Positions 1 to 64,000 of a stretch of 64,000 nt of DNA are shown piece after piece. Under the pieces are notes generated by a model. That model was not told the DNA's origin and made no database searches. It saw only the letters and a program-made list of their open reading frames with translations. Within the stretch, counting starts at the first letter, position 1, and the number at the start of each line of letters is the position of its first letter. Both the position numbers and the translations under genes were made by a program. Location: NCBI RefSeq assembly GCF_000003815.2, contig NW_023365752.1, positions 1-64,000 of the forward strand. Direction: 5' to 3'. This DNA is from Branchiostoma floridae (lineage: Eukaryota > Chordata > Leptocardii > Amphioxiformes > Branchiostomatidae).

Positions 1-380
1 AATGGATTGTAATGATATCTAGTTAGTAAATAGGTCCTGGGAAGACGAAGGCCAGAGTCGATTTTTGGCCCCTAGTACGTGGCCTTGGTACTGCAGCAGA
101 AATTGGACGCGCTGTGTTCTCGATAGTTTGTCGGCATATAGCTTGTTATACAAGGAAATGTGTAGGAATTGCCCCCCTAGCAGCTTGCTCTGGATGTTGG
201 ACATGTTTTGATATGATACTAAAACTGTTTTTGAAAAACCGCAACAATAAAGTCACATTTCAGTGTTCATGTTCTGTTCAAAGCTCATTGGTTGCCATTT
301 GCCATTTTTAACCATAATTGAGTGGACAGTGATAACCTATAGTCGACACGTGTTTCCGTCTTGTGAAAGGCCGTCGCCAT
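1..380. other. No gene seen
   Basis: Short open frames occur on both strands, none with recognisable protein character or splice signals. I see nothing beyond AT-rich single-copy-like sequence before the mobile element that begins at the TTAA at 381. Confidence 0.5.
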
Positions 381-384
381 TTAA

Positions 385-904
385 CCCTATCTATGCTGTT
401 GCCATGGCAACGGGTTTCTGACAGGCATATTTTACCAATTTTACTAATTTCAGTTTGAATTATGGTATTTAAAGGTTTTATTGCAAGACCAAACTTTTTT
501 AACTATATAATTAACATCCTGTGTAATTTTAAGTTACATTTCTAATTAAATATTCTAAAATTTCTGATTAGATATGCTAATTTGATGACGTCATGGGTCA
601 AAATCCAAGATTGCGGACAATGACATTTTCAATGATGAATACATGTTATTTTTACTCAAATACCGTCAAAATCTTTTATTTTCTTACAAAACACAATTAC
701 TTGAACCTTTTTAGTCCATTTTTTTGGGTTTGGGGGTTATATGTGGAAAAAATCGTATTTTAGAAAAATCAAGCTTGTCGATCCAAGATGGCGGACAAAT
801 GACGTCATTTTCTGACGTCATATAGGCGTCAGTGTCGTCGTCATTGGCACGAAAGACTTGGCAGACTTAGACACCAATTATGTAACCTTTATAGTCATCA
901 TTTT
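385..904 (+). mobile_element. piggyBac-like MITE, copy 1 (right end missing)
   Basis: The left end reads TTAA then CCCTATC, the usual layout of a piggyBac-type end (TTAA target, terminus starting CCC). From about 400 the sequence matches a second copy at 53227-54151, including a shared CCATGGCAACGGGTTTCTG block and several GACGTCAT-rich stretches. Compared with that copy it lacks about 150 bases just inside the left end. The right terminus is not visible because the sequence runs straight into the 203-bp satellite at about 905. There is no transposase frame, so it is non-autonomous. Confidence 0.6.
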
Positions 905-1530
905 GTTTAATATATCGTGTCTAATGCATTACCAATGGCATTTTTTCAAAACTTTTTTTCACGTTCTGACACTTTTATAAGGTGAAATACACTTAGTAGA
1001 CATGTTTAGAATCAAAAAGAAAAATCTTTGATCAAAACTCGATTTTTAATGGCAAAGTTCGTAGTAAGCGCAGAACGGCTGAAAAGGGCCTAAATCTTAT
1101 GTTTTGAGCGAAATTATCGTGTCTAATGCATTACCAATGGCATTTTTTCGAAACTTTTTTTTTTCACGTTCTGACACTTTCATAAGGTGAAATACACTTA
1201 GTAGACATGTTTAGAATCAAACAGAAAAATCTTTAATCAAAACTCGATTTTTAATGGCAAAGTTCGTAGTAAGCGCAGAACGGCTGAAAAGGGCCTAAAT
1301 CTTATGTTTTGAGCGAAATTATCGTGTCTAATGCATTACCAATGGCATTTTTTCAAAACTTTGTTTTTCACGTTCTGACACTTTTATAAGGTGAAATACA
1401 CTTAGTAGACATGTTTAGAATCAAAAAGAAAAATCTTTGATCAAAACTCGATTTTTAATGGCAAAGTTCGTTGTAAGCGCAGAACGGCTGAAAAGGGCCT
1501 AAATCTTATGTTTGAGCGAAATTATCGTGT
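905..1530 (+). repeat. Satellite A, ~203-bp tandem units, block 1
   Basis: Three head-to-tail units are visible. The CGTGTCTAATGCATTACC landmark recurs at 916, 1118 and 1323, giving a 202-205-bp period. Units differ mainly in the length of a T-run. The block is cut by the assembly gap at 1531. The first unit is continuous with the MITE at 385-904. Confidence 0.95.
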
Positions 1531-2423
1531 NNNNNNNNNNNNNNNNNNNNNNNNNNNNNNNNNNNNNNNNNNNNNNNNNNNNNNNNNNNNNNNNNNNNNN
1601 NNNNNNNNNNNNNNNNNNNNNNNNNNNNNNNNNNNNNNNNNNNNNNNNNNNNNNNNNNNNNNNNNNNNNNNNNNNNNNNNNNNNNNNNNNNNNNNNNNNN
1701 NNNNNNNNNNNNNNNNNNNNNNNNNNNNNNNNNNNNNNNNNNNNNNNNNNNNNNNNNNNNNNNNNNNNNNNNNNNNNNNNNNNNNNNNNNNNNNNNNNNN
1801 NNNNNNNNNNNNNNNNNNNNNNNNNNNNNNNNNNNNNNNNNNNNNNNNNNNNNNNNNNNNNNNNNNNNNNNNNNNNNNNNNNNNNNNNNNNNNNNNNNNN
1901 NNNNNNNNNNNNNNNNNNNNNNNNNNNNNNNNNNNNNNNNNNNNNNNNNNNNNNNNNNNNNNNNNNNNNNNNNNNNNNNNNNNNNNNNNNNNNNNNNNNN
2001 NNNNNNNNNNNNNNNNNNNNNNNNNNNNNNNNNNNNNNNNNNNNNNNNNNNNNNNNNNNNNNNNNNNNNNNNNNNNNNNNNNNNNNNNNNNNNNNNNNNN
2101 NNNNNNNNNNNNNNNNNNNNNNNNNNNNNNNNNNNNNNNNNNNNNNNNNNNNNNNNNNNNNNNNNNNNNNNNNNNNNNNNNNNNNNNNNNNNNNNNNNNN
2201 NNNNNNNNNNNNNNNNNNNNNNNNNNNNNNNNNNNNNNNNNNNNNNNNNNNNNNNNNNNNNNNNNNNNNNNNNNNNNNNNNNNNNNNNNNNNNNNNNNNN
2301 NNNNNNNNNNNNNNNNNNNNNNNNNNNNNNNNNNNNNNNNNNNNNNNNNNNNNNNNNNNNNNNNNNNNNNNNNNNNNNNNNNNNNNNNNNNNNNNNNNNN
2401 NNNNNNNNNNNNNNNNNNNNNNN
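1531..2423. other. Assembly gap (893 N)
   Basis: Run of N inside satellite A. Open frames crossing it have no meaning. Other N runs lie at 5202-5301, 7048-7147, 11291-11390, 14478-14845, 15720-16351, 17074-17173, 21264-21363, 35640-35793 and 36819-36918, plus a single N at 11666. The 100-base ones look like placeholder gaps of unknown size. Confidence 0.99.
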
Positions 2424-2498
2424 AAAGGAGGGAGGTAAAAAAAGAGGGCAGACGGCATGTCAGCTGCATGCTGCAGGTCGCTCTAGAGGCTCCCCGAT
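2424..2498 (+). other. Probable cloning-vector remnant at gap edge
   Basis: Bases 2463-2496 follow the pUC-type polylinker order SphI, PstI, SalI, XbaI, BamHI, SmaI (GCATGC, CTGCAGGTCG, CTCTAGAGG, CTCCCCG), with single bases missing from the canonical sequence. This is what the low-quality start of a Sanger read looks like. The preceding 39 bases are purine-rich and match nothing around them. The piece lies between the 893-base gap and resumed satellite A, so it is best read as untrimmed vector, not genome. Confidence 0.85.
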
Positions 2499-3146
2499 TT
2501 TATCGTGTCTAATGCATTACCAATGGCTTTTTTCAAAACTTTTTTTTTCACGTTCTGACACTTTTATAAGGTGAAATACACTTAGTAGACATGTTTAGAA
2601 TCAAAAAGAAAAATCTTTGATCAAAACTCGATTTTTAATGGCAAAGTTCGTAGTAAGCGCAGAACGGCTGAAAAGGGCCTATATCTTATGTTTTGAGCGA
2701 AATTATCGTGTCTAATGCATTACCAATGGCATTTTTTCAAAACTTTTTTTTCACGTTCTGACACTTTTATAAGGTGAAATACACTTAGTAGACATGTTTA
2801 GAATCAAAAAGAAAAATCTGTGATCAAAACTCGATTTTAATGGCAAAGTAACTACATAGTAAGCGCAGAACGGCTGAAAAGGGCCTAAATCTTATGTTTT
2901 GAGCGAAATTATCGTGTCTAATGCATTACCAATGGCATTTTTTCAAAACTTTTTTTTTCACGTTCTGACACTTTTATAAGGTGAAATACACTTAGTAAAC
3001 ATGTTTAGAATCAAAAAGAAAAATCTTTGATCAAAACTCGATTTTTAATGGCAAAGTACGTAGTAAGCGCAGAACGGCTGAAAAGGGCCTAAATCTTATG
3101 TTTTGAGCGAAATTATCGTGTCTAATGCATTACCAATGGCATTTTT
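2499..3146 (+). repeat. Satellite A, block 2
   Basis: A little over three more ~203-bp units in the same orientation as block 1. The last unit stops within its GGCATTTTTT segment and joins satellite B at about 3147 without a gap. Confidence 0.95.
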
Positions 3147-6100
3147 TACAAGGAAGTATCGGATTGTACTGCGGTTTTCATCATTCGATTCCTTACTAAG
3201 GCACCTTTCCAACTATAGCAAGCTTGCTAGGCCGGAACTTAAAGCCTAAGCTACAATTGCGTTATTAAGTCCCTACCCGGTACCGTGACAGGCGCTAGGT
3301 GGTGTTTTCAAAAGTTAGCTAGCGATAGCACCCAAATAGAGTCCGTATACTCAAGAATATCTCCACAAGGAAGTATCGGATTGGACTGCGGTTTACATCA
3401 TTCGATTCCTTACTAAGGACCTTTTCAACCATACCAAGCTTGCTAGGCCGGAACTTAAAGCCTAAGCTACAATTGCGTTATTAACTGCCTACCCGGTACC
3501 GTGACAGGCGCTAGGCGGTGTTCCCGAAAGGTAGCTAGCTGTAGCACCCAAATAGTTTCCGTATACTCAAGAATATCTCCACAAGGAAGTATCATCATTC
3601 GATTCCTTACTAAGGGACCTTTCTAACCATACCAAGCTTGCAAGGCCGGAACTTAAAGCCCAAGTTACAATTGCGCTATAAACTGCCTACCCGGTACCGT
3701 GACAGGCGCTAGGTGGTGTTTTCAAAAGGTAGCTAGCGATAGCACCCAAAAAGAGTCCGTATACTCAAGAATATCTCCACAAGGAAGTATCGGATTGGAC
3801 TGCGGTTTGCATCATTCGATTCCGTACTAAGGACACTTTCCAACCATACCAAGCTTGCTAGGCCGGAACTTAAAGCCTAAGCTACAATTGCGTTATTAAC
3901 TGCCTACCCGGTACCGTGACAGGTGGTGTTTCCAAAAGGTAACTAGAGGTTGCGCCGAAATAGAATCCGTATACTCAAGAATATCTCGACAAGAAAGTAT
4001 TGAATTGGACTGCGGTTTTCATCTTTCGATTCTTTAGTAAAGGACCTTTCCAACCATACCAATCTTGCTAGGCCGGAACTTAAAGCCTAAGCTACAATTG
4101 CGTTATTAACTCCCTACCCGGTACCGTGACAGGCGCTAGGTGGTGTGTCCTAGAGGTAGCAAGCAGTTGCGCCCAAATAGAGTCAGTATACTTAAGAATA
4201 TCTCGACAAGGAAGTTTCGGATTGGACTGCGGTTTTCATCATTTGATTCCTTACTAAGGACCTTTCCAACCATACCAAGCTTGCTAGGCCGGAACTTAAA
4301 GCCTAAGCTACAATTGCGTTAGTAACTCCCTACCCGGTATTGTGACACGTGGTGTTTTCAAAAGGTAGCTAAAGGTTGCGCCGAAATAGAGTCCGTATAC
4401 TCAAAAATATCTCGACAAGAAAGTATCGAATTGGACTGCGGTTTTCATCTTTCGATTCCATAGTAAAGGACCTTTCCAACCATACCAAGCTTGCTAGGCA
4501 GGAACTTAAAGCCTAAGCTACAATTACGTTATTAAGTCCCTACCCGGTACCGTGACAGGCGCTAGGTGGTGTTTTCAAAAGGTAGCTAGCGATAGCACCC
4601 AAATAGAGTCCGTATACTCAAGAATATCTCCACAAGGAAGTATCGGATTGGACTGCGGTTTGCATCATTCGATTCCTTACTAAGGACCTTTTCAACCATA
4701 CCAAGCTTGCTAGGCTGGAACTTAAAGCCTAAGCTACAATTGCGTTATTTAGTCCCTACCCGGTATTGTGACAGGTGGTGTTTTCAAAAGGTAGCTAGAG
4801 GTTGCGACGAAATAGAGTCCGTATACTCAAGAATATCTCGACAAGAAAGTATAGAATTGGGCTGCGATTTTCTTCTTTCGATTCCTTACTAAGAGACCTT
4901 TCCAACCATACCAAGCTTGCTAGGCCGGAACTTCAAGCCTAAGCTACAATTGCGTTATTAACTCCCTACCCGTTACCGTGACAGGCGCTAGGTGGTGTGT
5001 CTTGGAGGTAGCTAGCAGTTGCGCCCAAATAGAATTCGTATACTCAAGAATATCTCGACAAGGAAGTTTCGGATTGGACTGCGGTTTTATCTTTCGATTC
5101 CTTCCTAAGAGACCTTTCCAACCGTACCAAGCTTACCAGGTTGGAACTTAAAGCCTTAGCTACATTTGCGTTATTAACTGCCTACCCGGTACCGTGACAG
5201 GNNNNNNNNNNNNNNNNNNNNNNNNNNNNNNNNNNNNNNNNNNNNNNNNNNNNNNNNNNNNNNNNNNNNNNNNNNNNNNNNNNNNNNNNNNNNNNNNNNN
5301 NTTCTCGACAGGAATATCGGATTGGAATAGGGTTTTCATCTTTCGATTCCTTACTAAGGCACCTTTCCAACCATACCAAGCTTGCTGGGCCGGAACTTAA
5401 AGCCTAAGCTACAATTGCGTTATTAAGTCCCTACCCGGTACCGTGACAGGTGGTGTTTTCAAAAGGTAGCTGGAGGTTGCGCCGAAATAGAATCCGTATG
5501 CTCAAGAATCTCAACAAGAAAGTATCGGATTGGACTGCGGTTTCCATCTTTCGATTCCTTACTAAGGGACCTTTCCAACCATACCAAGCTTGCTAGGCCG
5601 GAACTTAAAGCCTAAGCTACAATTGCTTTATTAACTGCCTACCCGGTACCCTGACAGGCGCTAGGTGGTGTGTCCCAGAGGTAGCTAGCAGTTGCGCCCA
5701 AATAGAGTCCGTATACTCAAAAATATCTCGACAAGGAAGTATCTGATTGGACTGCGGTTTTCATCTTTCGATTCCTTACTAAGGCACCTTTCCAACCATA
5801 CCAAACTTGCTAGGCCGTAACGTAAAGCCTACGCTACAATTGCGTTATTAAGTCCCTACCCGGTACCGTGACAAGTGGTGTTTCCAAAAGGTAGCTACAG
5901 GTTGCGCCGAAATAGAGTCCGTATACTCAAGAATATCTTGACAAGGAAGTATCGGATTGGACTGCGGTTTTCATCTTTCGATTCTTTACTAAGGCACCTT
6001 ACCAACCATACCAAGCTTGCTAGGCCGGAACTTAAAGGCTAAGCTGCAATTACGTTATTATCTCCCTACCCGGTACAGTGACAGACGCTAGGCGGTGTGT

Positions 6101-7047
6101 CCAAGAGGTAGCTAGCGGTAGCACCCAAATAGAGTCCGTAAACTCAAGAATATCTCGACAAGGAAATATCGGATTGGAATAGGGTTTTCATCTTTCGATT
6201 CCTTACTAAGGCACCTTTCCAACCATACCAAGCTTGCTGGGCCGGAACTTAAAGCCTAAGCTACAATTGCGTTATTAAGTCCCTACCCGGTACCGTGACA
6301 GGTGGTGTTTCCAAAAGGTAGCTGGAGGTTGCGCCGAAATAGAATCCGTATGCTCAAGAATCTCAACAAGAAAGTATCGGATTGGACTGCGGTTTCCATC
6401 TTTCGATTCCTTACTAAGGGACCTTTCCAACCATACCAAGCTTGCTAGGCCGGAACTTAAAGCCTAAGCTACAATTACGTTATTATCTCCCTACCCGGTA
6501 CCGTGACAAGTGGTGTTTCCAAAAGGTAGCTAGAGGTTGCGCCGAAATAGAGTCCATATACGCAAGAATATCTCGACAAGGAAGTATCGTATTGGACTGC
6601 GGTTTTCATCTTTCGATTTCTTACTAAGGGACCTTTCCAACCATACCAAGCTTGCTAGGTCGGAACTTAAAGGCTAAGCTACAATTGCGTTATTAAGTCC
6701 CTACCCGGTACCGTGACATGCGCTAGGCGGTGTGTCCAAGAGGTAGCTAGCGGTTGCGCCCAAATAGAGTCCGTATACTCAAGAATATCTCGACAAGAAC
6801 GTATCGGATTGGACTGCGGTTTTCATCTTTCGATTCCTTACTATGGCACCTTTCCAACCAGACCAAGCTTGCCAGCCCGGAACTTAAAGCCTATGCTACA
6901 ATTGCGCTATTAACTTCCTACCCGGTACCCTGACAGGCGCTAGGCGGTGTTTCCAAAGGTAGCTAGCGGTTGCGCCCAATAGAGTCCGTATACTCAAGAA
7001 TATCTCGACAAGGAAGTATCGGATTGGACTGCGGTTTTCATCTGTCG
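3147..7047 (+). repeat. Satellite B, forward array 1 (~205-217-bp units)
   Basis: About 18 head-to-tail units, marked by ACCAAGCTTGCTAGGCCGG, TACCCGGTACCGTGACAGG and TCCGTATACTCAAGAATATC. Unit length shifts between about 198 and 217 bp, mostly because a GCGCTAGGC segment after the GTGACAG is present or absent. A 100-base gap lies at 5202-5301. Many 60-70 codon open frames here are just the repeat read in several frames and are not genes. Confidence 0.95.
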
Positions 7048-7147
7048 NNNNNNNNNNNNNNNNNNNNNNNNNNNNNNNNNNNNNNNNNNNNNNNNNNNNN
7101 NNNNNNNNNNNNNNNNNNNNNNNNNNNNNNNNNNNNNNNNNNNNNNN

Positions 7148-8301
7148 TTTTTCCAAAACTTTTTTTTCACGTTCTGACACTGTTATAAGGTGAAATACAC
7201 TTAGTAGACATGTTTAGAATCAAAAAGAAAAATCTTTGATCAAAACTCGATTTTTAATGGCAAAGTTCGTAGTAAGCGCAGAACGGCTGAAAAGGGCCTA
7301 AATCTTATGTTTTGAGCGAAATTATCGTGTCTAATGCATTACCAATGGCATTTTTTCAAAACTTTTTTTTCACGTTCTGACACTTTTATAAGGTGAAATA
7401 CACTTAGTAGACATGTTTAGAATCAAAAATAAAAATCTTTGATCAAAACTCGATTTTTAATGGCAAAGTTCGTAGTAAGCGCAGAACGGCTGAAAAGGGC
7501 CTAAATCTTATGTTTTGAGCGAAATTATCGTGTCTAATGCATTACCAATGGCATTTTTTCAAAACTTTTTTTTTCACGTTCTTACACTTTTATAAGGTGA
7601 AATACACTTAGTAGACATGTTTAGAATCAGAAAGAAAAATCTTTGATCAAAACTCGATTTTTAATGGCAAAGTTCGTAGTAAGCGCAGAACGGCTGAAAA
7701 GGGCCTAAATCTTATGTTTTGAGCGAAATTATCGTGTCTAATGCATTACCATAGCATTTTTTCAAACTTTTTTTTTCACGTTCTGACACTTTTATAAGGT
7801 GAAATACACTTAGTAGACATGTTTAGAATCAGAAAGAAAAATCTTTGATCAAAACTCGATTTTTAATGGCAAAGTTCGTAGTAAGCGCAGAACGGCTGAA
7901 AAGGGCCTAAATCTTATGTTTTGAGCGAAATTATCGTGTCTAATGCATTACCAATGGCATTTTTTCAAAACTTTTTTTTTCACGTTCTGACACTTTTATA
8001 AGGTGAAATACACTTAGTAGACATGTTTAGGATCAAAAAGAAAAATCTTTGATCAAAACTCGATTTTTGATAGCAAAGTTCGTAGTAAGCGCAGAACGGC
8101 TGAAAAGGGCCTAAATCTTATGTTTTGAGCGAAATTATCGTGTCTAATGCATTACCAATGGCATTTTTTCAAAACTTTTTTTTAACGTTCTGACACTTTT
8201 ATAAGGTGAAATACACTTAGTAGACATGTTTAGAATCAAAAAGAAAAATCTTTGATCAAAACTCGATTTTTAATGGCAAAGTTCGTAGTAAGCGCAGAAC
8301 G
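7148..8301 (+). repeat. Satellite A, block 3
   Basis: Nearly six ~203-bp units in the same orientation as blocks 1 and 2, following the gap at 7048-7147. The last unit breaks after GCAGAACGG and switches directly to satellite B at CCAAAAGGTAGC. Confidence 0.95.
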
Positions 8302-10740
8302 GCCAAAAGGTAGCTAGAGGTTGCGCCCAAATAGAGTCCGTATACTGAAGAATATCTCGACAAGAAAGTATCGGATTGGACTGCGGTTTTCATCTTTCGA
8401 TTCCATACTAAGGCACCTTTCCAACCATACCAAGCTTGCTAGGCCGGAACTTAAAGCCTAAGCTACAATTGCGTTATTAACTGCCTACCCGGTACCGTGA
8501 CAGGCGCTAGGTGGTGTGTCCCAGAGGTAGCTAGCAGTTGCGCCCAAATAGAGTCCGTATACTCAAAAATATCTCGACAAGGAAGTATCTGAATTGGGCT
8601 GCGATTTTCTTCTTTCGATTCCTTACTAAGGGACCTTTCCAACCATACCAAGCTTGCTAGGCCGGAACTTCAAGCCTAAGCTACAATTGCGTTATTAACT
8701 CCCTACCCGGTACCGTGACAGGCGCTAGGTGGTGTGTCCTGGAGGTAACTAGCAGTTGCGCCCAAATAGAGTCCGTATACTCAAGAATATCTCCACAAGG
8801 AAGTTTCGGATTGGACTGCGGTTTTCATCATTCGATTCCTTACTAAGGACTTTCCAACCATACCAAGCTTGCTAGGCCGGAACTTCAAGCCTAAGCTATA
8901 ATTGCGTTATTAACTCCCTACCCGGTACGTTGACAGGCGCTAGGCGGTGTTTCCAAGATTTAGCTAGCAGTTGCGCCAAAATAGAGTCCGTATACTCAGG
9001 AATATCTCGACAAGGAAGTATCGGATTGGACTTCGGTTTTCATCTTTCGATTCCTTATTAAGGCATCTTCCCAACCACACCAAGCTTGCAAGGCCGGAAC
9101 TTAAAGCCTAAGCTACAATTGCGTTATTAACTGCCTTTCCTGTACCGTGACAGGTGGTGATGGCAAAAGGTAGCTAGAGGTTGCGCCGAAATAGAATTCG
9201 TATACTCAAGAATATCTCGACAAGGAAGTATCGGATTGGACTGCGGGTTTCATCTTTCGATTCCTTCCTAAGATACCTTTCCAACCATACCAAGCTTGCT
9301 AGGCCGGAACTTAAAGCCTAAGCTACAATTGCGTTAATAACTACCTACCCGGTACCGTGACATGCGCTAGCCGGTGTTCCCGAAAGGTAGCTAGCGGTAG
9401 CACCCAAATAGTTTCCGTATACTCAAGAATATCTCCACAAGGAAGTATTGGATAGGACTGCGGTTTTCATCATTCGATTCCTTACTAAGGGACCTTTCCA
9501 ACCATACCAAGCTTGCAAGGCCGGAACTTAAAGCCCAAGCTAAAATTGCGCTATTAACTGCCTACCCGGTACCGTGACAGGCGCTAGGTGGTGTTTTCAA
9601 AAGGTAGCTAGCGGTAGCACCCAAATAGAGTCCGTATACTCAAGAATATCTCCACAAGGAAGTATCGGATTGGACTGCGGTTTTCATCATTCGATTCCTT
9701 ACTAAGGGACCTTTCCAACCATACCAAGCTTGCTAGGCCGGAACTTAAAGCCTAAGCTACAATTGCGTTATTAACTGCTTACCCGGTACCGTGACAGGTG
9801 GTGTTTCCAAAAGGTAGCTAGAGGTTGCGCCGAAATAGAGTCCGTATACTCAAGAATATCTCGACAAGAAAGTATCGAATTGGACTGCGGTTTTCATCTT
9901 TCGATTCTTTAGTAAAGGACCTTTCCAACCATACCAAGCTTGCTAGGCCGGAACTTAAAGCCTAAGCTACAATTGCGTTATAAACTCCCTACCCGGTACC
10001 GTGACAGGCGCTAGGTGGTGTGTCCTAGAGGTAGCAAGCAGTTGCGCCCAAATAGTCAGTATACTTAAGAATATCTCGACAAGGAAGTATCGGATTGGAC
10101 TGCGGTTTTTATCATTTCATTCCTTACTAAAGACCTTTCCAACCATACCAAGCTTGCTAGGCCGGAACTTAAAGCCTAAGCTACAATTGCGTTAGTAACT
10201 CCCTACCCGGTATTGTGACAGGTGGTGTTTTCAAAAGGTAGCTAGAGGTTGCGCCGAAATAGAGTCCGTATACTCAAGAATATCTCGACAAGAAAGTATC
10301 GAATTGGACTGCGGTTTTCATCTTTCGATTCCTTATTAAAGGACCTTTCCAACCATACCAAACTTGCTGGGCCGGAACTTAAAGCCTAAGCTAAAATTGC
10401 GTTATTAACTCACTACCCGGTACAGTGACAGGCGCTAGGTGGTGTGTCCTGGAGGTAGCTAGCAGTTGCGCCCAAATAGAGTCCGTATACTCAAGAATAT
10501 CTCGACAATGAAGTTTCGGATTGGACTGCGGTTTTCATCATTCGATTCCTTACTAAGGACCTTTCCAACCATACCAAGCTTGCTAGGCCGGAACTTAAAG
10601 CCTAAGCTACAATTGCGTTATTAAGTCCCTATCCGGTACCGTGACAGGTGGTGTTTCCAAAAGGTAGCCAGAGGTTGCGCCGAAATAGAATCCGTATACT
10701 CAAGAATATCTCGACAAGGAAGTAACGGAGTTATTGGATT
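8302..10740 (+). repeat. Satellite B, forward array 2
   Basis: About 11.5 forward units, continuing the family at 3147-7047. The array ends at 10740, within the GGATTGGACTGCGG segment of a unit. Confidence 0.95.
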
Positions 10741-11390
10741 GGACTCCGGTTTTTGGCGGACGCCCCAGGGGCTCCGCCTAACGTTTATAGTTTAGTTGAA
10801 GTTTATTTGCAAGTTCGTGCCCGAGGGCTAATTGCAAGTACATGTACATGGTATACACATAGTGTTCATCCGTTTGACAAGAATTCCCAGAATTCCGCAG
10901 GCATCTGTGGAATTTTTCTACAGCCCCGCCCGCCCGCCGCGTAGGTTGTTCAGTCACGTGACCTGACCCCGGCGAAACAGGGGTAAACAACTGGTCTTGC
11001 CACTTTCTCAGGCGATATCTCAAAAATCCCTGCACCAAAACATAAATGCTATACACCAAAATAAAGGAAATTTTGTTGTCTAAATACACTGTAAATGGCT
11101 TTAACATAGGTGCTAAACTCGATGAGATATTTTCCGGAACGTCCGGCAAATGCCCCTTCTTCCGCGCTCGGCGCTGGGGGTTTCGTGCGTACAGAAACTT
11201 CGGCTGCGGTCGGCGGAGGCATCGCCCCTTATTCGGGCATTTCCGCCGGCTCTCGTACCCATAAAAGGCCTTATTCGTGTTTGTTCGGCTNNNNNNNNNN
11301 NNNNNNNNNNNNNNNNNNNNNNNNNNNNNNNNNNNNNNNNNNNNNNNNNNNNNNNNNNNNNNNNNNNNNNNNNNNNNNNNNNNNNNNNNN
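10741..11390. other. Spacer at the centre of the satellite B inverted repeat
   Basis: About 550 readable bases separate forward from reverse satellite B, plus a 100-base gap at 11291-11390. It holds a short dispersed repeat at 10796-10845, an AT-rich middle and a GC-rich right part (11130-11290) with GGCGGA..TCCGCC foldback potential. A 224-codon minus frame crosses it, but that frame runs through the N gap and starts in satellite sequence, so I do not call a gene. Confidence 0.6.
10796..10845 (-). repeat. Short dispersed repeat, probable LINE/SINE 3' tail
   Basis: About 40 bases match the reverse complement of 45578-45619 with one mismatch in the core (CCCGAGGGCTAATTGCAA). Read on the minus strand it ends in AAATAAACTTC, which suggests the 3' end of a retroelement. 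Only the tail is visible. Confidence 0.6.
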
Positions 11391-12733
11391 TGAGCATACG
11401 GGCTCTGTTTAGGCGCAACCGCTAGCTCCTTCTTGTAAACACCGCCGGTCACGGCGCCGGGTAGGGGGTTGACTTAAGGACGCGATTGTAGCTTCGACTT
11501 TAAGTTCCGGCCCGGCAAACTTGGTATGGTTGGAAAGGGTTGGATCAGCAAGCTAATCAGAAAGGGTGCAAAGCCGCATAAATTTTCAAATTCTTCCTTC
11601 TCGAGATATTCTTGAGCATACGGGCTCTATTTAGGCGCACGCCGCTACCTAAACAGAGCCCGTATNCAATCTTGGTATGGTTGGAGAGGTCGCATAGCAA
11701 GCAATAGAAAGATGCAAACCGCAAAATATTCCGATACGTCCTTGTCGAAATATTCTTGAGTATACAGAGTCTATTTGGGCGCAACCGCTGGCTATCTTTT
11801 GGAAACACCACCCGTCACGGCACCAGGTAGGGACTTAAGACTGCGATTGTAGCTTAGAGTTCAAGTTTCGGCCTGACAAACTTGGTATGGTTGGAAAGGC
11901 CGCATAGCAAGGATTAGAAAGATGCAAACCGCAAAATATTCCGATACGTCCTTGTCGAGATATTTTTCAGTATACGTAGTCTATTTCGGCGCAACCGCTG
12001 GCCATCTTTTGGAAACACCGCCCGTCACGGCACCGGGTAGGGACTTAAGACTGCGATTGTAGCTTCAAGTTCAAGTTCCGGCCTGGCAAACTGAGTATGG
12101 TTGGAATGGTCGCATAGCAAGGTTAGAAAAATGCAAACCGCAAAATATTCCGATACGTCCTTGTCGAAATATTTCTTGAGTATACGGAGTCTATTTGGGC
12201 GCAACCGCTGGCTATCTTTTACAAACACCGCCCGTCACGGCACAGGGTAGGGACTTAAGACTGCGATTGTAGCTTAGAGTTCAAAATCCGGCCTGGCAAA
12301 TTTGGTATGGTTGGAAAGGTCGCATAGCAAGGAATAGAAAGATGCAAACCGCAAAATATTCCTCTATTTGGGCGCAACCGTTAGCTACCTTTTGGAAACA
12401 CCACCTGTCACGGTACCGGGTAGGGACTTTATAACGCAATTGTAGTTTAGGCTTTAAGTTCCGGCCTAGCAAGCTTCGTATGGTTGGAAAGGTCCCTTAG
12501 TAAGGAATCGAAAGATGAAAACCGCAGTCCAATCCGATACTTCCTTGTCAAGATATTCTTGAGTATACGGACTCTATTTGGGCGCAACTGCTAGCTACCT
12601 CTTGGACACACCACCTAGCGCCTGTCACGGTACCGGGTAGGCAGTTAATAACGCAATTGTAGCTTAGGCTTTAAGTTCCGGCCTAGCAAGTTTGGTATGG
12701 TTGGAAAGGTCCCTTAGTCAGAAATCGAATGAT
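11391..12733 (-). repeat. Satellite B, reverse array with diverged subfamily
   Basis: Reverse-complement satellite B. At 11391-12370 the units form a diverged subfamily (~210-bp spacing of TTGGTATGGTTGG at 11672, 11882, 12302). They carry CCGCATAGCAAGG and CGCAAAATATTCCGATACG in place of the common versions. The more typical form resumes by 12371. One unit is truncated next to the single N at 11666, which suggests a read join. The array is interrupted at 12734 by a LINE. Confidence 0.93.
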
Positions 12734-13889
12734 CACTTTCACTTTATTTATTTAACCAGGCATATACAGCTCAGGTCAATCTAGACCTGTTTTTCAGGCA
12801 ATCCTGGGGAGATACAACACAATAACATTAAATAGCAACACTAAATAATCAAACATAGCTTTAAAAAGTATCATTGCTAGCCACTGGGTGTAATTGGCGC
12901 CTAATTGTCCTAAAATTCACCATGCTACGTGTTTCCTGAGGAAGTTTGTTCCACAGCTGCACGCTGTGATACTGCAGACTGCCGCGAAATGACGTCACAC
13001 TGACAGCTGGCAACTGAAGCATGTGGGGGTCATAGTCCCGTAACCGTGTGGTCGCTGCACGTGTGTTGACCCTGAGGGTCGGGGGTGACATCCATCGGAA
13101 TAATGTGGACATATACGATGGTGCTCTTCCCCGGACTGACTTGAAAACTGTAACAAGAGAGACCGTTTCCAGCCGTTTACTCACAGACTCCAACCCTGCA
13201 GCAGCTAGCAAGGTGTGAACTGGGACATGATCTTGAAGTCTGTATCCTGTGATCAGTCTTGCCGCTCTGTTCAACAGTCTGTCCAGTTGTACGGTTAGTC
13301 CTTTGTTGCACTGAATAAGACTTGGTAGCCACGCGGTGGCGCAGTAGTCAAGGTGAAACAACAACAGAGTTTGGCACATGGTCTGTAGAATCTCTGTTGA
13401 GACAAAACCTTTGGCCCGCCTCATGGCACCAAGACCACCAAGGATTTTCTTCATCACCTTCCCAGCATGTGAAGTCCACAGGACAGATGGATCAAGAGTG
13501 ACCCCCAAGTATGTAAACGATTGAACTTGTTCATAGACGTTTACACCATCTGTTATATTGACAGACAGACCAGTATGTCTTAGTTTTTGTGGGAGACCAA
13601 ATAACATGGATTTGGTTTTGTCCGGGTGCAGTAGCAGCTTGTTTTCTTTCAGCCACTTTGCTACTCTCGTCATGTCACTGGAGATTGTCTCTTCGCACTC
13701 TTTTACTGAAGATGCCGAGTAGTAAAGAATGGTATCATCGGCATACAAGTGGATACTGAATTTCTCTATGACATTAGGTAGGTCATTTACATATATGCAG
13801 AATAACAAGGGGCCCAGGACACTTCCCTGGGGAACCCCGCAGGTGACCAGAGCTTTTTGGGAGTGTTGACCCTGAATCTGCGTGCACTG
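12734..13889 (-). mobile_element. 5'-truncated non-LTR retrotransposon (reverse transcriptase 3' half)
   Basis: A single open frame of over 315 codons on the minus strand encodes the C-terminal half of a LINE reverse transcriptase. It begins near the [12 protein letters not shown] motif (upstream of 13808). The catalytic YADD box follows in [13 protein letters not shown], then a fingerprint ending in [11 protein letters not shown] typical of CR1/L2/jockey-like elements. The minus-strand 3' end shows AAATAAATAAAGTG. The insertion point is exact: satellite reads GAATGAT up to 12733 and resumes GAAA at about 13890, as in the intact unit at 17025. No target duplication is obvious. The frame has no upstream half and no start codon, so it is a dead-on-arrival copy, although the frame itself is intact. 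Confidence 0.9.
12861..13889 (-). pseudogene. Reverse transcriptase fragment of the LINE
   Basis: Open reading frame inside the truncated LINE. Visible motifs in order: [13 protein letters not shown], the finger/palm motif near [18 protein letters not shown], the catalytic aspartates; [17 protein letters not shown]; and the C-terminal thumb region. The endonuclease domain and the N-terminal part of the polymerase are absent because of 5' truncation. The frame ends at a stop near 12861, about 130 bases before the 3' end of the element. Codon use is ordinary, so the insertion may be young. Confidence 0.85.
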
Positions 13890-16800
13890 GAAATCCGCAT
13901 TCCATTCTGTTACTTCCTTGTCGAGATATTCTTGAGTATACGGATTCTATTTCGGCGCAACCTCTAGCTACCTTTTGGAAACACCAGCTGTCACGGTACC
14001 GGGTAGGTATTTAATAACGGAATTTTAGCTTAGGCTTTAAGTTCCGGCCTAGCAAGCTTGGTATGGTTGGAAAGGTCCGTTAGTAAGGAATCGAAAGAGG
14101 AAAACCGCAGTCCAATCCGATACTTCCTTGTCGAGATATTTCTTTAGTATACGGACTCTATTTGGGTGCAACCGCTAGCTACCTCTTGGAAACACCGCCT
14201 AATGCCTGTCACGGTGCCGATGAGCAGTTAATAACGCAATTGTAGCTTAGGCTTTAAGTTCCGGCCTAGCAAGCTTGGTATGGTTGGAAAGGTCCGTTAG
14301 TAAGGAATCGAAAGATGAAAACCGCAGTCCAATCCGATACTTCCTTGTGGAAATATTCTTGAGTATACGGACTCTATTTGGGCGCAACCTCTAGCTACCT
14401 TTTGGAAACACCATCTGTCACGGTACCGGGTAGGGACTTAATAACGCAGTTATAGCTTTGCATCATGATATGGTTGGNNNNNNNNNNNNNNNNNNNNNNN
14501 NNNNNNNNNNNNNNNNNNNNNNNNNNNNNNNNNNNNNNNNNNNNNNNNNNNNNNNNNNNNNNNNNNNNNNNNNNNNNNNNNNNNNNNNNNNNNNNNNNNN
14601 NNNNNNNNNNNNNNNNNNNNNNNNNNNNNNNNNNNNNNNNNNNNNNNNNNNNNNNNNNNNNNNNNNNNNNNNNNNNNNNNNNNNNNNNNNNNNNNNNNNN
14701 NNNNNNNNNNNNNNNNNNNNNNNNNNNNNNNNNNNNNNNNNNNNNNNNNNNNNNNNNNNNNNNNNNNNNNNNNNNNNNNNNNNNNNNNNNNNNNNNNNNN
14801 NNNNNNNNNNNNNNNNNNNNNNNNNNNNNNNNNNNNNNNNNNNNNGCAGTTATAGCTTAGACTTTAAGTTCCGGCCTAGCAAGCTTGGTATGGTTGAAAA
14901 GTCTTTTAGTAAGGAATCGAAAGATGAAAACTGCAGTCAAATCTGACACTTCCTTGTTGAGATATTCTTGAGTATACGGACTCTGTTTGGGCGCAACCGC
15001 TAGCTACCTTTTGGAAACACCGACTGCCACGGTACCGGGTTGGGACTTTATAACGCAATTGTAGTTAAGGCTTTAAGTTCCTGCCTAGCAAGCTTGGTAT
15101 AATTAGAAAGGTCTCTTAGTAAGAAATCGAATGATGAAAACTGCAGTCCAATCCAATACTTCCTTGTTGACATATTCTTGAGTACACGAACTCTATTTGG
15201 TCGCAACCTCTAGCTACCTTTTGGAAACACCATCTGTCACGGTACCGGGTAGGGACTTCAAAACGCAATTGTAGCTTATGCTTAAGTTCCGGCCTAGTAA
15301 GCTTGGTATGGTTGGAAAGGTCTGTTAGTAAGGAATCGAAAGATGAAAACTGCAGTCCAATCTGATACTTCCTTGTTGAGATATTCTTGAGTATACGGAC
15401 TCTATTTAGGCGCAACAACTAGCTACCTTTTGGAAACACCACCTGTCACGGTACCGGGTAGGGACTTTATCACGCAATTGTAGTTTAGGCTTTAAGTTCC
15501 GGCCTAACAAGCTTGGTATGGTTGGAAAGGTCCGTTAGTAAGGAATCGAAAGATGAAAACCGCAGTCCAATCCGATACTTTCTTGTCGAGATATTCTTGA
15601 GTATACGGACTCTATTTGGGCGCAACCTCTAGCTACCTTTTGGAAACACCATCTGTCACGGTACCGAGTAGGGACTTAATAACGCAATTGTAGCTTAGGC
15701 TTAAGTTCCGGCCTAGCAANNNNNNNNNNNNNNNNNNNNNNNNNNNNNNNNNNNNNNNNNNNNNNNNNNNNNNNNNNNNNNNNNNNNNNNNNNNNNNNNN
15801 NNNNNNNNNNNNNNNNNNNNNNNNNNNNNNNNNNNNNNNNNNNNNNNNNNNNNNNNNNNNNNNNNNNNNNNNNNNNNNNNNNNNNNNNNNNNNNNNNNNN
15901 NNNNNNNNNNNNNNNNNNNNNNNNNNNNNNNNNNNNNNNNNNNNNNNNNNNNNNNNNNNNNNNNNNNNNNNNNNNNNNNNNNNNNNNNNNNNNNNNNNNN
16001 NNNNNNNNNNNNNNNNNNNNNNNNNNNNNNNNNNNNNNNNNNNNNNNNNNNNNNNNNNNNNNNNNNNNNNNNNNNNNNNNNNNNNNNNNNNNNNNNNNNN
16101 NNNNNNNNNNNNNNNNNNNNNNNNNNNNNNNNNNNNNNNNNNNNNNNNNNNNNNNNNNNNNNNNNNNNNNNNNNNNNNNNNNNNNNNNNNNNNNNNNNNN
16201 NNNNNNNNNNNNNNNNNNNNNNNNNNNNNNNNNNNNNNNNNNNNNNNNNNNNNNNNNNNNNNNNNNNNNNNNNNNNNNNNNNNNNNNNNNNNNNNNNNNN
16301 NNNNNNNNNNNNNNNNNNNNNNNNNNNNNNNNNNNNNNNNNNNNNNNNNNNTTGGTATGGTTGGAAAGGTCTCATAGTAAGGAATCGAAAGATCAAAACC
16401 GCAGTCCAATCCGATACTTTCTTACCGAGATATTCTTGAGTATACGGACTCTAGTCGGGCGCAACTGCTAGCTACCTCTTGGACACTCCACCTAGCGCCT
16501 GTCACGGTACCGGGTAGGCATTTAATAACGCAATTGTAGCTTAGGCTTTAAGTTCCGGCCTAGCAAGCTTGGTATGGTTGGAAAGGTCCGTTAGTAAGGA
16601 ATCGAAAGATGAAAACCGCAGTCCAATCCGATACTTCCTGGTGGAGATATTCTTGAGTATACGGACTCTATTTGGGCGCAACCTCTAGCTACCTTTTGGA
16701 AACACCACCTGTCACGGTACCGGGTAGGGACTTTATCACGCAATTGTAGTTTAGGCTTTAAGTTCCGGCCTAACAAGCTTGGTATGGTTAGAAAGGTCCC

Positions 16801-17073
16801 TTAGTAAGGAATCGAAAGATCAAAACCGCAGTCCAATCCGATACTTTCTTATCGAGATATTCTTGAGTATACGGACTCTATTTGGGCGCAACTGCTAGCT
16901 ACCTCTTGGACACACCACCTAGCGCCTGTCACGGTACCGGGTAGGCAGTTAATAACGCAATTGTAGCTTAGGCTTTAAGTTCCGGCCTAGCAAGTTTGGT
17001 ATGGTTGGAAAGGTCCCTTAGTAAGAAATCGAATGATGAAAACCGCATTCCAATCTGTTACTTCCTGTCGAGA
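13890..17073 (-). repeat. Satellite B, reverse array (continued)
   Basis: About ten visible reverse-oriented units with gaps at 14478-14845 and 15720-16351, ending at the gap 17074-17173. The same landmarks as the forward arrays appear as reverse complements (CCGGCCTAGCAAGCTTGG, CCTGTCACGGTACCGGG). Together with 3147-10740 this makes two arms of an inverted repeat of roughly 7.6 and 5.7 kb. Confidence 0.95.
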
Positions 17074-17173
17074 NNNNNNNNNNNNNNNNNNNNNNNNNNN
17101 NNNNNNNNNNNNNNNNNNNNNNNNNNNNNNNNNNNNNNNNNNNNNNNNNNNNNNNNNNNNNNNNNNNNNNNNN

Positions 17174-17466
17174 TGTTCACTATACTACAATTAATGTATA
17201 ATGCTATACTGCCCAATCCACATCCAGCATGAGCGGTGGATACAGTGTCTAATGTAATGTTTATACTGTCTGACTGCACATGTGTGTATGTCCTGATTAG
17301 ACATTCCGTCCACATACCAAGTCAATAAGAAGTCAAAAGTGAAATGATTTTAATACATGAGTGAGTGATGTTTGGATGGAGAAGTACAAAAATGTAAAAC
17401 AGGGTTTAATAGTTTGCAACAATTCCATGTACAGGATTGCCCAGCTGGATTTAAGTTAGGACTTAC
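17174..17466. other. Intronic or flanking sequence, no exon seen
   Basis: Single-copy-like sequence between the last satellite gap and the 17467-17540 exon. On the minus strand it follows the donor site of that exon, so it is the start of the next intron. I could not find another exon here. Confidence 0.5.
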
Positions 17467-17540
17467 CAGCATCATCTGTTGTGCCAGGTATGCCTGCTGC
17501 TGAAGCATTGCCTGTTGCAGCAGGGCAGGGTTCCCCACAC
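17467..17540 (-). CDS. Myosin XV, downstream internal exon (partial gene)
   Basis: A 74-base exon. It is preceded by a TTCTGTGTAG acceptor (AG at 17542-17541) and followed by a G|GTAAGTCC donor (GT at 17466-17465). It completes the split glycine codon left by the 18333 exon and then reads VGNPALLQQAMLQQQAYLAQQ..MML, a Gln-rich helix. Myosin XV tails carry a similar LQQA...KQA..LA.(E/Q)MTLQ segment just after the MKGGGQ-containing stretch, which is why I join the two exons. It ends in phase 0. Later exons must lie left of 17467, but none is visible in the satellite block. Confidence 0.8.
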
Positions 17541-18332
17541 CTACACAGAAATTCAGATTCATTTTTAATCATGCTAAACTCAGACCAACATGCTGAATTG
17601 ACTGTATTAAAAAAAATTCCATTGTGCAAAAATGAATGTCAATTACCATTCAAAATTACTATCAACATTATGTTAACATTACCCCAAAATTCCAGCATCA
17701 TTCCATACTTTTATTTCCAAAATTAGCAATGAAAGTTTTTAAAATCATTTCCTGTATACGAAAAAGCCTGCATGACATTCAAGATGTAATTGATAAAGAA
17801 AATCCATAAAATAACTGACTACCACAACACTAATTGTCATTTGGCTAAAATATCTAGGTCTCAATCAGTTAACATGGTTTAATTCTTATGTGAATCTATC
17901 ATGTGACTTTGCTTGAAAGTAGCTTGTCATTTGCAACCCTTATTTGAGTTACATGCCAAAATTTCATCAGTAAGGCAATATATATATAATGGGTCATTGA
18001 TATGATCTGGCATATTCATCATGCAAAATAGGATGTCATATGGAGGATTTATATTCAGTATCTGTAACGTTATATACCACACTCCTTTTATTCATAGTGA
18101 TGTCATGACATTGGTCCATGAACTGATTCCAGTCCAGGACTTCAACTCCTGACTGGAGGGTAATTAGCACTTGTTACAAAAGTGTAAAATTTTGCAATTT
18201 CCATTGTACATGTATTTCATTATGTAGTCAGACTAAAATTAATGACATGAATACATCAAATATAAATCATTTTATGAAAAGATCTAATTACATACAAAGT
18301 CTAATAGAAAATTTCTTCAATCTCTCACACAC
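17541..18332 (-). other. Myosin XV intron
   Basis: 792-base intron between the two tail exons with matching phase (G|GT). AT-rich, no repeats or other genes recognised. Confidence 0.75.
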
Positions 18333-19231
18333 CTTGCATCAGCCCCATATTTGGCATAGTTGGCAAGAGTCCTACTCCCATCATTCCTGGCTGCATTCCC
18401 ATCATGCTATTTGCTGCATTGAGATCCACATTTTGCCCTGCCATCTTGGGTGTCGTCGAGGATGTTCCTGTAGTCCCAGCCGCTCCAGGTGGTGCAGGTG
18501 CTTGTCCTCCTCCCTTCATGTGCACCTCCATACCAGCTGCATCACCGAGCTCAGAGCTGTCGTCTGACAAGACAGGGTTGAAGAGTCTGTCCAGGTAGTC
18601 ATCCAGACCTGACTGGGACACTTCACTGTGTGGGATAGACTGCCCTCCAACAGAACGGCCTCCAAGGCTCTTGTGCCTTAGTCTTGTCTCTCTGTGTGGA
18701 GTGTTGCCCATTCTCCTGTTGGACATGTGGTGTTGAGGTGTTGACCTAGATGATGACGGACTCCCAGGGCCATGGCGGAACCTGCCGCCATCCTCTGTGG
18801 TGTAGTCTGGTGCGGGTGGCAGGCCATAATCTCGAATCGGGAGTTTGTAATCGTACGGCAGATAGTCACTGCTGCCCGGCATGGAGTCCTTATTGGCAGC
18901 TTGCCTTTGAGGGAAGTTATGCACATATTCTGATTGTTGGGACAATCTTTCTGCGTGTTTTAGGGGGCCATCATATGAATATCCTCTTACTCCACTCTGT
19001 AGCAGCGGAGGAACCTTGGTGGGGATATCTGAGAATGATATGTCCACCTCCTCAGCATTACTTGCCATTTTATCTGAGGATACAAGAAAGAAGGATTTGC
19101 AGACAGGGAATCCAGGTGCCATCTCCATCTCTGCGATGAGGTCGAGGACATAGTCGTACCCGGCCAGCTCGTACTCTTCTGTTCCATCCCGCAGCACAAC
19201 CGTCCAGCCCAGGTTCTCATCCTGGACTCCT
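18333..19231 (-). CDS. Myosin XV, large internal tail exon (partial gene)
   Basis: Unconventional myosin XV is an actin motor that carries cargo to stereocilia or filopodia tips in vertebrates. This roughly 300-codon exon covers a tail segment, not the motor. It opens with GWTVVLRDGTEEYELAGYDY and VLDLIAEMEMAPGFP..KSFFLV, the end of the first MyTH4/FERM region. A disordered Ser/Pro/Gln stretch follows, then the landmark GLDDYLDRLFNPVLSDD and HMKGGGQ. Human MYO15A has a closely similar GLD.YLD.LF.PVLS followed by MKGGGQ, so the assignment rests on two separated motifs. The acceptor is TTCCTCCAG before 19231 (or AG two bases later) and the donor is AAG|GTGTGT at 18333/18332, leaving a codon split after one base. 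The Met-Ile frame start at 19296 lies in the upstream intron and is not a start codon. The motor, IQ and earlier tail exons are not in the window. Confidence 0.88.
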
Positions 19232-19583
19232 CTGGAGGAAAAACAACTTTTAGTTCCACCTGTGAGCAAGCCTGACAGCTCTCTATTTTGTATCATTCAT
19301 TCTATTTTGTATCATTGCCTTGTAGTAATATGTAAACATGTACAATGCTTTCCTAATCATACATGTCAACAATGATGTGAAATAGTCTGGATAATAGAAT
19401 ACTGTAAATGCAGAAACTTTTGCAGTGGTTTAATGTTCGCGGTTTTTGTAGTGGCCGTTTCACCACGAACTAAAACCACTGCGAACATTTTTCCATGGCA
19501 GTAAGAGACTACAGTGCATGGTGCTACTGCAAACTGAAAACCACCGTGAAAAGTCCTTTTTCACGCTACCACAAAATTAAATT

Positions 19584-20637
19584 AAATTTATATTGAGAAT
19601 CCTACGTAGACACCGCATGTGAAAACTGTTTAGTCTTTTTTCTTGCCGCGAATAAACGATGCAGCACTCACAGCACATGAGGAGTGATTGAAGGGGGGAT
19701 TGCGGTACCTTGCCCAATTACCTCCGTCTTCTTGACACTGATGGTAAGACAGAACAGGTCACAGGCCCGGGAGAGGTTGCGCTGGCTAGGTCATGCGTCC
19801 AGAGAGTTGGTGCTTGTCGCCACTGATCCCAGGTAAGTAAACTTTGGAACTGTTCGAAGAGGATTTCCATGCAGTGTGATTGAAGGGGGGATTGCGGTAC
19901 CTTGCCCAATTACCTCCGTCTTCTTGACACTGATGGTAAGACAGAACAGGTCACAGGCCCGGGAGAGGTTGTCCAACAGTCCCTGCAGGGTTGTCTCCTC
20001 ATGTGCTGTGAGTGCTGCATCGTTTATTCGCGGCAAGAAAAAAGACTAAACAGTTTTCACATGCGGTGTCTACGTAGGATTCTCAATATAAAATGGCAGG
20101 ACAGAATCACAAATGAAGAAGTACTCCGGCAAGCAGGCATACCATCGTTGTTCGAGACCCTGCGGCGAAACAGGCTGCGCTGGCTAGGTCATGTGAGCAG
20201 GATGGATGACACCAGGCTGCCAAAGAGAGTACTTTATGGAGAACTCTCTGTGGGCAGTCGACCCAGAGGGAGGCCAAAGCTGAGGTACAAAGATGTGTGC
20301 AAAGCTACCCTCCAAGATTTCTCCATTTGCACAAAGAACTGGGAAAGTGTAGCAACAGACAGAAGTAGATGGAGAGCAGCAGTACACACCGGTATGGAGC
20401 GGTACAGGGCTGCCCGTGAGAGGCAAGTCCGAGAGGCAAGACAGAGGAAGAAGAAAGGGGAGGGGTCGAATACCGGAGAAGTGTTCACCTGCACTTCCTG
20501 TGGAAGAGCCTGCCGTGCCAAGATTGGACTCATAAGTCATCAAAGGCACTGTCAGGCGAGAACTGTAACCAGTAACGACTGAGGCCTTGACTGACTGATG
20601 CTGTCGACCGTCTCAAGAGACGACAAGAGCCGAAGAG
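19584..20637 (+). mobile_element. Non-LTR insertion with inverted 5' part and 13-bp target duplication
   Basis: The insertion is bounded by a perfect direct repeat ACAAAATTAAATT at 19571-19583 and 20638-20650. The right part (about 20025-20637) is plus-sense: YSRQEKRLNSFHMRCLRRIL through RPRGRPKLRYKDV to a C-terminal CX2CX12H finger. The left part is minus-sense: on the complement of 20036 to about 19791 it reads INDAALTAHEETTLQGLL through KTEVIGQ to KFTYLGSVATSTN, the reverse transcriptase region that normally precedes the right part. Further left, 19683-19775 repeats 19876-19970 directly, and 19587-19683 is an inverted copy of 19997-20091. About 19 bases at 19777-19795 derive from near 20175. 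Such a 5' inversion is the signature of twin priming, and the extra copies suggest repeated template switching. It sits in the myosin XV intron. Confidence 0.85.
20025..20582 (+). pseudogene. C-terminal reverse transcriptase/zinc-finger fragment of the non-LTR element
   Basis: Open plus frame running to a stop at 20580-20582. The plus-sense element coding begins at about YSRQEKR; the codons upstream of it come from the inverted part read in the wrong sense and are meaningless. Landmarks: LRRNRLRWLGHVSRMDD, GSRPRGRPKLRYKD, an Arg/Lys-rich stretch, and CTSCGRACRAKIGLISHQRHC near the end, a C2H2-like finger seen at the C-terminus of many metazoan LINE polyproteins. Not a host gene. The clade of the element is not assigned. 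Confidence 0.8.
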
Positions 20638-20650
20638 ACAAAATTAAATT

Positions 20651-21789
20651 GCCACAAAAAAACAAGGTTAAGTAGTGAAGTTTTCAGCTTTTCATGGCAT
20701 GATTTATCAAATGAATCTCTTCCTTTGATGTTATACCACTGTTCTGATCATGTGACTGCAAATAAGCGCTCTGATTGGTTTACCAGCAATATGTGCCCCT
20801 GGATTGGGGTTTTTTAAAGGTCTGCAATAGCAAAACCTATGTTATTTTTCTTGGGACTAAATTTTTTTTTTTTTTTGCAAATCGGAAAACAATTGGTCAG
20901 GAAATCCGAGAACCAACAAATTAAATTGGTGTGGCCTTATTAACCAAGTCTTGTAATGATGGTGCTAACTGTGCTGTCCTATTTTATTGACATGAATCTT
21001 TGTCTACACCTATAACGCACAATGCACATTGACTGGTACAAAATATCTCATCTGGCTGACGTCTGTGACTGACTTTTGCAGTTTTCTAGGATAAACGCTC
21101 CCGTGGGCTTGCATGACCCATTCTTACCAAGGACTGGCTGGGCAGCTTTATATATATATATCTTATCTATATGTACATTGATTTGTATGAGGTCTGACTT
21201 TCTGAGGTCTTCTGGTGTTATCACAAAACATTCCAGAAAATGTGATCAATGGTGCGAATTTCTNNNNNNNNNNNNNNNNNNNNNNNNNNNNNNNNNNNNN
21301 NNNNNNNNNNNNNNNNNNNNNNNNNNNNNNNNNNNNNNNNNNNNNNNNNNNNNNNNNNNNNNNTGGGGCATGATGTGTATGATAAACAGTTCACAATCTA
21401 ACCCACCAACTATGCTCGGAGACTAAGTCTGCATGCAAGGTTGTTTCTTCTTAGCTCCATGTAAAACTGTAAAAGTATATAAGATGGACTGACAAAAAAG
21501 ATTTCTAAAAATACTGAGATTACAAATGCTGTAAGAAGAATTGTACCGACAAAATATCGTGTGGCAACCAATAACTGTTATATTGTTGCTGGAGACAAAT
21601 TATTGCTGTTGTAAAAGACTGTAAAAAGTCGCCTGTACTTATCAATAAAGTTCTTAAGCTGGAATGTTAGTTGTCATGTTTGTCATGCCTGTAAATTCAG
21701 CAGCATTAAAGTTGGTCAAGGAAGAGGTAATCTTGAGGTAATTCTAGGGGACTGAAATTATAGCATTAGATTTGTGTACTTAGAACAAG
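20651..21789. other. No gene seen
   Basis: AT-rich sequence with a T-run near 20865-20877, a short TATA-repeat near 21150 and a 100-base gap at 21264-21363. No exon, repeat family or RNA gene recognised. It may still be myosin XV intron. Confidence 0.5.
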
Positions 21790-22135
21790 TTGAAAATCTG
21801 ATGTTCAGTATCAAGGACAGGCATGTATGTGTGTATGTGTGTGTGTAGATACTGTTCAGAAAAAAAGGACAGGTGTGTTTGTGTGTAGATAATGTATAGT
21901 ACCAGAGACAGGTATGTTTAATGTTAATGTGTTTTGATAGTGTTCAGTTTAGTACCAAGGACAGGAGTGTTTGTATGTGAATAATGGTCAGTACCAAGAC
22001 AAGTATGTCTGTGTGTAGATAGTGTTCAGCAACAAGCACAGGTGTGTTTGTGTGTGGAAAGCATTCAGTACCAAGGACAGGTGTGTTTGTGTGTGTAGGT
22101 GCTCAATACCAATACTGGTATGTTTGTGGGTGGAT
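21790..22135 (+). repeat. GT-rich minisatellite (~35-45-bp units)
   Basis: Degenerate units built on GTACCAAGGACAGGTGTGTT followed by TGTGTGTAGATAGTGTTCA. The same unit is present in reverse complement at 27150-27720, and decayed copies occur near 22630-22690 and 45255-45345. The mutual spread in both orientations suggests an interspersed minisatellite family. Confidence 0.85.
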
Positions 22136-22280
22136 AGTGATGACTCAGAGAAACAAGGTTGTGTGTGATGACAGGCTATCAACATGCTTTGTCACATCTC
22201 TTGCAAACTATATGTTTATACATAAAAATCATCGTCTCACATGCTTTACTATTGCAATGATCTCTTAGAGACACTTGTCT

Positions 22281-22400
22281 TAATGGATCTAAAGCGTACC
22301 CTAGCATTCATGATGGTACTACAAGATCCTCTTTACTGGAAGCTTCTCCCTAATGGATCAAAAGCGTAGCCTAGCAATGCTTGTCGGAACTGCATCTGTC
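22281..22400 (+). repeat. Two copies of the ATGGATCAAAAGCGT motif
   Basis: AATGGATC(T/A)AAAGCGTA(C/G)CCTAGCA occurs at about 22282 and 22352. The same ~25-base motif occurs on the minus strand near 23395, 23488, 26935, 27005, 27787 and 34037. In one frame the units read M-D-x-K-R-x-L-A, which makes an origin from a repeated coding segment possible. No intact gene contains them here. Confidence 0.6.
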
Positions 22401-23423
22401 AGGCGACACCCTGTTAAAATGCACTACTAAGGACTGCTGGCAATGTTTAATTACGTCCTTAGATAGTGTCACAGGAGTTCGTTTAAGTCTACGCCGCCAT
22501 TTATTGCATCAGGGATTATTTCCTCCAATTTGAGACAGCTTTATCATTCATTTCAAAGCGAAAGTCAAAGAAACCTGGAACATAAACCGTAAGACTTGTC
22601 AACAGCAGTTGTGTTCTTTCGTGACATGTGTTGTCTTCAATATCAAGGACATATGTCTTAGTGTACCAAGGCCAGGCGTATTTGTGGACAATGTTCTGCG
22701 TTAAGATAGCTAGCTTGTGATGAAAATTGCTAAACTTGATTCTTTTCGAGAACGTTCGTTGGGCGATTCATTTTTTAAAAACTACGTCCAAGGATCATGT
22801 CACGGTAGTCTGCTTATGGTGCCACTGTCATTGACGGCTGGGACACTGACCAGTGGACTATCCACGCCTCTTGACCACTGGACTACGCACGCAACGTCAC
22901 CTAAATGGTGGACGGAGATAAACCAATGGACCAAATGGTCGGTGACTTCAAATGTGATCTGTTGTGGCTTACCTGAAAAACACGCTACTGAAAAAAAGTT
23001 TCAATCATTTATAGGACTCTGCGTTAGGCCTCAGTTCACTGTTCATCCGTTATGAATTGATTTTACTTGTTAAAAAAGAGCAAAGTGTGGATGTTTTCCA
23101 GTGATACTGAACCTCTGAGAATCTGAAAGTTTATTTTAAAATTTATCCTGAAGTATACACTCTCCCCCGATATGTTACTTTCAGTTTTATTTCCTTTAAT
23201 CTGATTTTTTTAAGCGGGAAACTCCTTCCATACCCAGGTCAAACTGTCGTTTAGACATTTACCCTTCTCACACGTCTTCAGATCGGCACCTGAAGCTTAG
23301 ACCAACGTCTGTTTATACGAAATGTTATCCAAAGTCCAGCCTGTATATCTGCGGGCGCTTGAACGTGCTATTGCAGTTTTGATAAATGTTGCTAGGTAGC
23401 GCTTTTGATCCATGAGATACATT
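22401..23423. other. No gene seen
   Basis: A 112-codon plus frame (22717-23055) has no recognisable protein features. Further copies of the minisatellite and of the 25-base motif are the only structure I can name. Confidence 0.5.
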
Positions 23424-23666
23424 CAGGGATATACATGCCAGATATTCCTTTGATATGATATGCCTGCCGTTTTAGTAAGGACTGCTAGGTGACGCGAGCG
23501 ATCCATCAAAATAAAGGTGCTCTCTTTATATGCATATTCTGTGGACACCATAACGGTTGTAACAAAAATTGAAGTGACATGACAAGGAATCACGGCCAAT
23601 AATCTTTTCATTTTATTTCTATGTTCAAGAGTTGGGCAAAGCGACACTAATGTGGTAGACTGTTAT

Positions 23667-23867
23667 GAGGGTCTGCATGCTCTTTAACATAAGGCGTAGG
23701 TAGCCTATTCTTATTTCCCGTTATTCGTACGGAAAACCATCTTATCTACGTAATTCGTAGCGAGGCGACCAAATTTAGCGTAATTACCTCCTTCATTTAG
23801 CGTAATACGTAGGGGGTTCTTCTGAATTAAGCGTAAATCATTGTCGGGACCCCCCATGCAGACCCTC
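23667..23867. mobile_element. 201-bp MITE (copy in duplication A)
   Basis: Termini are GAGGGTCTGCATG and its perfect reverse complement CATGCAGACCCTC, flanked by TGTTAT on both sides (6-bp target duplication). No coding capacity. The same insertion is at the equivalent site in copy B, so it predates the duplication. Confidence 0.85.
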
Positions 23868-24128
23868 TGTTATCATTTGCAAACTAAAATCATGGCTACA
23901 TGTACCCAGGTAGTGTCCCTTCTACAAGTGCAATAATGGCTACCACACAACATATTTTTCCATTTTGGTTTCTTCCTGTCATTTTGAGCATCACCGGAGG
24001 GGAAAAATTCTTCTTTTTTTCTTCAACATTTGGCAAAAATTGACGAGCGCTCTGATATCATCCAAAAGATTTACTTTATGTGACCTAATATATCAACACA
24101 TGAGTACAGAATCTTGCCAATGTTAAGC

Positions 24129-24134
24129 TTTATT
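24129..24134 (-). terminator. Polyadenylation signal of zinc-finger gene A
   Basis: AATAAA on the minus strand about 215 bases after the stop codon. The same hexamer is conserved at 28432-28437 in copy B. Confidence 0.5.
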
Positions 24135-24345
24135 GGATCTGGTATGTATTGAGACACACTTTGTAATACTAATATCAACAAAATTCAATACAAGAATACT
24201 CTCCATCTACAATCAATTGTTGTTATACTTTTACTTTGTTGCAAATACATAAAAAAAACCAACTTTTATGCCAAATCATAAGAGGTTAACTCAAAATTCA
24301 TATTATAGAAACAAACTTTCTCAGGAACAAAATGATTGTGGATCT

Positions 24346-25737
24346 TCATTTACATTGGTGCTTGGTTCTCATATGCCAGACGAGGCTGCTTCTTTGACTT
24401 GCCTTGTAGTCACACTCTTGACAACTGTAGGGTCTCTCACCGGTGTGACACCTCATGTGTTTTGTAAGATTACCCTTATCAGCTGTCCTATAGCCACATT
24501 CCTCACATTTGTAGGGTTTCACACCAGCGTGGTACTTCATATGTCTCTCAATGTGTGACACACGGTAGGTCTTGTATTCACAAAGTTCACAGCGGTAAGG
24601 TTCCTCGTCACTGTGTTTTTTCATGTGCTTGACAAGCGAACTTTTAAGTGACGCCTGATAATGACATTGGTTGCACTTGAACGGTTTCTCGCCAGTGTGT
24701 GTCCTCACGTGATCGACAAGTCTGGTCCTATCTGATGCCCTGTAACCACATTCGCCACACATGAAAGGCTTTTCTCCTGTTTTGTGACGTTGCCTGTGCT
24801 TGGAGTGTTTCTGTGCTTTCAATGTATTAAATCCACTGATATCAATTCTCGAGTTCTTACAATCTGGAGTCAGTTTACAAGAAGCGGAAGGAGTCTCCTC
24901 AATATTCACTTTGGGACTTTTTTCATGCTCACCATTTATCAAACCAGTCTCTCTGTCATAGATATAACGTTCATTCTGACTCCGGCTGGACGGTAGAGAA
25001 ATTCGATCATCCTCGGACACATGGCATTCCGTCTTTATACATGTATGTCTTTCAGTGTGGTCTGACGTCGGTTCACAAGAGGCAAAGACTGTTTCTTCAC
25101 AGGGTTTATCATCTTCCACAGGCTTCTCTGTGTAAGTATTACTCGTTGAGTTAACTGCATTAAGCACTTGTGTGCTGAAAGTAGGAGTGCCCATGTTAAG
25201 CTCATCATGACTGCCTCTATGTGATTCATCCTCAGTTATCATAGCAACATCTTCTTCTTCTTCAATGCAGGAGTGTTCTACAGTATTCATTTGTACCGGG
25301 GAGCCATGAAAAGAAGGAAGTGTAGCTGTCAGCTGCACCTGGACTGCATTAAGTGCAAGCTCCTTGTTATGCACTTTATTGCTGTTTTCCCTGCTGTTCT
25401 CAATGTCTAGTCCAGAACTTTGCTGTGAGGCGTCAGGAGTCGAAGTCTTTGTTGCCATCGTTTCTGCATACGCCTGTGGAATATTCTTCTGCATAATGAT
25501 TGTCTCCTGTTCTTTTCCTGGCATGCTTACTTCTGCTTTCCTTTTCAATAGAAGGTATTCCTCCAACATCACGTCCCTAAGGATACTGACCAGCCTGTCC
25601 TTGATGCTGTTCTCTTTGTCCAGGTTTTTAATCCTTCTGTTGAGTTCAAACATCAGCTCCTCCATGTTCAGTCTGGGGAGGACTGCTATGGTCACCTCGT
25701 GCGAGAGGCCACAGATGATCTCCTGTTGTCTGGACAT
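24346..25737 (-). CDS. C2H2 zinc-finger protein, copy A
   Basis: Intact 463-codon frame from an ATG to TAA, probably a nuclear DNA-binding protein. The first ~85 residues are hydrophobic-helical (HEVTIAVLPRLNMEELMFEL, then an Asn/Lys/Arg helix) and are not a KRAB, BTB or SCAN domain I recognise. A long acidic, Ser/Thr-rich disordered middle follows. The C-terminus carries five tandem C2H2 fingers from about residue 327 at 28-residue spacing, with TGEKPF-type linkers. Contact residues at helix positions -1, 3 and 6 read D-R-D, L-S-K, R-H-R, D-N-K and Q-S-W. Finger 5 has HX4H instead of HX3H. TCTCCTTCAG lies one base before the ATG, so an untranslated upstream exon is likely. The duplicate lies 4.3 kb away on the same strand. 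The binding target cannot be read from the sequence. Confidence 0.93.
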   Translation of the reverse strand: MSRQQEIICGLSHEVTIAVLPRLNMEELMFELNRRIKNLDKENSIKDRLVSILRDVMLEEYLLLKRKAEVSMPGKEQETIIMQKNIPQAYAETMATKTSTPDASQQSSGLDIENSRENSNKVHNKELALNAVQVQLTATLPSFHGSPVQMNTVEHSCIEEEEDVAMITEDESHRGSHDELNMGTPTFSTQVLNAVNSTSNTYTEKPVEDDKPCEETVFASCEPTSDHTERHTCIKTECHVSEDDRISLPSSRSQNERYIYDRETGLINGEHEKSPKVNIEETPSASCKLTPDCKNSRIDISGFNTLKAQKHSKHRQRHKTGEKPFMCGECGYRASDRTRLVDHVRTHTGEKPFKCNQCHYQASLKSSLVKHMKKHSDEEPYRCELCEYKTYRVSHIERHMKYHAGVKPYKCEECGYRTADKGNLTKHMRCHTGERPYSCQECDYKASQRSSLVWHMRTKHQCK

Positions 25738-26296
25738 GCTGAAGGAGATTTATGATCAATAAATATGTGTTATTAAATGTACAGCATGATGATAAAGGGC
25801 ATAGAACTCAAATAACTTGTCCCGATGGACAATACTTTTCTTCTGCTAAATGATTCTAATTTGACGTTTACATGTGCATGATATACATAATGCTGTTTCA
25901 TTATAAATAATAATCTTTATTGCAAATTATAAATACGTTGTACCTCTACTGATCTATATTATATTGTGATTATATATCTAATCAAAATAAGCCCTTTTAC
26001 AGAGATCAGAACATAGTGCGGTGACAGGAATATGTCAAAGGTAAAGTCCATGTAAAAGGAAACAGTCTCGCCCACACGGGGTTTGTTTTCTTTACCTACA
26101 TGACATATTACGGTAACAGGTCGACTCGCCCCATGACCAACTCGCCCCAACTATTTACTACTAGTACTTCTCGGTTTTATTCAGATTTTGTACAAATACA
26201 TCCTACTTCTATTAGTAAATATTACTTAGAGTTGGAAATTAGAGTTCCAACTCCATATTACCTAGAATTCCTGTCGCCGCAGGTGCGTTCTGATCT

Positions 26297-26390
26297 CTGT
26301 GCAAACTTTTTCAATATTGAATTCACGTATTTCTACACGTATAATTGAAGGTTATATGTACTATTCTGGGTAATAAGCCCTTGACAAAGT
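26297..26390 (+). other. Segment inverted relative to its duplicate
   Basis: The stretch with TATTGAATTCACGTATTTC and ATAATTGAAGG lies in the opposite orientation at about 30972-31060, while the flanks (GATCTCTGT on the left, ACAAAGTGAGCTTCTTCTG on the right) keep the same orientation. This is a clean local inversion of about 90-95 bp that distinguishes the two copies. Confidence 0.85.
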
Positions 26391-26957
26391 GAGCTTCTTC
26401 TGAAGAAAACTGCGTGGTTTGTTTTTAAGGTAGTGAGACGCCCCCTCCCCCCGTTCACTACCCTTTTTCGAGTTATTCCAATGAAAACTGGATTTTGAAG
26501 TCGAGTTTAATCAGGTTTACCATACCTGGTTTATAGCCACACTGTAGGAGGGAAGATGGTTCCAGGTATTCCTTCCTTTGAAGTAGAAACTAGGTACCTT
26601 TCCAGAGACGAACAAATGTGTAACACATGCATATGGGGAAATGGTAAATGGCATTGAAGGTCAAAGATTAAGGGTCAGGCCCACTGATTACCTCACTCAT
26701 GCACTGACCTCAAGATTTTGGTATGTAGGGAGGCGATAAGGAAAGAATGTTGCTGGAAGATTGAAGAGACTATAAAAAAAGCTACATTAGAAGGCAAATG
26801 TATTTTGTTCGCCACAGTTTTGCCACTAGTGACATAAATCCAACAATTTTTTTCCGGGTAGATTTAAAAAACAAACAAAAAAACTGGACTTCGCCTTAAT
26901 TCGAACTGTTGCCATTCTAGTTAACATTGCTAGGTGACGCTTTTGATCCATGGAGAC

Positions 26958-27149
26958 GACACATCCTTTGAAAGTAGTTGCTTGTACTTTAGCAAACATC
27001 GCTAGGTGACGCTTGTGATACATGAACATAACCGTACGACAGCAAGTGATAGGCGATTGTCTTATGACAGAAATGTTTTTATTTTCTTGTAAGTATCTTA
27101 ATTTCAATAATCAATCAGAACTGTTGTCCATCCACTAGCAAGGGCCTGC
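26958..27149. other. Linker with two minus-strand ATGGATCAAAAGCG-type motifs nearby
   Basis: Sequence between duplication copy A and the minisatellite. A 93-codon minus frame (26826-27107) contains MYHKRHLAMF and MDQKRHLAML, translations of the 25-base motif, but has no other protein character. Confidence 0.4.
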
Positions 27150-27727
27150 TTAACGCTGACATACACTTACTCAAAAACAGACAATCAATACACCTGTCAA
27201 ACTCACAAACACACCTGTCCTTGGTACTGAACAGTATCCACTCACACAAACACACCTCTTCTTGGTACTGAACACTATCCACTCACACAAACACACCTCT
27301 TCTTGGTACTGAACAATATCCACTCACACAAACACACCTGTCCTTGGTACTGAACACTATCCACCCGCACAAACACACCTGTCCTTGGTACTGAACACTA
27401 TTCAATCACACAAACACACCTCTCCTTGGTGCTGAACACTATCCAATCACACAAACACACCTCTCCTTGGTACTGAACACTATCCACTCACACAAACACA
27501 CCTGTCCTTGGTTCTGAACAATATCCACTCACACAAACACACCTGTCCTTGGTACTGAACACTATCCACCCGCACAAACACACCTGTCCTTGGTGCTGAA
27601 CACTATTCAATCACACAAACACACCTCTCCTTGGTGCTGAACACTATCCAATCACACAAACACACCTCTCCTTGGTACTGAACACTATCCACTCACACAA
27701 ACACACCTGTCCTTGGCACTTAACACT
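27150..27727 (-). repeat. CA-rich minisatellite (~40-bp units), reverse of 21790-22135
   Basis: About 14 units of CACCTGTCCTTGGTACTGAA, CACTATCCACTCACACAAA with small variants (TCTTCTTGG, CCGCACAAA, AATCACACAAA). Higher-order structure is visible: a five-unit block ending CCGCACAAACACACC recurs. It separates the two halves of the segmental duplication and could have mediated it. Confidence 0.9.
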
Positions 27728-27970
27728 CAGGGATATACATGCGAGATATTCCTTTGATATGATATGCCTGCAGTTTTAGTAAGGACTGCTAGGTGACGTG
27801 AGCGATCCATCAAAATAAAGGTGCTCTCTATATATGCATATTTTGTAGACACCATAACGGTTAAAACAAAAATTGAAGTGACATAACAAGGAATGATGGC
27901 CAATAATCTTTTCATTTTATTTCTATGTTCAAGAGTTGGGCAAAGCCACACTTATGTGGTAGACTGTTAT

Positions 27971-28170
27971 GAGGGTCTGCAGTTCTTTAACATAAGGCGT
28001 AGGTAGCCTATTCTTATTTCCCGCTATTCGTACGGAAAACCATCTTATCTACGTAATTCGTAGCGAGGCAACCAAATTTAGCGTAATTACCTCCTTCATT
28101 TAGCGTAATACGTAGGGGGTTCTTCTGAATTAAGCGTAAATCGTTGTCGGGACCCCCCATGCAGACCCTC
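27971..28170. mobile_element. 200-bp MITE (copy in duplication B)
   Basis: Orthologous to 23667-23867: GAGGGTCTGCA at the left, CATGCAGACCCTC at the right, TGTTAT on both sides. The left terminus has lost a few bases relative to copy A. Confidence 0.85.
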
Positions 28171-28431
28171 TGTTATCATTTGCAAACAAAAATCATGGCT
28201 ACATGTACCCAAGTAGTGTCCCTTCTACAAGTGCAATAATGGCTACCACACAACATATTTTTCCATTTTGGTTTCTTCTTGTCATTTTGAGCATCACCGG
28301 AGGGGAAGAATTCTTCTTTTTTTCTTCAACATTTGGCAAAAATTGACGAGCGCTCTGATATCATCCAAAAGATTTACTTTATGTGACTTAATATATCAAC
28401 ATATGAGTACAGAAGCTTGCCAATGTTAAGC

Positions 28432-28437
28432 TTTATT
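28432..28437 (-). terminator. Polyadenylation signal of zinc-finger gene B
   Basis: AATAAA on the minus strand about 212 bases after the stop codon, at the same relative position as in copy A. Confidence 0.5.
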
Positions 28438-28648
28438 GAATTTGGTACTTATTGAAACACAGTTTGTAATACTAATATCAACAAAATTCAATACAAGAAT
28501 ACTCTCCATCTACAATCAATTGTTGTTATACTTTTACTTCCCTGTAAATACATGAAAAAACACAACTTTTATGCCAAATCATAAGAGGTCAACTCAAAAT
28601 TTATATTATAGAAACAAACTTTCTTAGAAACAAAATGATCGCGACTTT

Positions 28649-30046
28649 TCATTTACATTGGTGCTTGGTTCTCATATGCCAGACGAGGCTGCTTCTTTGA
28701 CTTGCCTTGTAGTCACACTCTTGACAACTGTAGGGTCTCTCACCGGTGTGACACCTCATGTGTTTTGTAAGATTACCCTTATCAGCTGTCCTATAGCCAC
28801 ATTCCTCACATTTGTAGGGTTTCACACCAGCGTGGTACTTCATATGTCTCTCAATGTGTGCCCCACGGTAGGTCTTGTATTCACAAAGTTCACAGCGGTA
28901 AGGTTCCTCGTCACTGTGTTTTTTCATATGCTTGACGAGCGAACTTTTAAGTGACGCCTGATAATGACATTGGTTGCACTTGAACGGTTTCTCGCCAGTG
29001 TGTGTCCTAATGTGATCGACAAGTCTGGTCCTATCTGATGCCCTATAACCACATTCACCACACATAAAAGGCTTTTCTCCTGTTTTGTGACGTTGCCTGT
29101 GCTTGGAGTGTTTCTGTGCATTCAATGTATTAAATCCACCGATATCGATTCTCGAGTTCTTACAAGTCCAGTGTGGAGTCAGTTTACAACAAGTAGAAGG
29201 AGTCTCCTCAATATTCACTTTGGGACTTTTCTCATGCTCACCATTTATCAAACCAGTCTCTCTGTCATCAGTATAACGTTCATTTTGATTCTGGCTGGAC
29301 GGTAGAGAAATTCGATCATCCTCGGACACATGGCATTCCGTTTTTATACATGCATGTCTTTCAGTGTTGTCTGGAGTCGTTTCACAAGCGGCAAAGGCTG
29401 TTTCCTCACAGGGTTTATCATCTTCCACAGGCTTCTCTGTGAAAGTATTACTCCTTGAGTTAACTGCATTAAGCACTTGTGTGCTGAAAGTAGGAGTGCC
29501 CATGTTCAGCTCATCATGACTGCTTCTATGTGCTTCATCCTCAGTTGCCATAGCAACATCTTCTTCTTCTTCAATGCAGGAGTGTTCTACAGTATTCATT
29601 TGTGCCGGGGAGCCATGAAAAGAAGGAAGTGTAGCTGTCAGCTGCACCTGGACTGCATTAAGTGCCAGCTCCTTGTCATGCACTTTATTGCTGTTTTCCC
29701 TGCTGTTCTCAATGTCTAGTCCGGAACTTTGCAGTGAGGCGCCAGGAGTTGAAGTCTCTGTTGACATCGTTTCTGCATATGCCCTTGGAATATTCTTTTG
29801 CATAATGATTGTCTCCTGTTCTTTTCCTGGAATGCTTACTTCTGCTTTCCTTTTCAACTGAAGGTATTCCTCCGACATCACATCCCTAAGGATACTGACC
29901 AGCCTGTCTTTGATGCTGTCCTCTTTGTCCAGGTTTTGAATCCTTCTGTTGAGTTCAAACATCAGCTCCTCCATGTTCAGTCTGGGGAGGACTGCTATGG
30001 TCACCTCGTGCGAGAGGCCACAGATGATCTCCTGTTGTCTGGACAT
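28649..30046 (-). CDS. C2H2 zinc-finger protein, copy B
   Basis: Intact 465-codon paralogue of the gene at 24346-25737. The two-residue difference in length comes from a small insertion (TPHWTCKNSR against TPDCKNSR) before the fingers. All five C2H2 fingers keep their zinc ligands and the same -1, 3 and 6 helix residues. Finger 3 differs only at helix positions 1 and 2 (GA in place of VS). Most substitutions fall in the acidic disordered middle. The same CTTCAG-C-ATG start context is present, so the upstream untranslated exon, if real, was copied too. Both copies being open suggests both are under constraint or that the duplication is recent. Confidence 0.93.
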   Translation of the reverse strand: MSRQQEIICGLSHEVTIAVLPRLNMEELMFELNRRIQNLDKEDSIKDRLVSILRDVMSEEYLQLKRKAEVSIPGKEQETIIMQKNIPRAYAETMSTETSTPGASLQSSGLDIENSRENSNKVHDKELALNAVQVQLTATLPSFHGSPAQMNTVEHSCIEEEEDVAMATEDEAHRSSHDELNMGTPTFSTQVLNAVNSRSNTFTEKPVEDDKPCEETAFAACETTPDNTERHACIKTECHVSEDDRISLPSSQNQNERYTDDRETGLINGEHEKSPKVNIEETPSTCCKLTPHWTCKNSRIDIGGFNTLNAQKHSKHRQRHKTGEKPFMCGECGYRASDRTRLVDHIRTHTGEKPFKCNQCHYQASLKSSLVKHMKKHSDEEPYRCELCEYKTYRGAHIERHMKYHAGVKPYKCEECGYRTADKGNLTKHMRCHTGERPYSCQECDYKASQRSSLVWHMRTKHQCK

Positions 30047-30194
30047 GCTGAAGGAGATTTATGATCAATAAATATGTGTTATTAAATGTACAGCATGATG
30101 ATAAAGGGCACAGAACTCAAATAACTTGTCCCGATGGACAATACTTTTCTTCTGCTAAATGATTCTAATTTGACGTTTACATATGCATGATATA

Positions 30195-30703
30195 CAGTCA
30201 AACCTGCCCGAGCGACCACCTCTTCTCAGCGACCCCCTGGCCATTTCGACCGCTTTTTCTCGGTCCCGATTCTTTTTCCTATTGACGTAAGCATTAAGCG
30301 ACCTTTTCTCAACGACCACCTGGCCAACGCGACTGCGACCGGCCCAAATTGGCCCCGTGTATGGGGAGAGTCACACCCCATGCACGTTAAAGAACCCCCA
30401 CACGTGCGATGGTGCGGTGTGGATGGAGCAAACCATTCTGTCTGGAGTTGGTGATTCACTACAAATCACCCGGGCGGAGGCCTGGCGAACCTTCGTGTCG
30501 TATCAGCCATACGGTGATTTACATCATTCACCATGCCCCGGAGAGGAGATAGGCGCCGCCAGGGGACTAAAATGCCTATTGATACAGCACAACATGTTGT
30601 GCTGCCCCTACGGCTAATTAATCAGCCTACGGCTGATTAAAAAAGGCTATGGGACGAACGAACGAACGAACGAACCGGGTGGTCGTCTTGGGCAGGTTTC
30701 ACT
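30195..30703. mobile_element. MITE with ~22-bp imperfect terminal inverted repeats, only in copy B
   Basis: The left end AGTCAAACCTGCCCGAG-CGACCACC pairs with the right end read backwards, AGTGAAACCTGCCCAAGACGACCACC. Copy A has an uninterrupted GATATACATAATG at the site, and ATACA (or four of those bases) is repeated on both sides. The interior contains CATGCACGTTAAAGAACCC, (GAAC)n and palindromic TAATCAGCCTACGGCTGATTA. No coding capacity. It inserted after the segmental duplication. Confidence 0.8.
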
Positions 30704-31399
30704 AATACATAATGTTGTTTCATTATACATGTAAATACCTCTACTGATCTATATTATATTGTGATTATATATCTAATCAAAATAAGCCCTTATACAGAGA
30801 TCAGAACGTAGTGCAGTGACAGGAATATGTCAAAGGTAAAGTCTCTGAAAATGAAAACAGTCTCGCCCAGACGGCCGTTTGTTTTCTTTACCTATGAGTA
30901 TGACATATTATTTACAAGCTCCATATTACCTAGAATGCCTGTCGCCGCACGTGCGTTCTGATCTCTGTCAAAGGCTTATTACTAGTACTTAGAATAGTAC
31001 AGATAACCTTCAATTATACGTGTAGAAATACGTGAATTCAATATTGAAAAGGTTTGCACAAAGTGAGCTTCTTCTGAAACAAGAAATCTTTTTAAAAAAG
31101 CTGTGCCTTGCCGCGTGGTAGGAATATCGTCAGGAAAAGGTAGGTCGGCACTTCAAGCCCGGCAAGGCAAAATGCTGTGCCTTGGCGTGCAGTAAGGATA
31201 ATTTGCTTGTCTGCTAAATACGTATTATGGTAGCCAAAGCCTTGTATTGATCTGTTAATTTTGTTGCAAGTATATGTAGGTGTCTTAAAATATGACCTTG
31301 CATTTTCTGACCCTCGACAACTAATAAATATGAAATAATTAGACATTATTTCAAGGATATACAGTAACAATTTTAATTTATTTCATTTCTGTGAAAGGA

Positions 31400-31805
31400 C
31401 AGCTGAGTGGGTACTGTATGCTTAGCAGGAGTTCAGGTACTGTGGTCAGCTGAGAGGGTACTGCATGCACAGCAGGCGTCCAGATATTGTGCCCAGCTGA
31501 GAGGGTACTGCATGCACAGCAGGCGTCCAGGTATTGTGGATAGCTGAGTGGGTACTGCATGCATGGCTGGAGTCCAGGTACTGTGGTCAGCTGAGTGGGT
31601 ACTGCATGCATGGCTGGAGTCCAGGTATTGTGGCCAGCTGAGTGGGTACTGAATGCACAGCAGGAGTCCAGGTATTGTGGTCAGCTTAGTGGGAGCTGCA
31701 TGCATGGCTGGAGTCCAGGTACTGTGTTCAGCTGAGTGGGTACTGCATGCACAGCAGGAGTCCAGGTACTGTGGTGAGCTGAGTGGGTACTGCCTGCACA
31801 ATTTG
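31400..31805. repeat. 47-bp minisatellite
   Basis: About nine units with CAGCTGAG(T/A)GGGTACTGCATGCA and CAGGAGTCCAGGTA(T/C)TGTGG; AGCTGAG recurs at 31448, 31495 and 31542 (47-bp steps). The period is not a multiple of three, and the minus-strand 122-codon frame across it is a repeat artefact. Confidence 0.92.
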
Positions 31806-32697
31806 AGGTACTGTGGTAAGTTGAGAGGGTATGTGAATGACTGCAGTTCAGGTATATGTACTATGGTAAGATTGAACAGTTAGTCAAAAATAAATTAATT
31901 GTCTTTTGACAAATTTGACAACTTATATGAAACGTGTTGTTTATCAGATGGCATTACTTTGTATATTGCAATATTTGATGTAGTTCATCAGAGCAGCGTG
32001 CATTTGTGCTAATCACAATGCAGTCTGTACGGTGGCAGAGGTTGAACTTGTTGTTGTATTGGTTGGAAGATTGAGTGCAAAAGCACAGTCTGCACGAAGG
32101 CAAGGATTGGTAATAAGTGGCAAATGAGCTAACTATATTTAGTACCATGCAAACACCGCATGTGACCATGTTGGAACACGTTTTCAGCTGTGTTTGCCGA
32201 CGAATTCCTGCCGTTAGGGAGAATTTGCGGCCTCAAAACTGATATCACAAGTGAAGCGAAGTTATAGTTGTTGTTTTACTTTCATTATTTTGAAAGAACT
32301 TTGTAGCGTCATAGCGAGATCAACCGATATGTTTGGATGACATAGCGGCGCGGAAATATATGCTTCGACGGCGTGAATTTTGAGCAAAAATACCGCAGAA
32401 TTATGGTTAGAAAACCCAAGGAGCTTTTATCCTTGGAAAACCCCACATTTTATTATTTCAGGGGTCCCTGGTCCAATTTAAAAGAAATAATAAGTGTACC
32501 GTCCAAAATAAGAACGTAGCGGGTGGATTCTGCGGCTGAAAAAAATAAACGTAACTGTTACCTAAACATGCACTCTTGAAAATGCAGACCAAAAAGTCCC
32601 AAAGGTGGGTTTTCATGGTTCTGGTCGCATGACGAAAATATTCTTATATCAAATGGATGTTATAAAAAGGTAAAAGGACAATTGAAAAAAAAAAAAC

Positions 32698-32770
32698 TTT
32701 CACTAGGCGGGTTCGAACCGGGGTCGGCAGTGTGGCGACTAATCACGCTATCCACTACGCCATGCTAACA
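32698..32770 (-). pseudogene. tRNA-like sequence (tRNA pseudogene or SINE head)
   Basis: On the minus strand the A-box TGGCGTAGTGGATAG and B-box GGTTCGAACCC are present at tRNA spacing. A four-pair D stem can be drawn. The anticodon stem and half of the T stem do not pair, and acceptor ends do not match, so it is unlikely to be a functional tRNA. Confidence 0.55.
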
Positions 32771-34060
32771 TTCCCAGTACCAACTTGTATTAACAGGTAT
32801 CCAAATCTAAGGCATAACTTGAATACGTCCGTTCATTCCAAGATTCAAAGATTCTAATGTCTAATCCGCCGAAAAATGTCTAAACAACTGTTACTTATGT
32901 GAAAAGTTTGTAATGAGACGAGAGCTTGGCAAAATAATGTCGGGAAAGGCATGTTACAAGCTCTGATTGGCTGGCTGGAATCTCGGTGTGTCAATAGCCT
33001 GTTTAGGCTATAGGCACACTCAGTGTGTCAATAGCCACAGCGATATAACAAAATGATCCTAAATATTATCTATTGCGACTTCTCGTGTGACGTTTTGAGC
33101 TGGCGCTCTCCTAAACTCACGTTAGCGTTTTGCTGCGGTCTCGGAAGGCCTCTCCAACGTTTTGATGACGTCATGGCTACTTATATATTCACATACAATT
33201 TATTAGCCTGATTTGGAAATTGTTTCATCTTTATGAATAGCTAATGCAATTCTTGTTGCGAGATAATGCACTTGATTTTATGTCACTCCAAATGAATTTG
33301 GAATTTTACCATACAAACGCTTCATTTATTCAATGTAACCAAATATTAAATGCTTTTAGAACCGACCGCAAACAGAAACAAATACGTAAAATGGACGGTT
33401 TAAAATTCAACAGGGATGTACCATTGTCTGCCTGAGCCGTCAAACTTGTCCATGAGAAAGGCGATTTGGAAGGGCCTTTGAAAGGGTCTTTGGAAGAGCA
33501 AGGTTAACAGGTCCGTCCGTCCGTCCAAGGAAGAAAGCTGGCGTAAAGCCTTGCAAGGCAAAAAAACTGCGTGGTTTGTTTTTTGGTAGTGGGACGCCCC
33601 CTCCCCACGGCGTCACTACCCTTTTTCGAGTTCCAATGAAAACTGGATTAATCTATAGCTAGTTTAGTTTAATCAGGTTTACCATACCTGGTTTATAGCC
33701 ACACTGTAGGAGGGAAGATGGTTCCATGTATTCCTTCCTTTGAAGTAGAAGCTCGGTACCTTTCCAGACACGAACAAATGTCCAGGTTAAAGGTCATGGG
33801 TCAGGCCCACTGATTACCTCACTCATGCACTGACCTCAAGATTTTGGTATGTAGGGAGGCGACAAGGAAAGAATGTTGCTGGAAGATGGAAGAGACCGAC
33901 TATAAAAAGAAAGCTATATTAGAAGGCAAATGTATTTTCTTCGCCATAGTTTTACCACTAGTGACATAAAAACAACAATTTTTTCAGGGTGGATAAAAAA
34001 AAACTGGACTTCGCCTTAATTCGACTCTTGACTGCTAGGTGACGCTTTTAAACCATGAAA

Positions 34061-34293
34061 ACTAAACTTATATAAGATTGTGAATAATTGCAGTTACAAC
34101 GTTAGGACCAACTAATAGGCTACTCTTTATTTCATAATTAAGTGAGAAATTGTACGTTTGACTGAAAACATTTTCTTCAATTTTGTAAAAAGGTTTATGG
34201 TTGCTTTTGAGTTCCCAAACAAAAGATAAGCATGCGGTACACGGGAGAAATCAAGAAGAAGAGTAGTTACACACATACACAAACGTAAACAAA

Positions 34294-34324
<31 letters not shown>

Positions 34325-34779
34325 CCGCGCGCGCGCGCGCGCGTAAACACATAAACGTAAACACACACACAAACGTTAATACACAGACGCAAACACGCAC
34401 ACACAGACGCATGAATACACAAACATACACACACGCACACGCACACACACAAGGCAAGCTTGTTATCCTTGGTGTCAGACAGGTTTTGAAGACACAAACA
34501 ATCTTAAACTAAGCAGTATTGATACACAATCACACATTCTCTATGCTCTGAGCCCCCCATGTCTTAGACTGAGCGACGTTCCCATTCTAAGCATATAAAT
34601 AAAAGAATCTCCCGTGGCATCAGTACCCGGAAATAGCGGCATCCTACAGTCTGTGTACGTGCGTCGATGGTTCTCCATGACTTGCTGTGTGGGTAGGGTC
34701 TGAAAGAGAAAGGTAAAGCTCAATAATGGGTTGCTTATGGGTGCCTACGGTACAGCAGAGGAGCTTACTTTGTTCCTAG
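34061..34779. other. Flank with (CA)n/(CG)n microsatellite at 34262-34455
   Basis: About 190 bases of CA repeats with an internal (GC)n run near 34325-34344 and interrupted ACAAACGTAAACAC units. The open frames here are all translations of the microsatellite. The rest of the interval has no recognised feature. Confidence 0.85.
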
Positions 34780-37440
34780 TCACAGGGAACACACTTACTG
34801 TGAAGTACCTTACTTTGGGTCGCACAAAGGTTACACCCTTACCTTATCTGTAAGTTACCTTACATGGTTCCTCTTCTACTGAAACACACTTATTGTAAGG
34901 TACCTTACTTCGGGTCGGACCAAAGGAAACACCTATCTTATCTGTAATGTACCTTACATGGTTCCTCTTCTTCTGGAACACACTTACTGTAAGGTACCTT
35001 ATTTTGGGTCGGACCAAAGGAAACACACCTACCTTATCTGTAATGTACCTTACATGGTTCCTCTTCTTCTGGAACACACTTACTGTAAGGTACCTTACTT
35101 CGGGTTGGACCAAAGGAAACACCCCTACCGTATCTGTAATGTACCTTACATGGTTCCTCTTCTTCTGGAACACACTTACTGTAAGGTACCTTACTTTAGG
35201 TCGGACCAAAGGAAACACACCTACCGTATCTGTAATGTACCTTACATGGTTCCTCTTCTTCTGGAACACACTTACTGTAAGGTACCTTACTTTGGGTCGG
35301 ACCAAAGGAAACACACCTACCTTACTTGTAAGGTACCTTACATGGTTCCTCTTCTACTGGAACACACTTACTGTAAGGTACCTTACTTTGGGTCGGACCA
35401 AAGGAAACACACCTACCTAATCTGTAATGTACCTTACATTGTTCCTCTTCTTCTGGAACACACTTACTGTAAGGTACCTTACTTTGGGTCGGACCAAAGG
35501 AAACACACCTACATTATCTGTAATGTACCTTACATGGTTCCTCTTCTTCTGGAATACACTTACTGTAAGGTACATTACTCTGGGTTGGACCAAAGGAAAC
35601 ACACCTACCTTATCTGTAAGATACCTTACATGGTCCCTCNNNNNNNNNNNNNNNNNNNNNNNNNNNNNNNNNNNNNNNNNNNNNNNNNNNNNNNNNNNNN
35701 NNNNNNNNNNNNNNNNNNNNNNNNNNNNNNNNNNNNNNNNNNNNNNNNNNNNNNNNNNNNNNNNNNNNNNNNNNNNNNNNNNNNNNNNNNNNNCACCTAC
35801 CTTATTTGTAATGTACCTTACATGGTTCCTCTTCTTCTGGAACACACTTACTGTAAGGTACCTTACTTTGGGTCGGACCAAAGGAAACACACCTACCTTA
35901 TCTGTAATGTACCTTACATGGTTCCTCTTCTTCTGGAACACACTTACTGTAAGGTACCTTACTCTGGGTTGGACCAAAGGAAACACACCTACCGTATCTG
36001 TAATGTACCTTACATGGTTCCTCTTCTTCTGGAACACACTTACTGTAAGGTACCTTACTTTGGGCCGGACCAAAGGAAACACACCTACCTTATCTGTAAT
36101 GTACCTTACATGGTTCCTCTTCTTTTGGAACACACTTACTGTAAGGTACCTTACTTTGGGTCGGACCAAAGGAAACACACCTACCTTATCTGTAATGTAC
36201 CTTACATGGTTCCTCTTCTTCTGGAACACACTTACTGTAAGGTACCTTACTTTGGGTCGGACCAAAGGAAACACACCTACCTTATCTGTAATGTACCTTA
36301 CATGGTTCCTCTTCTTCTGGAACACACTTACTGTAAGGTACCTTACTTTGGGTCGGACCAAGGGAAACACACCTACATTATCTGTAATGTACCTTACATG
36401 GTTCCTCATCTTCTGGAACACACTTACTGTAAGGTACATTACTCTGGGTTGGACCAAAGGAAACACACCTACCGTATCTGTAATGTACCTTACATGGTTC
36501 CTCTTCTTCTGGAACACACTTACTGTAAGGTACCTTACTTCGGGTCGGACCAAAGGAAACACACCTACCTTATCTGTAAGGTACCTTACATGGTTCCTCT
36601 TCTTCTGGAACACACTTACTGTAAGGTACCTTACTTCGGGTCGGGCCAAAGGAAACACAACTGCCTTATTTGTAATGTACCTTACATGGTTCCTCTTCTT
36701 CTGGAACACACTTACTGTAAGGTACCTTACTTCGGGTCGGACCAAAGGAAACACACCTACCTTATGTGTAATGTACCTTACATGGTTCCTCTTCTACTGG
36801 AACACACTTACTGTAAGGNNNNNNNNNNNNNNNNNNNNNNNNNNNNNNNNNNNNNNNNNNNNNNNNNNNNNNNNNNNNNNNNNNNNNNNNNNNNNNNNNN
36901 NNNNNNNNNNNNNNNNNNCTACCTTATGTGTAATGTACCTTACATGGTTCCTCTTCTTCTGGAACACACTTACTGTAAGGTACCTTACTTTGGGTCGGAC
37001 CATAGGAAACACACCTACCTTATGTGTAATGTACCTTACATGGTTCCTCTTCTTCTGGAACACACTTACTGTAAGGTACCTTACTTTGGGTCGGACCAAA
37101 GGAAACACACCTACCGTATCTGTAATGTACCTTACATGGTTCCTCTTCTTCTGGAACACACTTACTGTAAGGTACCTTACTTTGGGTCGGACCATAGGAA
37201 ACACACCTACCTTATTTGTAATGTACCTTACATGGTTCCTCTTCTTCTGGAACACACTTACTGTAAGGTACCTTACTTCGGGTCGGACCAAAGGAAACAC
37301 ACCTACCTTATCTGTAATGTACCTTACATGGTTCCTCTTCTACTGAAACACACTTACTGTAAGGTACCTTACTCGCGGTCGGACCAAAGGAAACACACCT
37401 ACCTTATCTATTATGTACCTTACCTTTGCTGGATTGCGTA
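34780..37440 (+). repeat. 96-bp minisatellite, about 27 units
   Basis: Head-to-tail 96-bp units; TAATGTACC recurs at 35041, 35137 and 35233. Each unit carries the perfect 14-bp palindrome GTAAGGTACCTTAC, a near-palindromic TGTAATGTACCTTACA, CTTCTTCTGGAACACAC and GGTCGGACCAAAGG. Gaps lie at 35640-35793 and 36819-36918. Because 96 is 32 codons, several frames on both strands stay open for hundreds of codons (up to 827 on the plus strand). With four such frames open at once this is arithmetic, not coding. Confidence 0.96.
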
Positions 37441-38895
37441 ACGTACTTTCCTTAGTTTCTTTTCAAAGTAAGCACACGTAGTAAGGCGCCTTAACTTTCT
37501 CCTCAGTCACACATCCTAGGTTTAAAGCTAGTTGCCTCAATAACTCAAGTATAATTTGAGGCGCCTTACCATTAGCTATGCAGGACTTGTGTATCCATCT
37601 TGGATAATTTGACATCCACAAAAGTTCGTCGATACTCCGCTGGATTTCCTCTGAACCTCCGACGTACGATCACTCCAGTCGACGCAGACGACAAGACATT
37701 CCTGCTTGCTGACGTATTTCTGCAACAAAGCCGGCCACGGAGAAAGAGGGCAGGTATAAAATCGCCCTCCCAAATCTGTACATTTCTCTCACATGTAAAT
37801 TAGTTAATGGTATCCGATCCCACCAATCCACACCAGTCAACGGCACCTGCAGCTGTGTGCCATCAGGCATGATGACGTCAATACTTCCAAGCCTGGAGGT
37901 ATTCCAAGTATCTTGTTGACGAAAACATATTCACTGGTAAACAAACTCGACGATTTTCGTCTTGTACTCCCCGAGAATGAACTAGATCAACTAAACATAA
38001 AAGAAATGATTTGATGAAGTCAGTACAATAGTCATTTAAGCTTGTCGTATAATTCTTGATCCCGACTTTGTTAACTACGTACGTGCAGCATGGTAGGCAT
38101 GCCTTCGAAGAATCAATTGTCACTTATATCATTTCGTAACAGACGACACAAACTATTCACTAAGTTTGCTACCTTCTTGTTGATTTCCACGACTTTCTCA
38201 GAATGCAGTCAAACCGCGTGAGTATTAATGGCAATACGTTCAGGTCTAAATAGCAGATAATGCAATCAAAATGTTGAACCGCTTGATATAGTTAGAGTAA
38301 ACTGCCTCAGACCAAGGAAAACTAAATGCTGTGTTAACGGTAAACCCCGACAAAATATTGGCCTGGGTTGGTTGGTAGAGAATAGTTTTTCTTGCCTTTT
38401 TCATTTTTTTCTTAGATTTTTGACCGAAGTGACCGCATTGAAATGCTTGAGTTACTAATATTTCTGACATTATAATGAAATTATACCGATGTACAGCATA
38501 TCAATATACTGAACAAAAATGTACGTTGCTTACTACATATCCTTACTACATAATAATCGAAATTACAATGTGTTTTTTTCCAGGACCGTCTCTGGTTGAC
38601 CTACTCAATTACAAAGTGTTATCACCGCTGATAAGCATTTAGACACAAAAAAACGCATACATCGCAAATTTGGAATTTTGTTTTTATTGTTTATAGACTA
38701 CTTTCATTGTGAAACATACTTCATTTCGGCAAACAAAGCCTTATTCTGTATGTTGCTCCTTGCAACCCCCAAGGAAGTCCTTGCAACGACGTAATCATCA
38801 TTATCACAGTCCTTTCATGACGTACCTTTACCTAAATATCTTTATTCATTCAAACCAATGATCATGCTATATAATGAATGAAGAAATCACATTAA
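37441..38895. other. No convincing gene
   Basis: Starts with a decayed edge of the 96-bp array (to about 37580). A minus-strand stretch at about 37790-37882 (IDVIMPDGTQLQVPLTGVDW) is flanked by CTCCAG and GTGAGA and could be an isolated exon, but nothing nearby supports it. Confidence 0.35.
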
Positions 38896-39267
38896 GGGGT
38901 TAACGACTTCCTGTGCCCATTCTTTTTAATCATTATAAATATCTGCTACTGTTTATGTCTGCTTGGGCTATCAGAATCAGACATTTATCATATTCACACT
39001 AGCGCCAACCCGGAGCCAGTTAGGGGACAGCTGACCATTGGAATCCTAGAGGATGACCAAGACAGATACTGGCTGTTAGCGGCTTCCATATTAGATCGGG
39101 ATGGCCTGATGACCAAACCGGTCTCAACTCTTGACCTCTTGACCCAACCAACACACGTACCCCACGTCTTTCGGTCGGAGTCTGAAAAATGCGTATGGAA
39201 AATTAGCTTAAAGGCCGATTTTGCACCTAAAATGTACGAAATTGTGACGGTCGTAAGCTTGTATTAG
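38896..39267 (+). other. Unsupported 124-codon open stretch
   Basis: Stop-free plus frame without an early ATG, containing RGQLTIGILEDDQDRYWLLA and a tail ending VVSLY. CTATCAG at about 38971-38977 could serve as an acceptor. The composition looks protein-like, but about ten such open stretches are expected by chance in a window this size, and I recognise no family. Confidence 0.15.
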
Positions 39268-39312
39268 ACACCTGACATGCCGGCACTGGTCTAACGGTGG
39301 GTCACATTTATC

Positions 39313-39487
39313 CGCTGGTAACCTATATTCGGTTGTTTAAAAGCATGATATTTAGGAATATCAAATCGATGGATGGTAGTTTCAAGCTGCAATATTTGAA
39401 AAAATTGCAGCTTGAAACTACCGTCCACTTACTTGATATTCCTAAATATCCTCCCTTTTTCAGACATCGGAGATAGGTTACCCAGCG
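39313..39487. repeat. Long foldback hairpin
   Basis: The inner arms 39347-39393 and 39404-39450 contain perfect 18- and 19-bp complementary blocks (GATATTTAGGAATATCAA and GGTAGTTTCAAGCTGCAAT with their complements) around a 10-base loop. Outer arms CGCTGG-TAACCTAT and ATAGGTTACCCAGCG extend the pairing. Weaker complementarity reaches about 39290-39500. Probably a small foldback MITE; a structured RNA is the alternative. Confidence 0.85.
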
Positions 39488-39769
39488 AATAAAGGTGAAC
39501 TAGCGTTACCAACGCTGATGGTAACTTTCAGGAACGAAATTAACGTATGACATGGTAGACTAAAAACACACAGAACATAAAAATTAGTCACTAGAAAGGC
39601 CGACTTTTGCTTGAGAGCAAATGCAGCATATTTCAGCCATCTCCTTCCCATGCAACAATAGACTATTCCAAAATCACCCATGTGCAAAAATCGAACACTT
39701 TTGTTTAAAAGTCACTTCCACTAATGACACTTAATGACACCCAAAAATGAATCTTACAAAATCCCTAGT

Positions 39770-40360
39770 GCACCCCATTTGAATTTGCACAATAGACCAG
39801 TCCAGAAATACTCCCACTGAAAACATGGCCAAGGTTGAACTAAGCAAGAAAGGCATGAAAAGGTAAAATAGACCAGTCCAAAAACACTTCCACTAAAAAT
39901 GGAATATTGAATTATCACCTTTCTAAAACTAAATTTGAAAACATCCCCATGCAAGAATGGGCTCTTCTTGCGATGCCCCTATGTAAAGTGGTGCAGTCCA
40001 AAAATACATCCGCTAAAATTGGACTTGGACGTAATCACCAAAGTCCCGAAAATGGATTTTAAAAATCCCCCCATGTAAGGATGGACTCTTCCAGCACAAC
40101 CTATGTAAAATTGCAAAGTAGACCAGTCAAAAATAACCACACTGAAACACTTTGACATATCAAATCACCAAAGTCCATAAACGAATTTTTAAAAAATGCC
40201 CCCCTCCATGCAAGAATGGACTCTTCCACTACACCCCATGTGAAATTGCAAAATAGTCCAGTTCAAAAATACTCCCACTGAGAGACATTGTATAATCAAC
40301 AGTCCAAAGATGAATTTTGAAAATATGTAACCCCTCCGTGCCAGAATGGACTAATCCAGA
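39770..40360 (+). repeat. Degenerate ~120-bp tandem repeat
   Basis: About five units marked by AGACCAGTCCAAAAATAC, TCCCACTGAAA and CCATGCAAGAATGGACTCTTC (positions near 39790, 39867, 39983, 40106 and 40250). Spacing varies from 77 to 144 bp. Confidence 0.7.
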
Positions 40361-40599
40361 TAACACCAGGCTCACTGATTGGCTGCCAATCCGCTTCGGG
40401 ATGTTGACTCAGGCTACGTGATTGGTTGCCTCTTTAATCAAGTTACTAGTATATATAGACATGTGCACATGCTGTCTTCAGGTGGGAGAGGTCAACGACC
40501 TTGGCCAGTGGAGAATTACCAAAAAAGTCCCCAAATATATCATTTTGAAGTGGTTTATGCCAGAAATTATACATGGGTCATTTGAATGAATATCTAGTG

Positions 40600-41050
40600 C
40601 ACCTATTTACCAAAATGTAGGTCATTTAATTACAAGACCAGGGAACAGGAGCCAAAAGCGTCGTTTTTGGTCAAACGATGGCCAAAAAATTCCACAATTA
40701 AGCATTTTGTTGTACCGTATGCCAAAAGTGCTATTGAATTCATGTGCGCATATGTAGACGGCACTCCTTTACCAAATTTCAGGTCATTTGGTTGTAAAAT
40801 GGGGGTATAGGAGCCAAAAATGTCATTTTTGGAGCAAAAAATTGCAAAAAGATGCTAAAACTAAGCATTTTGCTGTACCGTATGCCAAAATTGTTTTTGG
40901 ATCTTTGTGGGCATATGATCAAGGCACCTCTGTACCAAATTTCAGGTCATCGGTTGTAATACCAGGGTACAGGGGGGCAAAATGTACATAAAGATTGCAA
41001 AAAACATGAATAAAATCATTTTAAAGGAAGATATGAAAAAAATGAGAAAA
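40600..41050 (+). repeat. Degenerate ~165-bp tandem repeat
   Basis: ACCAAATTTCAGGTCAT-type segments near 40605, 40772 and 40937, and GTACCGTATGCCAAAA near 40713 and 40876, define about 2.5 diverged units. A related ending (GCCAAATTTCAAGTGATTCGG) follows near 41085. Confidence 0.7.
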
Positions 41051-42174
41051 AAAGCACCTGGGTATTGGTCCACTCTACCCTTGTGCCAAATTTCAAGTGA
41101 TTCGGTCTAGGAACAACGGAGTTGAATCGATTTGCAGAGTTGACAGGAGAAAGAAAGAAACATTACGAATACAATATATTTCACCATACCTATGGTATGG
41201 CTGAAATATAATGAGCATAATTTGTGTTTATTACTTACAAAACACTTTAATTTTACCCCGTTTTGGAGATGTAACCGGTGGCCCTGACATTTTGATCAGA
41301 CCTTTACGGTTTTCATGGGACATTAACGTTAGGACTTGTACTTTTAAAGGATGTATTGAAAATGCCTTCGTGATGAAAATTGTGTCTTTACATCTTGTAT
41401 ATCGTTAGACGATATTGTTGCTGCCTGTTAAACGCGGACCGTATACGGACAACCTCTATTCCCTTTTTTTTGTCCTCCGTTTCCTTTTGCCGGCGATTTC
41501 GTGATGGCTTACATGAACGCTACGCCCAGTTTCCTTCTGCGTAATTCTCTTTTAAACGCTTGCAAAAATGCTATGAACAAAAATAACAGCAAAAAAGATA
41601 AATTAATGTTTCTAATAGCTTCCTGACGCAACGTAATACAGCTCTTATGAATGTTTTGCACACAGTTACGAAGCGGGCACACTTTTGGTGGCCGTCGTAC
41701 GTATTTGATGTCGTAGGTTTTCAAACCAAACTGACAGAACCGCCGACAAGGAACACGACAGCCATTTTCGTAACGAAACGACTTAACTCCGTACAACACG
41801 TACGACTTTCACAAGAATTTTGTACCTCAGTTTACGATTGTACAATAACTGTACGACGAATGCAACCGGGCCCTCAAATACAAAATACGGAAGGCAAACG
41901 TTACATTCATTGTTTTACAGGGTCGAACGCTGGACCAAAAAAAATTAGAAAACAAGCTTTTCCTACAGACTCGTACCAAGTCGAATCAACATAGAGTTTG
42001 CTGACTATTTGGGTTGCCAGGCCCCAAATCTGCCCTGCTTTAAGATACTCTTGAAGTAAAAGAAATGACGAAAACGAACGGACACGGACTATAAACACTG
42101 AGCTTTCGCTCTACTAATGTCTTGTACCATTATATGTAGTGAGATTTATTAGAACTCGATGTAATCTGTATCTC
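41051..42174. other. No convincing gene
   Basis: Open frames at 41647-41994 (+) and 41509-41799 (-, with one hydrophobic stretch) overlap each other and match no family I know. Neither has supporting splice sites or start context. Confidence 0.35.
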
Positions 42175-42275
42175 TTTTATATCTTATCTGACCTTAACTT
42201 CCTCATGACCTCAATAAAAAGCGGCCAGTAGGCCGATTTGAGCTTCGCATGAATAAATAAAGGTTCAAACAAACA
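42175..42275 (+). mobile_element. LINE 3' tail remnant
   Basis: Ends GCATGAATAAATAAAGGTTC after a GGCCAGTAGGCCG stem, the layout of a CR1/L2-like 3' end. No coding part is visible. Confidence 0.5.
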
Positions 42276-42699
42276 AACTGTTTACTGTTGACTTCAATTT
42301 CTAGGAAAGCAGGAGAAGAGGGGTGTGGATGTATTTGGTATTTCTGACGCAAACTAATGTCTCTTTCCAAACATGTATTTTCATGATAAATTGACCAGTG
42401 CCTAATAAACTGCCATTATTTATGATCCGTAACTAACTAGGTAGTCAATCACTTACCAGATATGTATGGTCGTATGTGAAATATTGTTTGAGAACAAATT
42501 TGGGTGCAGGGGATATAGAGGAATGCCTTCATTTGGAGTAGACCCCCTCCCTAGCCTTACACTCTATGCAAACCCACACAGTGTCGGGAAGACCTCGAGT
42601 AGTCGGTTTGCGCTCGCCAGGCATTCGGGACTGAAACTTTACTTACTGTTATACTGAACCTACAACTGTATTCAGACCGACTTTCTGGATTGAATAACT

Positions 42700-42789
42700 A
42701 TGGGCAAACGGCGCTCCAAGAAACCGATCTTTCACAGACGGATTTTTGACGCTGAAGACCTTCAGACTGAGACATTTACGTTGACAAAG
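42700..42789 (+). CDS. Membrane protein gene, exon 1
   Basis: 30 codons from the ATG, ending AAG|GTAACGTAG. A possible upstream acceptor (GTATTCAG at 42668-42675) suggests a 5' untranslated exon further left. Confidence 0.7.
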
Positions 42790-44561
42790 GTAACGTAGTT
42801 TTAGTTGTCATCCTAATTCCTACATTAGTTACGTTCTTTGAAGGTGGCTGGTCAGGCGTAAGGACATGATTTCCAAGCAGATGTTAGGTTCAAAACCGTG
42901 CTTTACATTCATTTTCTAAACGTGTCTTCATCGCTCAAGTGGGCCATAGTTTCAACGGAGGCAAAAAGATTTTAAAAAGACGAATTGCTAGTACTGAACT
43001 TAAGACATTAAATGCATAGAAAAGGAGGAGTGAAACACTGAGCCTTACCCCACATCTGCTTGTAGAGTACATGTCCATGCTGTGCCCGGAATGCGACCTC
43101 TGAACACCAGGGCTTAGCTATGTACATGTGGGTTTTATCTTTTATCAACAAGGCTTTTTGTCTTGCGGCGCACAACAATGTGTAAAGAGACGCCAAACTA
43201 TATCCTGGCAACATTCACGTAAGGACTAGCTAAATAATGACAGATAAAAAGCTCGTTATTTGTAGATGTCAGTAAACTTTAACCATGGGCCGAAGCCGGG
43301 AAAAAAGTGTTTTTAAGTGCCCTGCTTAACAACAGAAAAGAATTTTGTCTATGAATACCCTTATTTCCAAGAAAAAAGGCGGATGAAAAGGCGGCGTTGC
43401 TTCTAAGTTGATCGAGCTCATGAAAAAACGACTTGCATCAATGCACATGTGGTCATTAATCAACCTTTAATGACCCAACCGAGGTGTATATTGTATTACA
43501 AGGCCTGGTCTTTTGCCATAACCACTGAGCCAACCAACCAGGGGGTGTCAATAATGTAGCCATTGCCTCTTCGTTTCAGTTCGATTCGTTTGGAAGTGAT
43601 TCTTTAAAAGTTTTTATTTTCTGTTTTCTGTGAATGTGGTTTGATGTTAAGACAGTAAATAGTTCTTAAAACAAAGAGACATGCTACAAATGGTAATAAA
43701 ATGAGTCCCTCCTCATACATAATGGTACGGTCGAGCTAGTCAGTTATTCTCACATCTCTAACCTATTGAGATGTATTATCTATTCCACTTGACATTATTA
43801 TGACGTTACGGTGTATTACCCATTATAAAATGGGTATTTCTGATTGGTTACCATCATCAGAAAGATCTCTTTACATAACATCGCTGTTCTCTTTCAGTCG
43901 GAAACGAGGAGAAATGGTTATAAACTCAACACCGCTGATGTTACAACTTCCAGAGGGTACGGAATAGCTAAGGTGAGATATTAGATTTTATTTTAAACCT
44001 CTACGTCTCTTCTCGAGAACAAAGAGCGCCATCTCACGGCGGTATACCGGAAGTGCAATACAAACATTCTAGCAGGCTTGTAAAAGCTAACAATGGAAGG
44101 TGAAGAAACTGGGAGATTTTTGTGCATAACAGAAAAGTGCATACATATTCTGCGTAAACGTATATGTTAACTAAATCATAAACTGAATCATTGTTATATG
44201 TAATCGGACACTTTTAAAAGACACCCGCCTATGTATGACTTTCTTTTCTTGCCCGCAGAACAACACGGCCCTCCTGCCCGGCCATGGTGCTCATGTACCG
44301 CTTCACTTTGTAGTTCTCCTGACGATGTTCCTCCTAAGTGTCACGCTCATCTTCTGCCGCGGCCGGCGCTCCAAGTCATCAAAGAGCGCCCCCTCGCGGC
44401 GGTGCAGCGGAACTACCGCCACGAACAACACGAAGGTTGTGAGAAGGACGACCTCAGTTCTGGGCACTGCTGTGGAGAAGAGTGCGTCTTCATGCGATAA
44501 GAAAGACAGACAAAACACAAAAAAACTCATCAAAAACAACGGGAGAAGAAAGTACTACTAG
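42700..44561 (+). CDS. Unrecognised 155-residue single-pass membrane protein (3 exons)
   Basis: Joining 42700-42789, 43898-43972 and 44259-44561 gives a continuous 155-codon frame from ATG (context AATAACTATGG) to TAG. All joints are in phase 0 with good sites: AAG|GTAACG, TTCTCTTTCAG, AAG|GTGAGA and TTCTTGCCCGCAG. The product starts MGKRRSKKP, has a basic, Thr/Ser-rich N-terminal half, and one transmembrane segment at about residues 69-88 (LHFVVLLTMFLLSVTLIF). This is followed at once by CRGRRSKSSK and a Lys/Arg/Ser/Thr-rich tail ending RRKYY. The basic residues after the helix favour a cytosolic C-terminus. There is no signal peptide at the N-terminus and no recognised domain. It could be a small regulatory membrane protein. 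Function is unknown. Confidence 0.75.
43898..43972 (+). CDS. Membrane protein gene, exon 2
   Basis: 25 codons between TTCTCTTTCAG and AAG|GTGAGA, phase 0 at both ends. Encodes a basic, polar segment (SETRRNGYKLNTADV and onward). Confidence 0.72.
44259..44561 (+). CDS. Membrane protein gene, exon 3
   Basis: 100 codons plus TAG after TTTTCTTGCCCGCAG. GC-rich compared with its surroundings, as real exons in this window tend to be. Holds the transmembrane helix and the basic tail. Confidence 0.75.
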   Translation, partial: NNTALLPGHGAHVPLHFVVLLTMFLLSVTLIFCRGRRSKSSKSAPSRRCSGTTATNNTKVVRRTTSVLGTAVEKSASSCDKKDRQNTKKLIKNNGRRKYY

Positions 44562-45448
44562 TTCTTAAATGTCACCGTGAGGTCAAAGTACTATATATTA
44601 TTGAATCAGATGTTGTTTTGGTGCTTTTGACCACCTATGACAAACAAGAAGCTTCGGATCAAATACATGACACATGCTGAATCGCTTTTTAAGTACATAC
44701 TCTTGCTCCTCGCAACGTCTATTTCTTAATCCTTTTAAATAATTTTACTCGTACTTTATATCTAATTATAATAACTGACTTTCCATTTTTACATTTGCAC
44801 GTTATTTCTCAAGCTATTGATTTGAATTCGTTTTGATTTTTTTATAAACATAGCAACTGATGATCAAAGTTTGTTTGTAGGTAAATGTTATGCTAGAAAT
44901 AAGGTATTAATGTAATCTATTTATCTCAGAAGTCATGGTCATTTGATATAATAATATTGCGATTAATAGCGTGTTAGACATCTTGAGTGAAATCCACGGT
45001 GTACTGCCGAAACCTCAGTTACCAGTAACGAAAGTTACGCCTTTCACAGAAAATCAAGATACACTAAAGTTTAACGAACTTATACCTTCGCCAATGCAAA
45101 CACACAAACAAACAAGCAAACACAGATTCACAGCCCACTGCTGTACCGATTTACGGATGTTAGAGTTTGACCCTGGTTTCTGCAACCCCTACTCAAAAAC
45201 TGGGAAAAACAAAACGACTTTGAATTCCCAGTTTCATATTCTGTGTTTGTGTTATCAGTACCAAGGCCATGTATATTTGTCTGTAATGGTGTGTGTGTTA
45301 ATCTATAAAATAGAGCTCAGCACCAAGGACAGGCCGTCAGCCTGTGTGTGTACAACTAGTTGATACTAATTTTGAACTAAGGCCACAGCAAGTAAATCTG
45401 ATGAAAACAAAAGATTAAGATTGGTATTGGTTTGCAGTAGTGGTGGAG
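44562..45448. other. No gene seen
   Basis: A 130-codon plus frame (44971-45363) ends inside decayed copies of the 21790 minisatellite (ACCAAGGCCATGTATATTTG, AGCACCAAGGACAGG) and is not credible. Confidence 0.5.
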
Positions 45449-45459
45449 AGAAAGAGAGG

Positions 45460-45521
<62 letters not shown>
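45449..45521 (+). repeat. (GA)n microsatellite
   Basis: About 73 bases of AGAG with three AAAGAGAG interruptions. Confidence 0.98.
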
Positions 45522-45525
<4 letters not shown>

Positions 45526-45577
45526 ATCTGTCCCCAGTCGGTTATAATCTATATAACAGTGTGTTTGTTTGTTACAT

Positions 45578-45619
45578 GTTGCAATTAGCCCTCGGGCAAG
45601 AACTTGCAAATAAACTTCT
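45578..45619 (+). repeat. Short dispersed repeat, probable retroelement 3' tail
   Basis: Reverse-complement match to 10796-10845; ends GCAAATAAACTTC, with an AATAAA signal. Confidence 0.6.
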
Positions 45620-48600
45620 ATTATAACAGATCACACTGTAGTAAAATGAACCATTGTTTTGAGTATTGGCCATGGTCTAGGTTTAAGTCCGGACCAGGGC
45701 CTGGAAGATTTAACTTTTAAAGGTCTGACTACGTGTCCAACCACCGGTCGCGTTACGGAATAAGAGGTCCAAATCCACATACCTCCGCCAAAATAGTTGT
45801 GGCCTATCGCATGAAAAATGTGCTTTTTAATGTTTGCCAACGAACTGGAAAAAACAAACCACCACACCTTGAGTAATTTCTAAAAGACTTACATTTAACA
45901 TAGTAACAGGTATAAGCGGGTTAGAAAGCTTATCTCGTCGTCTTGTTAATGCTGTTGACAACGTAGATGATAAGACATTTTATTAACGTTAGAGTTCAAT
46001 CGGTCTGGATCTAAAATTAACCACGGTCTGCACCTCTATCAGGTTTGTTCTTTGGAATGTGGACAGATTTTTGGAGCGCTACTATGTTTGATCTTTAAAA
46101 AGTTGTTAAACTGTATATCAAAACAATTTAGGTCACACTCCAACTACTGAAGCAGGCTAGTGTTGACAATACTGAACTCGACACTGCCTTACGATCAAAA
46201 ATTGCAATAAATCAGTCACTCGTCGAATTAGTTGATACCTTTATAGAAAAGAATTGGAATATTCATATGCATACACGTATAATAAAGGGAACAGCTCATT
46301 ACTTCATTCAAATATTCAAATTTTGTTAGTCTTCAAGTTGTTACATTATGTATCCGCAGCAAACGTTTGAAGTTATGTTCGTTGTTTGTATGGCAATCCA
46401 GATCTTGACACAATATATTTACTGTCTATTGATATCAAGTAAATCAGTATTAATGTAGGTATTTTCGTGGCGTTTGTTAGACATTCTTTGAGTAAGAGGT
46501 CTTCAGCTTATAAAGGCCATCAGCAACATTTTCTAGGTAACAAAGAAGGCTTCAAATTGTTTGTAGCTTCGTAGGGGGGAACCTTGAAGGCCACTCGGAC
46601 ACCAGTCGAGAGATTGATCAACTTCGGCTTGGTCCCCCGGAGAGGGAGTACGTCAACGCACGGCACACAAAGTTTTGCCTGCACGTAAAGTTCTACGGCG
46701 TGTCTGCGTGCTCCAAAATCCGTCGGATTCCCTACGAGTTCGTACGGAGGCGTCACTTACCACTTACTGATCCCAAAAGTTACCCACGTTTTGGCAAGTA
46801 CACAGCACGTATTAGCACGTACGGTGGGTTGTTCCCTTAGCTTAATAATGTCTCCTTGTCTATAGCTAGCACAGTCAGAGTGTATTTCGATCTTGGATTA
46901 ATTTCTAATGTGCGTATCACTGCAAGGGTCTATTTCTACTTGGTGGTGATATAAAAAAAATTCAATTTAGACCGGGGTTGTTTTGTCGACTTTTTGAGTG
47001 GAAGCGTTTTTAAACTGGACCATTCTCGCACAGATTCCTTTTTTTAATTCACTTTATAAACAATCCATTTTTGCATGCGATGGGCATAGGTTACATATGC
47101 TGTATTTGCTCCGAAATGTTGCCTGTCTGTTTTTTGTTGTTGGCTTTTCTGGATGTAGGTGCAACAATTACCATAAAAGCTCCAGGATCTCGTGTGCCTC
47201 GGCGCGACATTTATCTTAGGGACCATTCTTTCATTCTGATTGGTCTGGTTATTTATAGTTGTGTCCATACCCATTAGACAGTTTTATGAAGATTTACGAG
47301 ATTGTGCAAACAAACCGTTTCTTACAACTAAGATATGACCTATTGAGGTCTGCCCACAACGTTCAGTAGCCCCGTTACCCCGTAAAGACTTTCTTCGCAG
47401 ACGTCTTAGTTACTCTCTGCTTGACGATGGAGGATGTTGTTCCAGACCATTCTGCGTCGTTGCTGAATGTTTGGCACTGTTTGCTACTGGTTCATCCACA
47501 TCTTGAATAGCCATCACTTTATTTGTCACGGTATGGTGTTCCGGAGACTATCAGCACTCGGCAACTAATTTAAAGGTAAGAAAAAAGGTGAACCATGATA
47601 TAAATCAATATCTTTCTTATTCAAATTAAGTATTGCAACCCGACGTTACATCAGGGCTACTTGTGCATGATAGAAATTTTGTTCTTTTATGTAAACTTAC
47701 ATAAGGCAATTCAACAAAATATAAAATAAGAAGAATAAACCTCTACACCTAGCAAGTAATAATAAATTTAATGTAACATTATGCTGAAATGGCACAGATC
47801 AATCTGCAATTAACGCATTTTGTAGTTCAAGTCAGATTCGTCTTTCAATTGGAAATGTTTAATAATTGCATTGATTTATCCTGATGATTTGAAATCCATG
47901 AATTTAACCAGTCTAGTATTCCGTCAATGTAAAAATGGTGAACTTGGATTTATTTTCTTCGGAGTTATGATGGTTATATGATATTTTACCATCAAAATTG
48001 AATCCCCATCCATGTTGCAAGCCTGATTAAGTTGAACTCATTAGTTATATAATCTACATCTAAATTATTTCATGAAATTTCAGCCAAATGACCTGAACTT
48101 TAGTACTACTGTAGTTTGGAAAGCGTGTATGGACCTCATCTCAATTTTTGGATAGCAGCATTTGGAAATGTATCTCAAAAGCCCTTTTCGGCTACTTTAC
48201 CAGTAATATTTATTTTTTGGAAACATTTGTTTTTTTACAGCCAAAGTGTACCATTATTTACATGATACCATATAATCAAGAATACATGAACACCTGGCGA
48301 GAATAATGGGAATATACTGGTATTTCGTGAATTTATGGAGGGTGATTTCCTACTTGTTTGTATCTGTGATTTAAAAGTCAATGAATTGTAACAGCAACTT
48401 ATTTCATATTTGAGTTGTTAATTTGGACCAAAATTGTATGATTTTGTTCGTTTTGCTGGATTCGTGTGTCATAAAGGGGAAGAAACGACGGATGAGAGAC
48501 GGTTATTACGTATATACCGACCATTTCTGCAACGTAAGGCGCATTTCTGCAACGTAAAGGTGCGACAAATATTTATTAGGCAAGTTAGTTTTCACCCTCA

Positions 48601-49110
48601 CGCTGTGTATACCCTATGCTGTTGTTCATCAACGGTGAAGGTACAACAGAAAATACATCCTATTGCTACTATTATTATATTAATTTGACTTTGCATAAAT
48701 GCAGAAGAAGGAACTGTATACAAGTACTGGCACTACATCTAACTTATTTTTAAATCCTCTGCTGTTGATCCAAAAAAGGATAGGGTAAATTTTTGCCAGT
48801 GAGAATACACGAAACAAATACACAGACATTACTTGATTTCAGCATTCTTAAGTTATGGTTAAGGCAGGAATTTCTTTTTTCGTATATGGAGACCCAAGTT
48901 ATGTAGGTAAAAAGCCAAACAGTTCATATACTTTTTTGGACACTCAATAGCGTGACCCTTACGTGACCATGTGGACCACCCTACCGTGGTATTGTTGGGT
49001 CCTGATTGAGTAGTGGCAGCTAGGACTTGGTTGGAGGTAACCGGGGAATGTGTGCTTTCAGGTACACATGTATATAAAAATCAAGTGTTATTTAGCAAGA
49101 TAATCTTAGA
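45620..49110. other. No convincing gene in 3.5 kb
   Basis: A relatively GC-rich patch at 46560-46840 is open on both strands, but neither reading has splice support or a recognised family. A 27-codon ATG frame near 47429 is followed by TTTAAAG|GTAAGA at 47573-47581, which could be a noncoding first exon. Otherwise AT-rich sequence. Confidence 0.4.
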
Positions 49111-49114
49111 TTAT

Positions 49115-49318
49115 AAATGTTTAAAACAAAATTAGTGAATTTTGTAAAAAAAATATGCCTTTGAGAAACCCATTGCCATGGCATCAAGAAAAATATTACA
49201 TTGCTCTATTTTTTTTTAGAATTGTTGCCAACAATTATTGTCCTAGCGCAAGCCGTTTGGGAATCATACGACGTCAAAGTTGACGTAGGCATTTTTAGCC
49301 CACCCCAGGTTGGATAGG
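49115..49318 (-). mobile_element. piggyBac-like MITE fragment, copy 3
   Basis: Reverse-oriented left end of the 53227-54151 element: AGAAACCC-TTGCCATGGCA, a T-run, TTGTTGCCAAC, GCGCAAGCCGTTTGGGA and finally CCCCAGGTTGGATAGGG. GGATAGGG is followed by CTAA in place of TTAA. The inner part of the element is missing. Confidence 0.75.
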
Positions 49319-49344
49319 GCTAAAATACGCCGGTTCCATTTTAA

Positions 49345-51990
49345 GAAATGAAAACCTTTATTGCACATCTGTGCCCCAGTGGGCTAAGTACAGGTAACAT
49401 GGTGATAATCATAGATATGTAATTTCTCTGCACAATTTCTTAAAGAACCTAGCCACATCGTTTCGGTGTTTACTCAGTTCAAAACTAGACCAGAGAAAGA
49501 TGAAAAGTCATCAACGACTTTGAGACCTATATTTATTGAAAGTTTATCTCCAAGTGTCAAAGTTGTGTCATCAGCATATTAGAAAATGCGTGATTCTACT
49601 TTATCACAAGACGGGAAACAAATGCGTTTATCTTTAGTTAGTCAACTGTCAAATTTCCAGAGCAACCTACACTACCAAGACAAACAAAAGGCCTGACAGG
49701 GGGCATCCCTGGCGGATACCTCTTTCTAGATCAATTCATTTAGACAGATGACCACAATGACTAATTCAACTTTGTGCGTTTTTAGTGTACACATCTATCA
49801 AATGTATAAAGTCAGAACCAAAGTTGAGTCTTTTGAGAACATTAAGAATTAAATCTTTGGAGATACTGTCAAAAGCTTTGCTAGAGTCCGGAAAAGGAAC
49901 TGCACCAGGAATGTTGGATTTGTAAAACATACTACTACATCCTCGGTTGCTCAAACATTACTCAAGATACTACATCCTTTGATATACCCTGTTTGATCTT
50001 CACTGACAATGTGAGCGATCACTTTTTGTAATCTATTTGCCTTGGCGCCTGTTTTGTAGTCAGTATTAGTAATACAAATGGGTCTCCAAGTCGTTAATTG
50101 GTCCATACATATGTCCTGATCATCATTTCCTTTGAGTGCTGGGAACCTATGACTTAAGATTTTATCCTACACCAGAAAAATTGGTAAAATTCTGTTGTTA
50201 GCCCGTCTAAATCTGGGTTGCAGTTTGTCATTGTCTTCAAGGTAGCTGTGCATTCAGAAAGGGTAATTAGCCCTTCGCGTGACAAAACATTATGGATAAC
50301 AGTACAGTTATGTATGAGTAATCTGGTCTCGCATTAAGATGGTTCTTTATTTTATCTAATTTTTCACACTTTCACAGACATGTCCATCAGAACAGCCCTA
50401 TGGTCACTACATGGAAAGGAACAAATTTCACAGCTGATTCTTTTGTTAAAAGACACTTCATTTACAAAGATGTAATCTAATCGCCTCGCCAGAAAAGGTT
50501 TATTTTTGGACCAGGTATACTCTTTATCAGTTGGATGGAAAATTCTCCAGAGATCAATGACGTCTATTTGCTCTAAAACATTATTCAAAATTGTGACTTT
50601 TTTTACCATGTTCCTTCCCTGAGATGTTGTTGAGGACCGTATTAGGTCCCGAACGACTAGTACATAATGTTGATCTTGACAACATTATTCTATCAGATTT
50701 AATTCGTGAAAAAATATATTTCACTTGCCACAGCATTGGGTGCATAGATAATAAAACATTTTGGTTCATAGATCTTAAACCAAGTTTTTACAGTTAAAGT
50801 CTTTAGATATAAAGATTACATGCCCCTTGTTGTGACAAGTACTGGGATGGGCAAAGAGTTTGCTTCTCCACTCTTCTGACCATTAATATTGTTCAAGGTC
50901 ATCAGTTGCTATATACGTTTCTTGCGTATAAACAATGTCTATCTTAGACTTAAGCTATTGAAAAACAGATCGACGTATCGTTCGTTTCCTTAAACCGCGA
51001 GTGTTGATGGTAAGTAGTCGAACCATGGGTGTTGATGCTAAATACTGTCTTTGTTTCTCCTCTGATCGTCGTGGCGACCGTCGTCCGTACAGTTTGTCCC
51101 GCTTCGACTTGTCAGGCGGAGTCAGAATATTCTTTCATTTCCTAGCTGACTTTGTTTACCCAGGCTGACGCTGTAGACCTCGATTTTCAGTGTTCTCGGT
51201 GCTGGGCGTGTGGAACGTGTACGTCGTCTCTGATTGGATCCATCAGGGAGACCGGCTTGTTATTGTTGTGGGGGTTTTGCCATTGCCTCTGTATCACATC
51301 GAGTGTTCTCTGTGATAACTGTCCCCAGTAACTAGACTCTCTGCTGTCATTAGGGTCACCCGAAGTCCAGTCTTGATCTTTTCCGCTGTTGTTGTTGTGA
51401 AGTACTAGTCGGTGTGCATGCGGAATGCATGGTCTATAGCCTTGCAATATTTACATTTTATATGCTGGCCATCGTGGAAAACTGTCACGTCTATGTCAAT
51501 CAGAGAACCTGTATAATCTATAGGATGAGGTATACTGTATGTGCCGTACCGCTGAAACGGGTTGGTGATCTCGGCGCATGACAGAATCAATCACATGTGT
51601 TGAAAGGGGGGGGGGGGTCAACATTCCTGTTCTTCTTTCGATGTCTCAAGACTTCTGTCGTCCTTTCAGCTCTAGAGTAAACTCACTTTGCAACTTCTTC
51701 ATAGTTACGCTATGTGTGATTCCATGGACAGAGATCCTGATTTCACTTTTCCTTAAGACAGTTTTCTGGAAGTCCAAGATTCCATAGGACCTTGGCTGAC
51801 GACAACGCTACCTTCACTGATCGCTTAAGTCTTAGCATCTAGACATGCAGAATTAATCAACCAGGTGCGCTTTGGGGTCAGGTACTGTGCGCCTACGGTT
51901 ATTTCTGGTTTTATGGAATCATCCAGCTTATTCCAAACAATGTTCTACAGTGCCCCAACTAAATCCAATTTGCGTCAATTTCAATCCAAA
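49345..51990 (-). pseudogene. Decayed LINE (L1/Tx1-like), minus strand
   Basis: Fragments occur in the proper order on the minus strand. Near 51400-51780 is an ORF1-like part (IRISVHGITHSVTMKKLQSE, then HIKCKYCKAIDHAFR, a zinc-knuckle-like motif). At 50364-50609 is an APE endonuclease piece (IDLWRIFHPTDKEYTWSKN, RRLDYIFVN, CSDHRAVLMD). At 49766-49954 is a reverse transcriptase piece (DSSKAFDSISKDLILNVL). The 3' end has GTGCAATAAAGG near 49356-49367. Many stops and frameshifts and large internal losses; not active. Confidence 0.8.
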
Positions 51991-52035
51991 GATTGTTGTC
52001 TTGGAGCCTTGAAATGTCGTTACGTGCTTTGGTTT

Positions 52036-52110
52036 GGTTTGGTTTATTAAAATCTCCATTAGTGATAATTCACTTCCTGGAGTCCATATTAAAACAATAT
52101 AAATAATAGC
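52036..52110 (-). mobile_element. LINE 3' tail remnant
   Basis: Minus strand reads GGACTCCAGGAAGTGAATTA, a TAATGGAGAT stem partner and AATAAACCAAACCAAACC at the end. CR1-like tail with short tandem repeats at its 3' end. Confidence 0.5.
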
Positions 52111-52425
52111 AACAGAAATATACAAATGATGCAACTTATAAAACTGAACCTAGCAAAACATACGATGAACTGAAAAGCAGTGATGAACATACGTTAAGTA
52201 AAATAAAATAGTCAACAGTGCTCCTGTTTATACGACAAAATGTCTGTCTGAATCAACAGAAAACTTGATAATATCAACTCATAATCGGCGTGGGAGAGGT
52301 CGGAGGTCAAGGAAAATCATATTAAATCAAATACAATTTGTACCGATAGTAATAAAACAAAGTAGTATTTGATAACATATAAAGCGAAAGCAAAAGAAAT
52401 TTTATGATAATCATAATCATTCAAT

Positions 52426-52706
52426 ACAAGTCAAAGTTCCTTCCCGCGCCTGATGGCACATAGGGCGGCGCCCATCTCCGTTTCAGTAGCCCTTGGGCCA
52501 CACAACGCAATCACTACAGCAGGGGGCTAGTCCACTGGTAGTGGTGTGTGTTCAACTTCCATACTCTTTCCCGAATGCTGAGTGCTAAGCAGAGAAAGAA
52601 GCATGTACCATTTTTAAAGTCTTTGGTATGACTCGGCCGGGGTTTGAACTCACGACCTACCGAATGCAAGGCGAACACTCTACCCACTAGGCCATTGCAC
52701 CGGTAC
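52426..52706 (-). mobile_element. tRNA-derived SINE
   Basis: The minus-strand head is tRNA-like: A-box TGGCCTAGTGGGTAGAGTG and B-box GAGTTCAAACCCC, followed by GGCCGAGTCATACCAAAGAC and TTTAAAAATGGTAC. The body ends GGCGCGGGAAGGAACTTTGACTTG. About 280 bp long. The AAGTCAAAG repeat at its 3' end fits a LINE-borrowed tail. I associate this head with an abundant lancelet SINE, from memory. Confidence 0.85.
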
Positions 52707-53226
52707 ATAGGAAATTAATTGCACATCACGAAAATAATAAAACAAAACATAATTGAAAACAAGATTTAGAGTAGTTCTCCTTCTAGCATTGAAATGACAG
52801 GCCACAGTCTTCCAAAGATGGAAAGAAAGTAATTCTAAGACAGCGACAAAAGTCGATACAGACTTATGTATCACTACAAACTAAAAAAATGAACGACTAA
52901 CACCGCTCGAGAGCTTCTAGAACGCGAATTTTTGAGAGCTCACAAAAAACATGCCAACTGATTACACCTGACCTGATTTTTCGTAGAGGAGTGTGGTTAT
53001 GTCTTCCTGATTCGATTCACAATTTGTGACAACAGAAAATCACAATCTCTAGTCCTATGTTGATAACGTCACCGGTATGGTACTTTTGCAACGTAAACTT
53101 TAATACGACTTAGCAAGGGTTAATCTAATTTCATGGCTGGTTGTAAATTGTGTCAAGGTTGGGAGTTGTTGGCACACGTTCTAGTAGTATTAACATTTTG
53201 CGCCTACCTCGGCCACCATAATTTAA

Positions 53227-54151
53227 CCCTATCCAAACCTGGGGGGGGGGGGGGGTTGTGTTAAAGTGCCTGCGGCAACTTTGTCGTCCTATAGCTCCCG
53301 AAAGGCTTGTGCTAGAACAAATAAAGTTGGTGACTTTTCCTAAAATATCGTTGGCAACAATTTGAAAAAAAATGGAGTAAGTTTATAATTTTTCGTGCTG
53401 CCATGGCAACGGGTTTCTGAAAGGAAAATTTTGCAAAAATCACTAATTTCTGTTTAAACAATGGGATTTTAAAATTTTCTTGCTAAACTTAACTTCTTTT
53501 CACATATATTTCATGGCTTACACATGTTACTTGAACATTTATAATTAAATATTCATAAATTATGCTAATGAGACGACGTAATTGCTCAAAATCCGAAATG
53601 GCGGCCAATATCATGATGAAAAGTATAACCAGCTTATTTTCACTCGGATTTCATCAGTATTGGTGTTTTATTACAGAAAACATTCATGTGAACGTTTTCT
53701 ATCTTTTTTTCATTGGGTTTTAGCATTACATGTTGAAAAAAATGTATCCTAAGACATCTAAGGTTGATAATCAAAGATGGCGTATAAACTACAGATGGCG
53801 TCATTGTATGACGTCATTTGACGTCATTTTGACGTCGTTGCGTCAACTTCTGACAACGGAAGTCTTATAACACTTATTAAATATTGATAAGAAGCCTCTA
53901 TTGGTAACTTTTTGAGTGAGATATTTATGTATTATGGGCATTCCCTGTTTTAGCCCAAGAAATCAATTAATGACGTCATAATTACGTCACATTCCGTCAT
54001 AAAGATATAAAAAATTGAGGAATTATAAAACTCGAGGAGCATAACAAATTTGGTGATCATACAGTACGCCGTTTTGAAAATACGAAGGGGGGGTCGAATG
54101 AGCCCCCCCCCCCCCTCCAGGAAACGCCCAAAAAGCCCAGTCAGGATAGGG
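53227..54151 (+). mobile_element. piggyBac-like MITE, copy 2 (925 bp, both ends)
   Basis: Flanked by TTAA (53223-53226) and TTAT (54152-54155, one base changed). The left end CCCTATCCAAACCTGGG pairs with the reversed right end CCCTATCCTGACTGGG. G-runs follow the left terminus and C-runs precede the right one. The interior is AT-rich with GACGTCAT clusters and no transposase. It is the most complete of three copies in the window (also 385-904 and 49115-49318). Confidence 0.8.
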
Positions 54152-54319
54152 TTATAAACTATGCTTTTTTACCATCTCAGTAGAGCTATCTGTGCGTATT
54201 GTATTCGCCATGGCCACCGAGTTCCTTTCTGTACACTCACCCCAGCATAGTCTTTACTTTGGTTTACTTTTGCTTCTGTCGGTCTTGTGGTCTGCTTCCT
54301 TTTAATTTGTCCATCTCAG

Positions 54320-54720
54320 TGAGATTAGTTCTTGTAATACTTGTATCACACCCCGTACAAGAGCGATGCCTTGTTCGCCGGTTACAGTCCAGTTACTATT
54401 TATACCACTTGTACCACATCCCGTAAAATAATACTGCCCTCAATACAGTTACTGCTTGTACCGCACCCTGTACACGGGTGCTGCCTTCCCCTTGGCGCGT
54501 CTCTTCTACTTACTCCATTTCTACCGCACCCCGTTCAGGATTGCTGTTTTTTCTTCGTTCGCTACAGTATAGCTATTGGCTTGCATCATTTTCACCAAAC
54601 CAATACAAGAGTGCTGCCTTTTTTTTCTTTTACCCATCTCTATATAGCTACTACTTGTACCACACATTTCAGTGTAACCAATGTTTGGATGTATTACCCG
54701 TGCAAGCAACGTTGTTTCTT
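54320..54720 (+). repeat. Degenerate ~65-bp tandem repeat
   Basis: Diverged units built on CTTGTACCACA(C/T)CCCGTACA, GAGTGCTGCCTT and TACAGTATAGTTACT. The 148-codon plus frame across it is a product of the repeat. Confidence 0.65.
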
Positions 54721-54952
54721 GTACTACCCCAACCAAGCGAGAAACTCTTGCATACGAGTAAGAGACGTTCTGAGCGCTTTTAATTGAACACCGGGAGACC
54801 GATTAGTCACAGTGTGATGCATTTACCTGTGATTTCGTGATGGTTTACATAAAGACTATGTCTGTAAATATAATTCTTATAAAATTGAATTGTCAAACTT
54901 TATTTCAGATTGTAATGACAAGCAAAGTACAGTATCTATTGAATGTACAAAG

Positions 54953-56610
54953 ATGAATCGGGACAGAAAATCAATGAGAAAACAGCCAGGGAAAAAGGCC
55001 TTGAGTCGAAAGGAAAAGCATGCTGAAGAAGATTGCTGGACAGAGGATGACCTGAGGGCCCGCATGAAGAAAACAACCTCTTTGAAGGAACTTGACTTGT
55101 CCGATAGTTGTTTTGAACAAGTACCTCCGGAAGTATTTTGTATTAAGGACATTGAAATCCTGGACTTGTCAGACAACCCCCTTGGCTCCATACCGGTGAA
55201 CATCGCCAGCCTTTCCAATCTGAAAGAGATGAGAGCAGCCGGCTGCGGTATCAGAGAAGTTAGCGGGAACATTTCAAGATGCACCTACCTGAACAAAGTA
55301 GACCTGTCTCGGAATCCTTGCATCACATCACTTCCTGTAACAATGAAGCAAAATCGGTACTTGAAACACATTGGTTTGAGCAGTTGCGAACTGAAATCAG
55401 TTCCCGAGAACCTAACTCTCCTGGCCACGATCGAGACACTTGACCTGTCAAACAATGAACTGACAACCCTTCCTCCTGACATTTCAGGGCTGGAGCGACT
55501 TAAAGTGCTTATCCTTAGCGATAATGCTTTTGAAGTCATCCCAGAATCTGTCGAGTCTCTAAGCCATCTCCGCTGCTTAGAAATGAAACGGAACAAGATG
55601 AACAACAGCCGAGGTGACCAGAAGCTTCACGTTCCCGCACACTTGAAGACCCTGGATATGGAGGGCAACCATTCCTTAAAGCTGCTGCCAGAAGAGTTTG
55701 AAAATCTTCAGCATTTGGAGGAGCTGAACATCAGCTACTGTGGCATCAAAACACTTCCGGACTCTATCGGGAATGTGACCTCAATAAAACGAATTCATCT
55801 AGCTGGCAATAAGCTGCGGTCGCTTCCGGCAAACTTCGGAAACCTCCTCAATCTGGAGACCCTCGATCTGGAGGGGAACCGCCGACTATCCAGTTTGCCG
55901 CTCTCACTGTTTCATCTGAGGAAAAACCTCAGAGATAAACAGACAGGGACAAACTTTGGTCTTATCCTGGACAACTGCCCAGCTCTAGCGCTACCCGAGT
56001 CGGAAATCGCCCAAGGGAACGTTGTCTCTGTCCTTTTAGAGCTCCTGTCCGAGGATATCATAGCGAAGAGCATAGTCGCTGTCACTGCAGAAGTTGTTGA
56101 AGACACAATCATGGAGGGCTTGGCAGACAACATGGTCGCCGTGACGGAAGCATGTGTTTGGGACAATTTTTTGACGGATGCCGCAAACGTTGCAATCTCA
56201 GACAAAGAATGCTCGGGGAACATCTTTCAAAGCATGTTGGAAGAGGTCATATCAGATTTTGTGAAGGAAATAGTCACTGAAACTGTACAAGAAGAAAGGG
56301 TCATGATTATCATGACAGAAGAGTTGTTGAAAGATTTGACTGGGTCAATGTCAGAGGAAGTGGCTACGAATGCTCTGTTGGTAGATGCGGAGGCGCGGAA
56401 AGTGATGAATGAACTTTTAGAGGAAGTACGCCTTGCAACGGAAGAAGAGCTTGCACAAGACACAGTCAATGTAGATGAAATCACAAGGGAAATGATGGAG
56501 GGAATATTGGAGGAAGTTAAGACGGCAACGGCACTTTCAATCGCCCTGGAAGTGGATGAAGAAGTCCGCCTGGGCCGAACAGTTCCAGACGAGTACGACA
56601 CACAGTTTAG
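54953..56610 (+). CDS. PIDD-like gene, exon 1: LRR and helical region
   Basis: 552 codons plus two bases, ending TTTAG|GTGAGT. Twelve leucine-rich repeats of ~23 residues have the LxxLDLSxNxLxxLPxxI pattern of the intracellular SHOC2/PIDD class. Repeat 8 is longer (KMNNSRGDQKLHVPAHL). From about residue 350, repeated acidic amphipathic motifs such as MLEEVISDFVKEIVTETVQ and LLEEVRLATEEELAQDTV predict a helical bundle or coiled segment that PIDD, as I recall it, lacks. Confidence 0.9.
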
Positions 56611-59600
56611 GTGAGTTTTCAAACGTATAGCCCTTTGTTAAGCTTCACAGTAAGAAAGACATGGCAATAAGGCATTGATATGTTTGTTGTATTTTAACAT
56701 TACAAGACACTTTCCGCGGAGCAAACCTTTAACTGGATTCACCATTTCTTTGTCAATAGCCATGAGATTTCAGCTGCCGTAAAAGAGATGCAGTACGTGG
56801 ACCTTCCGGCAGGTGGCAGGTTGAGCGTCCCCCCAGGAGCTACTGATGAAGATATTTCCGTCATCACAGCAGTGCTGAACCCACACGGCTACGACATGAA
56901 AATCAGGCTACAGGACGACGAGCTGCTAGTCAGCGACATACTAGAGATGAGACCGGCCGGGATGGAATTCTCCAAACCTGTACAGCTGAAGATTCAGCAC
57001 TCCTTACCCAAGTTCTACTGTGAAAAGGAGTTCATCGTCAAGACGACTGAAAATCTAGGATACTCATGGAGGACTCTGGATACAGTCAGCCAACAAGAGC
57101 AAGTAAGTGATGGTTGTGCCTGCTTGCATGTGGTTTATACAGGGGTGCCTAAGCATTTGCACGAACCTTATGAGATTCCTCCGAATATTATGTGATATGC
57201 ACGAATCACTATGTGATACACACAAACCTTATGTGATTTGCACGAACCTTATGTGAAATCTGCCGATTACTACCCGGGTCACGTGACAGGCGGAGCGGGA
57301 TTTTTAAGATGGCGGCTTCGATCTTTAGCGACGAAAAATACGATGTGACGCGCAGAAATGAAGAAAACGAGTATCTCACATGTTTTTGAATACGTCTTCT
57401 CAATAGTATATGTCCATCATTCAATACTTTGAAATAAAGAAATCACGGGTAGAAATGCTAAAATACACGCTTTCTCCCAACGTAGCGGCGGCGCCGGTTT
57501 GCATAAGGTTCGTGCAAATCACATAAGGTTGAGCAAATCACATAGTGATTCGAGTGATTTTCATAAGGTTCGTGCATAGTGATTCGTGTGTATCACTTAA
57601 GATTCGTACTGATCTCATAAGGTTCGTGCAAATACTTAGGCACCCCTGTTATAGAACAATAGAATTGCCAAGGATGTATGTATCGCCTCATGCCTTCTTT
57701 CATATAGAATCATTATCATATGCATTTCAACTTCAATATTGTTGCATTGTTTGGATTCAACTTATTCGTAAGTGTATGGGATTTAGGGTAAGCGTGTGCA
57801 CCTTAATTTCAAAAGGGCCGCATATGTTTGTTGTGCACTTTCCAGGGTCAGTGGTTCGTCACTGTGTATGTCGACCATTTCTCGGAGTTTGTGGTCGTTG
57901 CGAGACCACGAGAACACTACCAGAGAGTTGAGCGAGGGCAACTATCAACCTTAAGGTCAACACAACAGACAGGCGTCGAGATGTCGTTTCCTAAGGACAG
58001 TGTTCCATACAACACAGACATATCATTTAAGGTACGGGTATTTCTGTACTGCATGCAACATTGTTGTAAAGAGATATCATAAAGATTGCTATATAGTATC
58101 TCGTATCATATCTGTTAACTGTATCTTTTCAACATGTCTTGTGACCTGCACTTAGCCCGGTGTGGAAAAAAATGTGCAATAAAGGTCTTCATTCATTCAT
58201 TCATTCATTGTGACGAAGGTTCTCCCCGTGGATGCCGACACCCTGACGTGCGCTGGTACGGGTGAAGATGGCATCAGCGGTATCGACAGTATGAGTCACA
58301 TCGTCAAGTTCTGCCGTGGTAGCAATCTGCTCCTCAGCAGCCCTGCCACCATAGTGTTGCCGCTGTCACCAGGGGACGGGGACAGCAGAGTTCGCGTGCT
58401 GAGCTGCGATTGGAGAGGTCGGTGGGAAGACGTCACTAGCGCTGTTGACGACATCGTCCTGCAGGGGTCAAAGGTGGCTTTTACAACCGACCGGCTGAAA
58501 CACGGGTGAGTTGTGTTTTCATCCTGTTACATACTCAAAAGCTGAGAGAACGCGTACTACTTTCTTTTCATCAGGAATGCACAACCTTAAGCCTTAGTTC
58601 TCATCAGGCTCATAAATTGTAATGTAGTATTGATTTCCTAAATCCCTACCAGAAACTTTGTAGCACTCGGCCGAATAGTTGGCTAGATAGTTTAGAATAT
58701 ACCAGAAGTCGCGATCGGCTCATCTTTTGGTATTACTCTTTTTCGATAGACGAAAACAGGATTCACTCAACATAAGGTATCCATAAAAAGAAATGAAATC
58801 AACTTCTTCTAGTGCTTCATATATGTCTGTAGACACCTAAAACTGTAAAAAAAGACTTAGCATCGGCTTGGGAAAGTGCCATGTAAATGTTACAATGCAA
58901 CGGCCTTTGGAAATATGTGACACAATCATAGAAAGAGTCACATTCAATTGCTTTCCTCCTTTTATTATTAAAATGCTCCCACAAATCTCAAACTATATAA
59001 GCAAAAATTTTAGATATATTAAGACAAATGTATAAATGGACCCCGATTCGGAAAAGTCACCCTACCACGAGGGTAATAACAAATCAATACCTTTTTACAG
59101 GTTCACTGTTCTTTGTTGTGACAACATTCAAGAATGTGCGGGGATGGTCAACACGGTGATCAAGAACATCCGGGCCAGACTCGTAAGAATCGTTATCTTT
59201 AAGAAGTGGAATGAACCCCGAGAGGAGGGAGTGATGACCGCCCGGATAGAGTGCCTTCTTAACGAGATAGTTGAAGACCGCATCGTCAACACTGAACACC
59301 AAGGATTCGAACGGCAGGTAAGAGGAGAGATGAAAAGGGGCGAGTCCGAGAACAAGCGAAGCTTTGAAAATAACGTCAATATCTGCCAAAGTTTAACATA
59401 CCATCTCATTTAGATCAGCATTATGTATAATAGATAAGGGAAATAACAGCTTCCCGTGTTATCAAGCAGTTTCTATATTTAGCTAATATTTGGCGACAGC
59501 TGACTGACACAAACAACTGAAGCATTCCAATCCAGATTTCAGCTACAAGTGTCCATCTTGTTTCTTCAGCCGGGTACACCCACCCCTCCCATCAAAATGA

Positions 59601-62600
59601 TGGAAGGAGAAGAAATTTGCGTCATATTCGAAGGCAACATCCGTCCCGTAGAAAACAGCAATGGAGTCGACTATACCTTTTACTGCGAGAGGCCGCGAGT
59701 GTTGGAGCTTGACACACAGCTGGTGGACAAGGACAAAGGTGCAACTTCCAGGGTTGAGCTGTATCCAGGGCGATTGGAAAATCTAGGAAAGGCAAGAAGA
59801 AGGAGAATTCGAGGTCCAACTATTCAAAAGAAGCCACCTCCTCCACCACCACCGAAGAAAGAGGTACCGCCACCGGTACCACAACCGCCCCCGATAGTTG
59901 CACCTCCACCCCCGCGGCCAGCTCCACCTCCTGCACCTCCGCGGCCAGCTCCAGCCCCGCAGCCAGCACCACCTCCGCGACCCAAACCACTGCTGACTGC
60001 CGAAATAACGCCTCCCACAGTAAGTAAAATCATACACATTTCAAAATGTAAGGTTCTGATGGCTGATTCGGGACCGCCTCCAAGCTGCCTTTATTGTAAA
60101 GTCTAAGTCGTTATACCCCTGCCACATTTGGCGAAAATCGATCGGACGACGATTCTGTGCGCGGCAATCGCCCGAGCCTCGCTTATAATAATAAATTTAT
60201 TGCAAAACAATTGTACAAAGTACAAAGTATGGCTTATATGTGACAGGGACAGTTTTTAGGTGAAAAATACCCGCAACCCTCTGTCGATCTTATATATGGT
60301 CGATCTTCTATCGATACGCCCGAAGATCGTGGATAATGTGACAGGGTTATTAGGACATTTTAAGGGATAGCTAAACACACAGAGCATTGTAAACAAAACA
60401 ATAGAATCATTTTTGTTCTTTCACATCTTTTTCTTTGACTTTAGAATTGAGTTTAACATTTAATCATGTGAGTTTGCTTTTCCCGATATTCGTTGTCTTT
60501 TTTTGGCGTTTTACGCCATTTATTTTCTCATTTAGAAGCTGTTTTGTACTATTGACAGAACGGTCGAAACTTGACGAAGATTGATGAGCGCGCGGATTTT
60601 ATCCATATACTTAAACCAACATTACCTAGGGGAGCTGATGTGGTAAAATTACAATAAGGTAATAAAGACGATAATTGCATTGGATTTCAGATGGTGTCAC
60701 CGACATGCTACACTAAAACCCTTCAGAGAGAACATCGTTTGGTACGGTTAAAAATGAAATTATGATACATATTGTATTGTTTCTATCCCCAAAGGCAACC
60801 GTTTGTGACTACTGGTTGGCGTGCAGGCGGTTCAAGAACACCTTAGAAATCGGTGGTGAGTATATGTGCCATTACGGTTATGTTAAGCTTATCACTTATT
60901 CTGCAATTCAACTATATATGGCAAAGTCATTGTCTGCTTATCTATGATAAAATCTTTATTGACACGATAAAAGTACAGCGACTTTCATAAGGTCTATAAC
61001 AACTACTTACAGTGCAACTAAACAGACATACACATGTATGGATATCTATAGATACATGTATGAATAAGTCAACATATTGGGTCTAGCATGTCATTTACAC
61101 TTAGTTCTTAGTGTCTATTAGTTCTACGGTATAAGAATGGATATATTTTCCTACTTGTACACAGTGAGGATTATCTCCTCTCAGAATGTAGTTGGATTTA
61201 TCTTTCGATCAGAGAGCAGGAAATTCTTTACAGCAAGCGGAAATAATTTGTGAACAGCTCTTTACGTTTATCACATTACAATTTATTCCACCCGTTCAAC
61301 GCTTTTCAAACTCGACTAATTCTCTTCAAGTCATGGTGACAGATAGGGTTTGCACTGTGACAGCGATTAGTATTAGCGAATACCTCTCGTGAATCGTTAT
61401 ATTAGGATGAGAAATTCTTACGCCTCAAACATTTAAAGTGTGGAACACTTTTTTCCAGACAACTACTTCTGTTCCTCACAGGACAAGTGTTTTTGTGAGA
61501 AGTGTCACGTAGGCAGGGGCGATCCAGATTCTAGGTCCCGAGGAAAACCAGAGACGAAGTACGGGAAGCCCGTGGGGTGGAGTAGGTTCGGTCTCAGGTG
61601 CGTTTCATATATCATATTACATTGTATTGTATTGTATTGTATTGTATTGTGTTGTGTTGTATTGTATTGTATTGTATTGTATTGTATTGTATTGTATTGT
61701 GTTGTGTTGTATTGTATTGTATTATATTGCATTGTATTGTATTGCATTTCATTGTATTGTGCTGTATTGTATTGTATTGCATTGCATTGTATTGTGTTGT
61801 TTTTTAAATTTTATTCTATTGTATTGTATTAAGTCATGTAGGGCCACCCCAATTTTAGCTGTTGTTTCCCGACCCTATTTTTTCCGATTTGAATAAAAAG
61901 AAAAACTTTTCAAATTGATGGACTCACCTCGTGTTGACAAAATTTCACTGCCTCTCTTTTCTCAAATTAACTATGGGCCTCAAATTCCAGTCCGTGCCGA
62001 TTTTGTACGGTACATTTATCATTTTTCTTTAAACTTTGAACTTTGCTACCAGGGACCCCATAAATGTTGAAATGTTATTATTTCTGTTGTGTAAATTGAG
62101 TAAGCCCCCCGATTCCTACCTTTGCAAAAGTTTTTTATCGACCAACCCACCCAATTTTTTTCTGAAAGAATCCTAGAAACAACAAATAAAATTGGTGTGG
62201 CCTAAAGAGACTCGTATTAAGATGTATTCTAACAGGGCTTAGAATTTGTAACTTATGTGGGAAGCACCTCCGTATTCAACAGAAGCACCTAAAGCAACCT
62301 TATACATTGTAATAAGTTACCTTGGCGTAGTGTGAAGATTTTAAAAGCTTAAAGATATAGATACAAATGCCTATATTTGTACCAATTATAATGTAAATTT
62401 CACACACCATACAGTGTCAATCCAGCGTTCATAGACGAGCAGTTGAAAGTGTTCACAGACTGGCATCGCGCGTACCACGGGACCGGTTCGGGTGCGGTGA
62501 AACAAATCCTGCAGACCAGCTCACAGCTGCTCATGCCATGTAAGATGCTCATATTTCTCTTCTCGCCCTTAGTCTCACTCTATCTCTTTAATCTATATAT

Positions 62601-63291
62601 TTATCTTATGCTACAGTTTTAAACCATATATACGTAGACAAAATTAAGCGCTTACAAACAAGCTTTCGATTCTCTGATCCTTATCAAGTTGAATAACCCA
62701 AAGCCTAAGTCACACATCCAGACCGTAAATGTGACGTCAGGAAAGGGTCAAAGGTGCTCATATATCTATTTGTTTGTCTGCCTCTTTTACTATATGACCA
62801 TCTGTATATATACTAGTAAATGTGTGTCTGTCTATCTGATACATCTATCTCTAGCTGTCTATTCATCTGTCTATTTATCTATGTCCATTGACTTTCTCCC
62901 TATATACTACTGTATACATCTATCGACCTATCTATATATCAGTTATCTGTCTGTTTATTTATCTGTCTGTCCATTCACTTATGTGTCTGTGTAATACTTT
63001 AAGTATCTATCCATATATCACTTGTGTATGCTTCTGCTGGAATACTCTAAACAACCGCAGTGTGAGGATATACAATCTTATATCTTTCTTTGCTTGTAAA
63101 CTCGTTGATCTGCATGTATCTTATGCCGACATTCATGTGTCTTATCGTTCATTTCATTCCATTTTAGATGACGTGACCCTGGGAGGCCAACAGCTTGGTC
63201 CCGGGAAAGGGAAAGGTTTTGATTCAAAACAGATATTTGTGTCCCCGAGCATCAAATACGCCGGCCAGGATCGGTATGCGGAACCGTCAAG
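54953..63291 (+). CDS. PIDD-like LRR-ZU5-ZU5-UPA protein with a Cys/His and ART-like C-terminus (partial, 10 exons)
   Basis: Exons 54953-56610, 56760-57102, 57846-58031, 58219-58505, 59101-59317, 59570-60019, 60795-60855, 61459-61597, 62415-62539 and 63168-63291 join in continuous phase with GT..AG introns, giving 1,196 codons and running off the window. Order: twelve LRRs (~43-345), an acidic helical segment (~350-545), ZU5 (553-~680), second ZU5 (~705-820), UPA (~825-985), proline-rich linker (~990-1045), Cys/His cluster (1051-1084), and a domain with YHGT (1134-1137) and SPSIKYA (1181-1187). The first 985 residues match PIDD, the p53-induced scaffold of caspase-2 and NF-kB complexes. HFS at 678-680 matches the PIDD self-cleavage motif; the second site reads HGFT. 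No death domain precedes the C-terminal modules. The ATG at 54953 (ACAAAGATGA) is chosen because the longer frame opens with TTG inside an intron-like TTTATTTCAG acceptor (54908). Confidence 0.88.
56760..57102 (+). CDS. PIDD-like gene, exon 2: first ZU5 domain
   Basis: Completes a split Ser codon and adds 114 codons between TTTGTCAATAG and CAA|GTAAGT. GGRLSVPPGATDEDISVITA opens the domain and ILEMRPAGMEFSKPVQLKI is the usual ZU5 signature. Reading beyond 57102 only adds intron. Confidence 0.9.
57140..57648. mobile_element. 509-bp MITE with long terminal inverted repeats
   Basis: In intron 2 of the PIDD-like gene. The ends CAGGGGTGCCTAAG and CTTAGGCACCCCTG lead into nearly perfect inverted arms (over 35 bp), with subterminal copies of GCACGAACCTTATGTGAT repeated several times per arm. 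TTATA is duplicated at 57135-57139 and 57649-57653. No coding capacity; superfamily uncertain (hAT-like ends, but the target duplication seems shorter than 8 bp). Confidence 0.9.
57846..58031 (+). CDS. PIDD-like gene, exon 3: HFS motif and start of second ZU5
   Basis: 62 codons, phase 0 at both ends (CACTTTCCAG; AAG|GTACGG). The strand VTVYVDHFSEFVVVARPRE places His-Phe-Ser at 57876-57884, the position where PIDD cuts itself between Phe and Ser. VEMSFPKDSVPYNTDISFK starts the next ZU5. Confidence 0.9.
58130..58210 (+). mobile_element. LINE 3' tail with (TCAT)n
   Basis: Plus-strand GTGCAATAAAGGTCTTCATTCATT tail in intron 3, similar to the 3' end of the LINE at 49345 (GTGCAATAAAGG). The tail stops nine bases before exon 4. 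Confidence 0.7.
58219..58505 (+). CDS. PIDD-like gene, exon 4: second ZU5
   Basis: 95 codons plus two bases, ending CACGG|GTGAGT. Begins VLPVDADTL and contains SSPATIVLPLSPGDGDSRVR. The acceptor GACGAAG lies only nine bases after a (TCAT)n retroelement tail that supplies the pyrimidine tract. Confidence 0.88.
59101..59317 (+). CDS. PIDD-like gene, exon 5: UPA domain, first part
   Basis: Acceptor CCTTTTTACAG, donor CAG|GTAAGA. Joins as KHG-FTVLCC where the second HFS of PIDD would lie, then reads IKNIRARLVRIVIFKKWNEP and IECLLNEIVEDRIVNTE. Confidence 0.88.
59570..60019 (+). CDS. PIDD-like gene, exon 6: UPA end and proline-rich linker
   Basis: 150 codons, phase 0 at both ends (TTTCTTCAG; ACA|GTAAGT). 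MMEGEEICVIFEGNI and YTFYCERPRVLELDTQLVDK through SRVELYPG close the UPA domain. A basic KARRRRIRG and about 55 residues of PPPPPPPKK / PPRPAPAPQP follow, a likely SH3 or profilin ligand. Confidence 0.88.
60117..60348. mobile_element. MITE in intron 6 with CCCTG(C/T)CACATT ends
   Basis: The left end CCCTGCCACATT and the right end AATGTGACAGGG are inverted repeats with one mismatch; TTAT lies just outside both. A retroelement tail (minus-strand GCAATAAATTTATTATTAT) is nested at about 60182-60230. Confidence 0.65.
60349..60794. other. Intron 6, no further feature
   Basis: AT-rich intron sequence without recognised repeats. Confidence 0.5.
60795..60855 (+). CDS. PIDD-like gene, exon 7: first half of Cys/His cluster
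   Basis: 61 bases between CTATCCCCAAAG and GGTG|GTGAGT. Reads ATVCDYWLACRRFKNTLEIG; the other two frames contain stops. Confidence 0.8.
60856..61458. other. Intron 7, retroelement tail only
   Basis: Near 60950 the minus strand reads GTGTCAATAAAGATTTTATC, a probable retroelement tail. No exon is needed or seen between exons 7 and 8. Confidence 0.5.
61459..61597 (+). CDS. PIDD-like gene, exon 8: second half of Cys/His cluster
   Basis: Acceptor CTTTTTTCCAG (AG at 61457-61458), donor CTCAG|GTGCGT. With this acceptor the frame reads DNYFCSSQDKCFCEKCH and GKPVGWSRFGL. The nearer TTCCTCACAG acceptor would put a stop in frame, so it is rejected. Confidence 0.82.
61619..61835 (+). repeat. (ATTGT)n microsatellite
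   Basis: About 40 pentamers of ATTGT with GTTGT, GCATT and ATTTC variants in intron 8. A related run begins at about 63970 at the right edge. Confidence 0.97.
62415..62539 (+). CDS. PIDD-like gene, exon 9: YHGT segment
   Basis: Acceptor CACCATACAG, donor CAT|GTAAGA. Encodes VNPAFIDEQLKVFTDWHRAY-HGT and AVKQILQTSSQLLMP, compatible with the first strand and helix of an ADP-ribosyltransferase fold. Confidence 0.85.
62760..63010 (+). repeat. Degenerate TCTA/TCTG microsatellite
   Basis: Interrupted TCTATCTGTCTAT-type sequence in intron 9. The open frames here are repeat artefacts. Confidence 0.85.
63168..63291 (+). CDS. PIDD-like gene, exon 10: SPSIKYA segment
   Basis: Acceptor TTCCATTTTAG, donor TCAAG|GTACAT. 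Encodes YDVTLGGQQLGPGKGKGFDS then KQIFVSPSIKYAGQDRYAEP. Ends two bases into a codon, so at least one more exon lies beyond 64000. Confidence 0.85.
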
Positions 63292-64000
63292 GTACATGTA
63301 TATACCAAGCAGTTAGGCCTCCGCAAGGCCTATGAATACATTGTATGTTACCACCAATCTTACTATCAAAGCCGATTGACAATATAATCACATACAACAG
63401 GGAATATCTAACTACATGTTAAGCTAGTACAAAAACACTGCTAAAAACGACTAAGTATTATTCAAACAACTGTTCCACAAAGCCAAAACGGCAGTATTCT
63501 AAACTCGGCTAAACGGCGCAAACAAAACAATATCATATAAAATATATAGCGAGCAATTAAGCATCGCAGCTATTGTCCTAATTGTGTGTAGCCACTGTGA
63601 TAAAAGCAAATTTCTCCATCATTATAGACAAAATAAAAAATCAATTGAAACATATTATTAGAGAACTTTGTATCTCGTTGTTTCAAATTGGAATTCTTGA
63701 ATTGGTCTCAATGATTTCACGAGTCACATTGAAAATGGATTTGGACTTCTTGATCTAAATATTAGCGCACTTTAGAGCAGCTGAAATATCATTGCCTGCG
63801 AGAATATAAGTGAAAGCCAAAATCCAGTTCCCTTAAAATATACTTTCTGTACCGAATGTCTAAACTGTCGAATGATGCAAAAGAGAAGTTAACCTTGTTA
63901 CATTAGAGTTACTCAAGTGTTCCTGATGAGTTGCGCCTTAACCAGATATATTCATGTTGCTACTATGTTTCATTGTATTGCATTGTGTTATATTGCATCG
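63292..64000. other. Start of intron 10, no further exon
   Basis: Follows the exon 10 donor. AT-rich; ends in the beginning of an ATTGT-like run. I find no exon that would continue the frame. Confidence 0.6.

What the first reader, a model, noticed from the sequence alone, without database searches (positions are those of the whole stretch)
54953..63291. PIDD-like protein whose death domain is replaced by a Cys/His cluster and an ART-like domain
Ten exons in continuous phase give LRR, helical region, ZU5, ZU5, UPA, proline-rich linker, Cys/His cluster and a YHGT/SPSIKYA domain. Seen directly: the motifs and phases. Known: PIDD is LRR-ZU5-ZU5-UPA-death domain and acts as a self-cleaving scaffold for caspase-2 or NF-kB complexes. 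Inferred: this gene couples the same autoproteolytic scaffold to a different output, possibly ADP-ribosylation or ubiquitin-related signalling in innate or stress responses. I know of no described protein with this domain order.
Basis: partly seen in the sequence, partly recalled or inferred. Interest (0 to 1): 0.93.

Follow-up and report, generated by a model that had tools for sequence, protein, structure and literature searches.

The report
PIDD-like scaffold fused to ADP-ribosyltransferase
This gene joins the self-cutting scaffold known from the cell-death protein PIDD to a predicted ADP-ribose-attaching enzyme related to the tail of NEURL4, where PIDD has a death domain; if it works as predicted, it is a new way to wire a stress or immune sensor to an enzyme.

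Summary
Order: LRR, helical region, ZU5, ZU5, UPA, proline-rich linker, Cys/His cluster, ART-like domain. The tail is the C-terminal Cys/His + ART module of NEURL4: the genome's NEURL4-like gene has homologous exons, with agreeing intron phases where tested apart from one tie. It is not a misassembly: paralogue B on C13 models as the same 11 exons; A on C13 has them but an inserted palindromic element interrupts exon 6; C on C19 has the ZU5-to-ART part, no LRR exon found. dN/dS is 0.16-0.31 on both sides of the joint. ZU5-1 keeps the PIDD self-cleavage motif HFS; the second site is not conserved. No death domain was found. Most likely mechanism (inferred): one self-cut after ZU5-1 leaves a sensor half restraining a UPA-ART half that ADP-ribosylates nearby proteins when freed. 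There are no RNA or activity data. Eight literature searches listed no paper describing this order. New variant built from known modules.

The parts
54953..56610 (+). Exon 1: start codon, LRRs (about aa 40-340) and helical region (about aa 345-552)
   Evidence: Splice model; Pfam LRR families; start and LRRs conserved in A and B; helical region folded alone is helical but of low confidence, mean pLDDT 43
56760..57102 (+). Exon 2: most of ZU5-1
   Evidence: Pfam ZU5 E 2.4e-11, aa 571-649
57846..58031 (+). Exon 3: end of ZU5-1 and start of ZU5-2; codons for H678 F679 S680 (HFS) begin at 57876
   Evidence: HFS present in main, B, C and a C12 death-domain locus (4 of 4 rows) and in A
58219..58505 (+). 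Exon 4: ZU5-2; the second HF(S/T) position reads RLK
59101..59317 (+). Exon 5: UPA, first part
   Evidence: Similarity to ankyrin UPA region
59570..60019 (+). Exon 6: end of UPA and proline-rich linker ending TAEITPPT
   Evidence: same linker end in B
60795..60855 (+). Exon 7: first part of Cys/His region (C1051, C1057)
   Evidence: counterpart exon in A, B, C, D, F
61459..61597 (+). Exon 8: Cys/His cluster (C1078, C1080, C1083, H1084)
   Evidence: The four residues are invariant in 7 of 7 aligned tails
62415..62539 (+). Exon 9: ART motif 1, HGT (H1135)
   Evidence: HGT invariant in 7 of 7 tails
63168..63291 (+). Exon 10: ART motif 2, QIFVSPS (F1179). The gene continues in exon 11 outside the window (contig 64151-64370), with ART motif 3, ELE (E1248), and the stop
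57139..57649 (.). Palindromic (MITE-like) element in intron 2; a relative interrupts exon 6 of paralogue A
   Evidence: Inverted arms of 75 nt, 88% complementary; match to paralogue A

Best explanation
One 11-exon gene encodes a 1,269-aa protein: LRR, helical region, ZU5, ZU5, UPA, proline-rich linker, NEURL4-type Cys/His module and ART domain. Shown by sequence: exons, domain order, paralogues, purifying selection on both sides of the joint, HFS after ZU5-1, a non-conserved second site, H-F-E at the three ART motif positions, and kinship of the tail with the genome's NEURL4-like gene. Inferred: ZU5-1 cuts itself between F679 and S680, as PIDD and the FIIND proteins do; the LRR-ZU5-1 half stays bound to the ZU5-2-UPA-ART half and restrains it; a signal sensed by the front half, or destruction of that half, frees the UPA-ART half, which clusters through UPA and ADP-ribosylates nearby proteins in a stress or immune response. 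With one site, the two-step PIDD switch would become a single output. The confidence is for the gene, its order and the NEURL4-type tail together with this mechanism as the best guess; for the mechanism alone I would say about 0.35.
For: Splice model and stop. Paralogue B with the same 11 exons, 1,337 aa, no internal stop. dN/dS main vs A 0.233 / 0.309 / 0.157 and main vs B 0.238 / 0.233 / 0.179 for LRR / exons 2-5 / exons 7-11; main vs C 0.225 (exons 2-4) and 0.212 (exons 8-11). NEURL4-like gene: 15 Neuralized matches on C14:21.138-21.168 Mb, minus strand, with homologous tail exons just downstream. HFS in 4 of 4 rows. PIDD HF/S, Ser446 and Ser588, and FIIND SF/S need the serine (PMC3210808, passages). 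NEURL4 as a diverged ART with motifs HGS/LLS/ELE (PMC7955679, passages), described in reviews as acting in mitochondria (PMC9149570 and PMC10789625, passages).
Against: No RNA, protein or activity data. The tail has no Pfam, NCBIfam, PADLOC or PDB match that would confirm an ART fold, so the ART assignment rests on NEURL4. Position 2 is F, not the PARP Y. Human NEURL4's activity is listed as 'not determined' in PMC7955679's table. Paralogue A is interrupted in exon 6, and three loci of the scaffold clade (C19:3.878, C19:3.889, C13:22.2 Mb) have no ART match close by, so the tail is not universal. A Thr (GFT) stands three residues beyond the lost second site, and Thr can be a nucleophile in such reactions (PMC3210808).
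Confidence: 0.6

Rival explanations
1. Two neighbouring genes: a PIDD-like gene ending at or after exon 6 and a separate NEURL4-type ART gene in exons 7-11.
For: No RNA evidence. Three scaffold loci lack an ART match close by (C19:3.878, C19:3.889, C13:22.2 Mb), and E and F on C19 have ART exons without a UPA match in the stretch read upstream.
Against: Exons 6 and 7 are in phase here and in B; the same order, strand and close spacing recur in B and C and, with an insertion, in A. No death domain in four ORFs of intron 6 and two further ORFs (not exhaustive).
Confidence: 0.08
2. Same gene, but the tail is a dead ART or a binding module: no enzyme activity, a scaffold or ADP-ribose/protein reader.
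For: Some NEURL4-related and PARP-related ARTs are inactive or untested (PMC7955679 table passage); motif 2 is F rather than Y.
Against: H and E of the triad are kept in all 7 aligned tails; the tail has the lowest dN/dS of the three parts compared in A and in B; C has Y at motif 2.
Confidence: 0.3
3. Misassembly joining two unrelated genes on a small unplaced contig.
For: The window is most of a 69.5 kb contig, and runs of unknown bases (X on translation) occur elsewhere in the window.
Against: B on C13 has the same order independently, A and C much of it. DNA similarity to B is in the exons plus intron 1 and about 200 bp upstream; the longer introns do not align, so these are old duplicates, not copies of one assembly error.
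Confidence: 0.02

Closest known systems
PIDD1 (LRR-ZU5-ZU5-UPA-death domain)
   Same: LRR front, tandem ZU5, UPA, HFS after ZU5-1
   Different: No death domain found; second cleavage motif not conserved; added helical region, proline-rich linker and NEURL4-type tail
NLRP1 / CARD8 (FIIND = ZU5-UPA, then CARD)
   Same: Single predicted cleavage in a ZU5-UPA scaffold with the output domain at the C-terminus (PMC3210808, passages)
   Different: Output would be an enzyme-like domain, not a CARD; tandem ZU5
NEURL4 (Neuralized repeats + C-terminal Cys/His + ART)
   Same: Homologous Cys/His + ART exons; intron phases agree at exons 9 and 10, tie at the exon 8 acceptor
   Different: No Neuralized repeats; scaffold of PIDD type in front
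Ankyrins and ankyrin-like ZU5-ZU5-UPA-death domain proteins
   Same: Best solved-structure relatives of the ZU5-ZU5-UPA part; C12:2.92 Mb locus of this genome
   Different: LRRs instead of ankyrin repeats; no death domain found; HFS present, absent in the ankyrin sequences shown
TRADD-N proteins fused to UPA-ZU5 or FIIND in marine animals (PMC8195603, passages)
   Same: ZU5-UPA reused with new partners; autoproteolysis predicted
   Different: The passages read do not mention a NEURL4-type ART partner; no TRADD-N here in the Pfam scan

Membership tests
PIDD | LRR domain in front | tested here: met
   Pfam LRR_14 E 2.8e-26, LRR_8 E 2.7e-25
PIDD | Two ZU5 domains and a UPA | tested here: met
   ZU5-1 by Pfam; ZU5-2 and UPA only by similarity to ankyrins
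PIDD | HF/S motif after ZU5-1 | tested here: met
   H678-F679-S680
PIDD | HF/S motif after ZU5-2 | tested here: not met
   RLK, RLR, QLS in main, B, C against HFT in the C12 locus (the C12 row was joined by eye near this place)
PIDD | C-terminal death domain | tested here: not met
   No Death match at E up to 1 in the 1,269-aa model
PIDD | Autoproteolysis and caspase-2 / NF-kB complex formation | not testable with these tools
   Needs protein experiments
NEURL4-type ART module | Homology to the Cys/His + ART tail of a gene with Neuralized repeats | tested here: met
   C14 gene; tail identity 46-54% to NEURL4-like among the six other tails, 47% for this gene
NEURL4-type ART module | ART motifs H / hydrophobic or Y / E | tested here: met
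   HGT, FVS, ELE at H1135, F1179, E1248; human NEURL4 HGS, LLS, ELE (PMC7955679)
NEURL4-type ART module | ART fold | tested here: inconclusive
   No profile or PDB-sequence match; spliced tail not eligible for structure prediction
NEURL4 | Neuralized homology repeats | tested here: not met
   0 of 35 Neuralized matches listed lie on C194
PARP / ART enzymes | NAD+-dependent ADP-ribosylation | not testable with these tools
   Needs protein experiments

The most novel reading that the evidence does not exclude
A gene family in which a PIDD/NLRP1-style self-cleaving LRR sensor releases an ADP-ribosyltransferase instead of recruiting a caspase: an enzyme-output version of the PIDDosome. A neighbouring gene with a tail of the same ART clade is followed by macro, RING and Deltex C-terminal exons, so writer, reader and ubiquitin ligase would evolve together in one cluster.
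Probability: 0.35. Interest if true: 0.8.

Novelty: new variant of a known kind. Interest (0 to 1): 0.6.

Why it matters
PIDD, NLRP1 and CARD8 use a self-cleaving ZU5-UPA scaffold to present death-fold adaptors. A relative whose output is a predicted enzyme would show the scaffold to be a general release device and would give NEURL4-type ARTs, whose activity and targets are poorly known, a sensor and a switch. Both key predictions (a cut at F679/S680, activity that needs E1248) can be tested on short recombinant fragments.

Tried and rejected
Rejected: misassembly; an allele of a C13 copy (dS 0.33-0.85 between main and A or B, far above allelic difference); RING or another Pfam zinc finger for the Cys/His cluster (no match); Neuralized repeats or a death domain in this gene.

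Led nowhere: fold of the helical region (mean pLDDT 43); relatives of the tail in bacterial and archaeal genomes (33 pattern matches, none confirmed); profile or family searches of the tail in PDB, NCBIfam, Pfam and PADLOC; Pfam on three ORFs upstream of ZU5 in paralogue C (one weak match below cut-off); the C-terminus of the distant LRR-ZU5 locus at C13:11.457 Mb (a UPA-like ORF by eye, no death domain recognised by eye in the 2.6 kb read); three papers not held; the Gig2 paper (PMC3617106, passages), which does not bear on this. The genome-wide search with the helical region was sent four times and never answered.
Full report
What is there. Ten exons at the stated coordinates splice in continuous phase with GT/AG borders. 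The contig (C194, 69,503 bases) runs 5.5 kb past the window, and an eleventh exon there, 64151-64370, completes a 1,269-aa protein.

Front half. LRRs and the first ZU5 are over Pfam's cut-offs. The second ZU5 and the UPA are seen only by similarity to ankyrin structures. The helical region gave no useful model. All seven have a ZU5 match close by on the same strand. The next one, C13:11.457 Mb, also has a ZU5 match (34%) and a UPA-like ORF by eye; its C-terminus is unresolved, so I cannot say whether this genome has an LRR-type PIDD with a death domain.

Self-cleavage. PIDD cuts itself after each ZU5 at HF/S, with Ser446 and Ser588 (PMC3210808, passages). Here HFS is at aa 678-680. It is kept in main, B, C and a death-domain type locus on C12 (4 of 4 rows) and in A. 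At the second place the C12 locus has HFT, while main, B and C have RLK, RLR and QLS. Two cautions: the C12 row was joined by eye close to this place, and a GFT stands three residues further on in main, B and C. I predict a single cut.

Back half. The Cys/His and YHGT/SPSIKYA region matches nothing of substance in Pfam, NCBIfam, PADLOC or PDB sequences. In the genome 38 exon matches were listed. One set lies on C14 at 21.13 Mb, minus strand, just downstream of 15 Neuralized-repeat matches on the same strand at 21.138-21.168 Mb: a NEURL4-like gene. With phase left free, its exons 9 and 10 fit best with our intron phases; for exon 8 two acceptors tie, one of them with our phase (exons 7 and 11 were not tested this way). 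In the two other genes tested, C13:9.37 Mb and C15, exons 9 and 10 agree, but the end of exon 8 fits best with another phase. NEURL4's domain is a diverged ART with motifs HGS/LLS/ELE, undetected by standard Pfam and with activity listed as not determined (PMC7955679, passages); it is judged 'PARP-like' by structure comparison (PMC10450202, passages) and is reported to act in mitochondria (reviews PMC9149570 and PMC10789625, passages). Ours has HGT/FVS/ELE. The primary paper on NEURL4 activity was not held.

One gene, not two. Paralogue B (C13:6.915-6.924 Mb) models as the same 11 exons, 1,337 aa, no internal stop. A (C13:6.09 Mb) has counterparts of the exons, but exon 6 is interrupted by an element related to the palindromic one in intron 2 of this gene, with a stop just inside it; exon-like sequence resumes after it. 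C (C19:3.826 Mb) has the end of the helical region and ZU5 to ART, but no LRR match in about 2.8 kb read upstream. D on C19 has UPA and ART exons within 1 kb of each other near 3.78 Mb, with ZU5 and LRR exons 26 kb upstream. Against universality, C19:3.878 and C19:3.889 Mb have no ART match within 30 kb downstream on the same strand, and C13:22.2 Mb has none in the 3.4 kb read beyond its last UPA match, although its linker ends in a similar TAEITPP stretch. dN/dS is 0.16-0.31 in all eight comparisons, on both sides of the joint (helical region and exon 6 left out; C compared for exons 2-4 and 8-11 only). In a tree of 10 tails, main, A, B, C, D, E and F are split from NEURL4-like, C15 and C13:9.37 Mb with support 100/99 (rooted at midpoint for drawing; partial tails of C5 and C18 left out). 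E and F are not known to be linked to ZU5.

Death-domain relatives in the same genome. Comparing the lists by hand, 9 of 41 ZU5 matches have a death-domain match within 10 kb downstream on the same strand; the death-domain search scored 150 of 588 candidates, so this is a lower bound. None of the 8 ZU5 matches of this clade has one in that capped list. The one such locus I read, C12:2.92 Mb, has a clear death domain (E 3.2e-14) and upstream ORFs that look like ankyrin repeats by eye.

A ubiquitin hint. In the C19 cluster, gene E's ART exon is followed within about 1.5 kb by exons matching macro (E 1.1e-10 and 3e-15), RING (E 2e-7) and Deltex C-terminal domain (E 8e-20). A macro-RING-DTC gene lies at C13:6.906-6.908 Mb, about 7 kb upstream of B, and another macro and DTC pair at C19:3.849-3.851 Mb. 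No DTC or macro match is listed on C194. Whether E's exons form one transcript is unknown. That human PARP9 and DTX3L work as a pair is recalled.

Mechanism. A single self-cut after ZU5-1 and release or clustering of a UPA-ART half is the best-supported guess. The cut, the restraint, the sensing and the enzyme activity are all inferred from relatives. ZU5 domains as processing autopeptidases are described in bacterial polymorphic toxins, there mostly at the N-terminus (PMC3482391, passages), and UPA-ZU5 fused to new partners is described in animals (PMC8195603, passages).

Literature. Eight searches listed no paper whose title, shown abstract or passages read describe this order. The library holds open-licence papers only, and three papers I asked for, two of them works on NAD-using and ADP-ribosyltransferase families, were not held, so an earlier mention is possible.

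Noticed in passing
L026/L017 (C19:3.8315-3.8348 Mb, + strand): A NEURL4-type ART followed at once by macro, RING and Deltex C-terminal exons: a possible single-chain counterpart of the PARP9/DTX3L pair (pair recalled).
   Followed up: partly
L077 (C13:6905501-6908100): A macro-RING-DTC gene about 7 kb upstream of paralogue B; a macro and DTC pair also lies inside the C19 cluster.
   Followed up: partly
window 57139-57649; paralogue A exon 6 (C13:6.097 Mb): A palindromic, MITE-like element sits in intron 2 here, and a relative interrupts coding exon 6 of paralogue A.
   Followed up: partly
window 55970-56608 and paralogues A, B: The helical region differs in length between paralogues: exon 1 is 1,658 bp here, 1,841 bp in B and 2,363 bp in A, apparently by repeat units.
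   Followed up: no
window 24349-25749 and 28652-30058, - strand: Two similar C2H2 zinc-finger ORFs (467 and 469 aa) in tandem.
   Followed up: no
window 12864-13946, - strand: Reverse-transcriptase ORF, Pfam RVT_1 E 4.5e-19.
   Followed up: no
window 34847-37438: Tandem repeat of short open units, readable in several frames on both strands.
   Followed up: no
L037 (C13:9.369-9.372 Mb): Another NEURL4-type ART gene whose upstream ORFs look by eye like armadillo-type repeats.
   Followed up: no
L074, upstream of ZU5 in paralogue C (C19:3.827-3.829 Mb): Non-LRR ORFs of unknown kind where the LRR exon would be expected; no Pfam match over a cut-off.
   Followed up: partly
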